From Pilaira anomala (taxonomy: Eukaryota; Mucoromycota; Mucoromycetes; Mucorales; Mucoraceae): DNA of 64,000 bases. The translations under genes were made by a program, and so were the position numbers. The stretch lies in contig JAIXMQ010000083.1 of the NCBI GenBank assembly GCA_025716855.1, forward strand, positions 1 through 64,000, read 5' to 3'. The notes under the pieces were generated by a model. It saw only the letters and a program-made list of their open reading frames with translations. It was not told the DNA's origin and made no database searches. Shown piece after piece: positions 1 through 64,000 of the stretch; position 1 is the stretch's first letter, and every line of letters begins with the position of its first letter.

Positions 1-763
1 TCTTATTTGGCATGGTAATTATGAAACAAATTATATAAACTCTTGACTCATTTGTGATTTTCTTTGTTTCAGCGCCCATATATGGCTCAGTCAAAAGAAG
101 CATTAATCAATTCTATCATACATCAACAAGTTGTGTTTCCAGACAATGTGTATGAGATTGTCTCAAAAGATTGTATTGATGTCATTACTGGTGTAAAGTA
201 TAACTATACTTTTAATGCTGTACTTTTACTTACTTACTTTATTCATAGTTGCTGGACAAATCACCTTTTCATAGATTAGGTTGTAATACGGATGGATTTG
301 AAAAGTTCAAAATGCATCCTTGGTTTCGAGGATTAGATTGGGATTTATTAGAAAAGAAACAGCTGACTCCACCGAATAAACTTATTGACGTATGTATAGT
401 AAAAAAAAAGAAAAAATTTGTTATTATTTATTATTTTCTAAAAACAATATATTTATATATATATAGAATCAATCACTTTTTGAACAATTATTTACAGAAG
501 ATGGATTAAAATCTCATAAACGAAATTCACCTGTCAAAACGAGTTTAGATGCAGAAAGTCCTGTCACGGAAGAAGCCAGGTATCGAATGCAGTTGGAAGA
601 ACAATTCTTGAATTTTGATTTCTCCCAACATCAAATGGCAGAAGAAGAAGATAATCATTTCAGTAGCTTTTTAGAAGAAAGAAGAAATTCGTTAAAAAGA
701 CAATACGATCGATTTAAACGTAGATCCCAAGCAAGTTATCAAGACTTGCCTTACTCTGATTAG
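1..763 (+). CDS. STK32/YANK-like AGC serine/threonine kinase, 3' part only
   Basis: Three exons are visible: 73-192, 249-389 and 467-763, joined in phase by introns with GTAAAG/GTATGT donors and CATAG/TATAG acceptors; the 5' part lies outside the window. The translated piece begins RPYMAQSKEA and continues through the end of a kinase C-lobe (LLDKSPFHRLG, then HPWFRGLDWDLLEKKQLTPP). The last motif is the AGC-kinase pattern in which the small lobe-closing segment is followed by a proline-containing tail. Spacing and wording resemble the STK32 (YANK) group rather than Ypk/Sch9. A basic, charged tail of about 90 residues ends at TAG 761-763. No catalytic residues are in view, so activity cannot be judged. 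Subfamily assignment is from remembered family patterns. Confidence 0.75.
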
Positions 764-1145
764 TATTACTATTTCATTCTTTTTTCTTCTTTATATAAAT
801 ATTATTGTACATATTCACATTATACATTACATTTACATTCTTCTTGATGTATTTTTAATATTTTTTTTTTTTTTTATATTTTTCTCGGTAGCACGGTCAT
901 TGCATATTAAATTGGGTCAAATTATTAATATATAAAATTACAGACACAAATAAATAATATATTTTTCTTTATATTCTCACACTTTTTTTGTGTCTAGAGT
1001 CTTTTTTTTTTAACAATAAAAAAAAAAGGATCACCCAAAGTTATGCACATGTGATTTACTTTTATATGTATACCTATACAAGATCACCAATACACAACAT
1101 GTATATAAATATATCATTCACGCATGTAAACTCACATATTTCGCG

Positions 1146-1181
<36 letters not shown>

Positions 1182-1474
1182 AGTGTAATATGTATGTCAC
1201 AAGGAAAAGGATTGTTCAGTTTAGTACATCTGCTGAGCCTAAAACTTGGTAACGCGTTATTATGAAACTCTCTCTTCTACTTTCTCTCAATTTTAAAACT
1301 TTGAATAAATCACCCGTTTAATTCAATAAGTTTTTAATCTTGATTACAACGAGATCTATATTTGAATAAGTGATGCATTTTCTTTTCTCAACCCTGCGTT
1401 AAAACAAAAATAAAAATAAAAATAAAAATCCCGTCTTATTCCCTTTTATTACATTACTTGAACTTTATTTTATT
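764..1474. other. Intergenic, no gene seen; (AT)n microsatellite
   Basis: This is the gap between two convergent gene 3' ends. It is very AT-rich, with several T runs and a pure AT dinucleotide tract at about 1149-1178. Short open frames here are low-complexity and lack coding character. Confidence 0.7.
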
Positions 1475-2131
1475 TTATACTAATTTTTCCATTAACTGAA
1501 CACAACTGTTACCATAGGAACCACCAAACATTGCAAAATGATTTAAATGATGATAGAGTTCATATAAAACCAATCTTTCTTCTCTTCCTTCGATATTGGA
1601 GTACATGATATCATCATAGGCATCGAAACAATCATTTGTAAAGCCACCAAACATGTTCATGATACCAAACTCAGCCTCGTGATGTCCATAATAAGAAGCA
1701 GGATCAAAGATGACAGGACCATCCGCACCAGTATTACATCGTACGGACCAGTTTCCGTTCCATAAATCACCATGTAATAAACTTGGTTTAACTTTAGGTA
1801 AAGCATCTTTTCCTAACCAATGATCTATACGGTTACAAATTACTTGACCCAACTTATCCAAGTCTGGATTTTGATCATGCACCTGTGATAACAATGGTTC
1901 CAGACGTTGTCTTTTAAAAAATTGAGACCAATCAGAACACCATGCGTTATTTAATTCCGTTGTACCACAATAGGAAGTAACTTCAAATCCAAACTCTGTC
2001 CTTGATGAAGATTGCGTGTTTAAATGAAGTTGGGCTAATCGCTCACCGAGTTCTTGTTGAATCTTTTGAGAGCTTTTGTTTTCCATAGGAATATATTCCG
2101 TAATAATGTATGCTGGTTTGTCATTTGTTTG

Positions 2132-2162
<31 letters not shown>

Positions 2163-2483
2163 TGAGAAATAGGTTTCGGAACAAATCCAGGGACGGCTTG
2201 ATAGATTTTTTCAAGTGCTAATGATTCGGCTAGAAACCATTGTGATGCCTTTTTAGAGGTATTGGTCTATAATTGGTGCTTTCTTTTTTTAAGCTTTTTT
2301 TTATATTCTTTTGTTTGATATGTGTGTGTGTGTGTGTCTTTTTACCTTTACAAAGAAATCTCCGGTATCCGTAGAGTAACACATTGCGTTACTGATACAT
2401 CCTCCCGATAAGGACTTGACTTTATAAATGGAGCTACACAATTTCAATTCTTGTAGTTTAGAAGAAATAAATGATTCAGTCAT
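1475..2483 (-). CDS. Fructosamine/ketosamine-3-kinase
   Basis: Two exons on the minus strand, 2346-2483 and 1475-2266, with a 79-bp intron (GTAAAA...TATAG), give 309 residues, exactly the size usual for human FN3K. The family phosphorylates the C3 hydroxyl of sugar-amine adducts on proteins, which destabilises them, so the enzyme deglycates proteins in the cytosol. Visible hallmarks are the N-terminal SLSGGCIS loop, the exon-2 start TNTSKKASQWFLAESLALE, the catalytic-loop HGDLWNGN (about residues 211-218) and the metal-binding FDPA (about 233-236), followed by the typical YYGHHEAEFG. A seven-serine run encoded by TAC/AGT repeats at about 2138-2160 sits in a surface loop and may vary in length. 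A perfect TGACGTCA lies about 88 bp upstream of the start codon. Confidence 0.9.
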
Positions 2484-3218
2484 TTGTTTATTTGAAAAAA
2501 AAAAAAGAAGAGGAGAAAAAAATAATGATAAATATTAAAAAAAAACAGCCGATTAAACAAATGCTAAATTTGACGTCACACGATGTAATAGTTTGAAAGT
2601 AAAAATATAAAACTTTTGTCAGTGCACTAAATGTTAATAAAAAACGAAACTAAACAATAAGCCTTTTATACTTCCGTAGATCATTTTCTTTTTAGTATTA
2701 AAAGTATGCTATTTTTATTACGACTAAATTTAATGTGTCATTCACTCGGGTGATGTAAATAAACCAAACAATAAATCAGTAACTACGATCGACACTAAAA
2801 AAGCTAGATAGATCTTTTTTTTTACAGGTACACTAAATTTTATGGAATTACGTACTGAAGCAAAAAAAAAAAAAAAAAAAAAATAAAGAAAAAAAAATAA
2901 CAATAAATAAAAAAATAAAACTTTATTCAACATGCCTAGTTACTGGGAAAAAAAGAACAATAGAAAATATATTGTATATAAAAAAGGATAAGTCTTTGAT
3001 ATTTTCTTTCAGCTCATCGTCAAAAAAGAAATAGAGATTATTTCTGCAAATTGTTGCAATCTAGATATAGTAACCATAGAAACCGTCTTGATGATGCTTG
3101 TTAAAACGATCCATTCACTTTTTTTTATGTAACTATGCCTCCAAGGTGAATTAAAATGTTTATATTGAGATATTCATAATGTTGGTGTGACTGTAATAAT
3201 AAGAAAAAACAAGAACGC

Positions 3219-3249
<31 letters not shown>

Positions 3250-3299
3250 GTAAAAGGGTGCATTTTTGGTTCCTTTAATTGCATCAATAAAAAAAAAAA
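2484..3299. other. Divergent intergenic/promoter region
   Basis: This spacer separates the start codons of fructosamine-3-kinase (left, minus) and Ask1 (right, plus), so it must hold both promoters. It contains a palindromic TGACGTCA at 2571-2578, an A run around 2862-2883 and a T run of about 27 at 3223-3249. A minus open frame at 2742-2933 is mostly poly-Phe from an A run and is not credited. Confidence 0.6.
2571..2578. promoter_or_regulatory. CRE-like palindrome TGACGTCA
   Basis: A perfect 8-bp CRE, the consensus site of ATF/CREB-type bZIP factors, lies 88 bp upstream of the fructosamine-3-kinase ATG. The window itself encodes an Atf1-like bZIP. Binding is inferred from the motif only. 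Confidence 0.45.
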
Positions 3300-4919
3300 A
3301 TGTCGTATTTAAACATATCAGAAGAAGAAGCCGATGAAGAGATTGAGAGAATGCAACAACAGTTGACATTAGCTTTACAAGAGATTGATGAAAATTTTGC
3401 TTACTGTAATCAAAGCGCTTCAAAGTTATCAGCAGATATCGATCGATTTGGAGAAGCTTCAGAACTCATGAGGAATAACAATCAAGTAAAGTATATATAC
3501 ACAAAATAAAATATAACCAGTGTTCTAATAAAAAAAAAAATAAAGAAATGGTTATATTTTCTTCAAACTATGCTTTATCAAAATATAGGGCCAATGAGTG
3601 ACAATGGAACAGAGAGTGGTAGTACGAATAGACCAGTTATAGATGATGATACATCAAAACTACTTGGACAGCAACATGATATGACAAATGGTGCGTTAAC
3701 TAATTTTCTTCGAAGAAGTCTTCGTCATACAGATCATTCACCTATAGATACGACATTTTCTGGACCAACCAATCCTTTACGTTATCATTCACCTTCTACA
3801 TTATCCGATACATCTTCAAATAGAATTCGTATGTCACCACCACGTACAGTTCCATTTGGTTACACCAGCGAACAATTACAAGGTACACCAATACGCGAAC
3901 AAGCCTTGATGTTAACAGAGAATAGATTAAGAAGTTTGGGCGCTCATACGGATTCAGATACAGATAGTGGCCCCTTTTCTATTGACCATAGTGATAATTC
4001 TCGATTAACAACAAGACCAAGAGAAGGTAAAAAAAGAGTCAACGAGGAAGATAATAATAGAGATAGAAACGAGAGATCAAAATTCAATACGAGACCATGG
4101 GAAGTGTCGAATATGGATAGTGATGATACAGAAAGTAGAGAGAACCTTGTAAAATTTTTAAAAGGAAGAAATGTACTGGATACGTTTAAACAACCTTATT
4201 TACCTGGAACAACAGCAAATAAAAGATTTCGCCCTGAAATAGAAGTAGAACAAGATTTGATTGGATCAAATCGATCGTCTTCTTTTCGATCAGAACAACA
4301 ACAACCACAAGAAGAAGAAGAAGAAGAAGAAGCAGTGGTATCTCCTTTATCATCATCTAGACAACAAGAAAATATTAGATTTTCTCCTCGATTTTCATCA
4401 GAAGAGATACAATCACCACGATATAGACCAGAAGTGATTCAATCACCACGATTTCAAGGTACAGAAAGTAGTATATCATCTCGTTTTCAAGCGGTAACAC
4501 CATTAGCAATGCAAGAACAGGAACAAGAAGTGGAAGCGTATGAATTTTCAGATGGACTACTACCTTATGGTAGTGCATACAATGAAACAAGAATGCATAC
4601 TACAGATACAACGACTAATTCAACCACAAGTAGACAATCATCAATTACGTCCACATCATCATCTATTCCACGAAAATTTGAGTTAAAATATTTTTCAGAG
4701 CAGTTTAGAAATCCACCCAACTCACTAAAGTTGACAAAAATATATAATGAGTTCAATAAAAGGCCTGGTACCTTATTGACAATAGAAGATGTAATGAATT
4801 TCTTGGATGATACAAGTTTTACAATTGAGTTTGTTTCCCTTTCTATTGGTATATTGACTCGTAAAAGATTTCTTAGGATGGTTGGTGATAAAGGTGATGC
4901 TTGGGTTATTAGAAGATAA
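3300..4919 (+). CDS. ask1: DASH complex subunit Ask1-like
   Basis: Exons 3300-3485 and 3546-4919 give 519 residues. The 60-bp intron has GTAAAG, a TTCTAAT branch site and acceptor AAAG; using it restores a tryptophan/aromatic segment (KWLYFLQTML) that continues the Ask1 domain, whereas the next ATG alone would lose it. The N-terminal block QQQLTLALQEIDENFAYCNQ matches the Ask1 pattern of a helix containing LTLQEID. Ask1 is a subunit of the ring-forming DASH/Dam1 outer-kinetochore complex that couples kinetochores to microtubules. The middle is a long disordered Ser/Thr/Gln/Glu-rich region with many SP/TP sites, including repeated QSPR motifs, consistent with CDK control. A conserved C-terminal block of about 80 residues (from RKFELKYFSEQF) looks like a winged-helix-like domain. 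Family call is by motif memory. Confidence 0.8.
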
Positions 4920-5002
4920 ATCTCCCTTTTTTTTTTTACATTTTTACCCTAATTTTAGTTATTTTTCCATGACAAAACTTTATTTTTATATTTTGTGAAA
5001 CC

Positions 5003-5054
5003 TGACGTCAGTACAAAAAAAGACTTGATTTGGAAATCTGTAAAAACGACGTCA
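5003..5054. promoter_or_regulatory. Paired CRE-like sites upstream of stress-type kinase
   Basis: A perfect TGACGTCA at 5003-5010 and a GACGTCA at 5048-5054 lie 160-210 bp before the start of the Rck2/Srk1-like kinase. They are followed by long A and T runs at about 5070-5151 that could act as nucleosome-excluding promoter tracts. Confidence 0.45.
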
Positions 5055-5068
5055 TTTGGTCGTAAAAG

Positions 5069-5102
<34 letters not shown>

Positions 5103-5211
5103 TAACAAACTTTTTTATAATTTTTTTTCTTTTTTTTTTTTTTTTTTTTTTTCTTCTTTTTTTAGTTATACTTCTTTAACAAAATACCATATTTAAAAAT
5201 AAAAATAAAAA

Positions 5212-7267
5212 ATGCTTGCACAAATTAAAAGTTTATTTAAACAAAAAAGAACCCATCCAAAAGGTTTGTTTCTTTCTCTCTTTTTTCTAACTTTTTTTTT
5301 TTATTATTAAAAAAAAAAAAATAATAATAATAATAATAATAATAATATGAATAATCATTTAGAACCTACTGCAGAAGAAAAGCAAAAGAATAAAGATGTT
5401 GCTACTCGTATTGTTCAAGAAGAAAAGCAACGCAAGAATGTGTTGCCCCAATACCCTGGGTTAGAACGCTTTGAGATGCTTGAAAAAATTGGAGAGTAAG
5501 TATTTGATATTGAGTGTGTGTGTGTGTGTGTGTAATATAGAATAATCTGAAACCTAAACAATATTATGTAAAAATAGGGGCGCGTTTTCATATGTATTTA
5601 AAGCAAGAGATACAGCGACAAATAATGAAGTAGCTATCAAGGTTGTTCGAAAGAGAGAATTAGATGCATCAGAGGTAAATGAAAAATATAAATATATTTT
5701 ATAATATTAACTCAATTATTTCATTTATAGACCGGTAAACAACATTTACATCCAAACATGAAGAAAAAGACAAAAGCCACAGAAAGAGCCAATATCTTAA
5801 AAGAAGTACAAATCATGCGTAATATGCATCATAATAATATCGTTCAACTTGTGCAGTTTTCAGAATCAGACGATTATTACTTTTTAATCTTGGAATTATG
5901 TCAAGGTGGTGAACTCTTTCATCGTATTGTAGAATTAACTTATTTTAGTGAAGACTTGGCTAGACATGTTATCGTTCAAGTTGCTGAAGGTATTCGATAC
6001 CTTCATGAAGAATGTGGAGTCGTACACCGGTAAGCGAAAAAAAAAAAAAAAATTGTATATTTATGACGTCAATATACTAATTAAATAATTTGGTTTTTTT
6101 TTATACAGTGATATTAAGCCGGAAAACATCTTATTTGAACCTATTCCTTGGAACAAACGAACAGGTGTTGAAAACCCTTTTGGTGATGAAGATAAAGTAG
6201 ATGAAGGTCAATTCACTGAAGGCGTTGGTGGAGGTGGTATCGGTGTTGTAAAACTTGCAGATTTCGGTTTATCAAAAGTGATTTGGGATAATTCTACTTT
6301 AACACCTTGTGGTACAGTAGGTTATACCGCTCCTGAAATTGTAAGAGATCAAAAATATTCTAAATCAGTTGATATGTGGGCTATTGGTTGTGTATTATAT
6401 ACCATTCTCTGTGGTTTCCCTCCCTTTTATGATGAATCCATTCGTGCTTTAACTCATAAAGTTGCTCGTGGTGAATATACCTTCTTAAGTCCTTGGTGGG
6501 ATCCTATTTCTGATTCTGCAAAGGATTTAATCTCTAACCTTTTAAATGTTGATCCTGAAAAACGTTATACTATTGAAGAATTCTTTAAACATCCTTGGGT
6601 CACTAAAGGTCAATTCCCTCCTCCTGCTATTCATGATGATTTATTAACTAAACCTATCGTCACTGATAAAAAGAAGACACTTGATCCTAGAGCTCAAGCC
6701 ATGAAGAATGCTGCTTCAAAGGTAGCCGCTGAAAACGAAGAACAAAACAGACAAAGTCAATATCAAGTTAAACCTACTACTAAATCTGGTAAACCAGCTA
6801 AAAGAACTGATGTTTTCTCTCCTGGTATTTCATCCATTAAAGAAATTTTGGATATCACTTATGCTGTACAACGTATGGGTGAAGAAAAGAAAAATAAACG
6901 TGGTAATACTCCTGGTGCTTCCAATCTAAACTCTCAACCTCATCCATTCGCTGGTGGTTATGATTCTATTTCTGAAGAAGATGATGAAGAAGAGGAGGGA
7001 GAAGAGTATTCTGATACTAGCTCAAATGAACATAAAGTTTCTCCTACAAATGGTATTCAAAAAGAAGTTATTGCCATGGCTGAACAAATGGTACAAGATG
7101 GTAAAGGTGTCGCAGGTACTTATACCGTCAGACCTGAACAACAACAAAATTCTACAAACTCACCTTCTGTACCTGCTGCTGCCACCAGAAGAAGACGTAA
7201 CAAATTTGAACTTGATATGAATAACGCAACATTGTTAAAGAATAGACGTGTACAAATTAATCAATAA
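5212..7267 (+). CDS. Rck2/Srk1-type CaMK-family protein kinase
   Basis: Five exons (5212-5263, 5363-5495, 5578-5674, 5731-6029, 6109-7267) join in phase to 579 residues. An in-frame ATG at 5347 inside intron 1 could be an alternative start. The kinase domain shows the glycine loop IGEGAFSYVF, VAIKVV lysine, HRDIKPEN (Asp about 195), a roughly 30-residue Gly/acidic insert, then ADFGLSK (DFG Asp about 245), PCGTVGYTAPE and CGFPPFYDES, ending near HPWV. The insert between the catalytic loop and DFG and the wording of the activation segment match yeast Rck2 and fission-yeast Srk1, which are MAPKAP-like kinases acting under the Hog1/Sty1 stress MAPK. The tail is low-complexity with an acidic run (DDEEEEGEEY) and a basic end (ATRRRRNKFELD). 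CRE-like sites lie upstream and one lies in intron 4 (6064-6071). Confidence 0.88.
6064..6071. promoter_or_regulatory. Intronic TGACGTCA
   Basis: A third perfect CRE palindrome falls within intron 4 of the kinase gene. It may be chance; it is recorded because three perfect copies occur within 3.5 kb. Confidence 0.25.
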
Positions 7268-7313
7268 TTGCTTCTACTACATATTTTTTTTTAAATCATT
7301 TATATCTTCTTCA

Positions 7314-7344
<31 letters not shown>

Positions 7345-7474
7345 AATTAATACTATCACCATCACTATACTATTTTGTAAATGTTTATATTGTAACCCCT
7401 TTCTCTCTCTCTTACTCACATATATTGTAATAAATCATCTTTTTTTTTTTGGGTAAAAATTAAAAAATAAAACA
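7268..7474. other. Convergent 3' spacer with (CT)n
   Basis: This 207-bp spacer separates the stop codons of two convergent genes. It contains a CT dinucleotide tract at about 7313-7340 and AATAAA-like sequences (about 7430 and 7465) that could serve 3' end formation on either strand. Confidence 0.5.
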
Positions 7475-8292
7475 TTATTTATTATGCCATATTAATGTAC
7501 GAAGTGAATTCCATGTATCAGAGTCACGATAAATATATTGCATAGAAGCTCTAAGTGATGGTTGAACTGTTTCTTGTTCATGTCTGAACAACCACTATTT
7601 TTTTTTTTTCAAAAAACAAAATTAATATCCCGAACATTTTAGCATTAATTTTATAGTTACCATGACAACACCCCAAGTTACGGCAGCAAATACGGGATAT
7701 GTATGTTTAGGAGCATCAATGATTTGCCTCTTCACCGGTACCTTAACTAATGCAAGCACCACTCTGGAGAAAAGATAAAGGATGATCTACAAAAAAAAAA
7801 AAAAATTAGAAAACAAAGTCTTTACCCGGCTTATAAATGTTTTTTTTTTTTTTTTTTTTTTACTTGTTGATTAATACTGTTGTTTTCACCAAACACATAA
7901 TATCCACCCACAATACCAGCAATAAAAGGATGAATACTAGCTTCTTTTCCACCATTCATTTTCTTTTGTACAATCATTAAAGTTTTATAAATCGTAGCGA
8001 ATATACCTAGATTTTGTGCATGTTGCTTAGTTGCCCTGAAAATTCCCTTGACTTTACTTTCTAAACTATACAAAAAAAAAAAATGTTTATTTTTTTTTGT
8101 TTTTTTTTTTTTTTAAAAAAAAAGTATTATTTAAAAGAAGACTTACGAGCCAGTTTTAAACAAGATTGTCATGACCAAAGCATGAGGGAATCTTACTTTG
8201 GCACCATAAACAACACCACTACGGAAACCTTTAAGAACGGATAGAACATCATGGTATTTTGGGTCAAGTATAATTTGTTCAAGAAAGTCCAT
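7475..8292 (-). CDS. Peroxisomal membrane protein 4 (PXMP4/PMP24) homologue
   Basis: Four minus-strand exons (8147-8292, 7864-8065, 7661-7786, 7475-7594) join in phase to 197 residues; human PXMP4 has 212. Diagnostic segments are VLKGFRSGVVYGAKVRFPHALVM near the N-terminus, the central KVKGIFRATKQHAQNLG helix, GGYYVFGENNSINQQ, and the C-terminal WLFRHEQETVQPSLRASMQY followed by YRDSDTWNSL. The family belongs to the Tim17/Tim22-like fold of four-helix membrane proteins and resides in the peroxisomal membrane; its transport role is not well defined. Introns contain long A/T runs. It is convergent with the Rck2-like kinase. Confidence 0.9.
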
Positions 8293-9414
8293 CTCGTTAT
8301 GAGTTGTTTTTTTTTAAAAAAAAAAAAGTGTAGAAAAAGAGAAGGAAAAAAAAAACGAATTTGTTATTTAGATTCCAAAAAATAAATAAAAAGCGGGACC
8401 AATCACTCACGTTTGACTTTCACATGCCAATTGAAAAAGATAAAGTTATAATGTCACTGGATTTCCCACTGTTTTTTTTTTGGGAATCATTTTTGTACCT
8501 TTTTTTTTTTTTTTCGTTTTGAATACATGTATTTATTATGTACTTTGTTCAATGTTGAATGATTTATCTCTTAGTTCCATCTGGTTTTGACTCACCGTCT
8601 TTAATATATGCAACTAAAAAAAAAAGTCATTTAATGATTTTTTTTATATATATAAATCATTGCTTTCCCCCCCTCCCTCCCTTTTTTTTTTATTTCGTTT
8701 ATCAATTAAATTATATCCCGTGACATCAAAAGCGCTTAAAATTTCTGTGTGTATTGTTTCAGTACGAAGCATAAATTATCAATGTTTACTGGCGCTTTGA
8801 CACTTATGTAGAAAAAAGCTTATTAGTAACTAAAGTGATACACAAGAAAAAAAAAAAAAAAGGTTGACACTTTTCAATTCATTTATGGTTAGCTAAATAC
8901 AAATTGTCACAACTCAATCGAGCAGCTACATACACATTTAGGTAATTCTCGTAATCGCCGCCTCTCGCGTGTATATCTTTTTTTCGTAAAGAATTTTTAA
9001 TCTCATGTCTATCTTTACAGAAAAGTACGTGTCCTGAGAAAGAAAGAAGAGAAGAGAGAGTTTTAAAATTTCACAAGAGAGAATTTATTTCCCAATAACT
9101 AGTTACATAAATGTTATGTTCAGATATACCAAGAGTCATGCCTCATAAAACAAAACATTTACACGCCCTTTTTTTTTTCTTGGTTCATTATACTGAAAAG
9201 CGGACACGGACATTACTTTTTTTCTTCAGTAATGTATGAAAATATATCAATCGAGATACAAAATCCACATATTTTATATTTTTAATTCATCAAAATCAAG
9301 CATTTCCTAAAGGCGATGGTGTTTTAGGTAGCTTTAAACACTTATATGAGTCGACTTGTTCCAGACGCGATTATCATATATATCTCGAGAAAGTTTTTTA
9401 AAAATACGCATGAT

Positions 9415-9460
<46 letters not shown>

Positions 9461-11462
9461 CCCTTTCAAGCGGTAACTATGTACATAATATTTTAGTTGA
9501 TGACTGGAAAGAAAAGGTCAAAAATGACTTTCTTCGTTCAAGACTGAATATCGGCGGTTTAAAGAATTAACGTGTTTTATCTACATCAAGATATGTACAC
9601 CTGAAGAGAACTATCATGATTATTTACAGAAACGAGCGTTTAAAAGTGGCATTCACACCCTAAAAAATATTCAAAATTCCATTGCATTTTATTTATATAG
9701 TAATTTTTTTGTCGTTCATCAACAAAACGATACATAGCATTTTTGTTCTGAGCAATCGCCGCTGTGTAAAATACAGCATTTTTTTTTTAAAAAAAAAATT
9801 CTTCATGTTTGTATTGTATAAAATAATGTTAGAGAAATGATTTATTATACACCACCAGATCTAAGGACAAGTTCATTTTCGGTTTAAGATACGGATTTTC
9901 TTATTACAACTCACGTGTGACCAGAAATTAACAACATACCAACAACTATTCGTAATATAATATACTCTCAACCAAATTTCTGCATCAAGAATGCCAACGT
10001 ATTTGTTAGAAAAAAAAATACTTTTAAGGTGTGGTATAAATCTCAATCTAGTAATCCTAAAGATTTTTGAGAGTGTATACTTTATTTTGTTCACTTATCT
10101 ATGAAAAAAAAAAAAAAAAAACTGTTTGAACGTTGATTAATTTTTTTTTTCTTGGCAGGTTACGAGCACTCATAAGTGACCTTTCTATAAATGGTTACGG
10201 TAATGAAAAGAGCGAATTTTAATAAGCAATTTGTGAATACAGATGTAATTACAAAAACAGTGTCTTGTGACTAAACTTAAGTATTTCGTTTAACAAAATT
10301 GCAATTACATTGTCAATAGTAATAGAGTTAAAATGTAATTTCTACCGATTTTTTTTTTTTCGCATGTAAAACTGGTTAAGAAGTAAATTGATCTATTCAA
10401 ACAAATCATGATTTAATATTGTATGTGATTCATCTTTTAAACTTGCTCGTAACGAGATGTAGGTACCTGATACTAACCTGTTTAGAGTATGTCTATTTAT
10501 GTTTTTTTTTGGTCATTGCAGGAAAGTTTAGGTACTTACTTTATTTTGTTTAGTAACGGTTTCTTAATAGTACATATTATATGAAGTTTAGCAAATCGTA
10601 AAACTATATATATATATATTATTCCATTGAAAAGCTTCGATCCTGTTCCTGCCATGCAATTATACTTCTAATTATAAAATTGTAAAGGATGTTTTACCTC
10701 AGTGAAAATAATGCTGTACTACATGTTTGGTAGCGGTTGTACAGACAAACTCGGTAGTAAGTGTTATGCTTGTTTGTTCCGGTGATCCATTAACCTCATT
10801 TTTTTCTATTAGTTTAGTAAAGGTTAGCTTGCTAATTAATATGAAGCGGTTCATTGAAAATGGTCAGTTGATGATACTCACAAATGAGTAATTTATCATC
10901 AATTTCTCGAGTTTGACGCCTGGTAATCTCAATTTACTGCATCAATTCAAGCATAAATTCAGCGCTATACTAAGTGGATAGTTAGTCTTTATAGGTTCCA
11001 TTGTTACTGGGCCATCATAACGCGACATTTGGATGTATCTTCATGGATATGCTTACGTCATCTTTGTTCGGTTGTTGGGGTTGGTCCGACGTTTCAGTTT
11101 CCTACATCTTACATATTTTTTCCTCATTTTTATTTCTCTTCTTTTCTCTTTCCAACTTATAAAAAAAAAAACCTGCTTTTTTTAGTTATATTTTCTTTTT
11201 TTTTTAAGATTCATTTAAAAAAAAACAAAAAGAAGAAATAAATAACTAAACATCATCTTTGAGATCTTCTTTACTTTTTTTTTTTTTTAAAAAAATAGTC
11301 AAGAAGGTTTAATTTTTTTTTTTCACTCAAGTTTATACGAAAAAAAAAGGCAAAAAAAAAGCAAAAATCAAAAAAGATACATAATCAAGTGGAATTGACT
11401 TTGATTGCAAGAAGAGCTTCTTCACTTTTGCAACCAACAACTTTTAACCAAAACATAAGCCA
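8293..11462. other. 3.2-kb gene-free region
   Basis: No coding region with coding character is seen on either strand. It is AT-rich, with many homopolymers, including an A run of about 42 at 9416-9457. Open frames at 9346-9570, 9873-10094 and 11029-11241 are built on homopolymers or begin at non-ATG codons. It separates the PXMP4 start from the CABLES-like start and so includes both promoters; the remainder could hold long 5' UTRs, upstream exons or non-coding RNA, none of which I can demonstrate. Confidence 0.5.
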
Positions 11463-13131
11463 ATGGGCACGACGAAAAGTCGTAAATCTAGGCGGAATAA
11501 CTCGAGACCAACTGCCTTTACATTTTTATCGAATATTGCACTCGGAAGTGAAAATGAGAAACCGCCAGAAGACATACCAAAATTATCCTCTTATTTATCA
11601 GAACAAAATGTCTTACACTATCTCGACAAAGAAACTACAGTCGCAATCGGAGGTAAAACCAAAAACATCTGCTTCTTTTCCCCCCCTTTTATTTATATGT
11701 ATATACTTATTATTATTTTTTTGTTTGAAATGAAAATAGCTTCTTCTTTACACTCTTCCGATAGTAGCTTTTCAGCAGATGAAGAAATTAATCAAACCGC
11801 ATTATCTACTGAAGCCCACGGAAGAAATCATTCAACAACCGTTGCACCCCTTATAACAACGAATCAGAGTTTTGACCTATCGAATCATAATATTAAGAAA
11901 GGAAGAAACCTTATCAAGCGTAACCCATCTGAAAGTAGCAACGAAAGTCAAGATGTACAACATCATAAACTCACAAGAGAAGATAGCGAACGACCTATTG
12001 CTTCTGAAAAAATTAAGAAAAAGTCCAACCATGGAGAAAAAGAAGTATGCCAAAAAAAAAAAAAATTATATATATATGTATAGTTATTATATTTAAACTG
12101 ACAAATGTTTTATTATATAGCATGGTCATGGTAGTACGTCTATTATGTCTGTCTTTCGATATTACACAGATAAAATTCGTCAATCGTCCAGTAAGAAAAA
12201 GACGATCGATCACTCTACAAATCGTGGTTATGTGTAAGCTAATACATTAATAGAAAAAAAAAAAAAGAGAAAAGAATACTGAGAAATTTCGTTTCTATTT
12301 TGATATAGACATCAACAATTAGAAAGTCAAGATGGACGCAAATATCGTAGAGCTAATTCTTATGCTCACTTCTTAAATACAACAGGATCTTTACTGTAAG
12401 TAGGTTAGGATTTATTATGATTTAAACTAACTCAGTATAATATAGTGATGATGCCACAGTGGAACAGCATGTTGACGCTAATTCGTATGATCCTTATTTC
12501 CTCGACAATGATACATATGGTCAATATGGTTTAAACCCTAACTCATTGGTAAGCCACCAATATGGTAAATAACTTTATTTTTTTTTTAAACTAACATTTT
12601 GTGATTCATTAGGGCTCATTGTCAAATGGTATGAGACCGTCTGATTTAAAACGAGAAGTGAATGAGCAGTTTAGACTGAATCATCCCGAAATTCCACCAG
12701 AAATAACACTTAGTAAAATTAGAGCGATTAAACTTCACTTGTTTGAAATCGGTAAACAACTTGATTTAGAAGTATCAAGTATTGCTCATGCCTATGTTTA
12801 TTTTGAAAAATTAATCATCAAGAATATGGTGACTAAAAAGAATCGCAAGTTGATTGCAGCTTGTTGTCTGTATTTAGCAACTAAAGTGAACGAAGCCAAA
12901 GGAACTTGGTTTAAACCACTTTTAGAAGCCATGGATGATCAATTGAATGTGGATCCAAAAGAGATTCATGAACATGAATTTGCTGTGTTTGCAGATTTAG
13001 AGTTTAACCTTTATGTACCAAGAAGAGAATTTATGCCGCATTTTGAAAATATTTTTAAACATTTAGAGTATAAGAGTATTCAAGAATATCTAGGAAATGT
13101 TGACTTTTGTGATGTCGATGAGAGAAAGTAA
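11463..13131 (+). CDS. CABLES1/2-like cyclin-domain protein
   Basis: Six exons (11463-11652, 11740-12044, 12121-12233, 12309-12395, 12446-12548, 12613-13131) join in phase to 438 residues. The N-terminus contains SRRNNSRPTAFTFLSNIALG, the short RRRxAxxFLxNISL motif that opens animal CABLES proteins. Exon 3 has MSVFRYYTDKIRQSSSKKKT, a second shared motif. The C-terminal cyclin box (about residues 285-430) contains AYVYFEKLIIKNMVTKKNRK, LAAxxLYLATKVNE-type helices and EHEFAVFADLEFNLYVP. Animal CABLES proteins bridge CDKs to tyrosine kinases and influence CDK phosphorylation; a fungal partner is unknown. A competing frame covers 11389-11733 but lacks these motifs. Upstream exons cannot be excluded. 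The gene converges with NIPA across 139 bp. Confidence 0.85.
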
Positions 13132-13145
13132 ACATGATAATATTC

Positions 13146-13184
<39 letters not shown>

Positions 13185-13222
13185 GTTTATTTACACAAAT
13201 AAAAAAAAGTAATAGATAAAAG

Positions 13223-13255
<33 letters not shown>

Positions 13256-13270
13256 ATGAGGTGTATCTGT
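13132..13270. repeat. Microsatellites between convergent genes
   Basis: The short 3' spacer holds a TAA/AAT trinucleotide tract (about 13147-13179) and an interrupted GT tract (13222-13255). Confidence 0.7.
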
Positions 13271-14760
13271 TTATTTTGAAACGGTTAATGGTATGGTTGT
13301 GTCATTTGTTCTTGATAATTTTTTAAATAATTTTGAAAAGTTTGTATTTTCTTGTGAACATGTACTTGATTCACCTATTGTTATTGTAGTTGCCACAGCT
13401 TCCTTTTCGTCTTTAGCTGATAACCAGTTGACTATACTATCTTGTTCTGGTTCTTGTTCTTCGGTTAAGTGAGCAGGATCAGGTTTTGAACTAAGTAAGT
13501 AGACACCATAAATTAATACAGCAATACCTACAAACACAAGCGCAATAGCCCAAGGAGGATAGTTTCCAAGTTCATCCAAATAAATGATTGTGTTAACTAA
13601 ACCAAGGGCAGTATAAGTACCATAAAATACAGGTACTACCACGACTGATGAATATAATTTTAATGCAGTATTTAAACAATAGACCTATATTTTGAAAACA
13701 AAACAACAATGAGTTGATGAATGACACATAAATAATAAAATATAAATATACCTGTAAGATGGCAGTGACGAGTAAAGCTAATAAAATAAATCGACTGGTA
13801 TTATCGTTAAACTGATTTACTTGAGATTGAATCGATAAGGTAAATAATTTGACACCACTTTTAGCTAATAATAAAGTTTCGCTTGCTAATAAACCACCTT
13901 CGATACTGAACATTAAACCAACAATATGCTTCATTTTCTTTTGATTCATATTTCGAAATATTTGACTTTTACTCTTTCTTGTTTCGTCTGAAATAGCCCA
14001 GTTCGACCAAATGGAAATGATTAAACCACTAAAAGCGATAATATTTAAAGCACTAAAATAAATGATAAAAATGGGTCTCATGAATTTGACTTTCAGACTT
14101 TCTAATGAGATGGATTCCTCGGCTATTAATTCAAAAAGTTAGAATATAAAAGAAAAAAAAAATGATAAAATAAAATGTAAGCTAACGTACGGTCATCACC
14201 GTTATACATGCCACCAAACACAACAATCCATATGACTGATGCAACTACTACGCAAGTACCGAGAACGTCTTTACGAGTGATCTTTGTGTTCACTAATAAT
14301 TTTGCAAAAATGAAATTAAATATTAAAGCTACACTACCAAGAGGTGCAACCCACTATTAAATTATTTTTATAAAAAAGTTAAAATATTTTAAGGGATTAT
14401 TGAATCAGTAAAAAAGTAATGATAATAATAATAAAGGGAGTTAAATATGATCGACTCCTTATCTTACCTGTGTCTTTAAATAATCTATATAAAGTTGTTT
14501 AGTTATTTTTTATTTATTTATTTATTTATTTACAACATACTTAATGCGATTGTGCTACCAATCAACTGACTTGCAATATATGTATACAATCCCAAATGCC
14601 ATAAAGGTCTTCCACAGTCACCTCTTTGTTGTTCTTCTTCTCTTTTGGCTTCTTTTACATGATCAAGCTTTAATATATTTAACCCAAGTGCATCCATAAA
14701 TGATGCGGCTAAAGATACAAATATTCCAATAACAAATCGTACAACATTATCCTCTGCCAT
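13271..14760 (-). CDS. NIPA-type magnesium transporter
   Basis: Five minus-strand exons (14541-14760, 14468-14484, 14191-14353, 13752-14122, 13271-13684) give 394 residues. Exon 2 is only 17 nt; including it yields NYLKTQ directly before WVAPLGSVALIFNFIFAK, which rebuilds the family's PLGS motif, and skipping it breaks the frame. Other landmarks are SFMDALGLNILKLDH near the N-terminus, VVASVIWIVVFGGM, ILQVYCLNTALKLYSS and VVVVPVFYGTYTALGLVNT. NIPA (DUF803, EamA-like) proteins are nine-helix membrane transporters linked to Mg2+ uptake. The C-terminal tail of about 65 residues is hydrophilic. The substrate is inferred from the family. Confidence 0.88.
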
Positions 14761-15107
14761 TTATAAAAAAAAAAAAAAGAAAAAAAACAAAAAAAAAAAA
14801 ATAAAGGGAAAAGGAAAATAAAAGGAAAAAATAAATACAAAAAATAAAAAAGGATTTATATCTACTGCATGATCGCCACCCTCATTATTCCAGCTAATAA
14901 TAGTATTTTTCTTATTTCAGTTGAGACTATTTATTTCAATTGTATATATTTATAAATATAAAAAGGGAGAATTTCGTTTTTGTTTTTTTTTATCTTTGTG
15001 TAAATTGTGAGTGAGTGTATATGTTGAGTGAGCGTTAAATTAATGATGATAATAATAAATAATAATAATAGTAATAGTAATAATAATAATGGTAATAGTA
15101 GTTGGGA
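14761..15107. other. NIPA promoter / RhoGAP 3' spacer
   Basis: This gap lies between two minus-strand genes. It has A-rich tracts next to the NIPA start and an imperfect AAT/TAG trinucleotide tract at about 15043-15100. No coding sequence is seen. Confidence 0.6.
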
Positions 15108-15255
15108 TTAGGTTTGTTGTGCGTACAAGTGTGGTTGATAGTTGGTATCAGTTGAAAGTGTAAGATCGTCTACATCTTCATCTTCATCTTCATCTAATAC
15201 AGGTGGTCCTAAAAAAAAATAATTAATTAATCAGAATTATTTCAATATCAAGCTT

Positions 15256-15293
<38 letters not shown>

Positions 15294-18200
15294 CCATCCA
15301 TATTCTTTTCCAAGTCAACAATAGCATTAGGCGCACCGTCCATATAATTCACACTGTTTCTATTGCTACGGCCGTGTTCTTCTCGTAAGCGAAGTGTTGT
15401 TTTACGACTTAGTAATGGTGCCTGATTTTCTTGTGGAACCATCTCTACTACTTCATCATCATTATCGTCGTCGTCCTCATCTTCATCTTCAGAACTTATT
15501 GGCTCTTGCTGTACAACAATCGTCACTTCCTCTGGTTCATCAAAGATCATACGAGGAGCAGCATCACCATCTTCAGTTGTCCAAAAGATATATTCAAATT
15601 CACTCATAAATAAGTTGAAAATGGTAGCTGGAATACCCAGTGTTGGAGAGAATACAATACTAACATTTCTCATCGTCATCTTATTAATATCAGAGTGTTG
15701 AACTACGCGAATTAAATGTGCTGTTAAGGCTCTCAAAAGTGTATAGTTGGGTAAAGGAAGTACAGATACTAATCTACCCAATTCGTTTACTCGATCCTTT
15801 CTATCCAGCAAGTCTATACATGTACATATATATATTTTAGTTTCATATACTTAAATAGGTAAAATTTGTTTTTTTTTTTTTTGTTATTGTTGTTTACTTA
15901 CCAATCACATGTAAAAAGTCCATTCTATGCTCGCGTGTTAATACACTTGTAGGTAATTCACGTAACCACATTTTAAGTAAACCGGCCACCACATGAACAT
16001 CGTAATCATCTTTTGCAGCCATTAAATTCACATCACCTTCTTGGTTAAACTTTTCTCGTAAAGCCTTCATGGTAGAGTTACTACCACTAAGTCGATATAA
16101 ACCTTCTTCTAATACAGCGTCCATAGCATCCAGGTATTCAATACAACGGTATACAACAGCTGGTAACTCATATCCTTCACTGACACGAGAAATACGTACA
16201 GCTTCTTCTAAAGAAACACCAAATACTTGTTTGGGAGGTTTAGGTAACGGTGTATCATCGTTATACTTGCTGCGAGAACGATCATTTTGTTCATGAGATG
16301 ATCTTGATAAAAATCCACGTAGCCCACCACTACCACTATTATTTGTACTATTTGTGGTAGATCTTGAGGTATCACTCGAAGACGTAGTAGCAGAAGTAGA
16401 TTGTGATAATTTAGGTGGAACGGTTTGCTGTTGATTTTGTTGACCGTCAGCGTTACTAAATAACATCTTCTTACCCCAGAATGTCATTCGATGAGCCTTA
16501 TTTCTTGCCTTTTTTTCAGGTTCAGTCTCTTCTGAAGTAGGAATAGTAGGTGATAAAGCGCGATTATATTGATGTGGATTTAAAAAGTCTTCGTTGACTA
16601 ATTGTTGCTCTGTACTAGAAGATATCAAGTTACCCATTGAACTGCGACGTACAATAGCAGGGCGAGGTGCTTGTAGGTTACGGTTATTATGACTGGGTTG
16701 ATCCAAACTGGTACGAACGCCTTGATCATAAGTTGAGGAAGACCAAGTGGCGTTAGCGGTAGGTAAAGAATTAGAAACGTTAGTCGAATCAGTACTTTCA
16801 CTAGATACAGAAGGAGTAGGGCGACTATGCTGTTTACTGCTAAGGGCCATACCAATATTATGGTCATCCATTGATGGTACAGAAGTCAACTTTTCCATGT
16901 CTGCATTGGCAACCGAATCTAACTTTAAATGACTAATAGGGGTAGCAGAGATGGCTCTGATCTCACCCTTGGATAATTTTCTTGGCTTTTCTTCCTTCTT
17001 CTTCTTTGAGGAGGAGGAGGAAGTAGAAGTAGACTTACTAAGTGCAACAGGATCGTCTTCAATGTGAACATTTTCAAGAAGTGCTTGTACCCAGTCATCA
17101 CGATCATCATCTGAATTGGCACATAGGATATGACGAACATAATGAGTTGAACCAACTCGTTTTTGTTCTACAATCAAGAAAGCATGTCGATATACACTAT
17201 TATATTCTTCTGCGGCTTGGGATGAGCCAGGCATTTGACTACCAATTTGAGCATTGGTAAGACGAATAGAACCAAGTTGAGTTCCTTCTTTCTATCAGGG
17301 AGAAATGGGGAGGGGGGAGGGAGAGAAAGAGAGGGTTAGTGATTTTCTTTTTTTATATATAAGGAGAAATAGAAGAATATGTTTTACCGATTCAAAGTAT
17401 TCAAGTTTGGATTCATTTAACACAAAGTAACGAGTTTTCCAACCACCAAAGTTCTTACCACGCTTGGTCAAATAACCCTCACGAATCTGACCGACAGGTT
17501 GATATATTTTATTATCGACAACATTTGTACTAAGGAATTCACAAATATCATATGTATCTTCTAATGGAGAAGCAATAGCATGATGCAAGTATTGTTCCAA
17601 GGCAACTTTTCTCTGGTCCACTTTGGTTGGTGCATTGTTAGAGAACAAAGCTTTATCAGGTAATTTACCAACACGACCTGATGTAGTACGACTGCGTTGA
17701 GTTTTCAGCTAATTTTTTTTTTTAATATTAAATATTTGCACGAGTCTATTGATATAAATATACTTTTTTTTTTTTTTTTTTACCTTTGCATCAAGACCAA
17801 GGAAATCCGAATAAAACTTCTCTACGCGCCAACGTTCTTCCCATAATTTGGAATCCTCTTCATCTAAAGTGCCTACAGATAAAATAAAGGAAACAACTTC
17901 TTTTCCTTTTTCATTGGGTTTAATGTTTGAACCAACGACTTTGACAGAAACACGAGCGAGATGAGTAGCAATAAATTGTTGCTTTTGAGACAAGTTAGGA
18001 CGTATTTCTTCATCAAATGTAGATTCATCCAAGGACAAATCAGTACGAGAAGTAGAGAAAATAGTAGATTCACGTTTTGCATTTCTACTTGTGGATGAAC
18101 GAAAAGGTACAGGAGGGGAAGCGGCCCTCATGGAAGGATCGTGTTCTAAAGCAGCTCTAGCAGGTGGCATCATTGAATCTCGTTGACGAGCAATGTTGTT

Positions 18201-18803
18201 TCTACGCACTTCTAATGAAGAAGATGATTTGGATGGGGAAGGTACGATAAAAGGTGATTGAGTTCTGGTACTGGGAGATGGAAGAGGAGCACTATCTTTA
18301 CGTTTTGCACAAGGTTGATGATGATGAGGCCCAGGAGCAGGTGAACAAGGTGAAGATCTACCATTCATATCATCCATATTACGTATAAATGATTCAGGTT
18401 CAAATGGTTCCTTGATATAGTCATCCGATTTTTCCTTTAAAGGGCGATAAGGTGAACGAGGTGGTGGCATAGGACTACTGGTGGGTACTATAAATGAAAA
18501 TGCTTCGACAGGCGAATCGCTACTAGGTGTAGGTGTTGAGGCGTCATCTGCTTCTGCAATCTCTCGAAGTGCTTGAGGTGAAATGACTAAGGAAGCGACA
18601 CGTTGTTTTCGGACGAGTTCTTTTTCTAAAGAGCTTATTTGATCTTGTAAACCGTCTCTTTCTGCAGATAGTCGAACGTTATCTTTTTGAAGGTTTTGAA
18701 TCATTACTCGTTGCTTTTCAATAATTTTCCATAGTTGATCGTTTTGTGAACGTAAGTGAGGAATTTCATCCTGTCCATAATTAATGACTGGAGAATGAGA
18801 CAT
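15108..18803 (-). CDS. Bem3-like PX-PH-RhoGAP protein
   Basis: Five minus-strand exons (17784-18803, 17388-17708, 15902-17291, 15295-15813, 15108-15208) join in phase to 1,116 residues. Order: coiled coil near residues 10-65 (LRSQNDQLWKIIEKQRVMIQ), a Pro/Ser-rich linker, a PX domain across exons 1-2 (WRVEKFYSDFLGLDAK then PDKALF), a PH domain from about 416 (GYLTKRGKNFGGWKTRYFVL to DRDDWVQALLENV), a long disordered linker, and a RhoGAP domain about 800-990 with the arginine finger in GLYRLSGS and KMWLRELPTSVL. An acidic tail follows. Yeast Bem3 has the same PX-PH-RhoGAP order and inactivates Cdc42 at phosphoinositide membranes. Intron 4 contains an AT dinucleotide tract (15257-15291). It is divergent from the 5-phosphatase gene. 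Confidence 0.92.
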
Positions 18804-19261
18804 TACTATTTATTAAAAGTTTAAAAAAAAATAGAGAAGATATTTGGGTATAGTATTATTAAATAATTGTTTATAAATAAAAAGGTTTGGAGAAAAATTA
18901 TATAAAAAAAAAAGACTTGACAAGAGCCCCAATATAAACGAGAGGAGCGTATAAAAGGAGCGAAATTAATTATGTAAAAAAGAGAGAGGCAAAAAAAAAA
19001 AAAAAAAAAAAAAAAAAGGAGCAAAGAGAAAGAGGAGACTGTAATTTTATATGGCGTTGTACAAATGTTGCGCAAAGAAATAATAAACAGCGGATATTGT
19101 ATCTTTTTTGGTAGAACGTGTATTAACTTGGACTATTTACAATACATGATATATATCCGAGAGAATTTTATTCTATTTTTTTCGATATACACATTTCCCT
19201 TCCTTTCTCTCTCTCCCTCCTTCACGTTCTCTGTATACAGTTGAAAAAAGAAAACTATACA
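18804..19261. other. Divergent promoter region
   Basis: The 458-bp spacer between divergent start codons contains an A run of about 26 at 18992-19017 and CT-rich stretches at 19200-19235 immediately upstream of the 5-phosphatase ATG, a typical fungal core-promoter composition. Confidence 0.5.
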
Positions 19262-22139
19262 ATGGATAATCTACAAGGTTATTGTGATATATTGATTACT
19301 GATGTGTTTAAAGAAAAAGATGCGATTGAGGTACAAATGACAGTGTCACCTAAATTAAATAATAATGATTTATTTCAATCGTTAAATATCCCACGATCTA
19401 ATTCGCTTGATAATAATTATTTCACTTTACATTATCGACATGGACACAATAGAAATAACATCAATAGATCGATCTGTTTAAATTTAAAAAATAACACAAG
19501 CCCTTCATTATTTCCAGTATCTGGTTATACTCCACAACTTCCAAAATATGACTTTGAAGATACTTTATTATTCAATTTAACTAGATCAGTTTCATTAAAC
19601 TCAACAATTAGTAGCGATAAAGAATCAATATCTACTAACTATTGGAAATCAACTACTACTAATTATCACGATCAAGATATTTATCCAGATATGTCACGTA
19701 CAACAATAAAACCGCCCCACTTATTAAATCACGAAACATGTAAAACTAATCAATATGGTACAATTCATGCTTTAACGGTAAGAGGCTCTACTATGATCTT
19801 GAGTACCTCACAATACCCACTTCGATCATTTCATATTGGACAAAACACATTTTATAATCATACGAGTGATCAAAGTGATTTAATTAAATCTGTTTGCTTT
19901 TCACCTGCAATTCATCCTAATGATGATCATCGCATTGTTTGGGCTGGTACGGAAACAGGTGCAATTTTAGCAATTGATATTCTATCAAATCAAGTACTAG
20001 TTAAACGTATGGCAACGCATGCTCATTCAATTATATTTATTCTTCGACATAAAAACACAGAATTATGGACAATTGATATCGAAGGACATGTCAACATTTG
20101 GATCAACAAAAAGAGTATGGCCAGCGATGAATCTACTACTTCGAGTATCAATTTGTTAAATACGGTACCAGAGCGTTTTATAGTTAGTCCCAACCTAAAA
20201 ACTGCAATCCTTTCTTTAAACAAGCGTATCTTATGGTGCTCGTCCGGTCGGTCTATCGATAAATTGGACCGATCAGAAAAAGAAGCTTTTCCCCTGATCA
20301 TTATACCAGATGATGTCGGAGGAATAATTCAGTTGATATTTATGCCGTTTCATCAAAATCAAATCTTTGCTTTACATTCGGATGGTAAAATAACTGCTTG
20401 GGATTTAGAGAGCTTACAAAAAATCAAATCTGTGGTTATTTCTCTTGATAAATTGACTATAGTTACTTGTGTGGGCAGTTATCATTTATGGGCGGGATAT
20501 AGTAATGGTACAATTGCTATTTATGATACCAGATTTGATCCTTGGATTGTAATAAAAATTTGGAGAGCGCATACAAGTTCTATTACCAGATTGCAAGTAG
20601 ATGAATATTCTATAAATGAAACCATGTCTGTAGTAAGTGTAGATTCTGATGGTAACTTGTCTATTTGGGATGGTCTTTTAGCTGACGACTGGTTCGGTAT
20701 GTATGCATTTACGGGAAAAGAAAAACTTACTAACCTACGAAAAAAAAACAGAAGAACAAATGATTGCAAGTATACCCGAATATTCTGATTTTAAAGAAAC
20801 GACTGCGATGATTTGTTCATGGAATATGGACGCTATAAAACCAGATGTACTAACTGAATCTGACAAGGAGAAATTATGTGAGTGGTTGCATGGTTTATCT
20901 GACCCAGATATTATTATGATTGGTGTTCAAGAAATAGTTGATCTTAGTTCAAAAACCATGACAGCAAGTAAATAAGTTTTTTCCTCTTCTTAAAAAAAAA
21001 AGAAAAGATTAACAAAAGGAAATAACCAAAAATCTCTCCCTCTTTCTCTCTCTCAATAAGAATCGATATTGGCATTGAGTAAAAAAATAGAAAGTATCGA
21101 AGAAGCAGATGAATTATTAACACATCGATATATGCTATGGTATGATTACTTTATATCCATAATTGAGACTAATTTTGGGAAAGGCAGTTATAAGATTATA
21201 AAAACGGATCAAATGGTTGGGCTCTTCAGCTGTATCTTTGTTAAGTCAGTTCATGAGAAGAATATTCAACAATGCGATTCGACAGCAGTTAAAACCGGGT
21301 TTCGTGTCATGGCAAAAGGATTACATGGTAATAAAGGAGGAATAGCAACACGGCTCATATTAGATGATACTTCGCTTTGCTTTGTAAACTGTCATTTAGC
21401 TTCAGGTCAATCTCATGTATTACAGAGAAATGAAGATATGGAAGGTATCTTGAATTCAGCAAGATTTAATGCTGTCGATGATCCAGAGAGTAATATATTT
21501 AGCCATGGTGCCAACGGTACTTGTATACTTGACCATGAAACTTGTTTTTTAAGTGGCGATTTGAATTATAGAATTGATATGACTAGGCAACAAACGTTTG
21601 GACTATTATCAAATACAGAAATGAACCGGTTTGAAAGTTGGGAAAAATTACAGCATCAAGATCAATTGAAAAACCAACAGTTAACTAACCCTTTATTTCG
21701 ATTATTTAATTTTAAAGAAGCTCCCATTTTATTTGATCCGACTTATAAGTATGACCGTGGTACAGACGTTTATGATACTTCAGAAAAAAAACGCGTGCCT
21801 GCTTGGTGTGATCGTGTATTGTATCGAGCACCTTCTACGGCTACTAATTTATACTATCGCCGGCATGAGGTCAAAGCTTCAGATCATCGGCCTATTAGTG
21901 CAGGATTTACAATTCCAGTAAAAACTATTTTAATAGAAAAGAAAGAACAAGTTAAACAAAGAGTTAAATCTGAATGGCAATCAAATATGATTAAAGTATC
22001 TCAAACTAACAAAATTCGATATGTGACACATTATGAACTGTGCGATGAAAATGAAGCACAAGCCAGACTTGAAAAGGCAGATTGGGATGTAGAAAAGGTG
22101 GTGATAGATATTTATCATGATAAAGCCAGTTACATATGA
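19262..22139 (+). CDS. Beta-propeller (WD-like) inositol polyphosphate 5-phosphatase
   Basis: Three exons (19262-20696, 20752-20967, 21061-22139) join in phase to 909 residues; intron 1 is 55 bp with a perfect ACTAAC branch site. The N-terminal half has WD-like blades (VWAGTETGAILAIDIL, FALHSDGKITAWDLE, LWAGYSNGTIAIYD, SDGNLSIWD). The C-terminal catalytic domain carries the family motifs CSWNMD, GVQEIVDL, VNCHLASGQSHVLQRNED, FLSGDLNYRID, the signature PAWCDRVLYR and ASDHRPISAGF. These Mg-dependent enzymes remove the 5-phosphate from PI(4,5)P2 or related lipids and inositol phosphates. The residues after about 860 (EAQARLEKADWDVEKVVIDI) resemble a UBA-type helix bundle. The propeller-plus-5-phosphatase order recalls plant 5PTase12-14 rather than yeast Sac-domain synaptojanins. 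Confidence 0.9.
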
Positions 22140-22219
22140 TTGCAAAAATATAAATTTTCCTTTTGAGCAACTCTAATAAATTAGGGTTCCACATACATTA
22201 TCAAATCGAATAGAATATA

Positions 22220-22243
22220 CAGTGCGTACGGTCCCAAATGGCG
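22220..22243 (+). repeat. Left terminal inverted repeat, Tc1/mariner type
   Basis: The 24-bp repeat starts CAGTGCGTACGGTCCCAAAT and is preceded by TA. Its exact reverse complement is at 38858-38881. Confidence 0.9.
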
Positions 22244-22400
22244 GATTTGAAAAATCAAATCATTAAGCATAAAAATTATCCAATCAGCAGTTCCCAAAAT
22301 CTCAATGGGCGTGAATAAAATTACAAAACAGCGTATTTTGAAAATCAAATAGCAGACTCGAACCTCCTAAAAAGCGTTTCTTTCATTTGAATATATTTAA

Positions 22401-23553
22401 ATGAGCAACACACACAGATTCTTTATTGAAGATGGACAAGGAGGGATAATTACAGAAGATGGTGAAGAGGCCATGGACTACATTATTGAAAAAGGAGACG
22501 AATTTAATCTTCAAAACTTAACAAATTTAAGTGAGTATAATGAATGTCAACCTGTTCCCATTGAGCTCGATGCCGAAAACGAAAATTTAGAGAACAAAAT
22601 TTCGCTCGTCATTGAAAAAGTAAACAAGATTATTGCTAATAAAGTTGGGAATGTTAGGAACTACACATCTTACTAAGAGTCAGCTTCAAGAGCCACAAAA
22701 ATTGCATATTCTTGAGCTTTTTGACAATAAACCATATACGACGACCGACGAAGTTGTTGATAGTTTAACGAAGGCTTTTGAAGGGTTCATGCTGAAGAAA
22801 TCAACACTTAATAACTTCATATTACATGAGTGCCATTTGACGATTAAAAGACTACAACGCCAACCTAAAGCTCGAAACGATCCTAAGTGTATTGATGCAA
22901 GATACGAATGGGTTATAGAGTAAGATAACTCAGACATGGACTTTCTTCAAAACTGCATTTTTATTGATGAATCAGGCTTTGATATTAATATGAGGCCTTC
23001 TAATGGTCGAGCAGTTTCGGGAACACCAGCTATTGCGTCAACGCCATCTGCAAAAGCCGAATCACATTCCATTTTGGGGGCGATAGCCACTGTTGGGGTC
23101 GTTAATATCGACGTAAGAGTTCCTCAAATGAACAAGAGGATCAAAGTTGCTGGTGGCCGCAAAAGAAAAGTTACTGATGCTAAAAAAGCCGGGAAGAAAA
23201 GCACAACGACAGGACATTATCTCAATTTTTTACGAGGGGTACTTGATCAATTAGACAAGTACCCTGAGTTAAACGGCTTTTATCTTGTAATGGATAATGC
23301 CCCTATCCACAATCATGAGGAGATTGAAACTTTAATCACCAACAGAGGTTATAGATGCGTATACCTACCACCTTGCTCTCCTGAACTGAATCCTATTGAG
23401 CAATTCTGGTCGTTAGTTAAAAATAGAGTCAAGCGTAGTAAGTTCAACAACAAAGAAGACTTGTTTACAAGAATCCGTGATGCTTGCAATGAAGTACCTA
23501 GGGAGATAATAACTAAATCGGTAGAGCACTCAATTGGAGCTCTTGAAAAGTAG
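22401..23553 (+). pseudogene. Decayed Tc1/mariner DDE transposase
   Basis: Three pieces form one former gene. 22401-22676 encodes an acidic N-terminus (MSNTHRFFIEDGQGG); the frame then shifts near 22640-22676 into a segment containing LTKSQLQEPQKLHILELFDN, which is stopped by TAA at 22921-22923; the same frame resumes at once as DNSDMDFLQNC. The catalytic part shows FIDESGF (first Asp), VMDNAPIH (second Asp) and PPCSPELNPIEQFW (final acidic residue), the DDE_3 layout common in Mucorales Tc1/mariner elements, ending at TAG 23551-23553. One frameshift plus one nonsense codon means it should not make full-length enzyme, although the catalytic third is uninterrupted. Confidence 0.88.
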
Positions 23554-23851
23554 GAATAAACAGCCACTTTAATTAGGATAAATGAAATAATAATACGTAT
23601 GCGCTGTGAGTTTCCCTAATGCTGCTACAGGATTTCAACCACCTAAAATTAGACAGGTGCAAAATGTTTTTGAAACGATTGCACAAAGTTGAGGGATGAT
23701 GTGAAAAAGTTTATTGGACAGTTTCATTTAAAGTGGAGACCATTTCAAATACGTTATTAGACACTTTTTGCGAGACAAGTGAAGAAGATACATAGACGCA
23801 TATAATCATTTATTTCTTTGTAGGCTCATTCGGTAGATTATCCACGAGAAT

Positions 23852-24769
23852 TTATTTCTTACTTTTTCGATGAGATGACATGAAAACTTGATTGAGTGGT
23901 GTCGGAGACGGGGAACGACTCAAGGGATTCACGATATCTTCACCGCAAGTCTCGACAAAAGAATATTTTCTTTTGTTACTAAATAAGGATTCAAGGACTT
24001 TAGCCGAAAGCGTAATAAGATGTAACTTCCACATGTACAGGTATTTCAAAGTGTCTTCCAAGCAATCAAACTCAAGTATATCGGTTGGGATATGTAATTC
24101 GGTCACCTTTTGTGAGTACATTATGTTTTTATAGCAGTACATTTGGGTTAGGTAACCGCTGTTTCCCTTGAAATCGAAAGCAAAAACTTGATTATCAGAA
24201 TTATTAGTCAATGAATTGATATAACTAAGTGTATACGAATTGATTCTTGCATTTTTGCTTTGTTGTTGCACGAACACCGAAGTGGTTGCATCCTCCTTTT
24301 AAATTCAATGCTGCAAAGTTCAACTGTTGTCTTCAAGTGTTCGCAACTCACCAACAGATCGATTCTTCCACCGTATTCCGTAAATTTCTGTTCATTGTCC
24401 ACCATGCTGCTAATAGTATCTTTTGTTGCTGCAGATATACTATCACCATCTGACAGAATAAATCTTGTGTCATCCAAAATAATCTCCATCAAGTCTTCGA
24501 ATTTTCGAAGATATGAAAATTCTGATTTCGATGCTGAGGTCTTCTAGAACTTGAACCCACGGACTCTGATAATAAAATAAATAAGTATATTCATATTTTA
24601 TGACAAGAATAACACAACTTACATGTTTTCTACAACGTTTAACAGCTGATATTTGGCTGAAATTTTATAAGTTTCTTTATATTTCAGTTCGTCAATTTTC
24701 GTACGAAGCTGGTACGCATCACCTATCATAGCATGGGGCTTGAGTTCTTCAAGAAGTTTCTTTATTTAA
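23852..24769 (-). pseudogene. Mucorales-type repeat-family hypothetical gene, arm A copy
   Basis: This is the arm A copy of the gene described for arm B (37861-38765). The same two-frame arrangement appears: a segment containing MEIILDDTRFILSDGD up to ELCSIEFK, then a shift into the frame containing FVQQQSKNARINSYTLSYIN, ending at RKSKK. Near the C-terminus it reads GEDIVNPLSR and SSHRKSKK, against DLLSR and SPHRKSKK in arm B. I do not recognise a function. Confidence 0.55.
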
Positions 24770-25163
24770 CATTTATACTTTTGTCATGGGCAATCAAATC
24801 TTTCTTTCGCTTTCTAGTACGATTAATGTCTTTCTTGTTGATTTAAAAGTATGCGCATTTACCAATGAAATCTGTAACAACGGAATCCAGACAACCGTAT
24901 AAATAATTACAGGTTTTTCTTTAGTCAGGAACTATGCACGTTGTTATCCAATCGAGTAGATGGGGTTCACAATTATATATGGTCAATTCAAAAGAGTAGA
25001 ACGTTTATATCCAAAAGCAGAGGAATTGGGTATAGATTCATCAGGATATTCATGGTAGTTTAGAAGAGCTCTTTCAATTTTATTTTACTTAATGAACCAA
25101 CCTTGGGTCTTTTCTCATTAATTATTGATTGTCCACATAACTCTCTCTCTCTCTTGAATTTCT

Positions 25164-25790
25164 TTAATTCAAGTACCACATCAATACCATACCATTGACT
25201 ACAAACTTTTTTTCTTCGTTCTCCTTCAAAAAGTTGTCAATATTGCATCTGCGTCTCTTTCTTGGATTGGAGCCTACACCATTAGGTCTTGCAAAATTCA
25301 AATTATTATTTAGTATAGCTCTATCTCTAAACTGGTGTACATCAGATTGAATAGTATCGGTCACAGCCAAAGAATATGTAGTAACTATTTAGTTCTGTGA
25401 AATCATATTAATATATTACAACCTCTTATTTCTATTTGAACTTACAAACAAAGCTCTTCTGTGGTCACTGGTATCAGGATCAACACTCGAGATATCTTAT
25501 TAAAAGACCTTTTGATGGGCATTGTATTTATATTAATAATTTTTCTTTTTACCTCAAGAGTCTTTAGGTGTTGCTTCAATTCACGCGGCAAAATTTTCAT
25601 TTATAACCACTTTAAGTCAGCGATAAAATCGCGTTTCTCTTTTTTCTTTCCTGCTTTTTCATTGTCATCTAGATACATAGGATCATCATGTGACGAACCA
25701 GTATTGGCTTCTAAATGAGGCTGGTGGTTACTCCATAACTTGGAAAGAATCACCTCCCTTCTTGCAATACTTGATTCGAATTGATATAAG
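25164..25790 (-). pseudogene. Coding remnant, arm A
   Basis: Arm A copy of the remnant at 36830-37453, with the same stop and the same fragment MAVTDTIQSDVHQFRDRAIL. Probably an upstream part of the adjacent repeat-family gene. Confidence 0.35.
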
Positions 25791-26418
25791 ACCTTGAGAA
25801 ATTTTCAAGACCAATCATTAGAGTTATGAAATAGTGATATCTACTGATAAAAGATTTTCTATATCATGAAAATAAGAATAAAATAAAAATCAATAAAAAT
25901 AGCTTTACATTTAAATTTGCATATTTACCATTTGTAATAATGGATTCCAGACTAATATCAACCGTGCACAGATACGTACAAGGTACTAAAAGGTGCTCTT
26001 TAGTCAGAGATATAAGTTGCTGTTGGGTAGATAAAATCCTAGGTAAACATGACCAATTCAAAAGAATGGAATGTATAAAGCAGAAGAATTGGGTATAGAG
26101 TCATTTACTAGCTTTTTCAAACGTAATCAGGATATCAGTTTTGTTTTATTTTATAAAACAAAAATACTCTTACAATGAAAGAATAAAGGTATAAAAGAAA
26201 ACAATAAAAGTAAAAACGCGTCAGCAACTGATTGATTGTGTTATTTGAATTTGAAACGTCAACATGCGATACATACTAATGGGAGACTAAAAATAGTGAT
26301 AGTCTAACAACATCTTTACTGACATTTATTGATAATGGCTGTATGGATTGGCATCGATATGTTTTAATTTCGAACTTGCTCTTCTCAAAATTGTCTTTCC
26401 TCCTATTCACTTGTTCAA

Positions 26419-26449
<31 letters not shown>

Positions 26450-27719
26450 ATCAATGATCTATGCTAGTCTTATCGTCTCTCGTTCACGACTTCAAGTTTA
26501 TTATGTACAAATCTTATTAAAGCCTTCAGTCGTGAAGTAATGTATAAAAAATCTGTTTTTCCATGGCTTTCGTTTCTGTGTAGACTTCCTCTTACTTTCA
26601 CTTTAATGAAATATACATACAAATAAATATAATGCACATACCTATATAAAAATAAATAATATTTTTCCTGTGACACGAATAGAAGGCCGTTGTCACTTAT
26701 TTTGACAGGCTTACTAAGACAAATGAGCTTCTTTACAAAAAAATAAAATAAAGAATACACCTAGTATTTCTTTATAAAATATTATGTACTTGATAATAAG
26801 CATGTTATATTGAAGTTGTATTTTAAACCTGTGTTTTTTTTATACTTAGACTTCAGCCAACCTGCGAAGAAGTATCAACAGCAACGTAGTTCAATCAAGC
26901 TGTTATACAATCATGTTGTTGATAAGGCTATCTTTCTAAATCAAGTAGGATGGAAAAAAAGTTCTTTTTAAACAAAGGTTTATATTGCTTGGAAATAAAT
27001 AAATATGCACTTTAATTGGAAAATAACAAACATTGGCGTCCAAACATTTGGAAAAGTAATGAATTTTATTACAACATGTTAATAAATAAAGAAGAGAGGA
27101 TTATTCATATTCGGTTTTCTAAAAAGTATAGTCTTTTATTTCATACAAAACATACAAGAAAAAAAAATAAGGTAGATTACAAATGTACAACACTCAACTC
27201 AATAAAAATTATAATTTGTTCCATGGCATGTCAAAATGTTTACTATTAATATAACATGTGTATGGCATTTTTTTATGAGCTAGTGTGAGAACTACTTGAA
27301 CCATTATCATTTGTAATCGACTTGGCGTCATATAAACAAATTTTTCTTTTTAACTATGCTTTTTTTTTTTTTTTTTTTTTTTTTTTTGTTAGAAGAGGTA
27401 TTAAACGGGAATTCTAAATTAATTTAAAATGTATATGTAGTGTAGGGAGATTGAACTGATGTGTACAAGTGTTTGTAGAAAAGATAATTGTAGCAAATAT
27501 TTGACCAGGATTGAGAGGTACTTCAGAGAAGATAAACCACCAATTATGTCTGTGTAAGGATAGAGCCAAATATGAATTGAGAAGTAATTTTGATATGAAG
27601 GTCTCGAGTTTGTGAATTAAAAAGTATAAAAGCTTGCAAGTACTTATTTATCTTAGGCGAGTAAATGAAGAGAGATGTGTAAAAGATGCTCTCTGGATTA
27701 GCCAGAGCATTTATAGTAG

Positions 27720-27950
27720 TCTTGTTTGATTTTTTGATTTTTTAATTTTTTGGTTTCTTGTTTTCCTGTTTTGTTTTCTTGTTTTCTTGTTTTCTTGTTT
27801 TCTTGTTTTCTTGTTTTCTTGTTTTCTTGTTTTTTTTTTTTTTTTTTGACTTTGACTTTGACTTTGATTTTTGACTTTTTGATTATTTTTTCTTGTTTTG
27901 TTTTTTTTGATTTTTTGTTTTGTTTCTGTTAAGAGCAAGGATTATTTCAA
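27720..27950. repeat. Tandem TTTTCTTG tract, arm A
   Basis: About seven regular TTTTCTTG-type units followed by a T run and GACTTT units. The partner tract in arm B (34690-34890) has a different order, with GTTTTCCTGTTTT-type units repeated and a longer A run. Confidence 0.8.
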
Positions 27951-28061
27951 GACATATATATAAGACTAGTAGTCAAGACCATGTTGCCAGATTAAAAAGA
28001 AAGAGATTACATATCAAATAGTAACCATCACAGCCAACAAAAGAGACGTTTGACGGATACA

Positions 28062-28268
28062 TCATGATGAGCAAAAAAGATAAATAAATACCTTTGTAAA
28101 ATTAAAAAGCCATTTCCCAGCTATCTCCTCCCAACGAAACGAAGCCACCTCAGATGGATGGAACATCTCTACTAATGGCACTACTATCCCGACTACGGTG
28201 CCCATATTGTACTGCGAGTCAGTTAAGAAGCAAGTCAGCAAATAATGGAATCGGTTATTCGTGGTCAA
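28062..28268 (-). other. Possible coding fragment, arm A
   Basis: Arm A copy of 34362-34568; it encodes the same 68-residue frame except for a change of one residue near the end (CSS versus CPS). Confidence 0.3.
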
Positions 28269-29931
28269 AAGCTGTTTTCGATAGCCAGTACTGAATCTTT
28301 CAATTAAACTATACGTATAGACTATACTAACATTTCACACACCAAACAGTATCAACCAGACGAAGATCTCTTTACACGTAAAATAGAGTCATCTTGAATC
28401 AGACATTCTCCCCATGGCAACAACCGTTGTATTAGACCAACCAAGCAATATCAAGACAAAAGCTTAGCAACCAAGGAAGAAATAGTCATTTTATACGCAA
28501 GGACTTGAAGTAAAATAAGTGTAGAATCATTCTTAAGAACACGTGGGAATATATTAGACAGTTAGCTACTTTCTCCTGTAATAAAGTTATATGTCTTACC
28601 ACTAATATTATTTATTATGCACATTTCAAAGCTGTTCATTTCTTAATACAATATCTTGTATGTCATCAAAGAGGTAGTTTTAAAGAATGGGTATGTTTTA
28701 TTTGAAGAAGAAAAGGAAAAAAGAAAAAAGAAAAAGGGAGAAAAAAAAAAGGTGCTAAAATAAACCTGTTTGTGATCATGTGTGGCGCCAAAAATTTGTT
28801 GAGATTTAAAACATGCATAAATGTATGTCTGTTTCTTATCAGACTTAGTACACCCATTTAATATGAGATTCATACACAAAACGTCAATAAAAGTAGAAGA
28901 AATATACATATAACACACACAACCATTTATCTTGACGTCTTTATTTTTAACTACATATTTGAAATATTTTGTACGTATTTAACCCATAAAGTTGAGATAA
29001 CTAATCCACTTCAAAGAGCTGCTAGCCAATAATATGAATAGAAACCTAATTTCGACATCACGAGACTATGAAAATTATATAAATACCTGGCCCTTTTTTC
29101 ATGTTTTAAAGCATATTTACTTGACCTTGACCTAAAAAAAAAAAAATCTTCAAATCATCGAAAATTTGACTTTAAAGCACTTCAATGACTTCCAACACAT
29201 AAAAACTTGATGAAGAAGTCACATTAGCATGGAACTTTTCTCTATGTAAAAAGAATAGCTACTTTATCAGGAGGACTTATTAAAGCAAGAGACTTTATAA
29301 GTAGAATACAATGGAGAGATAAATATATATATATAAAGGATTCTAATATGTAAAGAAATAAAAGTATGAAATATAATAAAATAGTTAAATCAATAGAGAA
29401 TTTCTATTATTTTTTATAACAGACAGTTAAGATACACTGCTGCTAAAGAGCATCATTGTTAGGTATTAAGGATAATAAAATAAGGTAAAACTAGGTGTAA
29501 CAGCGGATTTTATAAGATGTCTGCATTTTTTTTATATACGACTAAAACATTTATCCCTATTTTCTTTTAATTGCCAGGCATGTACTCTATTGTGTGATTG
29601 TACTGGGTATGTTGCGATGTCCGTATAGCAGAACATTTATAATGCTCTGACATCCCTCAATCAGCACTTCTTGAAGTGTAATGCTCTAGTTGCATGCTGT
29701 TGCAATAGTGCAAATCTCGACTTTTCTTTTTGCTGCAGTAATTAACTTTACCCGGATGATTCCCGACCCCAAAAGTTTACTTTTCGAGGGTTAACTGTAT
29801 TACTGTATGAGTTTTATAATATTTTTATACCAGTTTCGTTCTGGGTTTCTTTTGTCGAGTATCATGTTCTATTGTGGTAAGGAAAGTTGATGTATTTGAT
29901 CCTTGACTTCTTTATGAGAACAGACGTGTGT

Positions 29932-30078
29932 TGGTGATATTGGTGCTAATGCTTGTGTTGGAAATATTGGTGCTAATGCTGGTGTCGATGATATTGGTGC
30001 TAATGCTTGTTTCGGTGATATTGGTGCTAATGCTGATACTGGTATTGGTAATATTGGTTCTAATGCTGGTATTGTTTA
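29932..30078 (+). repeat. Minisatellite, about 27-bp unit
   Basis: Five or so units built on GATATTGGTGCTAATGCTGG with variable endings. All units stay in one open frame that would read DIGANAG-type repeats in one frame and LVLMLV-type in another; no gene context supports translation. Confidence 0.75.
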
Positions 30079-31312
30079 GGAATACATTCATTAAACTTGG
30101 TTCTGTGAATCCTTTTTGATAGCAGACAATTCACTCATGACTGGTCTTTGTTTATTGAAAGTCAAAGGTAAAAAAAAAGGGGGATATTTGTGTTGTTGTG
30201 TATATGATGAGTGCAAATGATATATATGGACATATTTCTTATCACCTTTTTGACCTATTTCATTTTTTTTAGGATGTAATCTCAATTATCTTTTTTTGCG
30301 GGTATCATTTTCTGTTATTGCTCATTTTTTCATCTTTGATTCAATCTTCCCATTCAGTTTTATTCAATAGCAGTCTTGGGATAAAACCTGAGGGATCAAC
30401 TATTGACAGTGGACATTTGTTATGGCAACTGGTGGTGGGCTATACAGTTTCCGTTTTACGGTGGTGGACCATTTGGTATTTTAAAAAGTAATCAATTTTG
30501 GGTGTACCCATTGGTAAGTGTTATGTATTTTCGAGAAAAAAGGAAAGGGAAGATAATAGTTACGTCAATTGTACGGACTCAATTTTCTGATCCAGCCTTA
30601 TTCTTTGGCAGTCTTGGGATAAAACCTCTAGGACATAAACTATCCACAGTGGAAGATGGTTGTGTCAATGAAAAAAGCTCAATCTTCTTGTGAATCTCCC
30701 TTTTAAAAGGGCTTCTAATACACATTTACTTGGTACAACTTCCTTTTCTCTTTTTCTTTATATATATATATGTATATTACTCTCTCTCTCTCTCATTCTT
30801 TTCTCATCATCGTTGATTGAACAAGTGTTATAGGTGTAAGTGTAGTTGTAGATGTAGTTGTAGATGTAGTTGGAGTCATTGTCGATATTATTACTGGTGC
30901 CGATACAAAATTTATTCGTGAAGAGTAGGACTTGGTTCTGTGTATCTCCTTTGGTGACAAGTAGTTCATTCGCGGTAAGACCTGGTTCTATGTGTCGCTT
31001 TTGGTGGACTCAAACTTGTTATGTGATCTCATTCTTTGGGGTTATCAATATCGACAGTGTAAGACAGATACGTCAATGATAAGGACTCAATCATCTTATG
31101 TGATCTCTTTATTATTAACCATACCCCCTTTTTTATTTTTATTTTTTATTTTCATTTTTTATTTTCATTTTTTATTTTCATTTTTATTTTATTTTTATTT
31201 GTATTTATATTTATATTAATCTCCCTTCCTTTCTTTACTATGCTCGATTCAAGAGATGAACTTGAACACTGAGCTCTTAGTAAGGAAGTTTGGTGAACCA
31301 AAGGTGTGTTGA

Positions 31313-31430
31313 TGAAGAAGTTAATGCTGGTACTGGTGATAATGCTGGTACTGGTGATAATGCTGGCACTGATGATAATGCTGGCACTGATGATAATGAT
31401 GGTACTGATGATAATGCTGGTGTTACTGTT
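31313..31430 (+). repeat. Minisatellite, about 18-bp unit
   Basis: About six units of AATGCTGGTACTGGTGAT and close variants. The core GATAATGCTGG resembles the unit at 29932-30078, suggesting related origin. Confidence 0.75.
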
Positions 31431-34361
31431 GTTGTTTTTAATATGTTTTAAAAGGAGGGCAAACCCTTGTTTTTTTTTCTCTATTAAAGGTAGGTGTATC
31501 CTCTCTTGGAACTATTGTATTATGGGAAATAGTTATAACTTTTGAGGTTGCAATTGAAAGACGAGAAACCTAAACAAAAATCAATTGGTGTTGGCGTTAG
31601 AGTAAGTGTGGTAAATTTGTTTTTTACTTATTGAAAAAGAATGTCAATAAACTTCTTTTTTGTTTTTGTTTTTGTTTCTAAACTGATTTGAGTTGCTACT
31701 ACGAGTTGATTGTCTCCTTCCTGCGCGTCGTCCGTGCAGTTTTATTTATGTGTGGTGGCACCTTTATTAAACAGATATTAAAGGGTGATAGTTGGTATTA
31801 TTATAAACTTTAGTAATATGATGACTCGTTCTTTTGTTTGACATTGTCAGTTCATGTTAGTAATGCCAATGGCCTGTAAATAGTAATGGCCAACTTTAAT
31901 GATTCTGTTTTCTGACAAGCGTATTACGCGTTTGTAGTAGGTCTTGAGTCGTTCATGAGTGGTTCGTGCAGTTTTATCTGCGTGCAACAATAATACAATA
32001 TATGTATAGCACACGCCCACCTTCCACCCACCCAATACATAAGTTATGTAGATATTGAAGAGGAATCGGATGGATTGTTGTTCTTATCCTAGTAGTTTTC
32101 TCTAGGAGAATATAATAACATCAAGTAATTTAGTTGTTATGGATAGTTATCCATCTCATTTAACTTTTATTCTCTATTCTGCTTTTTACATATATGTATG
32201 ATTTTTTTTTCTTTTATGTATGTATCTGACTGTGATCTTCATTTACTGTAGAAATATATTGAAACAATTGGCTTTACAAAAAGAAAACATGATTCATCTA
32301 AATATTTTGTTGTTTTCATCTGGTTTTTATTATGTAACAAAAATAACAAACAAACAAATCAATTTTACATGTGCTGCGATAGTCGTAGAAAAACTGATCA
32401 CTTGAAGGGAAACCAAGGTTATTTTATTAATAGCAACTTGCTTTTTTGCGGTTCGGCAAGTTGCTAAAGAGACACAACCTTGAAATCCAATCCAAGTTTT
32501 TTAATGATCTTGTACAGATCTGTAATTTTGTGAAGTCTTGGTCTGTTTTTGATTTCACAAAATTGTATACAGGGTTCTCTTTTATATAGAAGCAGTTAAT
32601 AATACATTTATGCAATTTTTTTGTTTTCTTTTAGTTTTACCATCTGTTATTGTGAACATGACAGGGTCCCGAAACTGAATGATGTTTTCAGTTCTTGACT
32701 ATCTTCTTTAGAACGGGAAAACATGATTATGGCGTACTGATTGAAAAAATAGAAGTACTTGGATGAAAAAAAAAGGGGGAAGGTGAAATGACCTAAAATG
32801 TCACTTTATAAATATAATGGCAAAATCTTTTTTCAAGCATAAATATCTCGTAAAATTAATCATTACGGGCTTGAAATGTAGTAAAAGGCACCTACGACTT
32901 TTCAAAAAATAAAAAAAACGGACCGAGCGGTGTATTTTAAGCTGGGAAAGAATGCACCGAAGCGGTTACTTTTTCTAGTAATTGAAAAATCATAGGTGTA
33001 TTTTCTTTTCTTTACTTTATCCAAGTCCTTCTGCTTATAAAACAGGAACTAATGCTCACATGAACTCATTATTACTCATGTATAAAGACGGAAGAATAAA
33101 GATCATCACGTATGTACATTATATGTAGAAACTATTTATCATCTTTTTTTTTTCATATAGCTTAACTATATGTATATGTACTCTAAGTACTTTTTATTTC
33201 TAAAAAAAAATTTATCATTATATATACAAGTAGTTGCAAATAATGTGAAATGATCTGATTGCGCTCATTATTGTAGATTAAAGATGTCATATTCTGGATT
33301 TTGCATAGTCATGAATTCGTGCCTCCCACTTATAAAGTCTCTTGCTTTAATAAGTCCTCCTGATAAAGTAGCTATTCTTTTTACATAGAGAAAAGTTCCA
33401 TGCTAATGTGACTTCTTCATCAAGTTTTTATGTGTTGGAAGTCATTGAAGTGCTTTAAAGTCAAATTTTCGATGATTTGAAGATTTTTTTTTTTTTAGGT
33501 CAAGGTCAAGTAAATATGCTTTAAAACATGAAAAAAGGGCCAGGTATTTATATAATTTTCATAGTCTCGTGATGTCGAAATTAGGTTTCTATTCATATTA
33601 TTGGCTAGCAGCTCTTTGAAGTGGATTAGTTATCTCAACTTTATGGGTTAAATACGTACAAAATATTTCAAATATGTAGTTAAAAATAAAGACGTCAAGA
33701 TAAATGGTTGTGTGTGTTATATGTATATTTCTTCTACTTTTATTGACGTTTTGTGTATGAATCTCATATTAAATGGGTGTACTAAGTCTGATAAGAAACA
33801 GACATACATTTATGCATGTTTTAAATCTCAACAAATTTTTGGCGCCACACATGATCACAAACAGGTTTATTTTAGCACCTTTTTTTTTTCTCCCTTTTTC
33901 TTTTTTCTTTTTTCCTTTTCTTCTTCAAATAAAACATACCCATTCTTTAAAACTACCTCTTTGATGACATACAAGATATTGTATTAAGAAATGAACAGCT
34001 TTGAAATGTGCATAATAAATAATATTAGTGGTAAGACATATAACTTTATTACAGGAGAAAGTAGCTAACTGTCTAATATATTCCCACGTGTTCTTAAGAA
34101 TGATTCTACACTTATTTTACTTCAAGTCCTTGCGTATAAAATGACTATTTCTTCCTTGGTTGCTAAGCTTTTGTCTTGATATTGCTTGGTTGGTCTAATA
34201 CAACGGTTGTTGCCATGGGGAGAATGTCTGATTCAAGATGACTCTATTTTACGTGTAAAGAGATCTTCGTCTGGTTGATACTGTTTGGTGTGTGAAATGT
34301 TAGTATAGTCTATACGTATAGTTTAATTGAAAGATTCAGTACTGGCTATCGAAAACAGCTT

Positions 34362-34568
34362 TTGACCACGAATAACCGATTCCATTATTTGCTGACTTGC
34401 TTCTTAACTGACTCGCAGTACAATATGGGCACCGTAGTCGGGATAGTAGTGCCATTAGTAGAGATGTTCCATCCATCTGAGGTGGCTTCGTTTCGTTGGG
34501 AGGAGATAGCCGGGAAATGGCTTTTTAATTTTACAAAGGTATTTATTTATCTTTTTTGCCCATCATGA
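34362..34568 (+). other. Possible coding fragment, arm B
   Basis: A 68-codon ATG frame includes LTDSQYNMGTVVGIVVPLVE and HPSEVASFRWEEIAGKW, which has balanced amino-acid composition unlike the low-complexity frames around it. It may be an exon of a lost gene. No family recognised. Confidence 0.3.
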
Positions 34569-34689
34569 TGTATCCGTCAAACGTCTCTTTTGTTGGCTGT
34601 GATGGTTACTATTTGATATGTAATCTCTTTCTTTTTAATCTGGCAACATGGTCTTGACTACTAGTCTTATATATATGTCTTGAAATAAT

Positions 34690-34890
34690 CCTTGCTCTTA
34701 ACAGAAACAAAACAAAAAATCAAAAAAACAAAACAAGAAAAAATAATCAAAAAGTCAAAAATCAAAGTCAAAAAAAAAAAAAAAAAAAAAAAAAAAAACA
34801 AGAAAACAAGAAAACAAGAAAACAAAACAGGAAAACAAGAAAACAAAACAGGAAAACAAGAAACCAAAAAATTAAAAAATCAAAAAATCA
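34690..34890. repeat. Tandem AACAAGAAA tract, arm B
   Basis: Inverted partner of the arm A tract; it contains an A run of about 29, then alternating AAGAAAACAAG and AAAACAGG units. Copy number and order differ from arm A. Confidence 0.8.
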
Positions 34891-36167
34891 AACAAGACTA
34901 CTATAAATGCTCTGGCTAATCCAGAGAGCATCTTTTACACATCTCTCTTCATTTACTCGCCTAAGATAAATAAGTACTTGCAAGCTTTTATACTTTTTAA
35001 TTCACAAACTCGAGACCTTCATATCAAAATTACTTCTCAATTCATATTTGGCTCTATCCTTACACAGACATAATTGGTGGTTTATCTTCTCTGAAGTACC
35101 TCTCAATCCTGGTCAAATATTTGCTACAATTATCTTTTCTACAAACACTTGTACACATCAGTTCAATCTCCCTACACTACATATACATTTTAAATTAATT
35201 TAGAATTCCCGTTTAATACCTCTTCTAACAAAAAAAAAAAAAAAAAAAAAAAAAAAAGCATAGTTAAAAAGAAAAATTTGTTTATATGACGCCAAGTCGA
35301 TTACAAATGATAATGGTTCAAGTAGTTCTCACACTAGCTCATAAAAAAATGCCATACACATGTTATATTAATAGTAAACATTTTGACATGCCATGGAACA
35401 AATTATAATTTTTATTGAGTTGAGTGTTGTACATTTGTAATCTACCTTATTTTTTTTTCTTGTATGTTTTGTATGAAATAAAAGACTATACTTTTTAGAA
35501 AACCGAATATGAATAATCCTCTCTTCTTTATTTATTAACATGTTGTAATAAAATTCATTACTTTTCCAAATGTTTGGACGCCAATGTTTGTTATTTTCCA
35601 ATTAAAGTGCATATTTATTTATTTCCAAGCAATATAAACCTTTGTTTAAAAAGAACTTTTTTTCCATCCTACTTGATTTAGAAAGATAGCCTTATCAACA
35701 ACATGATTGTATAACAGCTTGATTGAACTACGTTGCTGTTGATACTTCTTCGCAGGTTGGCTGAAGTCTAAGTATAAAAAAAACACAGGTTTAAAATACA
35801 ACTTCAATATAACATGCTTATTATCAAGTACATAATATTTTATAAAGAAATACTAGGTGTATTCTTTATTTTATTTTTTTGTAAAGAAGCTCATTTGTCT
35901 TAGTAAGCCTGTCAAAATAAGTGACAACGGCCTTCTATTCGTGTCACAGGAAAAATATTATTTATTTTTATATAGGTATGTGCATTATATTTATTTGTAT
36001 GTATATTTCATTAAAGTGAAAGTAAGAGGAAGTCTACACAGAAACGAAAGCCATGGAAAAACAGATTTTTTATACATTACTTCACGACTGAAGGCTTTAA
36101 TAAGATTTGTACATAATAAACTTGAAGTCGTGAACGAGAGACGATAAGACTAGCATAGATCATTGAT

Positions 36168-36198
<31 letters not shown>

Positions 36199-36479
36199 TT
36201 GAACAAGTGAATAGGAGGAAAGACAATTTTGAGAAGAGCAAGTTCGAAATTAAAACATATCGATGCCAATCCATACAGCCATTATCAATAAATGTCAGTA
36301 AAGATGTTGTTAGACTATCACTATTTTTAGTCTCCCATTAGTATGTATCGCATGTTGACGTTTCAAATTCAAATAACACAATCAATCAGTTGCTGACGCG
36401 TTTTTACTTTTATTGTTTTCTTTTATACCTTTATTCTTTCATTGTAAGAGTATTTTTGTTTTATAAAATAAAACAAAAC

Positions 36480-36710
36480 TGATATCCTGATTACGTTTGA
36501 AAAAGCTAGTAAATGACTCTATACCCAATTCTTCTGCTTTATACATTCCATTCTTTTGAATTGGTCATGTTTACCTAGGATTTTATCTACCCAACAGCAA
36601 CTTATATCTCTGACTAAAGAGCACCTTTTAGTACCTTGTACGTATCTGTGCACGGTTGATATTAGTCTGGAATCCATTATTACAAATGGTAAATATGCAA
36701 ATTTAAATGT
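36480..36710 (+). repeat. Diverged direct repeat, copy 1 (arm B)
   Basis: Shares with 37565-37765 the run of motifs ATATCCTGAT, CTATACCCAATTC, TCTTTTGAATTG, CTGACTAAAGA and TGGAATCC/TGGATTCC...TTACA. The matching pair in arm A lies at about 25920-26150 and 24865-25066. Confidence 0.65.
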
Positions 36711-36829
36711 AAAGCTATTTTTATTGATTTTTATTTTATTCTTATTTTCATGATATAGAAAATCTTTTATCAGTAGATATCACTATTTCATAACTCTAAT
36801 GATTGGTCTTGAAAATTTCTCAAGGTCTT

Positions 36830-37453
36830 ATATCAATTCGAATCAAGTATTGCAAGAAGGGAGGTGATTCTTTCCAAGTTATGGAGTAACCACCAGCCTC
36901 ATTTAGAAGCCAATACTGGTTCGTCACATGATGATCCTATGTATCTAGATGACAATGAAAAAGCAGGAAAGAAAAAAGAGAAACGCGATTTTATCGCTGA
37001 CTTAAAGTGGTTATAAATGAAAATTTTGCCGCGTGAATTGAAGCAACACCTAAAGACTCTTGAGGTAAAAAGAAAAATTATTAATATAAATACAATGCCC
37101 ATCAAAAGGTCTTTTAATAAGATATCTCGAGTGTTGATCCTGATACCAGTGACCACAGAAGAGCTTTGTTTGTAAGTTCAAATAGAAATAAGAGGTTGTA
37201 ATATATTAATATGATTTCACAGAACTAAATAGTTACTACATATTCTTTGGCTGTGACCGATACTATTCAATCTGATGTACACCAGTTTAGAGATAGAGCT
37301 ATACTAAATAATAATTTGAATTTTGCAAGACCTAATGGTGTAGGCTCCAATCCAAGAAAGAGACGCAGATGCAATATTGACAACTTTTTGAAGGAGAACG
37401 AAGAAAAAAAGTTTGTAGTCAATGGTATGGTATTGATGTGGTACTTGAATTAA
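36830..37453 (+). pseudogene. Coding remnant upstream of repeat-family gene, arm B
   Basis: A coding-like stretch (ARREVILSKLWSNHQPHLEA, then GKKKEKRDFIADLKWL) ends in a TAA near 37014, resumes as MKILPRELKQHLKTLE up to a GTAAAA donor-like site near 37063, and a second piece at 37247-37453 contains FARPNGVGSNPRKRRRCNID, a basic nuclear-localisation-like cluster. It lies upstream of and on the same strand as the 37861-38765 gene and may be its 5' exons, now broken. No function recognised. Confidence 0.35.
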
Positions 37454-37564
37454 AGAAATTCAAGAGAGAGAGAGAGTTATGTGGACAATCAATAATTAAT
37501 GAGAAAAGACCCAAGGTTGGTTCATTAAGTAAAATAAAATTGAAAGAGCTCTTCTAAACTACCA

Positions 37565-37765
37565 TGAATATCCTGATGAATCTATACCCAATTCCTCTGC
37601 TTTTGGATATAAACGTTCTACTCTTTTGAATTGACCATATATAATTGTGAACCCCATCTACTCGATTGGATAACAACGTGCATAGTTCCTGACTAAAGAA
37701 AAACCTGTAATTATTTATACGGTTGTCTGGATTCCGTTGTTACAGATTTCATTGGTAAATGCGCA
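37565..37765 (+). repeat. Diverged direct repeat, copy 2 (arm B)
   Basis: Second member of the direct-repeat pair, more diverged than the two arms are from one another, so this duplication is older than the palindrome. Confidence 0.65.
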
Positions 37766-37860
37766 TACTTTTAAATCAACAAGAAAGACATTAATCGTAC
37801 TAGAAAGCGAAAGAAAGATTTGATTGCCCATGACAAAAGTATAAATGTTAAATAAAGAAA

Positions 37861-38765
37861 CTTCTTGAAGAACTCAAGCCCCATGCTATGATAGGTGATG
37901 CGTACCAGCTTCGTACGAAAATTGACGAACTGAAATATAAAGAAACTTATAAAATTTCAGCCAAATATCAGCTGTTAAACGTTGTAGAAAACATGTAAGT
38001 TGTGTTATTCTTGTCATAAAATATGAATATACTTATTTATTTTATTATCAGAGTCCGTGGGTTCAAGTTCTAGAAGACCTCAGCATCGAAATCAGAATTT
38101 TCATATCTTCGAAAATTCGAAGACTTGATGGAGATTATTTTGGATGACACAAGATTTATTCTGTCAGATGGTGATAGTATATCTGCAGCAACAAAAGATA
38201 CTATTAGCAGCATGGTGGACAATGAACAGAAATTTACGGAATACGGTGGAAGAATCGATCTGTTGGTGAGTTGCGAACACTTGAAGACAACAGTTGAACT
38301 TTGCAGCATTGAATTTAAAAGGAGGATGCAACCACTTCGGTGTTCGTGCAACAACAAAGCAAAAATGCAAGAATCAATTCGTATACACTTAGTTATATCA
38401 ATTCATTGACTAATAATTCTGATAATCAAGTTTTTGCTTTCGATTTCAAGGGAAACAGCGGTTACCTAACCCAAATGTACTGCTATAAAAACATAATGTA
38501 CTCACAAAAGGTGACCGAATTACATATCCCAACCGATATACTTGAGTTTGATTGCTTGGAAGACACTTTGAAATACCTGTACATGTGGAAGTTACATCTT
38601 ATTACGCTTTCGGCTAAAGTCCTTGAATCCTTATTTAGTAACAAAAGAAAATATTCTTTTGTCGAGACTTGCGGTGAAGATATCGTGGATCTCTTGAGCC
38701 GTTCCCCGTCTCCAACACCACTCAATCAAGTTTTCATGTCACCTCATCGAAAAAGTAAGAAATAA
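37861..38765 (+). pseudogene. Mucorales-type repeat-family hypothetical gene, arm B copy
   Basis: A likely first exon (37861-37992, ELKPHAMIGDAYQLRTKIDE to LLNVVENM) ends at a GTAAGT, followed by an intron to about 38051. The second part reads TSASKSEFSYLRKFEDLMEI and DGDSISAATKDTISS to ELCSIEFK at about 38318; coding character then continues in another frame with EDATTSVFVQQQSKNARINS through LTNNSDNQVFAFDF, SGYLTQMYCYKNIMYSQK and YMWKLHLITLS, to TAA at 38763-38765. A single missing A in the AAAA run near 38316 would explain the shift. The pattern resembles a large lineage-specific protein family I associate with Mucorales repeats; no biochemical function is known to me. Confidence 0.55.
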
Positions 38766-38857
38766 ATTCTCGTGGATACTTTACCGAATGAGCCTACAAA
38801 AAAAAAAAGGTCTTGAATAAATGATTATATGCGTCTATGTATCTTCTTCCCTTGTCT

Positions 38858-38881
38858 CGCCATTTGGGACCGTACGCACTG
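38858..38881 (-). repeat. Right terminal inverted repeat, Tc1/mariner type
   Basis: Reverse complement of the left terminal repeat, followed by TA at 38882-38883. The inner three bases overlap the outermost bases of palindrome arm B. Confidence 0.9.
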
Positions 38882-38883
38882 TA

Positions 38884-39212
38884 AATGTTTTGGTTCCTTT
38901 TAAATGGTGGTACACTACTGTAAGAGGTAGCAGAGATAAGAGTAAATAATCTGAGTTTTATTATTATAGTTACAAACTATATTATATTGCATAGGAAGGG
39001 TGGTACACATAATGTGACTCTTACAACTACTTCTTACTGGTAGCAACAGTGCTACCAAAAAAAAAACTTAAGGTCTCATCTTTTTTCATTAAAAGTCCGT
39101 TTATTATTTTAATTTTTTTGTAAGCCATGTACCATGTTAGACCCTTTTATAATTCTTTTCTTTCCCTACTTTATAAATATTAGACAAATAAAGTAAAAAA
39201 AAAAAAAAAAAA
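38884..39212. other. Exostosin upstream region
   Basis: 329 bp between the mobile element and the exostosin start codon. Two GGTGGTACAC motifs (38907 and 39000 regions) and a short AGCAACAGTGCT inverted repeat are seen, and a pure A run abuts the ATG. No gene. Confidence 0.45.
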
Positions 39213-40466
39213 ATGGCATACATCCTAAGGTATAATAAAAAATGGATGCTCGCTATAATATTGATAGGTGCTGTCAGTTTAATGTTCACAGTATTTACAC
39301 TTTTTAAGAAGCCTCCTGTACCACCACTTCCTATTCGTGATTTAAGATCATACTGGCCTACACCTTTAGAAGAAGCAGTATGTCAACCTAAAATTTATGT
39401 ATATAAAGCACCAAAATCATTTCAAGTACCCAAAGATGTACAAAAAGGAAGATGTCGTGAATCAAACTACAATTCCGAAATATTGTTACATGACCAACTT
39501 ATTGACCCTTCAAGTCCAATTTATAAATACTATGTGACTGAAGACCCGGAAGAAGCCAACTTCTTTTTTATTCCATTCTTCGGTGCTTGTTATCTTTATA
39601 ATTGCTGGAGCGAAAACAACTGGACTTGGGATGAACGTTGTGATGTCGACACAAAGTATGTAGATCCTATGATGGACATGGTAATGAACGACTTTCCTTA
39701 CTGGAATAAAAACGGAGGCCGAGATCACTTTATGGTTCACCCTATGGATCAAACATTTACTTATTACCAAAACAATGAACGCTTCCAACCCGCTATTTTT
39801 TTAAAGACTGTTGGCGATAAAAGAGAAAAATGGATGCATCGTCATAGATACCACCGGGATATTGTAATTCCTTCTGCTACTGGAATTGTACACAGAGTTC
39901 GAGCTAATCCTTTAGACTATTTGAACGCAGATGGTCAACCCAAGAAGGGTAGAAGGGATATATTTGCATTATTTCAAGGATGTTGTCCCACTGTAAAACC
40001 TGAAGATGAATATTCTAATGGTATTCGGTCATTAATATTTCAATACTTTTCGCATTACCCTGGATATGAAATTGGAGAAAATGTTGCAGATGACGAATAT
40101 ATCGAGAAGTTATCTCGTTCAAAGTATGGTTTAAGCCCAATGGGTTGGACATTAGATACAACTCGTATTTGGGAATTTATAGCTTTTGGTGTTGTACCGG
40201 TTGTTATTGCTGATGGTATTATTGAACCCTTTGAATTTGATGTGGATTGGGACTCTTTCATTGTACGTATTCGTCGAGATGAAGCTCATCGTTTAGATGA
40301 AATATTGCGAAATATCGATGATAAAACTTATGAACTTAAGCGAAAGAACTTATGGGAGCATGGTCGTCGCGTTGGCTTAGAAAAAGATGCATGGCATTAT
40401 ATCGTCAGGGATTTGTGTCGTATGGAAAACATTCATGAGCCCGTCAACCTTCACTTAGGTTACTAA
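39213..40466 (+). CDS. Exostosin-family glycosyltransferase (GT47-like), type II membrane protein
   Basis: A single exon encodes 417 residues. A short basic N-terminus is followed by one membrane span at about residues 12-31 (AIILIGAVSLMFTVFTLF), then a lumenal domain, the topology of Golgi glycosyltransferases. The domain starts at QPKIYVYKAPKSF, includes YYVTEDPEEANFFFIPFFG (typical of exostosins), DHFMVHPMDQ, a C-terminal sugar-nucleotide region LSRSKYGLSPMGWTLDTTRI, and EFIAFGVVPVVIADGIIEPF, the conserved exostosin C-lobe motif with the acidic residue of the nucleotide-sugar site. Mucoromycete walls contain glucuronic-acid polymers, so a wall or glycoprotein role is plausible, but the substrate is unknown. 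Its 5' flank is now the 16.7-kb mobile element. Confidence 0.88.
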   Translation: MAYILRYNKKWMLAIILIGAVSLMFTVFTLFKKPPVPPLPIRDLRSYWPTPLEEAVCQPKIYVYKAPKSFQVPKDVQKGRCRESNYNSEILLHDQLIDPSSPIYKYYVTEDPEEANFFFIPFFGACYLYNCWSENNWTWDERCDVDTKYVDPMMDMVMNDFPYWNKNGGRDHFMVHPMDQTFTYYQNNERFQPAIFLKTVGDKREKWMHRHRYHRDIVIPSATGIVHRVRANPLDYLNADGQPKKGRRDIFALFQGCCPTVKPEDEYSNGIRSLIFQYFSHYPGYEIGENVADDEYIEKLSRSKYGLSPMGWTLDTTRIWEFIAFGVVPVVIADGIIEPFEFDVDWDSFIVRIRRDEAHRLDEILRNIDDKTYELKRKNLWEHGRRVGLEKDAWHYIVRDLCRMENIHEPVNLHLGY

Positions 40467-40625
40467 TAATCTCACATATTAATTAATCACCATAATAAAC
40501 GTATACATACTATGTACTGTACATTCAAAAAAATTCCTTAAAAATCAATCTTTTTCTCTCTCTTTTTTTTTCCTTCAAATCTAGAATTTTTATTATTGTG
40601 TTTATATATAAGTGTACAATGCTGT

Positions 40626-41150
40626 TTACATGCCTCTACAAGAATAGGAAAGAAAGAAATGTTAGTTTTTTTTTATAAATTTTGATTCAGTGATTTTTAT
40701 AAATATGTATTTTTGTATAAAGTACCTCTGCTTCATTTGCATAATAAGTGCGACCTTCTTTCCAATCATAGCACCAAATAATTTACGGTTACGTTCAATA
40801 TTCTTTCTTCTCCTTGCGACGTTGGGCTTTTCATAATATCTGTTGGCACGTAATTCTCTACGGACATTATTTTGAGATAAAATGGCGTTTAAACGTCTAT
40901 AAGCGGTATTTGGGTTGGAAACGGAACCGATTGATCTACCACTGTAAGGATCGAGTGATGTTGAAAGCTCCTTGGGAGCACGAAGCTCGGCAGCTAACAC
41001 ACCAGGCATAGCAGGGGTACTTTCTTCCTTGAAGCCGTTATCAATTTGTCTCCAAACGTTGCTGGTAGAAATTTGACGCATCCATTGCATAGGTGCAGCA
41101 GGTGCTGTAAATCTATGGGAAAGGTTTAAGAAGGTGGCTCTCAATGCCAT
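40626..41150 (-). CDS. Mitochondrial small ribosomal subunit protein bS21m
   Basis: Exon 40726-41150 plus a 10-nt last exon 40626-40635 give 144 residues ending MKQRGM. The intron has donor GTACTT, branch ACTAACA and acceptor TTGTAG; without splicing the frame runs on 18 residues into AT-rich sequence. The N-terminus (MALRATFLNLSHRF) is Arg-containing and lacks acidic residues, as in mitochondrial targeting peptides. The C-terminal S21 domain reads AYRRLNAILSQNNVRREL then ARRRKNIERNRKLFGAMIGK, the basic helix pair of bacterial S21. It would function in the mitoribosome small subunit. It is convergent with the exostosin gene. Confidence 0.88.
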
Positions 41151-42756
41151 TTTGTATATATGTGTATAAATCTATGGTAGAGTGAAGGGAGGGGTACTAA
41201 AAAAAAGGTCCTGGTATTTATTGTTGTTTGAAACCCGGAGTGAGAAAAACGAAGGTCACATCAGGTAGTTTTTAAACTTCCGTGTTGAAGCGAACTTTCG
41301 TGTTTACGGCCAATTCTAAGTATGCCACAAACATGTATATTTCCCTTTTCTTTTTTCTCTGCTTGATAAACTTTTCAAAATAAAACATAAATGGCTGGTA
41401 CACATTGTATTTATGTATTTTTTGGTACTAAGTGTTACAAAATTAAGGCATTATACATATGAAGTGGTTGGTAGCTTCAAAACATGCATAATATACATTT
41501 GTATTGTAGAACTCCAAAAAAAAAAAAAAAAAAAAAAAAAACTGTCCATTTGTGATAATCCCAAAAAATTCTTTAAAAAGGCGGTTTCGTCGTAAGAGAC
41601 ACACATAAACTTTTTAAATTAATAATTGATATTAGCAATACTTCTTTGTAAGGTCTCTTACAAATATCATGCTCATAAAAAGAAACGTCATAACTGCTCT
41701 GAAATAAAAAAGAAAAAAAAAATCGGATTATTATAACCTCAATGCTTATCAGAATATATTAAATCAAGGTAAGCAATATCAAATATGATCCTTTAACATA
41801 AAATTAAAATATGTGATGGTAAGTTGTCAAATTAGTTTTTATAAAATGTAACTAACATTGTAAGATTATACAGAAATAACACCAAGCTTCAAAACAAATC
41901 GTTACTTTAACGTCTGGGCCAAGTAACTAACTATATGCTGTATATATAACTTCCTTTAGTTTTATATTTCTTTTTCTGAATTAAGGTGGTGGGAGTTCTT
42001 ACCTTAAAGGTCAATAACCAAGTTAAATAACAAAACCGGTGTGCTACTATCCCAAATGCTATACGTGTTTTACCTTCTATTTGAACACCTACCAAGGGTA
42101 CGCTATTATTATATATCAAATGTGGAAATTCATTATCTATGTCTGGAGAATAAAATATAAATGATTAGGCTCTTTTATTCCCATTAGTTAACTTCAGTTT
42201 AATTCGTCACGTTACCTTAACATTGTCTGTACAAAAACTGAATGAATTTGATAATTTTCAGCAAAAGATCACGTACATAATCAGTTATTCCATTTTCAAA
42301 TAATCACTGTATCATTAGCAAGAGTAGAAAATAATCACGCTCCATCATTATTAATATATGTTCGTTAAGTATGATGATTAAGTTAGTATAATTACATATA
42401 TATTTTACATTTGTGAGCTTTAATTAATGTAGTGTTTTGAATGCAAACCGATAAATATGATACAGCTTTCAAACCGCCAATTCAATTTCTCTAAAAACTA
42501 GGTTTTGTTTATCATCACTGTTTTTAGCAACCTACATTCATTCTGTGGCAAAATGACATTTATTTTTGAACTGGTCACGTTGTATCATGTACGTGCATGT
42601 GCTAATCCTATCAGTGGTTAAATTGTGCTACAGAGTGAGAGATGACAGCAGAAAAAAAAAAAACCTCATGACAGTAGAAATAAAATAAAAAAGAAACTTT
42701 TTTTTATTTTTCTTAATTTCTTTTCCGATTACCTTTCTATCTTTATTTAAACAATT
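41151..42756. other. 1.6-kb intergenic region, no gene seen
   Basis: Divergent spacer between bS21m and an acidic hypothetical gene. It contains an A run at 41516-41540 but no frame of coding character; frames at 41413-41595 and 41931-42119 lean on homopolymers or non-ATG starts. Confidence 0.55.
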
Positions 42757-43627
42757 ATGCTTCGAGTTTACTCAATTATATACATTGAAAAATTATGGAA
42801 TACTGCACCGACCCCAATATTGAAAGACGATGTTTCTTCCCTTCATAGCTCTACATCTTCTCTTGAAATCGCCGAAAGCTCTAGACTTATCGTACAGGAA
42901 CTAGAGCAGGAAGAAGAAGAAAATATAGAAGGTACACTTGCATTACATGAACAATAGTAAATAAAAACGGCATAGTGCTTATTCCTTAAAAATTTATACA
43001 GAACAAGATATAAAAAACCAATTGAATACCTATATCATGGAAAATGATACATCAGAGCCTGTATCTATTATTGCTAATAGGAGCGAAAACGAGAAAAAAT
43101 ACGAGGAATCAGAAAAAGATAAGAATAATAATGATGATGAGGAAGATGATGATTATGAAGGAGAAGAAGAAGAAGAAGAAGAAGAAGAAGAAGAAGAAGA
43201 AGAAGAAGAAGAAAATGACGATGATAAGGGAGAAGAAGATAACAACGGAAAGAAGATATCAGTACAAGTTTTATCAGAACAGAATGAACAAACCATAAAG
43301 GCTTTAGATATTACACAAGATGAAGAAGTTTATAATGATTATTTAAATATAAAAAAAACACTTGAATTTAAAGGACATGAATATGATAATGGAGGGGTTA
43401 CTGTAACTACATCACTTTCTTCTGGATCATCTATAATCCCACCTTCTACTCCAGGATCCATTACTCATAGTTCAAACAATGAAAAGTATGCAACACCCAA
43501 AACTACTTCTTTAATTCGAAGAGAAACGAATAAATTTAATGATAGACGCAAGAGTCTTACTAAAAAATTGAAGAAAGCTTTAGCTGTTAAAAGTAGTGGA
43601 CCAAGCAAAAGAAATAATTCCGTGTAA
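42757..43627 (+). CDS. Acidic hypothetical protein with basic C-terminus
   Basis: Best model: exons 42757-42931 and 43002-43627 (donor GTACAC, acceptor ATACAG), in phase, 266 residues. The donor is weak; a shorter alternative begins at ATG 43037. Visible features: a Ser-rich segment (SSLHSSTSSLEIAESS), a run of about 18 glutamates encoded by GAA/GAG repeats at 43159-43213, then a central segment TQDEEVYNDYLNIKKTLEF, a Ser/Thr/Pro stretch (SIIPPSTPGSITHSS) and a highly basic end (DRRKSLTKKLKKALAVK). I recognise no family. Charge partition suggests a nuclear or cytoskeletal protein, but that is speculation. Confidence 0.55.
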
Positions 43628-44070
43628 CTTTAATATCGTAGGTGCGTTTTTGTTTATTTTACAAATACATCTTCATGCATAATTATTTATTTATAACTAT
43701 CCATTACATACTGAAGAAATACATATATTACAAAAAAGAAAAGATACAACAAATACAAAAAAAAAAGATATATCCATACACATTCTATATACTTATCATT
43801 ATTTATTATATACATACTATACCTTATTAAATAAACATTATTAATTTATTCCTCCTACCTCAAGAATGATTGGAGATATGTAAATATATGAAACCATATA
43901 CGTAAATTTTGAAGGAATATGCATAAATCGATTGAAACGATAAGTACTTATTTTATTTCACAACAGATTAATAGCTATATGTGTATACAAAGAGAAGAAA
44001 GAGAGAAAGAGAGAAAAAGAAGAACTGGTCTGGTAGTGTAATAGTTATATTGATCGGATGTATGTTTATA
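43628..44070. other. Convergent 3' spacer
   Basis: 443 bp of AT-rich sequence between two convergent stop codons, with several AATAAA-like polyadenylation signals (about 43831 and 43840 regions). No gene seen. Confidence 0.5.
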
Positions 44071-44077
44071 TTATTGC

Positions 44078-44142
<65 letters not shown>

Positions 44143-45221
44143 TTGTTGCTGTTGTTGTTGCTGTTGCTGCTGCTGCTGCTGCTGCTGTACATGATGATGA
44201 TTATTAGTTACAGGAGAGGGCGGTATTGCATTATTAAACGGCAATGTATTAGATGAGACACTTTGAATCATACTCATAGTCACACCATTGGCTTGTGCTA
44301 CTTTGCAATCCCTATGTGCCAATAATAACGTTTTTAAATTAAGTACTTCTTCTCTTAATAAAGTGGCCTGTGTCTGTAACTGATCATTGTCTGTCGATAA
44401 GTATTCGACGCGATGTTGTAAGTTAGCTAGCCATTGTTTTTTCCTTTGTCTACATTTTAATGCGGCCTGTCTGTTCCTTTCTAAAAAGTGCTTTCTTTTA
44501 CTTTCTTCGTCGTTTAGATCCTCTTCCTCTCCTTTACTATTCGTATTACTATTACTACTACTGCCGGAATCCATCCTTTGTTTTTTACTACTGTATCTGG
44601 GAAGTGATCCTTCTGTGTTTCGGCGTAAATAAGGTGTGCCATTGTTCATAGGAATCATATTTTCGTTAAGCGAATTAGGTAGATTGTTATGATAAAAATT
44701 ATCTCCGCTGCCGCTAGTGTTATGGATCATTGGTACACTGCCTCTATGTTGGCCAAAATTAAATCGTTGCTCTTTTTTTTTTTATGAATAAACGAAAAGT
44801 AAATGAATGGACACGATAATAATAGATTTAATTTTATGAAAACTTACCTGATTGGAAATTAGGCATTGTATGTTTATACATGTTGTCAAAACGCTGACTG
44901 TTATCAAGTGGAGGAATATCAGCTTGAGTAAATATGTCAGAAGCGACTATCATATTATTAGGATATCCTGTCCATCTATGATTTTCTCTAGTATTTATAT
45001 TATGTTGCTGCTCAGGTGGTATTGGGTAAGGATATGCTCCATTATATAGTCCTTCGGGTGGTGTATCAAATACTGGCGTGTTATTTGTTTCTTCTGGGTT
45101 ATCTATTAATTGTTGAGGTGGAGGTGCATTAAGATTTTGTTTGTTATTACTGTTTGGATTTGCTAGAAGGATGTCAATACCTTTTTATGATTATGATTCT
45201 GTATTATGTGTAATTACCCAT
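44071..45221 (-). CDS. Atf1/CREB-like bZIP transcription factor with terminal polyQ
   Basis: Three minus-strand coding exons: 45218-45221 (only ATGG), 44848-45162 and 44071-44771, in phase, 339 residues. The start codon plus one base sit alone before a GTAATT intron ending CTTCTAG; joining gives MANPNSNNKQNL. The bZIP basic region KRKHFLERNRQAALKCRQRK lies at about residues 198-217, with the asparagine/alanine/cysteine/arginine contacts of Atf1/CREB factors, and a leucine zipper follows (VEYLSTDNDQLQTQATLL). Such factors bind TGACGTCA and act below stress MAPKs. A His run and then 38 consecutive glutamines (44074-44187, mixed CAG/CAA) form the extreme C-terminus. The N-terminal half is Asn/Pro-rich and probably disordered. 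Confidence 0.88.
44074..44187 (-). repeat. CAG/CAA tract coding 38 Gln
   Basis: A 114-bp mixed CAG/CAA tract directly before the bZIP stop codon. Interruption by CAA codons should make it more stable than a pure CAG run. Confidence 0.9.
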
Positions 45222-47484
45222 GTTTATTGAAACAAGACTTTATTGTACTGTTTTATACAGATGTTTATAGAGGGGTGGAAAATGAAACAGTTTAAAACAG
45301 TTAAAATAATAAAAAATGAAGTTTTAATAAGCTAGAAATGTTGTAAAAATAACAGATATTTAAGATAAGAATCCAGAAAAAAAAAGTATTGTACGGGTAA
45401 AATGAAAGTGACTGGAAAGATCAGGGTTTTTTTTTCCAGCGCATGGCATGTAAGCGCCTTTCAATTGATGTTATAAAATACAAAAGTAGACATTTCCTAT
45501 TTTAGGATTAGTGGCATCGGTATTGAAATGACAAGGCCTTAATAATTCTTTTTTTTAATGTTAATAAAGGTAAAAGATGATCAATTGTTATGTTTAATCT
45601 CGCACTTACGTTTTTTTTATTGAATATAGATTAAATAAATCAATAAAGTAAACATGTATAAATACCCGTTATTATAGCGCAAGTAATAAACGGGGTTTTT
45701 CTTTTACACTTTCGTGCTTTTATTTAGAAGAAAAAACGTTTGGCTTCTGTAGCGCTCCATATCATATATATTATGGACCTGTAAGATATTATTTTGATCC
45801 AAGAAATAAAAATTAGTCTTGAAAAGTATTATGCATTCTTTAAGTAGAAAATTTAAAAAACCAAATCTTATTCACGATAGATATATTATGAATTTATAGC
45901 AAATAAAGAATGTAGTTTTTTTGTATTTTTCATAGTTATGTTCGTTATAATAGGTACTTACAGTAAAGTCAGTGTAGTACTGTCTTAGCCACTTTAAAAA
46001 TGTTGAAGTTATATAATATATAAGAAAATAAACTAACACTTTTCTTCGTTAAAATAAAGTAGGCACCGTATTATTCAGTTTACACGCGATATATTATAAA
46101 AAAAGGGCATAGATTTAGGATCATACAACTACAATTTTTGCTGGTTTTGTGATATTTAAAATCAATATACATCATACGTTGTTGTTTTTCTGCGATATGA
46201 AAACAAAAATAAGAGCTCTTTCATATTTTTTTCTTCGAAAACATAAAGTTCCTTCTATTTTTAATAATATTCCACCAAAAAGGATTGCATACTAAGCATA
46301 TAGTTTCCTGAGGTTAGATCGTAAATCGATTTTCCATTATCATAACGAAGTTTAGACAAAGTATTACTAATACTTTAATCTTTAATATTTATAAATGAAC
46401 AAACAGTATTCATATTTTACGCTCGGAGTCTTGATTACATCTATTGATCCGCAATTGTATGAGATGATGAGTGAAAAAGAATATATCAGTTTAAAAGTTA
46501 AAATCCTTTTCCGTTTTTTTGCAACTATAAATGATTGATATATTAATATATAGTATCACTGAATTAGGATAGATAAAATGATACTTAGGTATATAAAATG
46601 CATACTATTTCTTTTTCCACGATATGTTTCCTTTGATCTTGTTCTACTAATCGAAATTTGAGGTAGAAAATCCCCCCTTTTTTTTTATTGAAAAATACAC
46701 GTTTTTTAATTTCGGATAATATATTATAAAGCAAAGTACTCGATTCTATAGAGTATTCTCTACTATGAAAATTTGAACAAAGTCTTCCAAAAGCTTCTTG
46801 CTCCGCTGTGCTGATTCATATAATGCGGCCTATGCAGTTTATAGGTGTTAAAAAAACGATTGACTGCTCAATGACTAAAATATAATGGTGAAAAAATGTT
46901 CGTACTTTTACCAGATTTAATAGTCTAGAAATGGACTTGGATTCGGTAATATCTATGTATTTTCTTTTTTTGTGTTTTGATTTTTCTCTTCATGGACATG
47001 ACATCTGAACAAAAAAAAAAAAAAATCCAAAATCCCAATTATTCTATCGCAGCATCATATTGTAATGACATATTATATCTTCTATAAACTATTCTCTTAA
47101 CTAGGTTTTATGAGGGATTTGTAATATAATATTGAAAACCATCAGTTTTTTTTCAGAGTTTAGCAAGTATATTTAGTCATTATAAATGATATGTACCACG
47201 TATGTGTCGCGGTAACGGTTATCATGTAAAACTTATAGCTGAATAAATTGCAATGTATTGATGTACAGTGTAAACTGGCAGTTACACACGGTGTATCTCA
47301 AAGCGGAAAATATGGGAATCACTGATTCAAGCAAGTAAATTGATCACGAAACTAGTGGTTCTTTAAATACACCAGACCCTTCACCAATGCATCGGTTATT
47401 CAAAGTAAAAAATTTGAAAACAGCTCATTGTATTTTCTCGTACTTTCCTTTTTTTTTTTACCGTTTATCTTAACAAAAAAAAAC
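45222..47484. other. 2.26-kb divergent intergenic region, no gene seen
   Basis: Lies between the divergent bZIP and membrane-protein start codons. Very AT-rich, no open frame with coding character over its whole length. Such a long upstream region would suit a regulated bZIP gene with long 5' UTR, but I see no specific sites. Confidence 0.5.
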
Positions 47485-47902
47485 ATGTTTGTGGAATATC
47501 CTTTTCAAGTTTCGATACTTGCGTCGTATTTCATACTCATTCTAGCTCTCTTGTGGAGAATATCGCCTCAACTGAAACAATGCGTGCAGAATGTTACACC
47601 TGAAATTAGCTTGTTTTTAGGTCTTGCTGTTGTCTCGTTCATTTCTACCTGGACCTACATGTTTAAATTCTTTGCGTTTAGTTATAACGAATGGAGGGAT
47701 GTCGCAGGATATAGATACAGTTTGGAAGGTATGGGATCCTTGAACGCCATTTCATACTGGTTAAACGACGTATCACTTTTCGACAGTGCTTGGAGACAGG
47801 TATGTGTTGGAGCTTGGCAATGGTTATGGAGTCACCAGTTATGTAGCTTAACAGTGGCTGTTTGGACACCTATATTGGCTATTGAAGGTATAGATATATT
47901 AC

Positions 47903-47984
<82 letters not shown>

Positions 47985-48770
47985 CAAAAAAGATAAAATG
48001 AGAGGATTTACTGATAAATTATTTCAGGTTTTAAACGTCGTATTCCTCACATTTGGGCATATATGATCTTGGGTCAAGTAGTAGCTATTTCGGTTGGAGC
48101 TTCCTTATTCTTTGCAGTTATGCTATCAAACCAGCCAATTAGAAATAAGCGTGCTTCTCCAAAACTCTTGAAGGCGTTAACTTTATCTACAGTGGGTGGT
48201 ATTATAACAGTTATTGTATCACCATTTGTTGCAGAAACGGGAGGATTTATGCCAAATCTTTTGGTAATGCATATCCTCTTGGTTTTTCCCTTGGTAGCAC
48301 TCAATTATATTCCAGATACTGAATTCGCATCAAACAAAACAGGATTACATGTAATGGTACTTTATCTATTAGCAGCAGGTGCTAATTTCTCTATCTATAT
48401 TCATCAATGGATCGAGTGTTTAACGGTGCTTGAAGCTGAATCAAATAGTTTTACCTATGACGTATTTCATAAGTTATTCACTACCTTCTTTGGACACCCA
48501 GCACAATCCAGTATCAGCTACGATATTGTTTGTATGCAGATTATTTCAATGGCATGGATGTATACAGAAAGTAAAAAGGCGTTCAAACATATGCCCAACT
48601 GGTGTGTTTATTTATTGTTATCCACTCCCGTATTATCCGCTTCAGTAACTTTACCTCTTTTCTTTGCAGGTTGTGAGTATGAATTGATCTCTGTTAAAAA
48701 GAAGGATAAAATTGAATCATCCATAGTTGTTGAAGAAATTTCTTATCAGTTAGTTTCTTCAGACCTCTAA
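47485..48770 (+). CDS. Multi-pass membrane protein of unknown function
   Basis: Exons 47485-47887 and 48028-48770 join in phase to 381 residues; the intron (GTATAG...TTTCAG) contains a pure AG tract of 38 units, through which a false read-through frame exists. About eight hydrophobic segments are visible, starting YPFQVSILASYFILILALLW, SLFLGLAVVSFISTWTYMF, and in exon 2 MILGQVVAISVGASLFFAVM, GGIITVIVSPFVA, NLLVMHILLVFPLVALNYI, MVLYLLAAGANFSIYI, YDIVCMQIISMAWMY and VYLLLSTPVLSASVTLPLFF. Between helices 2 and 3 lies a conserved-looking segment NAISYWLNDVSLFDSAWRQV. I do not recognise the family. It converges with DPM1 across only 79 bp. Confidence 0.75.
47905..47980 (+). repeat. (AG)38 microsatellite in an intron
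   Basis: A perfect AG dinucleotide tract of 76 bp occupies more than half of the 140-bp intron, right after the donor site. Confidence 0.95.
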
Positions 48771-48849
48771 AAAAAAGGAATCTTTTCAAAACTTTTTATT
48801 TTTTAAAATGAAATATGTTTTATGAATAAATATAATAAATATGTTTTCT

Positions 48850-50256
<1,407 letters not shown>

Positions 50257-53200
50257 TTAGCAATACAATGCATCAATTGTGTGCATATCTAGTATCCTTA
50301 TTTCATTATCTTTCACAATAGCATATTGCCTTTGGGGTAATACTCTACCCTCTGTTGTCAAATCTTTACAGTCACTATATAACACATATTCTCTGTATGA
50401 AGGTTTTGATATAGTTCCATCTGTCAAAAAAAAAAAAAAAAAAAAAAAAAAGTTCTAGCTCAGGTATCTTTTTTAATAAGTGCAAAAACTTACGCTCATT
50501 TTTAAATAACTGGAACACGGTCGATCTTTCTTCTCCTTCTTTTACAATGGTTTGATCATGAAATAATAACTGGTCTACAAGATCATACTGTCCTGGTAGC
50601 TAGAATGAATATTAGTACAAGTTGAAATATAAGTAGTATATATATATATTTTTTTTTTTTTTTTTTTACTTTTCGTAATAATGATATAGCATGACACATC
50701 ATTGCTTCTTGTTGACGTATCGTATTAATTATACTATCAAACGTTTTTTTTCCATGACTAGAGTTCAAAGTAAGGTTTTAGTTTTATACTATCTTTTAGC
50801 ATCTTACTACTTATTAACTTACCGCAAGTCGTCCCAAGGGAATTCTGTTAAATCTGTGCCAAGATGTGATAAACCATTTGCTACGTGTTTACTATATCTT
50901 GCAATTGGATGTGTAGAAAGTGTATCATACGCTATTAAACCTAAAGTAGGAAGCATACTAATATACAAATAATAATAAAAAAACGTGAATACCATTTTCT
51001 TTACACATCATCATATTCTACAAACATACATTGAGAAAAGTTCATAAATAGAAGTTGTTTCTAAATAATATAGTCCCTTTTCTGCTTCCACAGATACATT
51101 AAATAAAGGTTTTTGTCGTTGACAAGGTATTCTACGAGAGCATTTCCATAATTCTTGCCATATATTTGTTGGTTCCGACATACGTACACTCAGACGTCCA
51201 CCTCCTTCACATTTTTCATCAACAATCCAATCTCTAGGTGAATGCCAACGCACAAAATCCTCTAAACAGGCAAAAGGATTTGCTGCTTTAAAGGCTTGCA
51301 TGTCAGAATACAATTGGGCTGACTGTAATTTCGCACGCTGATGTGTAGCTATGACTGAAGTACCTAAACTTTCAAATACATCTGCTTGTTCATTAATCAT
51401 ATCCTCCGTCATGAATCCAGGATCTTGTGTAATTGGGATCTGCATAGGTTCCCCCGTCTTTAAAAGTTTTAAATACTCGTGCGTATGAGATTTTCCTTCA
51501 GCTACTTTAGGGTCTTTTATCGTGGCCGCTTCTGCTTCTAATTCATCTGCACTGTTGGTAGCTGGTATATAAGGTAGACTGACAAATGGCTCAGGGATTG
51601 TGTTATTGGGTAATAGTGATTCTTCCTTTTCTTCGCTACTGGTCGATCCTTCTTCTACTGCGTCCAAGAATATATCGCTATTTTCTGAATCGGCGTCTTC
51701 AATATCTGAAGCTACAAACGAAACAGAATCCTAATTTTTTTTTCCCAGGGATTAGATTCGAGTATAATATGTGTGACTAATTAAAAAAAGACTTACTTCA
51801 ATGGCAGACTCTGAAATTGTACCATCAACAAACTTCTCCAGCATGTTTTGAAATTTAGAGCCATTGGATTGCTGACGATCAGAAGAGGCATTATCAAATA
51901 AAGTACCCATATGCTTTACTGGTTTGATATCATAATCTGTTGTATTTCCATTTTGAGGGGCATTTTGAAGTTTACGAATAATACAACAATTGACCATAGA
52001 AATTTTTTGGTGCAGCTACGAATGCAGTGTTAGGAATATATACATATATATATATATTTTCCACTTGATGCTTACAATATTATAGCGCAAGTCAATACCA
52101 AGTGTTTTACTAAAGTTAGTATCATTATTTGATGAATCATAAAGATATGGATTCAAGTCTGGAATCGGTACAAGATTTTCCCAATGCCAACGTAACTTTC
52201 GTAAAACTTCCAGCCAAATAATTTTGAAAAAACCTAAAAAGTTAGAAGCATTTTGCTTCTTACCATTATCTGATGTAGATGAAACTTCTTCCAAACCGTA
52301 CAATAACAAATTCCATAAAAAGGAACGGTAAGGTACTGCAGATCCTGTCTTTAATCGTAGACCCAATTCTTTAGTTGTCAAATAATCTGTTGATTTAGTA
52401 TCTTCTTTTTTAGGTACATATGGTTTGGAATGAAATAAAGCCATCATCACATTATCTACTTGGTCCGACTTGAAGAAGTTGACTTGTTGATCTCCTGCTA
52501 TATTTCCTTGATTTAAATTAGTTCCTCCCGGTGCAAATAAATTACGCATTAAACTTATGCTGTCACTTGTAGAATCGTCATTACTATCGTCATAAGGTGC
52601 TAAATAATCTCTATTTGAAGGATCTTTTACCCAGGATGCGACTGCTTGTTCTAATAAAGTTGATAAGTACGCACGTTGCTGATGGTTAGGTGCAAGCTCA
52701 CGCGATATTTGCCATTGTTTTGCAGTTAACGCATCCATATTTGTTTGATAAGCGTCATCGAATAATGCATCCTGTGATAATGGAAATAATGCACTCAAAG
52801 TTAATGTACGTAATGGATCATTAAATGACCCAAATTGTAATTGATGTAGTGTTCCTTGTAACGCATTTTCTTGTTTTCCCAATTGTACATCCGCATCATC
52901 GTCATCTTCATCTCCCCAAGATTCGAAATCGTCACTAAAGCTAATCTTTCTCTTGATTGTATTATTGGTAGAGGTAGGTTTTACAACTTCGTCCCAAATT
53001 TTCCAATTTTCATCAAACCAATTTTTTAAATTGTAAGTATATACAGCTGACACCCAGAAGTCATCGTCACCTGGTTTAGCTAGACTATTTTTTTCAGCTG
53101 CTATACACCTTGGAAATAAAATACAGCACACTTACCGTAATCTTCACGATTTGATCGAAGTTTTTGTAAGAATAAAGTTTTTAAACCATCCAAATAAGAT

Positions 53201-53871
53201 AATTCAGAACTCAGTGGAGTCGTTAAAGACATGTTGAATCTAACCTCCGTTTCATTCAATGCATCATGCGTGTTAGAATTTAACATATATCCCATATACA
53301 TTTCATGTCTGCTTTGCCCAACAGGCACAAATACGGGTATCCTACAACCTACATTTTGAAAGGCAATGGCACATGCAGAGATGATTTGTTTCGCTTGATA
53401 GATATCCACAGTTGATTTTCCTCCAGGATTAAATAACTTTTTCTTCAACGAGTCGTTATTCGGCTGCATTATCAATATTCTATTAAATCCAGTCCATCGA
53501 TGTAAAGGTTGATATTGTTGATATCCAAAGTTATAAAACTGGTCTGCGGCTAAAGGGAAGCTTTCTTTTCGTTCTGGTTGTCCTTCTAAGGGATGATGGT
53601 GGTAAGTTAGTTCAAATGCATCTTCACCCATTACAAGTGTTTCTCTTCTAGTAAATTCTAAAGCAGAAGGATGACTTATAGCTGCACCATGGTTTTGTAA
53701 CTGTTCATTAGAAAATATACCATATGAACCATCTTTTATACCCCACGAAAATAGTGTCTCTTCAATAGTCGTAACAAATTTTTCAAAGTTGGAAACTGAA
53801 GTATAGTCAACAAATTCATATCGCGAAAGTTCGTCACTATAAGAAGAGCTTTGTCTACGTTTTGTTGTCAT
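50257..53871 (-). CDS. Rab3 GTPase-activating protein catalytic subunit homologue
   Basis: Eight minus-strand exons (53136-53871, 52076-53100, 51797-52015, 51030-51730, 50823-50957, 50670-50757, 50494-50599, 50257-50420) join in phase to 1,057 residues; human RAB3GAP1 has 981. Family segments in order: FEKFVTTIEETLFSWGIKDG at the N-terminus, NLKNWFDENWKIWDEVV, SALFPLSQDALFDDAY, KQWQISRELAPNHQQRAYLS, then the diagnostic catalytic region EPMQIPITQDPGFMTED, ESLGTS..HQRAKLQSAQLYSDMQ, FKAANPFACLEDFVRWHSPRDW. The last block holds the Arg of the GAP active region known for this family. With a non-catalytic partner the complex acts on Rab3 and as exchange factor for Rab18, linking ER, lipid droplets and autophagy. 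Its start codon lies only 63 bp from a Tc1 insertion. Confidence 0.93.
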
Positions 53872-53934
53872 TTTTTTTTTTTTAGTTTTTTGTTTGTTAA
53901 GGAAAAAGAAAAAGAAAAGAATGCGTTTCACGTA

Positions 53935-53971
53935 CAATGAGGCACGAAAAGTTTTACATGTTAAAACTCCG
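53935..53971 (+). repeat. Left 37-bp TIR of Tc1 element
   Basis: Starts CAATGAGGCACGAAAAGTTT and ends in ACTCCG; the exact reverse complement is at 55225-55261. Confidence 0.95.
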
Positions 53972-54057
53972 GATTTGAAGGGTTTCATGCAACATGTTGA
54001 TGTTTAAACCTTTGTAGCTCTATATTCTTCTTTATAATTTTTATTTTTATTTAATAA

Positions 54058-55065
54058 ATGCCTCGCTTAACAACTGAAAAGAAAGCTATGATTGTTGAAC
54101 GCGCTAGAGGAAACGTGACACAGGAGGAAGTCGCAAACGATTTCGGTGTTGATCCTTCTACTGTCAGTAGACTTATCAAAGGATTTGAGGAAAGAGGAAC
54201 AGTAGAAAGTAAGAAGAGTTCCGGAAGACCCAAGAGCTTGACAGATAGTGACAGACGCTTCTTAAGAAGACATGTGAAAAGAAACAGAAGCGCAACTCAA
54301 GACTCTATTATTAAGGAAATGCCTTTTAAAATGAGCAAATGGTTACTTCGACATGAGCTTAAGGCAATGAACATTAGAAAAAGAATGAGAACAAAAAAGC
54401 CATATCTTGAGAATAGGCATATTAAAGAGAGATTGAAGTTTGCTAAAGAGCACAAAAACTGGACTTTGGAGCAGTGGAGGGACATTATTTGGACTGATGA
54501 ATCAAGCATCGAAATCGGTCGCGATATTGATCTGAAGAAAGTATGGAGGGAGCCTAAGGAGAAGTTTTTGAAGGAGTGTTTGATGCCTTCTTTTATGAGT
54601 GGAAGAACCAAAATAATGGTTTGGGGCGCCATTCGTGGTAGTGAGAAGTCTCGTTTGGTAGTTCTACCTAAAGGAAGGATCAGAAGCAGAGAATATGTTG
54701 ACTTTGTATGCAAACCTGTCTTACTAGGTTTTTACAATAGTAAACCAGGTGCCATACTTATGGAAGATAACGCTCCTATTCATACCAGTCGTGAGACAAA
54801 TAAGTGGAGAGATGAAGCTGCTGTAAAGAAGATGAAATGGCCAGCAAGATCTCCGGATTTGAATCCAATTGAAAACATGTGGAATATACTGAAAAGGAAG
54901 TTTCATAGAGAATGGTACAATCATAGGTCTCATCGTTCGACACAAGTAATGATTGAGTATGCCTGGAGAAGTATATCTGTTGAATACGTCAATAAACTCA
55001 TTGATAGTATGCCATCCCGCATGCAACAAGTGATTGATGCAAAGGGAGGCCCTATTAAATATTGA
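54058..55065 (+). CDS. Tc1-like transposase, DDE family
   Basis: One intact exon encodes 335 residues. The N-terminal paired-type helix-turn-helix reads VTQEEVANDFGVDPSTVSRL, followed by a GRP hinge (SSGRPKSLTDSDRRFL) and a second helical region. The catalytic core has WTDESSIE (first Asp), LMEDNAPIHTS (second Asp) and ARSPDLNPIENMWNILKR (Glu 34 residues after the second Asp by family rule), so the triad is complete. It binds the terminal repeats and cuts and pastes the element into TA sites. The ATG at 54058 follows an AT-rich leader 86 bp inside the left terminal repeat. No stop or frameshift is seen. Confidence 0.95.
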   Translation: MPRLTTEKKAMIVERARGNVTQEEVANDFGVDPSTVSRLIKGFEERGTVESKKSSGRPKSLTDSDRRFLRRHVKRNRSATQDSIIKEMPFKMSKWLLRHELKAMNIRKRMRTKKPYLENRHIKERLKFAKEHKNWTLEQWRDIIWTDESSIEIGRDIDLKKVWREPKEKFLKECLMPSFMSGRTKIMVWGAIRGSEKSRLVVLPKGRIRSREYVDFVCKPVLLGFYNSKPGAILMEDNAPIHTSRETNKWRDEAAVKKMKWPARSPDLNPIENMWNILKRKFHREWYNHRSHRSTQVMIEYAWRSISVEYVNKLIDSMPSRMQQVIDAKGGPIKY

Positions 55066-55224
55066 TGTAAAATAACCAAAATAATTTTTTTTAATTTTTT
55101 TCTTTTGGTGCGTTGACTATAAAATATGTCTATTTAATTATTTATGCAATGATAAGCTAAGTAGCTATGACTGTAAAGTATGAAAAGACTTCGAAAGTTT
55201 TTTTTTTGATCTAGACAAGCATAT

Positions 55225-55261
55225 CGGAGTTTTAACATGTAAAACTTTTCGTGCCTCATTG
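55225..55261 (-). repeat. Right 37-bp TIR of Tc1 element
   Basis: Exact reverse complement of 53935-53971, followed by TA. Confidence 0.95.
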
Positions 55262-55271
55262 TACATATATA

Positions 55272-55461
55272 CAGCCAAAGTTCGTTTTCCAAAGTACTAA
55301 ATTCGCTTTTGTCGTCGACTGAAATTCACTTTTTTCGCAGCTTTTTGATTTACAAAAATGAGTTTTGACCAATCAAAAAGCGAAATTTGGAGCTGAGAAA
55401 AAGGTGAATTTCAGTCGACGACAAAAGCGAATTTAGTACTATGGAAAACGAACTTTGGGAG
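55272..55461. mobile_element. 190-bp hairpin MITE with about 55-bp inverted termini
   Basis: The ends read AGCCAAAGTTCGTTTTCCA and, reversed, TCCCAAAGTTCGTTTTCCA; the inverted match continues through TACTAAATTCGCTTTTGTCG to about CTGAAATTCAC with one mismatch. TA flanks both sides (55270-55271, 55462-55463). The loop also has weaker inverted similarity. No coding capacity, so it depends on a Tc1/mariner enzyme elsewhere. Confidence 0.88.
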
Positions 55462-55467
55462 TACATA

Positions 55468-55696
55468 CAGAGTTTCCCACTATTTTTGGGAATTAATATG
55501 GGAATTAATGGGAAAAAATTTAAAAGTTAATAAAACTAAGTTTGAAAGTTGATGGAATAAATTTTGAAGATTAATTAAAGTTAGTTAGTAATGTGATTCT
55601 TACATAGACGTTTTAAGGCTTTACCTGTATCAAGGTTTTCCAAAGCGATAACTTAGGAGGATAATTATTGTTTTTTTCCCCAGTTTAATCGGTCAT

Positions 55697-55731
<35 letters not shown>

Positions 55732-55830
55732 CTCATGAATATCGCAGGTTTCCAAACTTTTTTCTGATGTTTTTTGATAAACATTTGTTTGATTGAATTT
55801 TATTGATATGGGCACTGAGCTTCATCTTAG
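55468..55830 (+). repeat. Left long inverted terminus of Fanzor element
   Basis: Inverted match to 57590-57922, including the non-coding GATAACTTAGGAGGATAA segment, the T run and, at the inner end, codons for KLSAHINKIQSNKCLSKN (minus strand). Confidence 0.8.
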
Positions 55831-57342
55831 AAGTAACTTCAGCTCTAATCTTTAAGTATTCAACAAATGCTTCCTTCTTTACTGTGAGTGGCGAGTACTT
55901 GCTGAGTTTGTCCTCGCAATCTTGAATGTCTTTTGGTTTCAACTGTTGCCGCAGCTTTTTAAATTTTGTTGATTTTGTTTCCTTTGCTTTTTGATTTCTC
56001 GTGTACCTATAAATTTTTTGGTTATTGACTGTGCTATCTTCGTGCATACAATAAATCAGATCACGTCGACCAGGATCAATAAATACACATTTTCCATCTG
56101 TAGATCGTAGTTCCTCGTTGGGGATTTGTTCAATATATTTGAGTTCTTCATCTTCCACTTAACTGGCCTTGGGATTACTTGCACCACCTTTAGACGTGTC
56201 GAAATTTTGTTTTATTACAGAAATACCTATGCCATCTGTCATTATAGTTCCTCTGAACTCCATGGAGCTGTTTAGGCCTTGATCTTTGAAAGGTTTTGAA
56301 GATAAATTTAGGACTTTTCCCCAGATATACCCTTTATCCAATTTGCTTCTTTGGGAATTTTTTAATATATGATTGTTCAATATCATAGTATCAATAGTCA
56401 TATATGACGGAATAAAAGTCTTTATTACAGGAAAGCATTGGAATAATTTGAACTTGTTAACCTCGCATATGTATCTCTGCTAGTTTAAAATAAGCAAGTA
56501 AGTGTTTTCCTGGATTTGTAATAGCATCATAATATATGGAATCTTTTTTAAACTTGTAAGTTTCAGGATAAGCAGAAAGTATGTCCTTAATACAGTTGAT
56601 AATAGCCTTTTGATCTTGGAATTCTTTTGGGATTCGGCTGATATCTCTTGATGGAATAGCCAGTTTAAGTTGTGTAGCAGGTTCCAGAATGTTACTTTTA
56701 ATTTTGGCTTTAGTTTCCTCTTTTGAGTAGCCTTGCTTTTTCAAATCGCTAGTCAATTGTGAGATACGTTGCTTCAGTCCAATCAGTTTATTGACAACCA
56801 TTCTCAGCTTATTTCCAAAATCTTTAGTGATTGCATTAATACAAGCAGTTTGTATTTTTGTAGCTTCATATGAGGCTATTTGTTGAGCAGAGGGTAGCTT
56901 GATTGGCGTGAATGATGAATCTCTACAATACGATGCTTTCTACTTGTTTATCATCTCTCTATATGCCTTTGCTTTGCCCGATAGTCTATTAACATTCACA
57001 GTTTTACTGTCTAAAAGTGATAAAAACACTTCCTTGTAAAAACTTTGGACTGCATACTCTTCTAAATTAAGATTAAGCTCTTGGATAAATATGTATCTTG
57101 TAAACAAATACGTATGGGTAAAGATAATATGAACGTCATGAACGAGTTTCTTCAAAATAGAAAGATATTGAGATTTCCATCCTATTCCAGTAATTGAATA
57201 CTTTACAGTCATAACCTTTTTACTATTATCATCAGTGTTTATTGATAATGTATTCACCTGTGAAAATAAATGTGAGCAAAATAATACATTTAAACCCGTT
57301 AAAAATACTTACAAAGGAATATTGTTCAACGGATCCCTCCAT
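55733..57342 (-). pseudogene. Truncated Fanzor (eukaryotic TnpB-like RNA-guided nuclease) pseudogene
   Basis: Minus strand. First exon 57313-57342 (MEGSVEQYSF) has GTAAGT; the intron ends CACAG and the second exon starts VNTLSINTDDNSKK near 57257. The frame meets a TAG at 56940-56942, resumes in the same frame (DSSFTPIKLPSAQQIASYEA, then MVVNKLIGLKQRISQLTSDL), shifts near 56460 into KFKLFQCFPVIKTFIPSYMT and IDTMIL, meets TAA at 56159-56161 and resumes with the RuvC-I motif VFIDPGRRDLIYCM. The DPGRRD form of the RuvC-I aspartate, together with the preceding YMTIDT block, is typical of Fanzor proteins. The frame ends after KKFGNLRYS, so the second RuvC Glu, zinc-finger cysteines and last RuvC Asp are absent. 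It cannot be an active nuclease. Family call rests on motif memory. Confidence 0.8.
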
Positions 57343-57589
57343 TTTTACTCAAAGGAAAAATTGTTAAGAAAGAGAAAAGAACAAAGAAGAAAAAAAGAAG
57401 GGTTTTGACAGTATTTATAAAACTGGTTATTGGTTTTTAGGACTGGTAAAAAAAAACTTGTTTGTATTTTATAACGTAAGCAATTACACTAATTAATCAA
57501 TGCATGATGATGTATCTCCTATCTCATTTTTGAATACCATACTTTTTCAATTATTTTATAAAAATAAGAGAAAGAAAGACTTACTCCCC

Positions 57590-57922
57590 TTTAGAAAGAT
57601 AAAGCTCAGTGCCCATATCAATGAAATTCAATCAACCAAACGTTTATCAAAAAACATCAGAAAAAAAAACAATCAAAAGAAAAAACTATGACCCGATTAA
57701 ACTGGGGAAAAAAACAATACTTATCCTCCTAAGTTATCGCTTTGGAAAACCTTGATACAGGTGACTAAAGCCTTAAAACGTCTATGTAAGAATCACATTA
57801 CTAACTAACTTTTTAATTAATCTTCAAAATTTATTCCATCAACTTTCAAACTTAGTTTTATTAACTTTTAAATTTTTCCCATTAATTTCCATATTAATTC
57901 CCAAAAATAGTGGGAAACCCTG
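57590..57922 (-). repeat. Right long inverted terminus of Fanzor element
   Basis: Contains, on the plus strand at about 57599-57665, KLSAHINEIQSTKRLSKN, a diverged copy of the mid-gene Fanzor segment found at the opposite end. It is oriented opposite to the main gene and lies upstream of its start, so it cannot be part of it. Confidence 0.8.
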
Positions 57923-58359
57923 TACCATTTACAATGCCTTGAGTAGGTAAACATTAAGCAGTACAACTCCGCATATAGTCACAGTCACAGTGAACTATTG
58001 CGGTTAGTGAATGTAGTGGAAATTTGGAAACAATAAAAGATACATATGTAACTCTTTTGTAGTCGTTATACCCTTAAAATCAAACTTCTCTTTCACTCAT
58101 TGGAACTTTTATTTAGTAAATATTTAATAACAAAAAGATAATACTATGTACGTCCTGAGATAGTTACTTTTAACCTGAATAAACTTATGTAGTGTCAACA
58201 TCAAAATATTCTAATTTTTTAATACATACTGCAACTATCAATTTGATTGTTATTTTTTTTTTTTCACACGCTTCAAACAAGAAGGTTTCATTGTTGTAAA
58301 TCTGATAAATTACTCTTTTTTTTAGTGCTTTCCTTCTCTTTCACTTTTATTCTTCTTAT

Positions 58360-58560
58360 TATTACTTCAAAATAAAATATGAATCCCCCTTATCTTAATC
58401 TCTTCTTTGATTACACGTCTTATTCACCAAGCAAGAGATTGTATCAAGAAATAAATAACTTTGAAATCTTCATAATATATGTTGTCGGTGGTAAGATATA
58501 TCATGATGGCTCCAATAATTTAATTACAAAAGGGTAATTCATTGTCTAATAAATCTCATT
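58360..58560 (+). repeat. Diverged copy of palindrome-arm sequence
   Basis: Aligns by eye with 33910-34090 (arm B): shared order of TTCAAA(A)TAAAA, CTTTGAT, CAAGA.ATTGTAT.AAGAAAT, CTTTGAAAT, GTGGTAAGA.ATAT, TTTAATTACA and TGTCTAATA. Divergence is far greater than between the arms. Confidence 0.6.
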
Positions 58561-58740
58561 TTTTATACCCAGATTCCACACCTGCTCCCAAGGGCGTTAC
58601 AGGGCGAAATGATTATCAGCTAGTCAACGGAATTGGTCAACTCCTAACATAAGAAATAAATGGTATGTGTAAATTATTAAAAAAAAACGTATCTAGAATA
58701 ATTATGAAAGCTTACATATATTCCTTCTTTTTCTTTTCAT

Positions 58741-58960
58741 CTTAGAGTTCGCCTTCGTGACATTTGTTACATATGTGGAACTAGCTATAGTAGTGCTAGT
58801 GCAATTATAAAACATATATCAGAAATAATCACAACATCCGTATTCCATCTCGACAAGTAAGTGTTAACAGACCGAAAGAGAAAAACTGCGTTTTTGTGGG
58901 ATCTCAAGAAAACTGTGATGAAACTCAGACTACTTGCCAAGCATGCTGGTCTCATTGACC
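58741..58960 (+). pseudogene. Decayed C2H2 zinc-finger-like fragment
   Basis: After a TTCATCTTAG acceptor-like site the frame reads VRLRDICYICGTSYSSASAI then IKHISEIITTSVFHLDK up to a GTAAGT donor-like site at 58859. The Cys-x2-Cys ... His spacing resembles a C2H2 finger I associate with Mucorales repeat-linked proteins. A later Cys-rich frame (CDETQTTCQACWSH) ends at 58960. Too short for a firm call. Confidence 0.35.
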
Positions 58961-59039
58961 AGTAAATAACTTACAGTTACTACGTGATCATCTGATAGAA
59001 TAACATAACATTTACACACCCATAACAGCCCCCCTCCCC

Positions 59040-59169
59040 CGGACCTCGCACACCCGCACTAGTCTCTGATGCTTTGGATGATGCTTTGGATGATACTTTG
59101 AATCGAATAGAAGAAAATGCAGTGGAGCTGCTGGGTCTTATGAAGCATCTATTCCGTTTACATATATAA
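59040..59169 (+). other. Short GC-richer coding-like piece
   Basis: A run of C-rich sequence is followed by an open frame reading SDALDDALDDTLNRIEENAV then ELLGLMKHLFRLHI and a TAA. Composition is amphipathic-helix-like and richer in GC than the surroundings. It could be a lost exon or chance. Confidence 0.25.
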
Positions 59170-59187
59170 ATAAAAGTCATTTTAGTA

Positions 59188-59335
59188 CAGTACATACCCT
59201 CTCTATTTAAGGTCGTTCGACTTAAGGCCGTTTCCGATTTAATGCCGCAATTCTCTGAAAACTTTGGCCATAATACGATTTAAGGCCACAAAAATCTGAA
59301 ATTTTTTCAGCCTTAAATAGAGCGGATACGGTACT
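59188..59335. mobile_element. 148-bp MITE-like element
   Basis: Imperfect inverted ends: AGTACATACCCTCTCTATTT on the left and, reversed, AGTACCGTATCCGCTCTATT on the right, both leading into TAAGG. TA dinucleotides abut both sides. The interior repeats the phrase TTTAAGGCC several times. Confidence 0.65.
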
Positions 59336-59930
59336 ATGTATTTCTTCCTCTTCTTCGCCTTTAAAAACAATGTTTGATGAGACTCTAAGTACTTAAAACC
59401 ATATCCTCGTTTTACTATTGTTTCCCAGTAAAATATTCAGTGCACATTCAGAAGTTAAGGTTATCATTGTTAAAAAATATTTTTTATGCCAGTTGCTTGG
59501 TATTAAAAGTATTTACAATGTCTATTTATTACTTTATAAGATGTAATGTTCTCCCTATAAAATAAGAGCAGAAATAGGTAGAAGTCTTTTCAGTACCGTT
59601 TCAAAATATATATATACGAGTGATACTTATCGTCCAAAGGTACCACAATACAAGAGAGTTTCTGATTCATGATGACTCCATTTGTAGATACTAAGCCAGT
59701 TCCATGCATGAGACAAAATGTATGCAATTTGTTTTAGCAGAGCTATCAAAGATTTATATTATTTTTTATCCCAATACATATGTTCCCACTGGTGGGGCAC
59801 AAATAGATCAATCTCTACACATTAATTTTTTGTACCTTAGATTTTTGATATAAATAAGTTATTTTTATTAGTTACTAATTTAATGAAAAGAAAAACCCGA
59901 GAAATTACAAAAAGGTATTTTTTTTTTGAA

Positions 59931-61690
59931 TTAAGGGATTAATTCCAATAATTTATCATTTGGATAGATTACAAGTTTAGTCAGACTTAAACACGTAATC
60001 TCAAGTCGAAATTTAGCACTGGATTGATTGTACTGCTGCTCATCTATTGCTAATACACCAGTTTGACTATTACGTTCATAGAACTTCACTCCTGTCTCCA
60101 TCTTCAACTTGGCATAGAAGTCAATATTTTCTTGGGCACCATAATACAATGGTAAACAGTCACATACAAACATATCAAGTCGTGCATTGGGCATACAAAC
60201 AACTCCAGGATCATAATTGTTATTGTTGTTTATGTTATAGCTTAATCGAAAATATTTGATATTGGGCAAACTCAAAGAAATCTGCTCAAAAAAATGAAGT
60301 GAAATAACACTGTTACTGATGTCATTAATAGATAAGTTTCTAACTTGTGGATGTTGAGATATCTGATCAAGTCGCTGAATTTCACACAAATAGCCTGGAA
60401 TTGTAAGCTCCTGCAAAAGGGGACATAATCTGAGGGCTTGAAAGACCCAATCGATGTGATTTCCATCTTTCGATTCCGAGATTATCAGGGTGGATACTTT
60501 GTATATCGATAGAACTAATCATATTTCCTGCTTCTGAAAGAAAATTGATATAAGGCAGTTCAACAACATTGTCTTCAAATAATGTAAAATGTATCAATAC
60601 CGTTTCTGAATCGATTTCCAAATTTACTATCTCCTTTTCATCAGGAAGATAGTCTAAATCAAAAGTTATTTTTCTAAATTTGTCATCTATTTTCATCAGA
60701 TCTATCCAAACTTTTGTCAAGAGCTGCTTATTTATGTTGCTTATTTGCATAACGAAATTAGGTATGACTAGTGTATAGTATAGGAACTTAATTAAATCAT
60801 CACAAACAAGGCAATTTTTTGGAAGGCTAATGCTGCTTTCATTAGTAACTGTCAAGGTCTAGGAAATTTTTGAATCATATAACGTAATTGGCTTCCATCA
60901 TCTATTAGCTCCCAGTTACATTCAAGTTTATGAACATTAGGGCGAGGATTGATTACTCCCTCAAATTTTATTATTTCCTCTTGTTCATCCACAGGATATA
61001 ATCTAATTACAATACTTCTCAAATGTGGACAATCCTCTATAATTGCATCGTAATCACTTAATCGTTTTTTAGACTTGTAACCAAATAATGCAAGAGCTTG
61101 CAAATTTTCAAATTCGCTAAGTTGATCCTTAGTGTTTGATACGCTTCTGAATTATTAAGGTCAGGCCCGAAATAACTTTGGCTATCCTGTAGGATCGTAG
61201 TAGTTAAAGATGATTTAAAGCGTAATGCGGTGTAGATGAAACTCTCCAAGCTTGCACTATCAGGCATTGGTAAGACGGATAGATGAGATAATTGACCCTG
61301 GGTTGCTGCATATGAAACTCTTGTATAAAATGATAAATCCGGTTCAAAAGCCTCTATTTCTAATGTATTAGGATAGTGTTTTATGAGTGTGTTTAATAAC
61401 TTGGGTTGATCCCAAAATGTTTCATTCGTTTTTGTGTTGAATAGCATGTCAGTGTAGATATTTTTCACACAATTACCTAGCCAAGAGGTATTTGATAGTG
61501 TATGAACGAGTAGACGCGATTTATCTTCTGTGTCTACATATATTTTGGAATATAAGTGCTTAACTGAAGCTTCATACCAGTTTCTGCATGTCAATTGACA
61601 TTGCAAAATATCGCCTTCGGACAAATTACTGAATGTAAATGTTAATAATTCAAAGGGTATGTCTTCATTGTTAAACTTAAAGTCTTTGGT
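59931..61690 (-). pseudogene. F-box/LRR-type protein, multiply frameshifted
   Basis: Minus strand, at least four consecutive frames form one former gene of roughly 580 codons. Order: an F-box (DIPFELLTFTFSNLSEGDIL then QCQLTCRNWYEASVKHLYSK) at about 61560-61660, with no ATG in its own frame; shift near 61100 into ALALFGYKSKKRLSDYDAII; shift near 60855 into LTVTNESSISLPKNC; shift near 60490 into HIDWVFQALRLCPLLQELTI; last frame to TAA 59931-59933. The repeating hydrophobic pattern is that of leucine-rich repeats, and the architecture matches the large Mucorales F-box family whose members act as SCF ubiquitin-ligase substrate receptors. This copy should be non-functional unless the base calls are wrong. 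Confidence 0.75.
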
Positions 61691-62914
61691 CGATATTTTT
61701 GTTTTCTTCTGATATTCTGATAGAAGTGATAATAACGAAATATATCAGAAGAAGAAAGCAAAGAAGCAAGAATTTGAAACGTCCAACACCTTAAATAAAA
61801 AAGATGACACGTTATTGATCTATCTACTGTTGATGTGACTTGCTTGAGTTGTATCCGAGAACTCAATTCTTCTATTATAAGTAATGTGATATCAATAAGC
61901 TAGCATATTCGATCAAGTTATACTAGCTTCTGACAAGTCTTTGTACTAAATTTCATCGTTAAATCATGACTGGCTTAAGGACCAAAACTTATTTTATGGT
62001 ATTACAAAATTCTTATTAGTCTAATTGGGGACAAATTATACACAAATGAGGATAGATAGATTTTCTTCGTTAATTGTTCAGTTGTTGATAGCGCTCAATA
62101 TTTACTATATTCAAAGAGTATCAATCCAAAGTCTTTTTTTTCTAGCTAAACTGATATAGACTTTTGGGGTATTCATTCCATATTATACATTTTTGGTTGT
62201 AAATGATGTATTTACATTCTATAATAGTTGACTTAATACAAAGCAATTGAATTTCGCACGAAGTTGGGTATGACAGAGAAGGAATACGACGGAAAACATC
62301 CAGTTGAATGCCAAGATAAGGCTAAAATTGGATTATAGTAGTCAGTTACACTTGAGTGTGATACACTATTACTTTGGAAGGAAAATGCGATAGCTTCTTT
62401 AATAGACATTTCCAAAAGTTTAAAACCAAATACTCTTTGCGTCTGTTTCAATCAACTAATAAAACTTTGAAGATATTGCTTTACAATTATTTATTTGTGA
62501 AAAGCATTACTATTTTTTTTTTTTACCTAGTTAGTGTTACAATAAAATATATAATACAGCAAATTAATTTTATTTTCTCTGTGTACTAATTGTTAGATTG
62601 ACACGAGAGAAAGATGTATATTTTTTGCTGCGTAGCTCAAGTAATACAATCACATATTAATTCTGAGGTAGCTACCAATAAATATACGGCATTGATCTTT
62701 GACACATTATTTTCCCATAATACAAGAGAGTTATATGTCACTAAATTTTCACGCTATAATAAATGGTGTAGTATTCCTTACAATTGAATTACACAAAAGG
62801 AACACAATGAACACAAAATGAACGATCATATATGACTTTACTTACGGCTAACTTGACACAAAAAGAAAAAAAACTCGTCTTTTTCTACTTCTCTTTTTTT
62901 TTCTTAGAATATAT
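61691..62914. other. Intergenic, no gene supported
   Basis: 1.2 kb between the F-box pseudogene and the last gene. Frames at 61642-61866 (overlapping the F-box region) and 62233-62451 exist on the minus strand but show no family features. A TTTCTTAG just before 62909 could be an acceptor for an upstream exon of the following gene. Confidence 0.45.
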
Positions 62915-64000
62915 ATGAGTCAAAAATCAACATTTTGGAGAGTATGCAACAATGCGGGTGTATGTCACTGCGATTGGAGATATACTATATACGATTGTAA
63001 AGAAGAAAGATCAGCAATTCCAGTCTATATCGCACTCGCTATTGTCTCTGGAATATGTATTATAGTTTTTATTGGCATATTATATCATCGCATTAAACAT
63101 AAAAAACAAAAAGTATTTCAAATGAGAAAAGGATTTCCACGACCGAGACCTGTTGAATCCATGCTGATGATGGGACTTATTTTCAGTATCTGTAAGTTTT
63201 TCCTCAAGCTGCCTTCGACATTATTTTTATTTATTCGAACTCTTTATTATTATTGCAATTTCAGTACAGACAATTCGTTCAATAATCATGTTAACTGACA
63301 TAATACCAAACACGATATTTAGAGCTTGTATGTATTTTTTTTTTATTTGTTTCACTTTGTATTACTGTAATTATCATGAGTTACTGACATTTGAATTTTT
63401 TTTTTCTTTTGCACCACCCCTTTTACAGTTATATATGAATTTGCGCTTCAATTTGGATATTATTGTTTTGCTTGTTACTTATTCGGAATTGCTTATGCTA
63501 TATCAGAGGTATACGATACGAAATCGATGTGACCACCTTAAATAATCTAGATCACTGACCGGATTTCTTTACTTTATAGAGTAGCCGAGTAATGTATAAT
63601 TCATGGGTGAGGTCCCAGACAATTGTTGATGTCTTATTTCTATGCTCAATATTCTGCCCATTTTTCACAACAACATCTTGTGCAGTTGCAGCAGGATACC
63701 ATGCTTCTATCGGAGAAAATGATATGGCAGAAAGATTAACTCGAATACAGTACTATGCCTGGGGATTTTTCTGTGGCTCAGTCGCGCTCGTATTATTGTT
63801 TGCAGGTTTACGTCTTATGCGTGTTTTGGAGAGATATATTTCTTTACAAGAGAGTTTAAGGGTAGATACCTTGAAAGTAAGAACAGGTGCACTTAAAGTC
63901 AAGATGATTGTTGTTTCTGGAACTTTATGTATGGGTACATTTGCCCTTGTTTTAGCATCTTATGGTGGTTTAAGAAGTACAATTATGAAGGATACAACTT
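62915..64000 (+). CDS. Multi-pass membrane protein, 3' end outside the window
   Basis: Exons 62915-63191, 63265-63327, 63429-63508 and 63580 to beyond 64000 join in phase for at least 280 residues. Before the first helix is a Cys-rich segment (CNNAGVCHCDWRYTIYDCKE). Hydrophobic segments follow: PVYIALAIVSGICIIVFIG; ESMLMMGLIFSILQTI; an exon 3 segment FGYYCFACYLFGIAYAISE; TIVDVLFLCSIFCPFFTTTS; YYAWGFFCGSVALVLLFAGL; MIVVSGTLCMGTFALVLASY. At least six spans with a short extracellular Cys-rich N-terminus suggest a receptor-like 7TM protein, but I cannot name a family. A TTTCTTAG immediately upstream of the first exon leaves open an additional 5' exon. Confidence 0.65.

Follow-up and report, generated by a model that had tools for sequence, protein, structure and literature searches.

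A palindrome built largely of an AT-rich dispersed repeat and bounded by Tc1/mariner ends in the genome of Pilaira anomala

Long, near-identical palindromes are usually regarded as unstable, and their best-known examples are those of sex chromosomes. Most copies of foldback elements such as Galileo are devoid of any enzyme. In one report on mammalian sex chromosomes, palindrome arms more than 99% identical surround a spacer, and this identity is attributed to gene conversion between the arms (PMC8981503). Tm1 of Meloidogyne has composite terminal repeats that are shared by the whole family and is flanked by 9-bp duplications (PMC3169594). In a yeast mutant, inverted repeats separated by as much as 30 kb have been shown to fold back when the DNA is single-stranded, which generates dicentric chromosomes (PMC10164571). 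No description of palindromes of the present kind in Mucorales was found in the literature searched, which included little subscription literature.

The window analysed here is a stretch of 64,000 nucleotides on contig C208 of the 34.25-Mb P. anomala assembly (225 contigs). Comparison of the window with itself by BLAST revealed two inverted arms of 5,533 bp each, at 23770-29302 (plus strand) and 33328-38860 (minus strand), which are 99.3% identical with 12 substitutions and enclose an asymmetric loop of 4,025 bp, so that the arm and loop lengths given by the original prediction hold to the base. The predicted 24-bp inverted ends with TA outermost were equally confirmed: TACAGTGCGTACGGTCCCAAATGGC lies at 22218-22242 on the plus strand and, with 0 mismatches, at 38859-38883 on the minus strand, each copy with TA outermost, and the terminal inverted match extends one base further, to 26 bp exact. 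The whole unit measures 16.7 kb, of which 15.1 kb is the palindrome lying between two parts of a mariner element, and the sequences beyond its left and right outer ends differ from each other. From the outside to the inside, each arm comprises a 3' gene fragment, then a short repeat (S-V'), and finally a portion of U, a long repeat rich in A and T. A search against Rfam at gathering thresholds yielded no known RNA gene in the window. The palindrome-bearing mariner sits between two host genes; the one on its right codes for an exostosin whose best matches, up to 77%, are in other Mucorales.

The left part of the mariner (22218-23769, plus strand) carries a decayed DDE transposase, as had been proposed, in three pieces (22401-22676, 22624-22923 and 22924-23553) that occupy different frames. 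A Pfam scan of ten pieces of the window (three from the mariner, six from the gene fragment and V', two of which are the left-arm and right-arm versions of one stretch, and one from U) attributed the third transposase piece to DDE_3 (E 7e-24); the two others had no match above the Pfam cut-off. When the insert is left out, the 1,552 bp on the left and the 25 bp on the right add up to 1,577 bp, a length comparable to the 1,556 bp of a relative with TACAGTGC ends and about 67% identity at C183:143611-145166. By its TA-flanked terminal inverted repeats (TIRs), its DDE_3 domain and its relative-like length, the element is a member of Tc1/mariner. With up to 3 mismatches, its TIR was found at two further sites in the genome (on C143 and C184) against 0 control matches; both are lone TIRs, with no partner in the stretches fetched. 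Neither an empty or second copy of this mariner, other than these lone TIRs, nor a donor copy of the 15.1-kb palindrome was found in the genome, and the order of events is for that reason one that we infer.

Two models had been put forward for this structure, namely transposition of the entire 16.7 kb and insertion of a 15.1-kb unit into an ordinary mariner, and the lengths given above (1,577 against 1,556 bp) agree better with the second. We favour the reading that a single mariner was probably interrupted by the 15.1-kb insert at a point 25 bp short of its right end, since the 25 bp missing from the left part are precisely the sequence found at the right end, a correspondence for which this reading needs no coincidence. 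Some observations count against it. Both arms terminate at an identical base, which looks more like a defined terminus than like ragged repair. In two mariner relatives (on C193 and C25), moreover, similarity between the right end and the left TIR extends over 45-60 bp, compared with 26 bp in the window, so that the right end of the window's mariner may itself have been altered; this comparison is mild evidence against an unchanged right end.

On the plus strand the left junction reads TTTTT-GC-GAGACAAG and the right junction CTTGTCTC-GC-CATTTGG, and the right TIR overlaps the tip of the right arm at the common GC. A GC dinucleotide thus adjoins GAGACAAG or CTTGTCTC at both junctions, which may be the 2-bp GC duplication suggested earlier or may be microhomology. 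Together with the common end base and the long inverted arms, these junctions would be compatible with a foldback-type DNA element of 15.1 kb, ending in GAGACAAG and duplicating a 2-bp GC target, an explanation which we regard as very doubtful in view of what lies at and near the tips. An 18-base tip pattern starting with GCGAGACAAG has exact matches in the genome at the two sites of the window only, and the equal or weaker hits obtained with up to 3 mismatches number 167 against 115 for a reversed control; termini common to several copies were therefore not found, and the new non-autonomous class that had been proposed on the basis of GAGACAAG termini was rejected. The outer 1.06 kb of the arm is moreover a fragment of a gene which, among the matches listed, occurs beyond the arms only on C204, where it is without the tip, and other palindromes of the U repeat (on C1, C113 and C160) have different ends.

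This outer segment (23770-24832, minus strand) corresponds to the 3' part of a host-type gene. It contains an open reading frame of 148 amino acids (23852-24298) with seven further matches in the genome, and its closest DNA among the matches listed is at C204:645.9-646.7k, 93% alike in two stretches. Homology with the C204 paralogue stops at 24834, where S starts. For a full-length relative on C202, homologues exist in Rhizopus, Mucor and other Mucorales, and it gave no match above the Pfam cut-off. An origin as a retro-copy was considered and rejected, as inspection by eye showed that both the fragment and its C204 counterpart retain intron-like sequence.

Inward of the gene fragment, the short repeat S (24832-25041, plus strand) and the segment formed by S and V' (24833-27340, plus strand) represent what is elsewhere the centre of U units, in which S adjoins the head of U. 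Among the matches listed and counted by eye, S is present in at least 20 places besides the window; in 19 of the 20 other places listed it lies 69-455 bp from a U head and reads away from U, and at C159 it lies 1.7 kb from the U head. Only at the window, among the S places listed, does gene sequence stand in the place of U. The part of V' at 25644-27340 recurs at C35:579266-580950 and C101:501074-502778.

The remainder of the arm and most of the loop belong to U (27341-32888), which is repeated throughout the genome. Most of the arm is a dispersed repeat, and the 15.1-kb insert is no isolated new element; the original prediction had noticed neither this membership nor the uneven distribution of the arm differences described below. 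U1, its first part, lies at 27341-29302 (plus strand) with a poly-T tract at its head. At least 56 clusters of U were counted on 27 contigs, the two of the window included, from 146 match rows (48 + 98) of at least 200 bits lying in U; rows for S, V' and D (a further segment, described below) were left out, the rows of the window were trimmed to U, and the count is a lower bound in that the best 40 of 251 and the best 40 of 161 candidates were scored. Among the matches listed, 13 of the 14 pairs of neighbouring clusters less than 10 kb apart are inverted and one is direct (p 0.002; p 0.003 without the pair of the window). Five of the inverted pairs are head to head and eight tail to tail. In the head-to-head pairs C1, C35a and C159, 2.1-2.7 kb holding S and V separate the U heads, and in C35b and C101 about 5.5 kb holding V', as in the window. 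Apparent ends of U at 32042 and 32888 are both internal, other copies continuing past them, and the actual outer terminus of the repeat was not located among the loci compared. In the fetched loci, frames of at least 130 amino acids within U look, by eye, mostly low-complexity or repeat-derived, and no long open frame was seen in U within the U-S-V-U units. A number of U stretches are situated at the ends of contigs. A centromeric nature of the repeat is unlikely, given that several U loci occur on a single contig.

Palindromes of U with highly similar arms were identified at several other loci: on C1 (306075-312220 and 314452-320596, 99.4% identity), C113 (118934-125525 and 127323-133920, 99.8%), C160 (316562-320054 and 325585-329079, 99.7%), C35 (C35b, 572116-577551 and 582876-588317, 99.5%), C149 (98.0% over 1.2 kb), C68 (97.4%) and C159 (93.9%). 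The palindrome at C1:306075-320596 is bounded at both tips by TACAYCTTTTGCC and TA, a TIR known from elsewhere in the genome; its end TACAYCTTTTGCCAAAA is, on both sides, the TIR of a different family, which matches 53 sites (the two of C1 included) when as many as 2 mismatches are allowed, against 13 for a reversed control, and a copy bearing TIRs of this type was found at C57:60999-65646. On C113, TACTGGATTTCCCACTG and TA are present at both ends, and each arm carries a 285-amino acid transposase frame, of which the first 200 residues match DDE_3 (E 1e-9); an indel difference separates its tips. For C35b, a search for shared words revealed no target duplication. Three palindromes, including that of the window, are thus located between TA-flanked TIRs, a small number for which one counter-example is known, as the C160 palindrome ends in a poly-T tract and not in a TIR.

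These ends bear on the model of whole-unit transposition, according to which the mariner TIRs would have mobilised either the 16.7 kb as a whole or a symmetrical precursor flanked by two mariner bodies, the right-hand one being deleted later between two GC dinucleotides. Such a transposition is suggested by the TIR and TA present at both outer ends of the window element, and it is kept alive by the C1 and C113 palindromes, whose two tips likewise consist of a TIR and TA, albeit of other TIRs. We nevertheless consider it a possible but rather unlikely history: the right end is exactly the 25 bp missing from the left mariner, which a split mariner explains without coincidence, the poly-T end of C160 does not agree with it, and no second 16.7-kb unit was seen, the TIR having just two further, lone matches. 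The three TIR-bounded palindromes also keep alive a macro-transposon reading, in which U-S-V-U units would form a family of giant inverted repeats with arms of about 5 kb that spread as palindromes between borrowed TIRs, their arms being kept alike by conversion. We consider this reading as a whole, including formation by fold-back followed by repeated carriage between unrelated TIRs of TA-target transposons at the window, C1 and C113, to be distinctly improbable.

Returning to the split mariner, the centre of its palindrome is informative as to the history of the insert. U2, the continuation of U (29303-32888, plus strand), is unpaired in the loop and stops at 32888, at a point where the copies at C35:589894 and C18:21753 continue alike. 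It is followed by a centre-junction stretch of 110 bp (32889-32998) with no match among the fetched loci and by the segment D (32999-33327, plus strand). At C159, D sits between U2 and U1; in the window it precedes the inverted U1, and the order D, U1, V', S, gene fragment shows from this comparison a right arm without U2. An asymmetric deletion may have removed the middle of what had been a longer palindrome, which would account both for the loop and for the arms ending at 29302.

Differences between the arms are distributed very unevenly. When the arms of the window are aligned in bins of 250 bp, 9 substitutions fall in the outermost bin, 0 in the next 3.75 kb (15 bins) and 5 further in, this alignment having 14 substitutions in total compared with 12 by BLAST. 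Nine of the 12 BLAST substitutions lie in the outer 160 bp, with a probability of about 3e-12 if they were evenly spread, the 160-bp limit having been chosen after viewing the data. At C35b the outer bins hold 18, 14 and 3 differences (35 in 750 bp), followed by 0 in 4.75 kb (19 bins), with 13 more towards the inner end. The C1 arms show 7 in the outer bin and 9 elsewhere, all but one of the latter less than 2.5 kb from the tip, and the few differences of C113 (5 in all) and C160 (6 in all) lie mostly near the inner end, so that no outer step exists there. A tree built from 23 U1 rows shows the two arms as sisters or as identical, and as mutually closest, at four of the six palindromes compared (window, C1, C113 and C35b). 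The U1 arms of the window are 99.85% identical to each other and at most 98.5% to any other copy; those of C160 are 99.92% identical to each other, with one arm 100% identical to a third copy, and the C159 arms are not paired in the tree. This stepwise divergence suggests gene conversion between the arms, as diverged tips beside identical interiors are its expected outcome. The lack of an outer step at C113 and C160, the more extended differences at C1 and the unpaired arms of C159 count against it.

Long stretches without a single difference could also arise in the assembly, if one arm had been assembled twice or if consensus polishing had made the arms identical, and the U stretches at contig ends point the same way. 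Such an artefact is highly unlikely, however, in view of the 9 substitutions and 13 gap columns at the outer tips of the window, the asymmetric loop, the differing outer flanks and the similar palindromes found inside long contigs (C1, C35 and C113); polishing can mimic the identity of the interior but not the diverged tips.

Taken together, the best explanation, to which as a whole we assign a probability of roughly 0.55, combines a split mariner, a palindromic insert derived from U, loss of the centre and conversion between arms. A decayed mariner of about 1.58 kb between two host genes would have received, 25 bp inside its right end, an inverted duplication, tail to tail, of the series gene fragment, S, V', U1 and U2. 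Most of the inner end of one arm would then have been lost, U2 on the right together with the last part of U2 on the left, leaving the asymmetric 4-kb loop, and arm-to-arm conversion would keep the arms near-identical, except for the outer tips, which may have escaped it and would preserve an older divergence. The palindrome itself may have originated by fold-back or by template switching at inverted U copies, and it may have entered the mariner through repair of the junctions or through transposition with a 2-bp GC repeat. The mariner part is thus more ordinary, and the repeat family more interesting, than had been proposed on first reading. A set of palindromes formed from the same repeat in one small fungal genome constitutes a countable natural system, which bears on the formation of palindromes, the loss of their centres, their homogenisation and their carriage by DNA transposons.

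In comparison with known systems, the element at 22218-23769 and 38859-38883 has the TA at both ends, the short TIRs and the DDE_3 domain of Tc1/mariner, whose ordinary copies, unlike that of the window, contain no palindromic 15.1 kb. The closest known kind is the gene-converted palindrome with regard to behaviour and the foldback element with regard to shape. Long inverted arms around a middle are common to the window and to Tm1 (PMC3169594), whereas the outer ends of the window element are not common to other loci and any duplication is of 2 bp at most. The fold-back route demonstrated in yeast (PMC10164571) is an analogy, and no more, for the suggested origin of the palindrome. With the sex-chromosome palindromes (PMC8981503), the window shares arms more than 99% identical around a spacer and an identity attributed to conversion; in contrast to them, the present palindromes belong to a fungus, have arms of 1-6.6 kb composed mostly of a dispersed repeat, occur at several loci, and are in some cases bounded by the ends of DNA transposons.

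Copies of U, the AT-rich dispersed repeat, lie in direct orientation 30 kb apart at C197:86193-91778 and C197:116134-121693 on another contig of the assembly, each followed by a nearly identical gene whose frames, of 344 and 345 amino acids, are presumably peroxin-13-like. Either this segment, U together with the gene, was duplicated in the genome, or the assembly contains it twice in error. Two further direct copies, about 15.1 kb apart, are found at C160:301456-306204 and C160:316577-321457 and share 1.3 kb of identical sequence in U1, the first part of the repeat. An alternative tail of U, beginning after window position 32042, is common to five loci (C113:125523-126620, C160:306205, C162:128019, C68:127382 and C35:571477); it contains a 118-amino acid frame at C113 and is possibly a degenerate gene.

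The TIR element C57:60999-65646 carries minisatellite-like frames (SPWSSPW, GHHRG) and a piece resembling the short repeat S, and no transposase frame was seen within it. In the window, inverted repeats at 55466-57924 (94% over 265 bp, tips GTTTCCCACTATTTTTGGGAATT, with further ones inside) enclose a 160-amino acid frame and perhaps delimit a further TIR element.

Outside the palindrome, a Tc1-like element at window 53932-55264 is bounded by TIRs that agree at every base over 40 bp, with TA on their outer sides. It looks like a whole copy, and its single open transposase frame (54058-55065, 335 amino acids) matches the domains DDE_3 (E 9e-15) and HTH_Tnp_Tc3_2.
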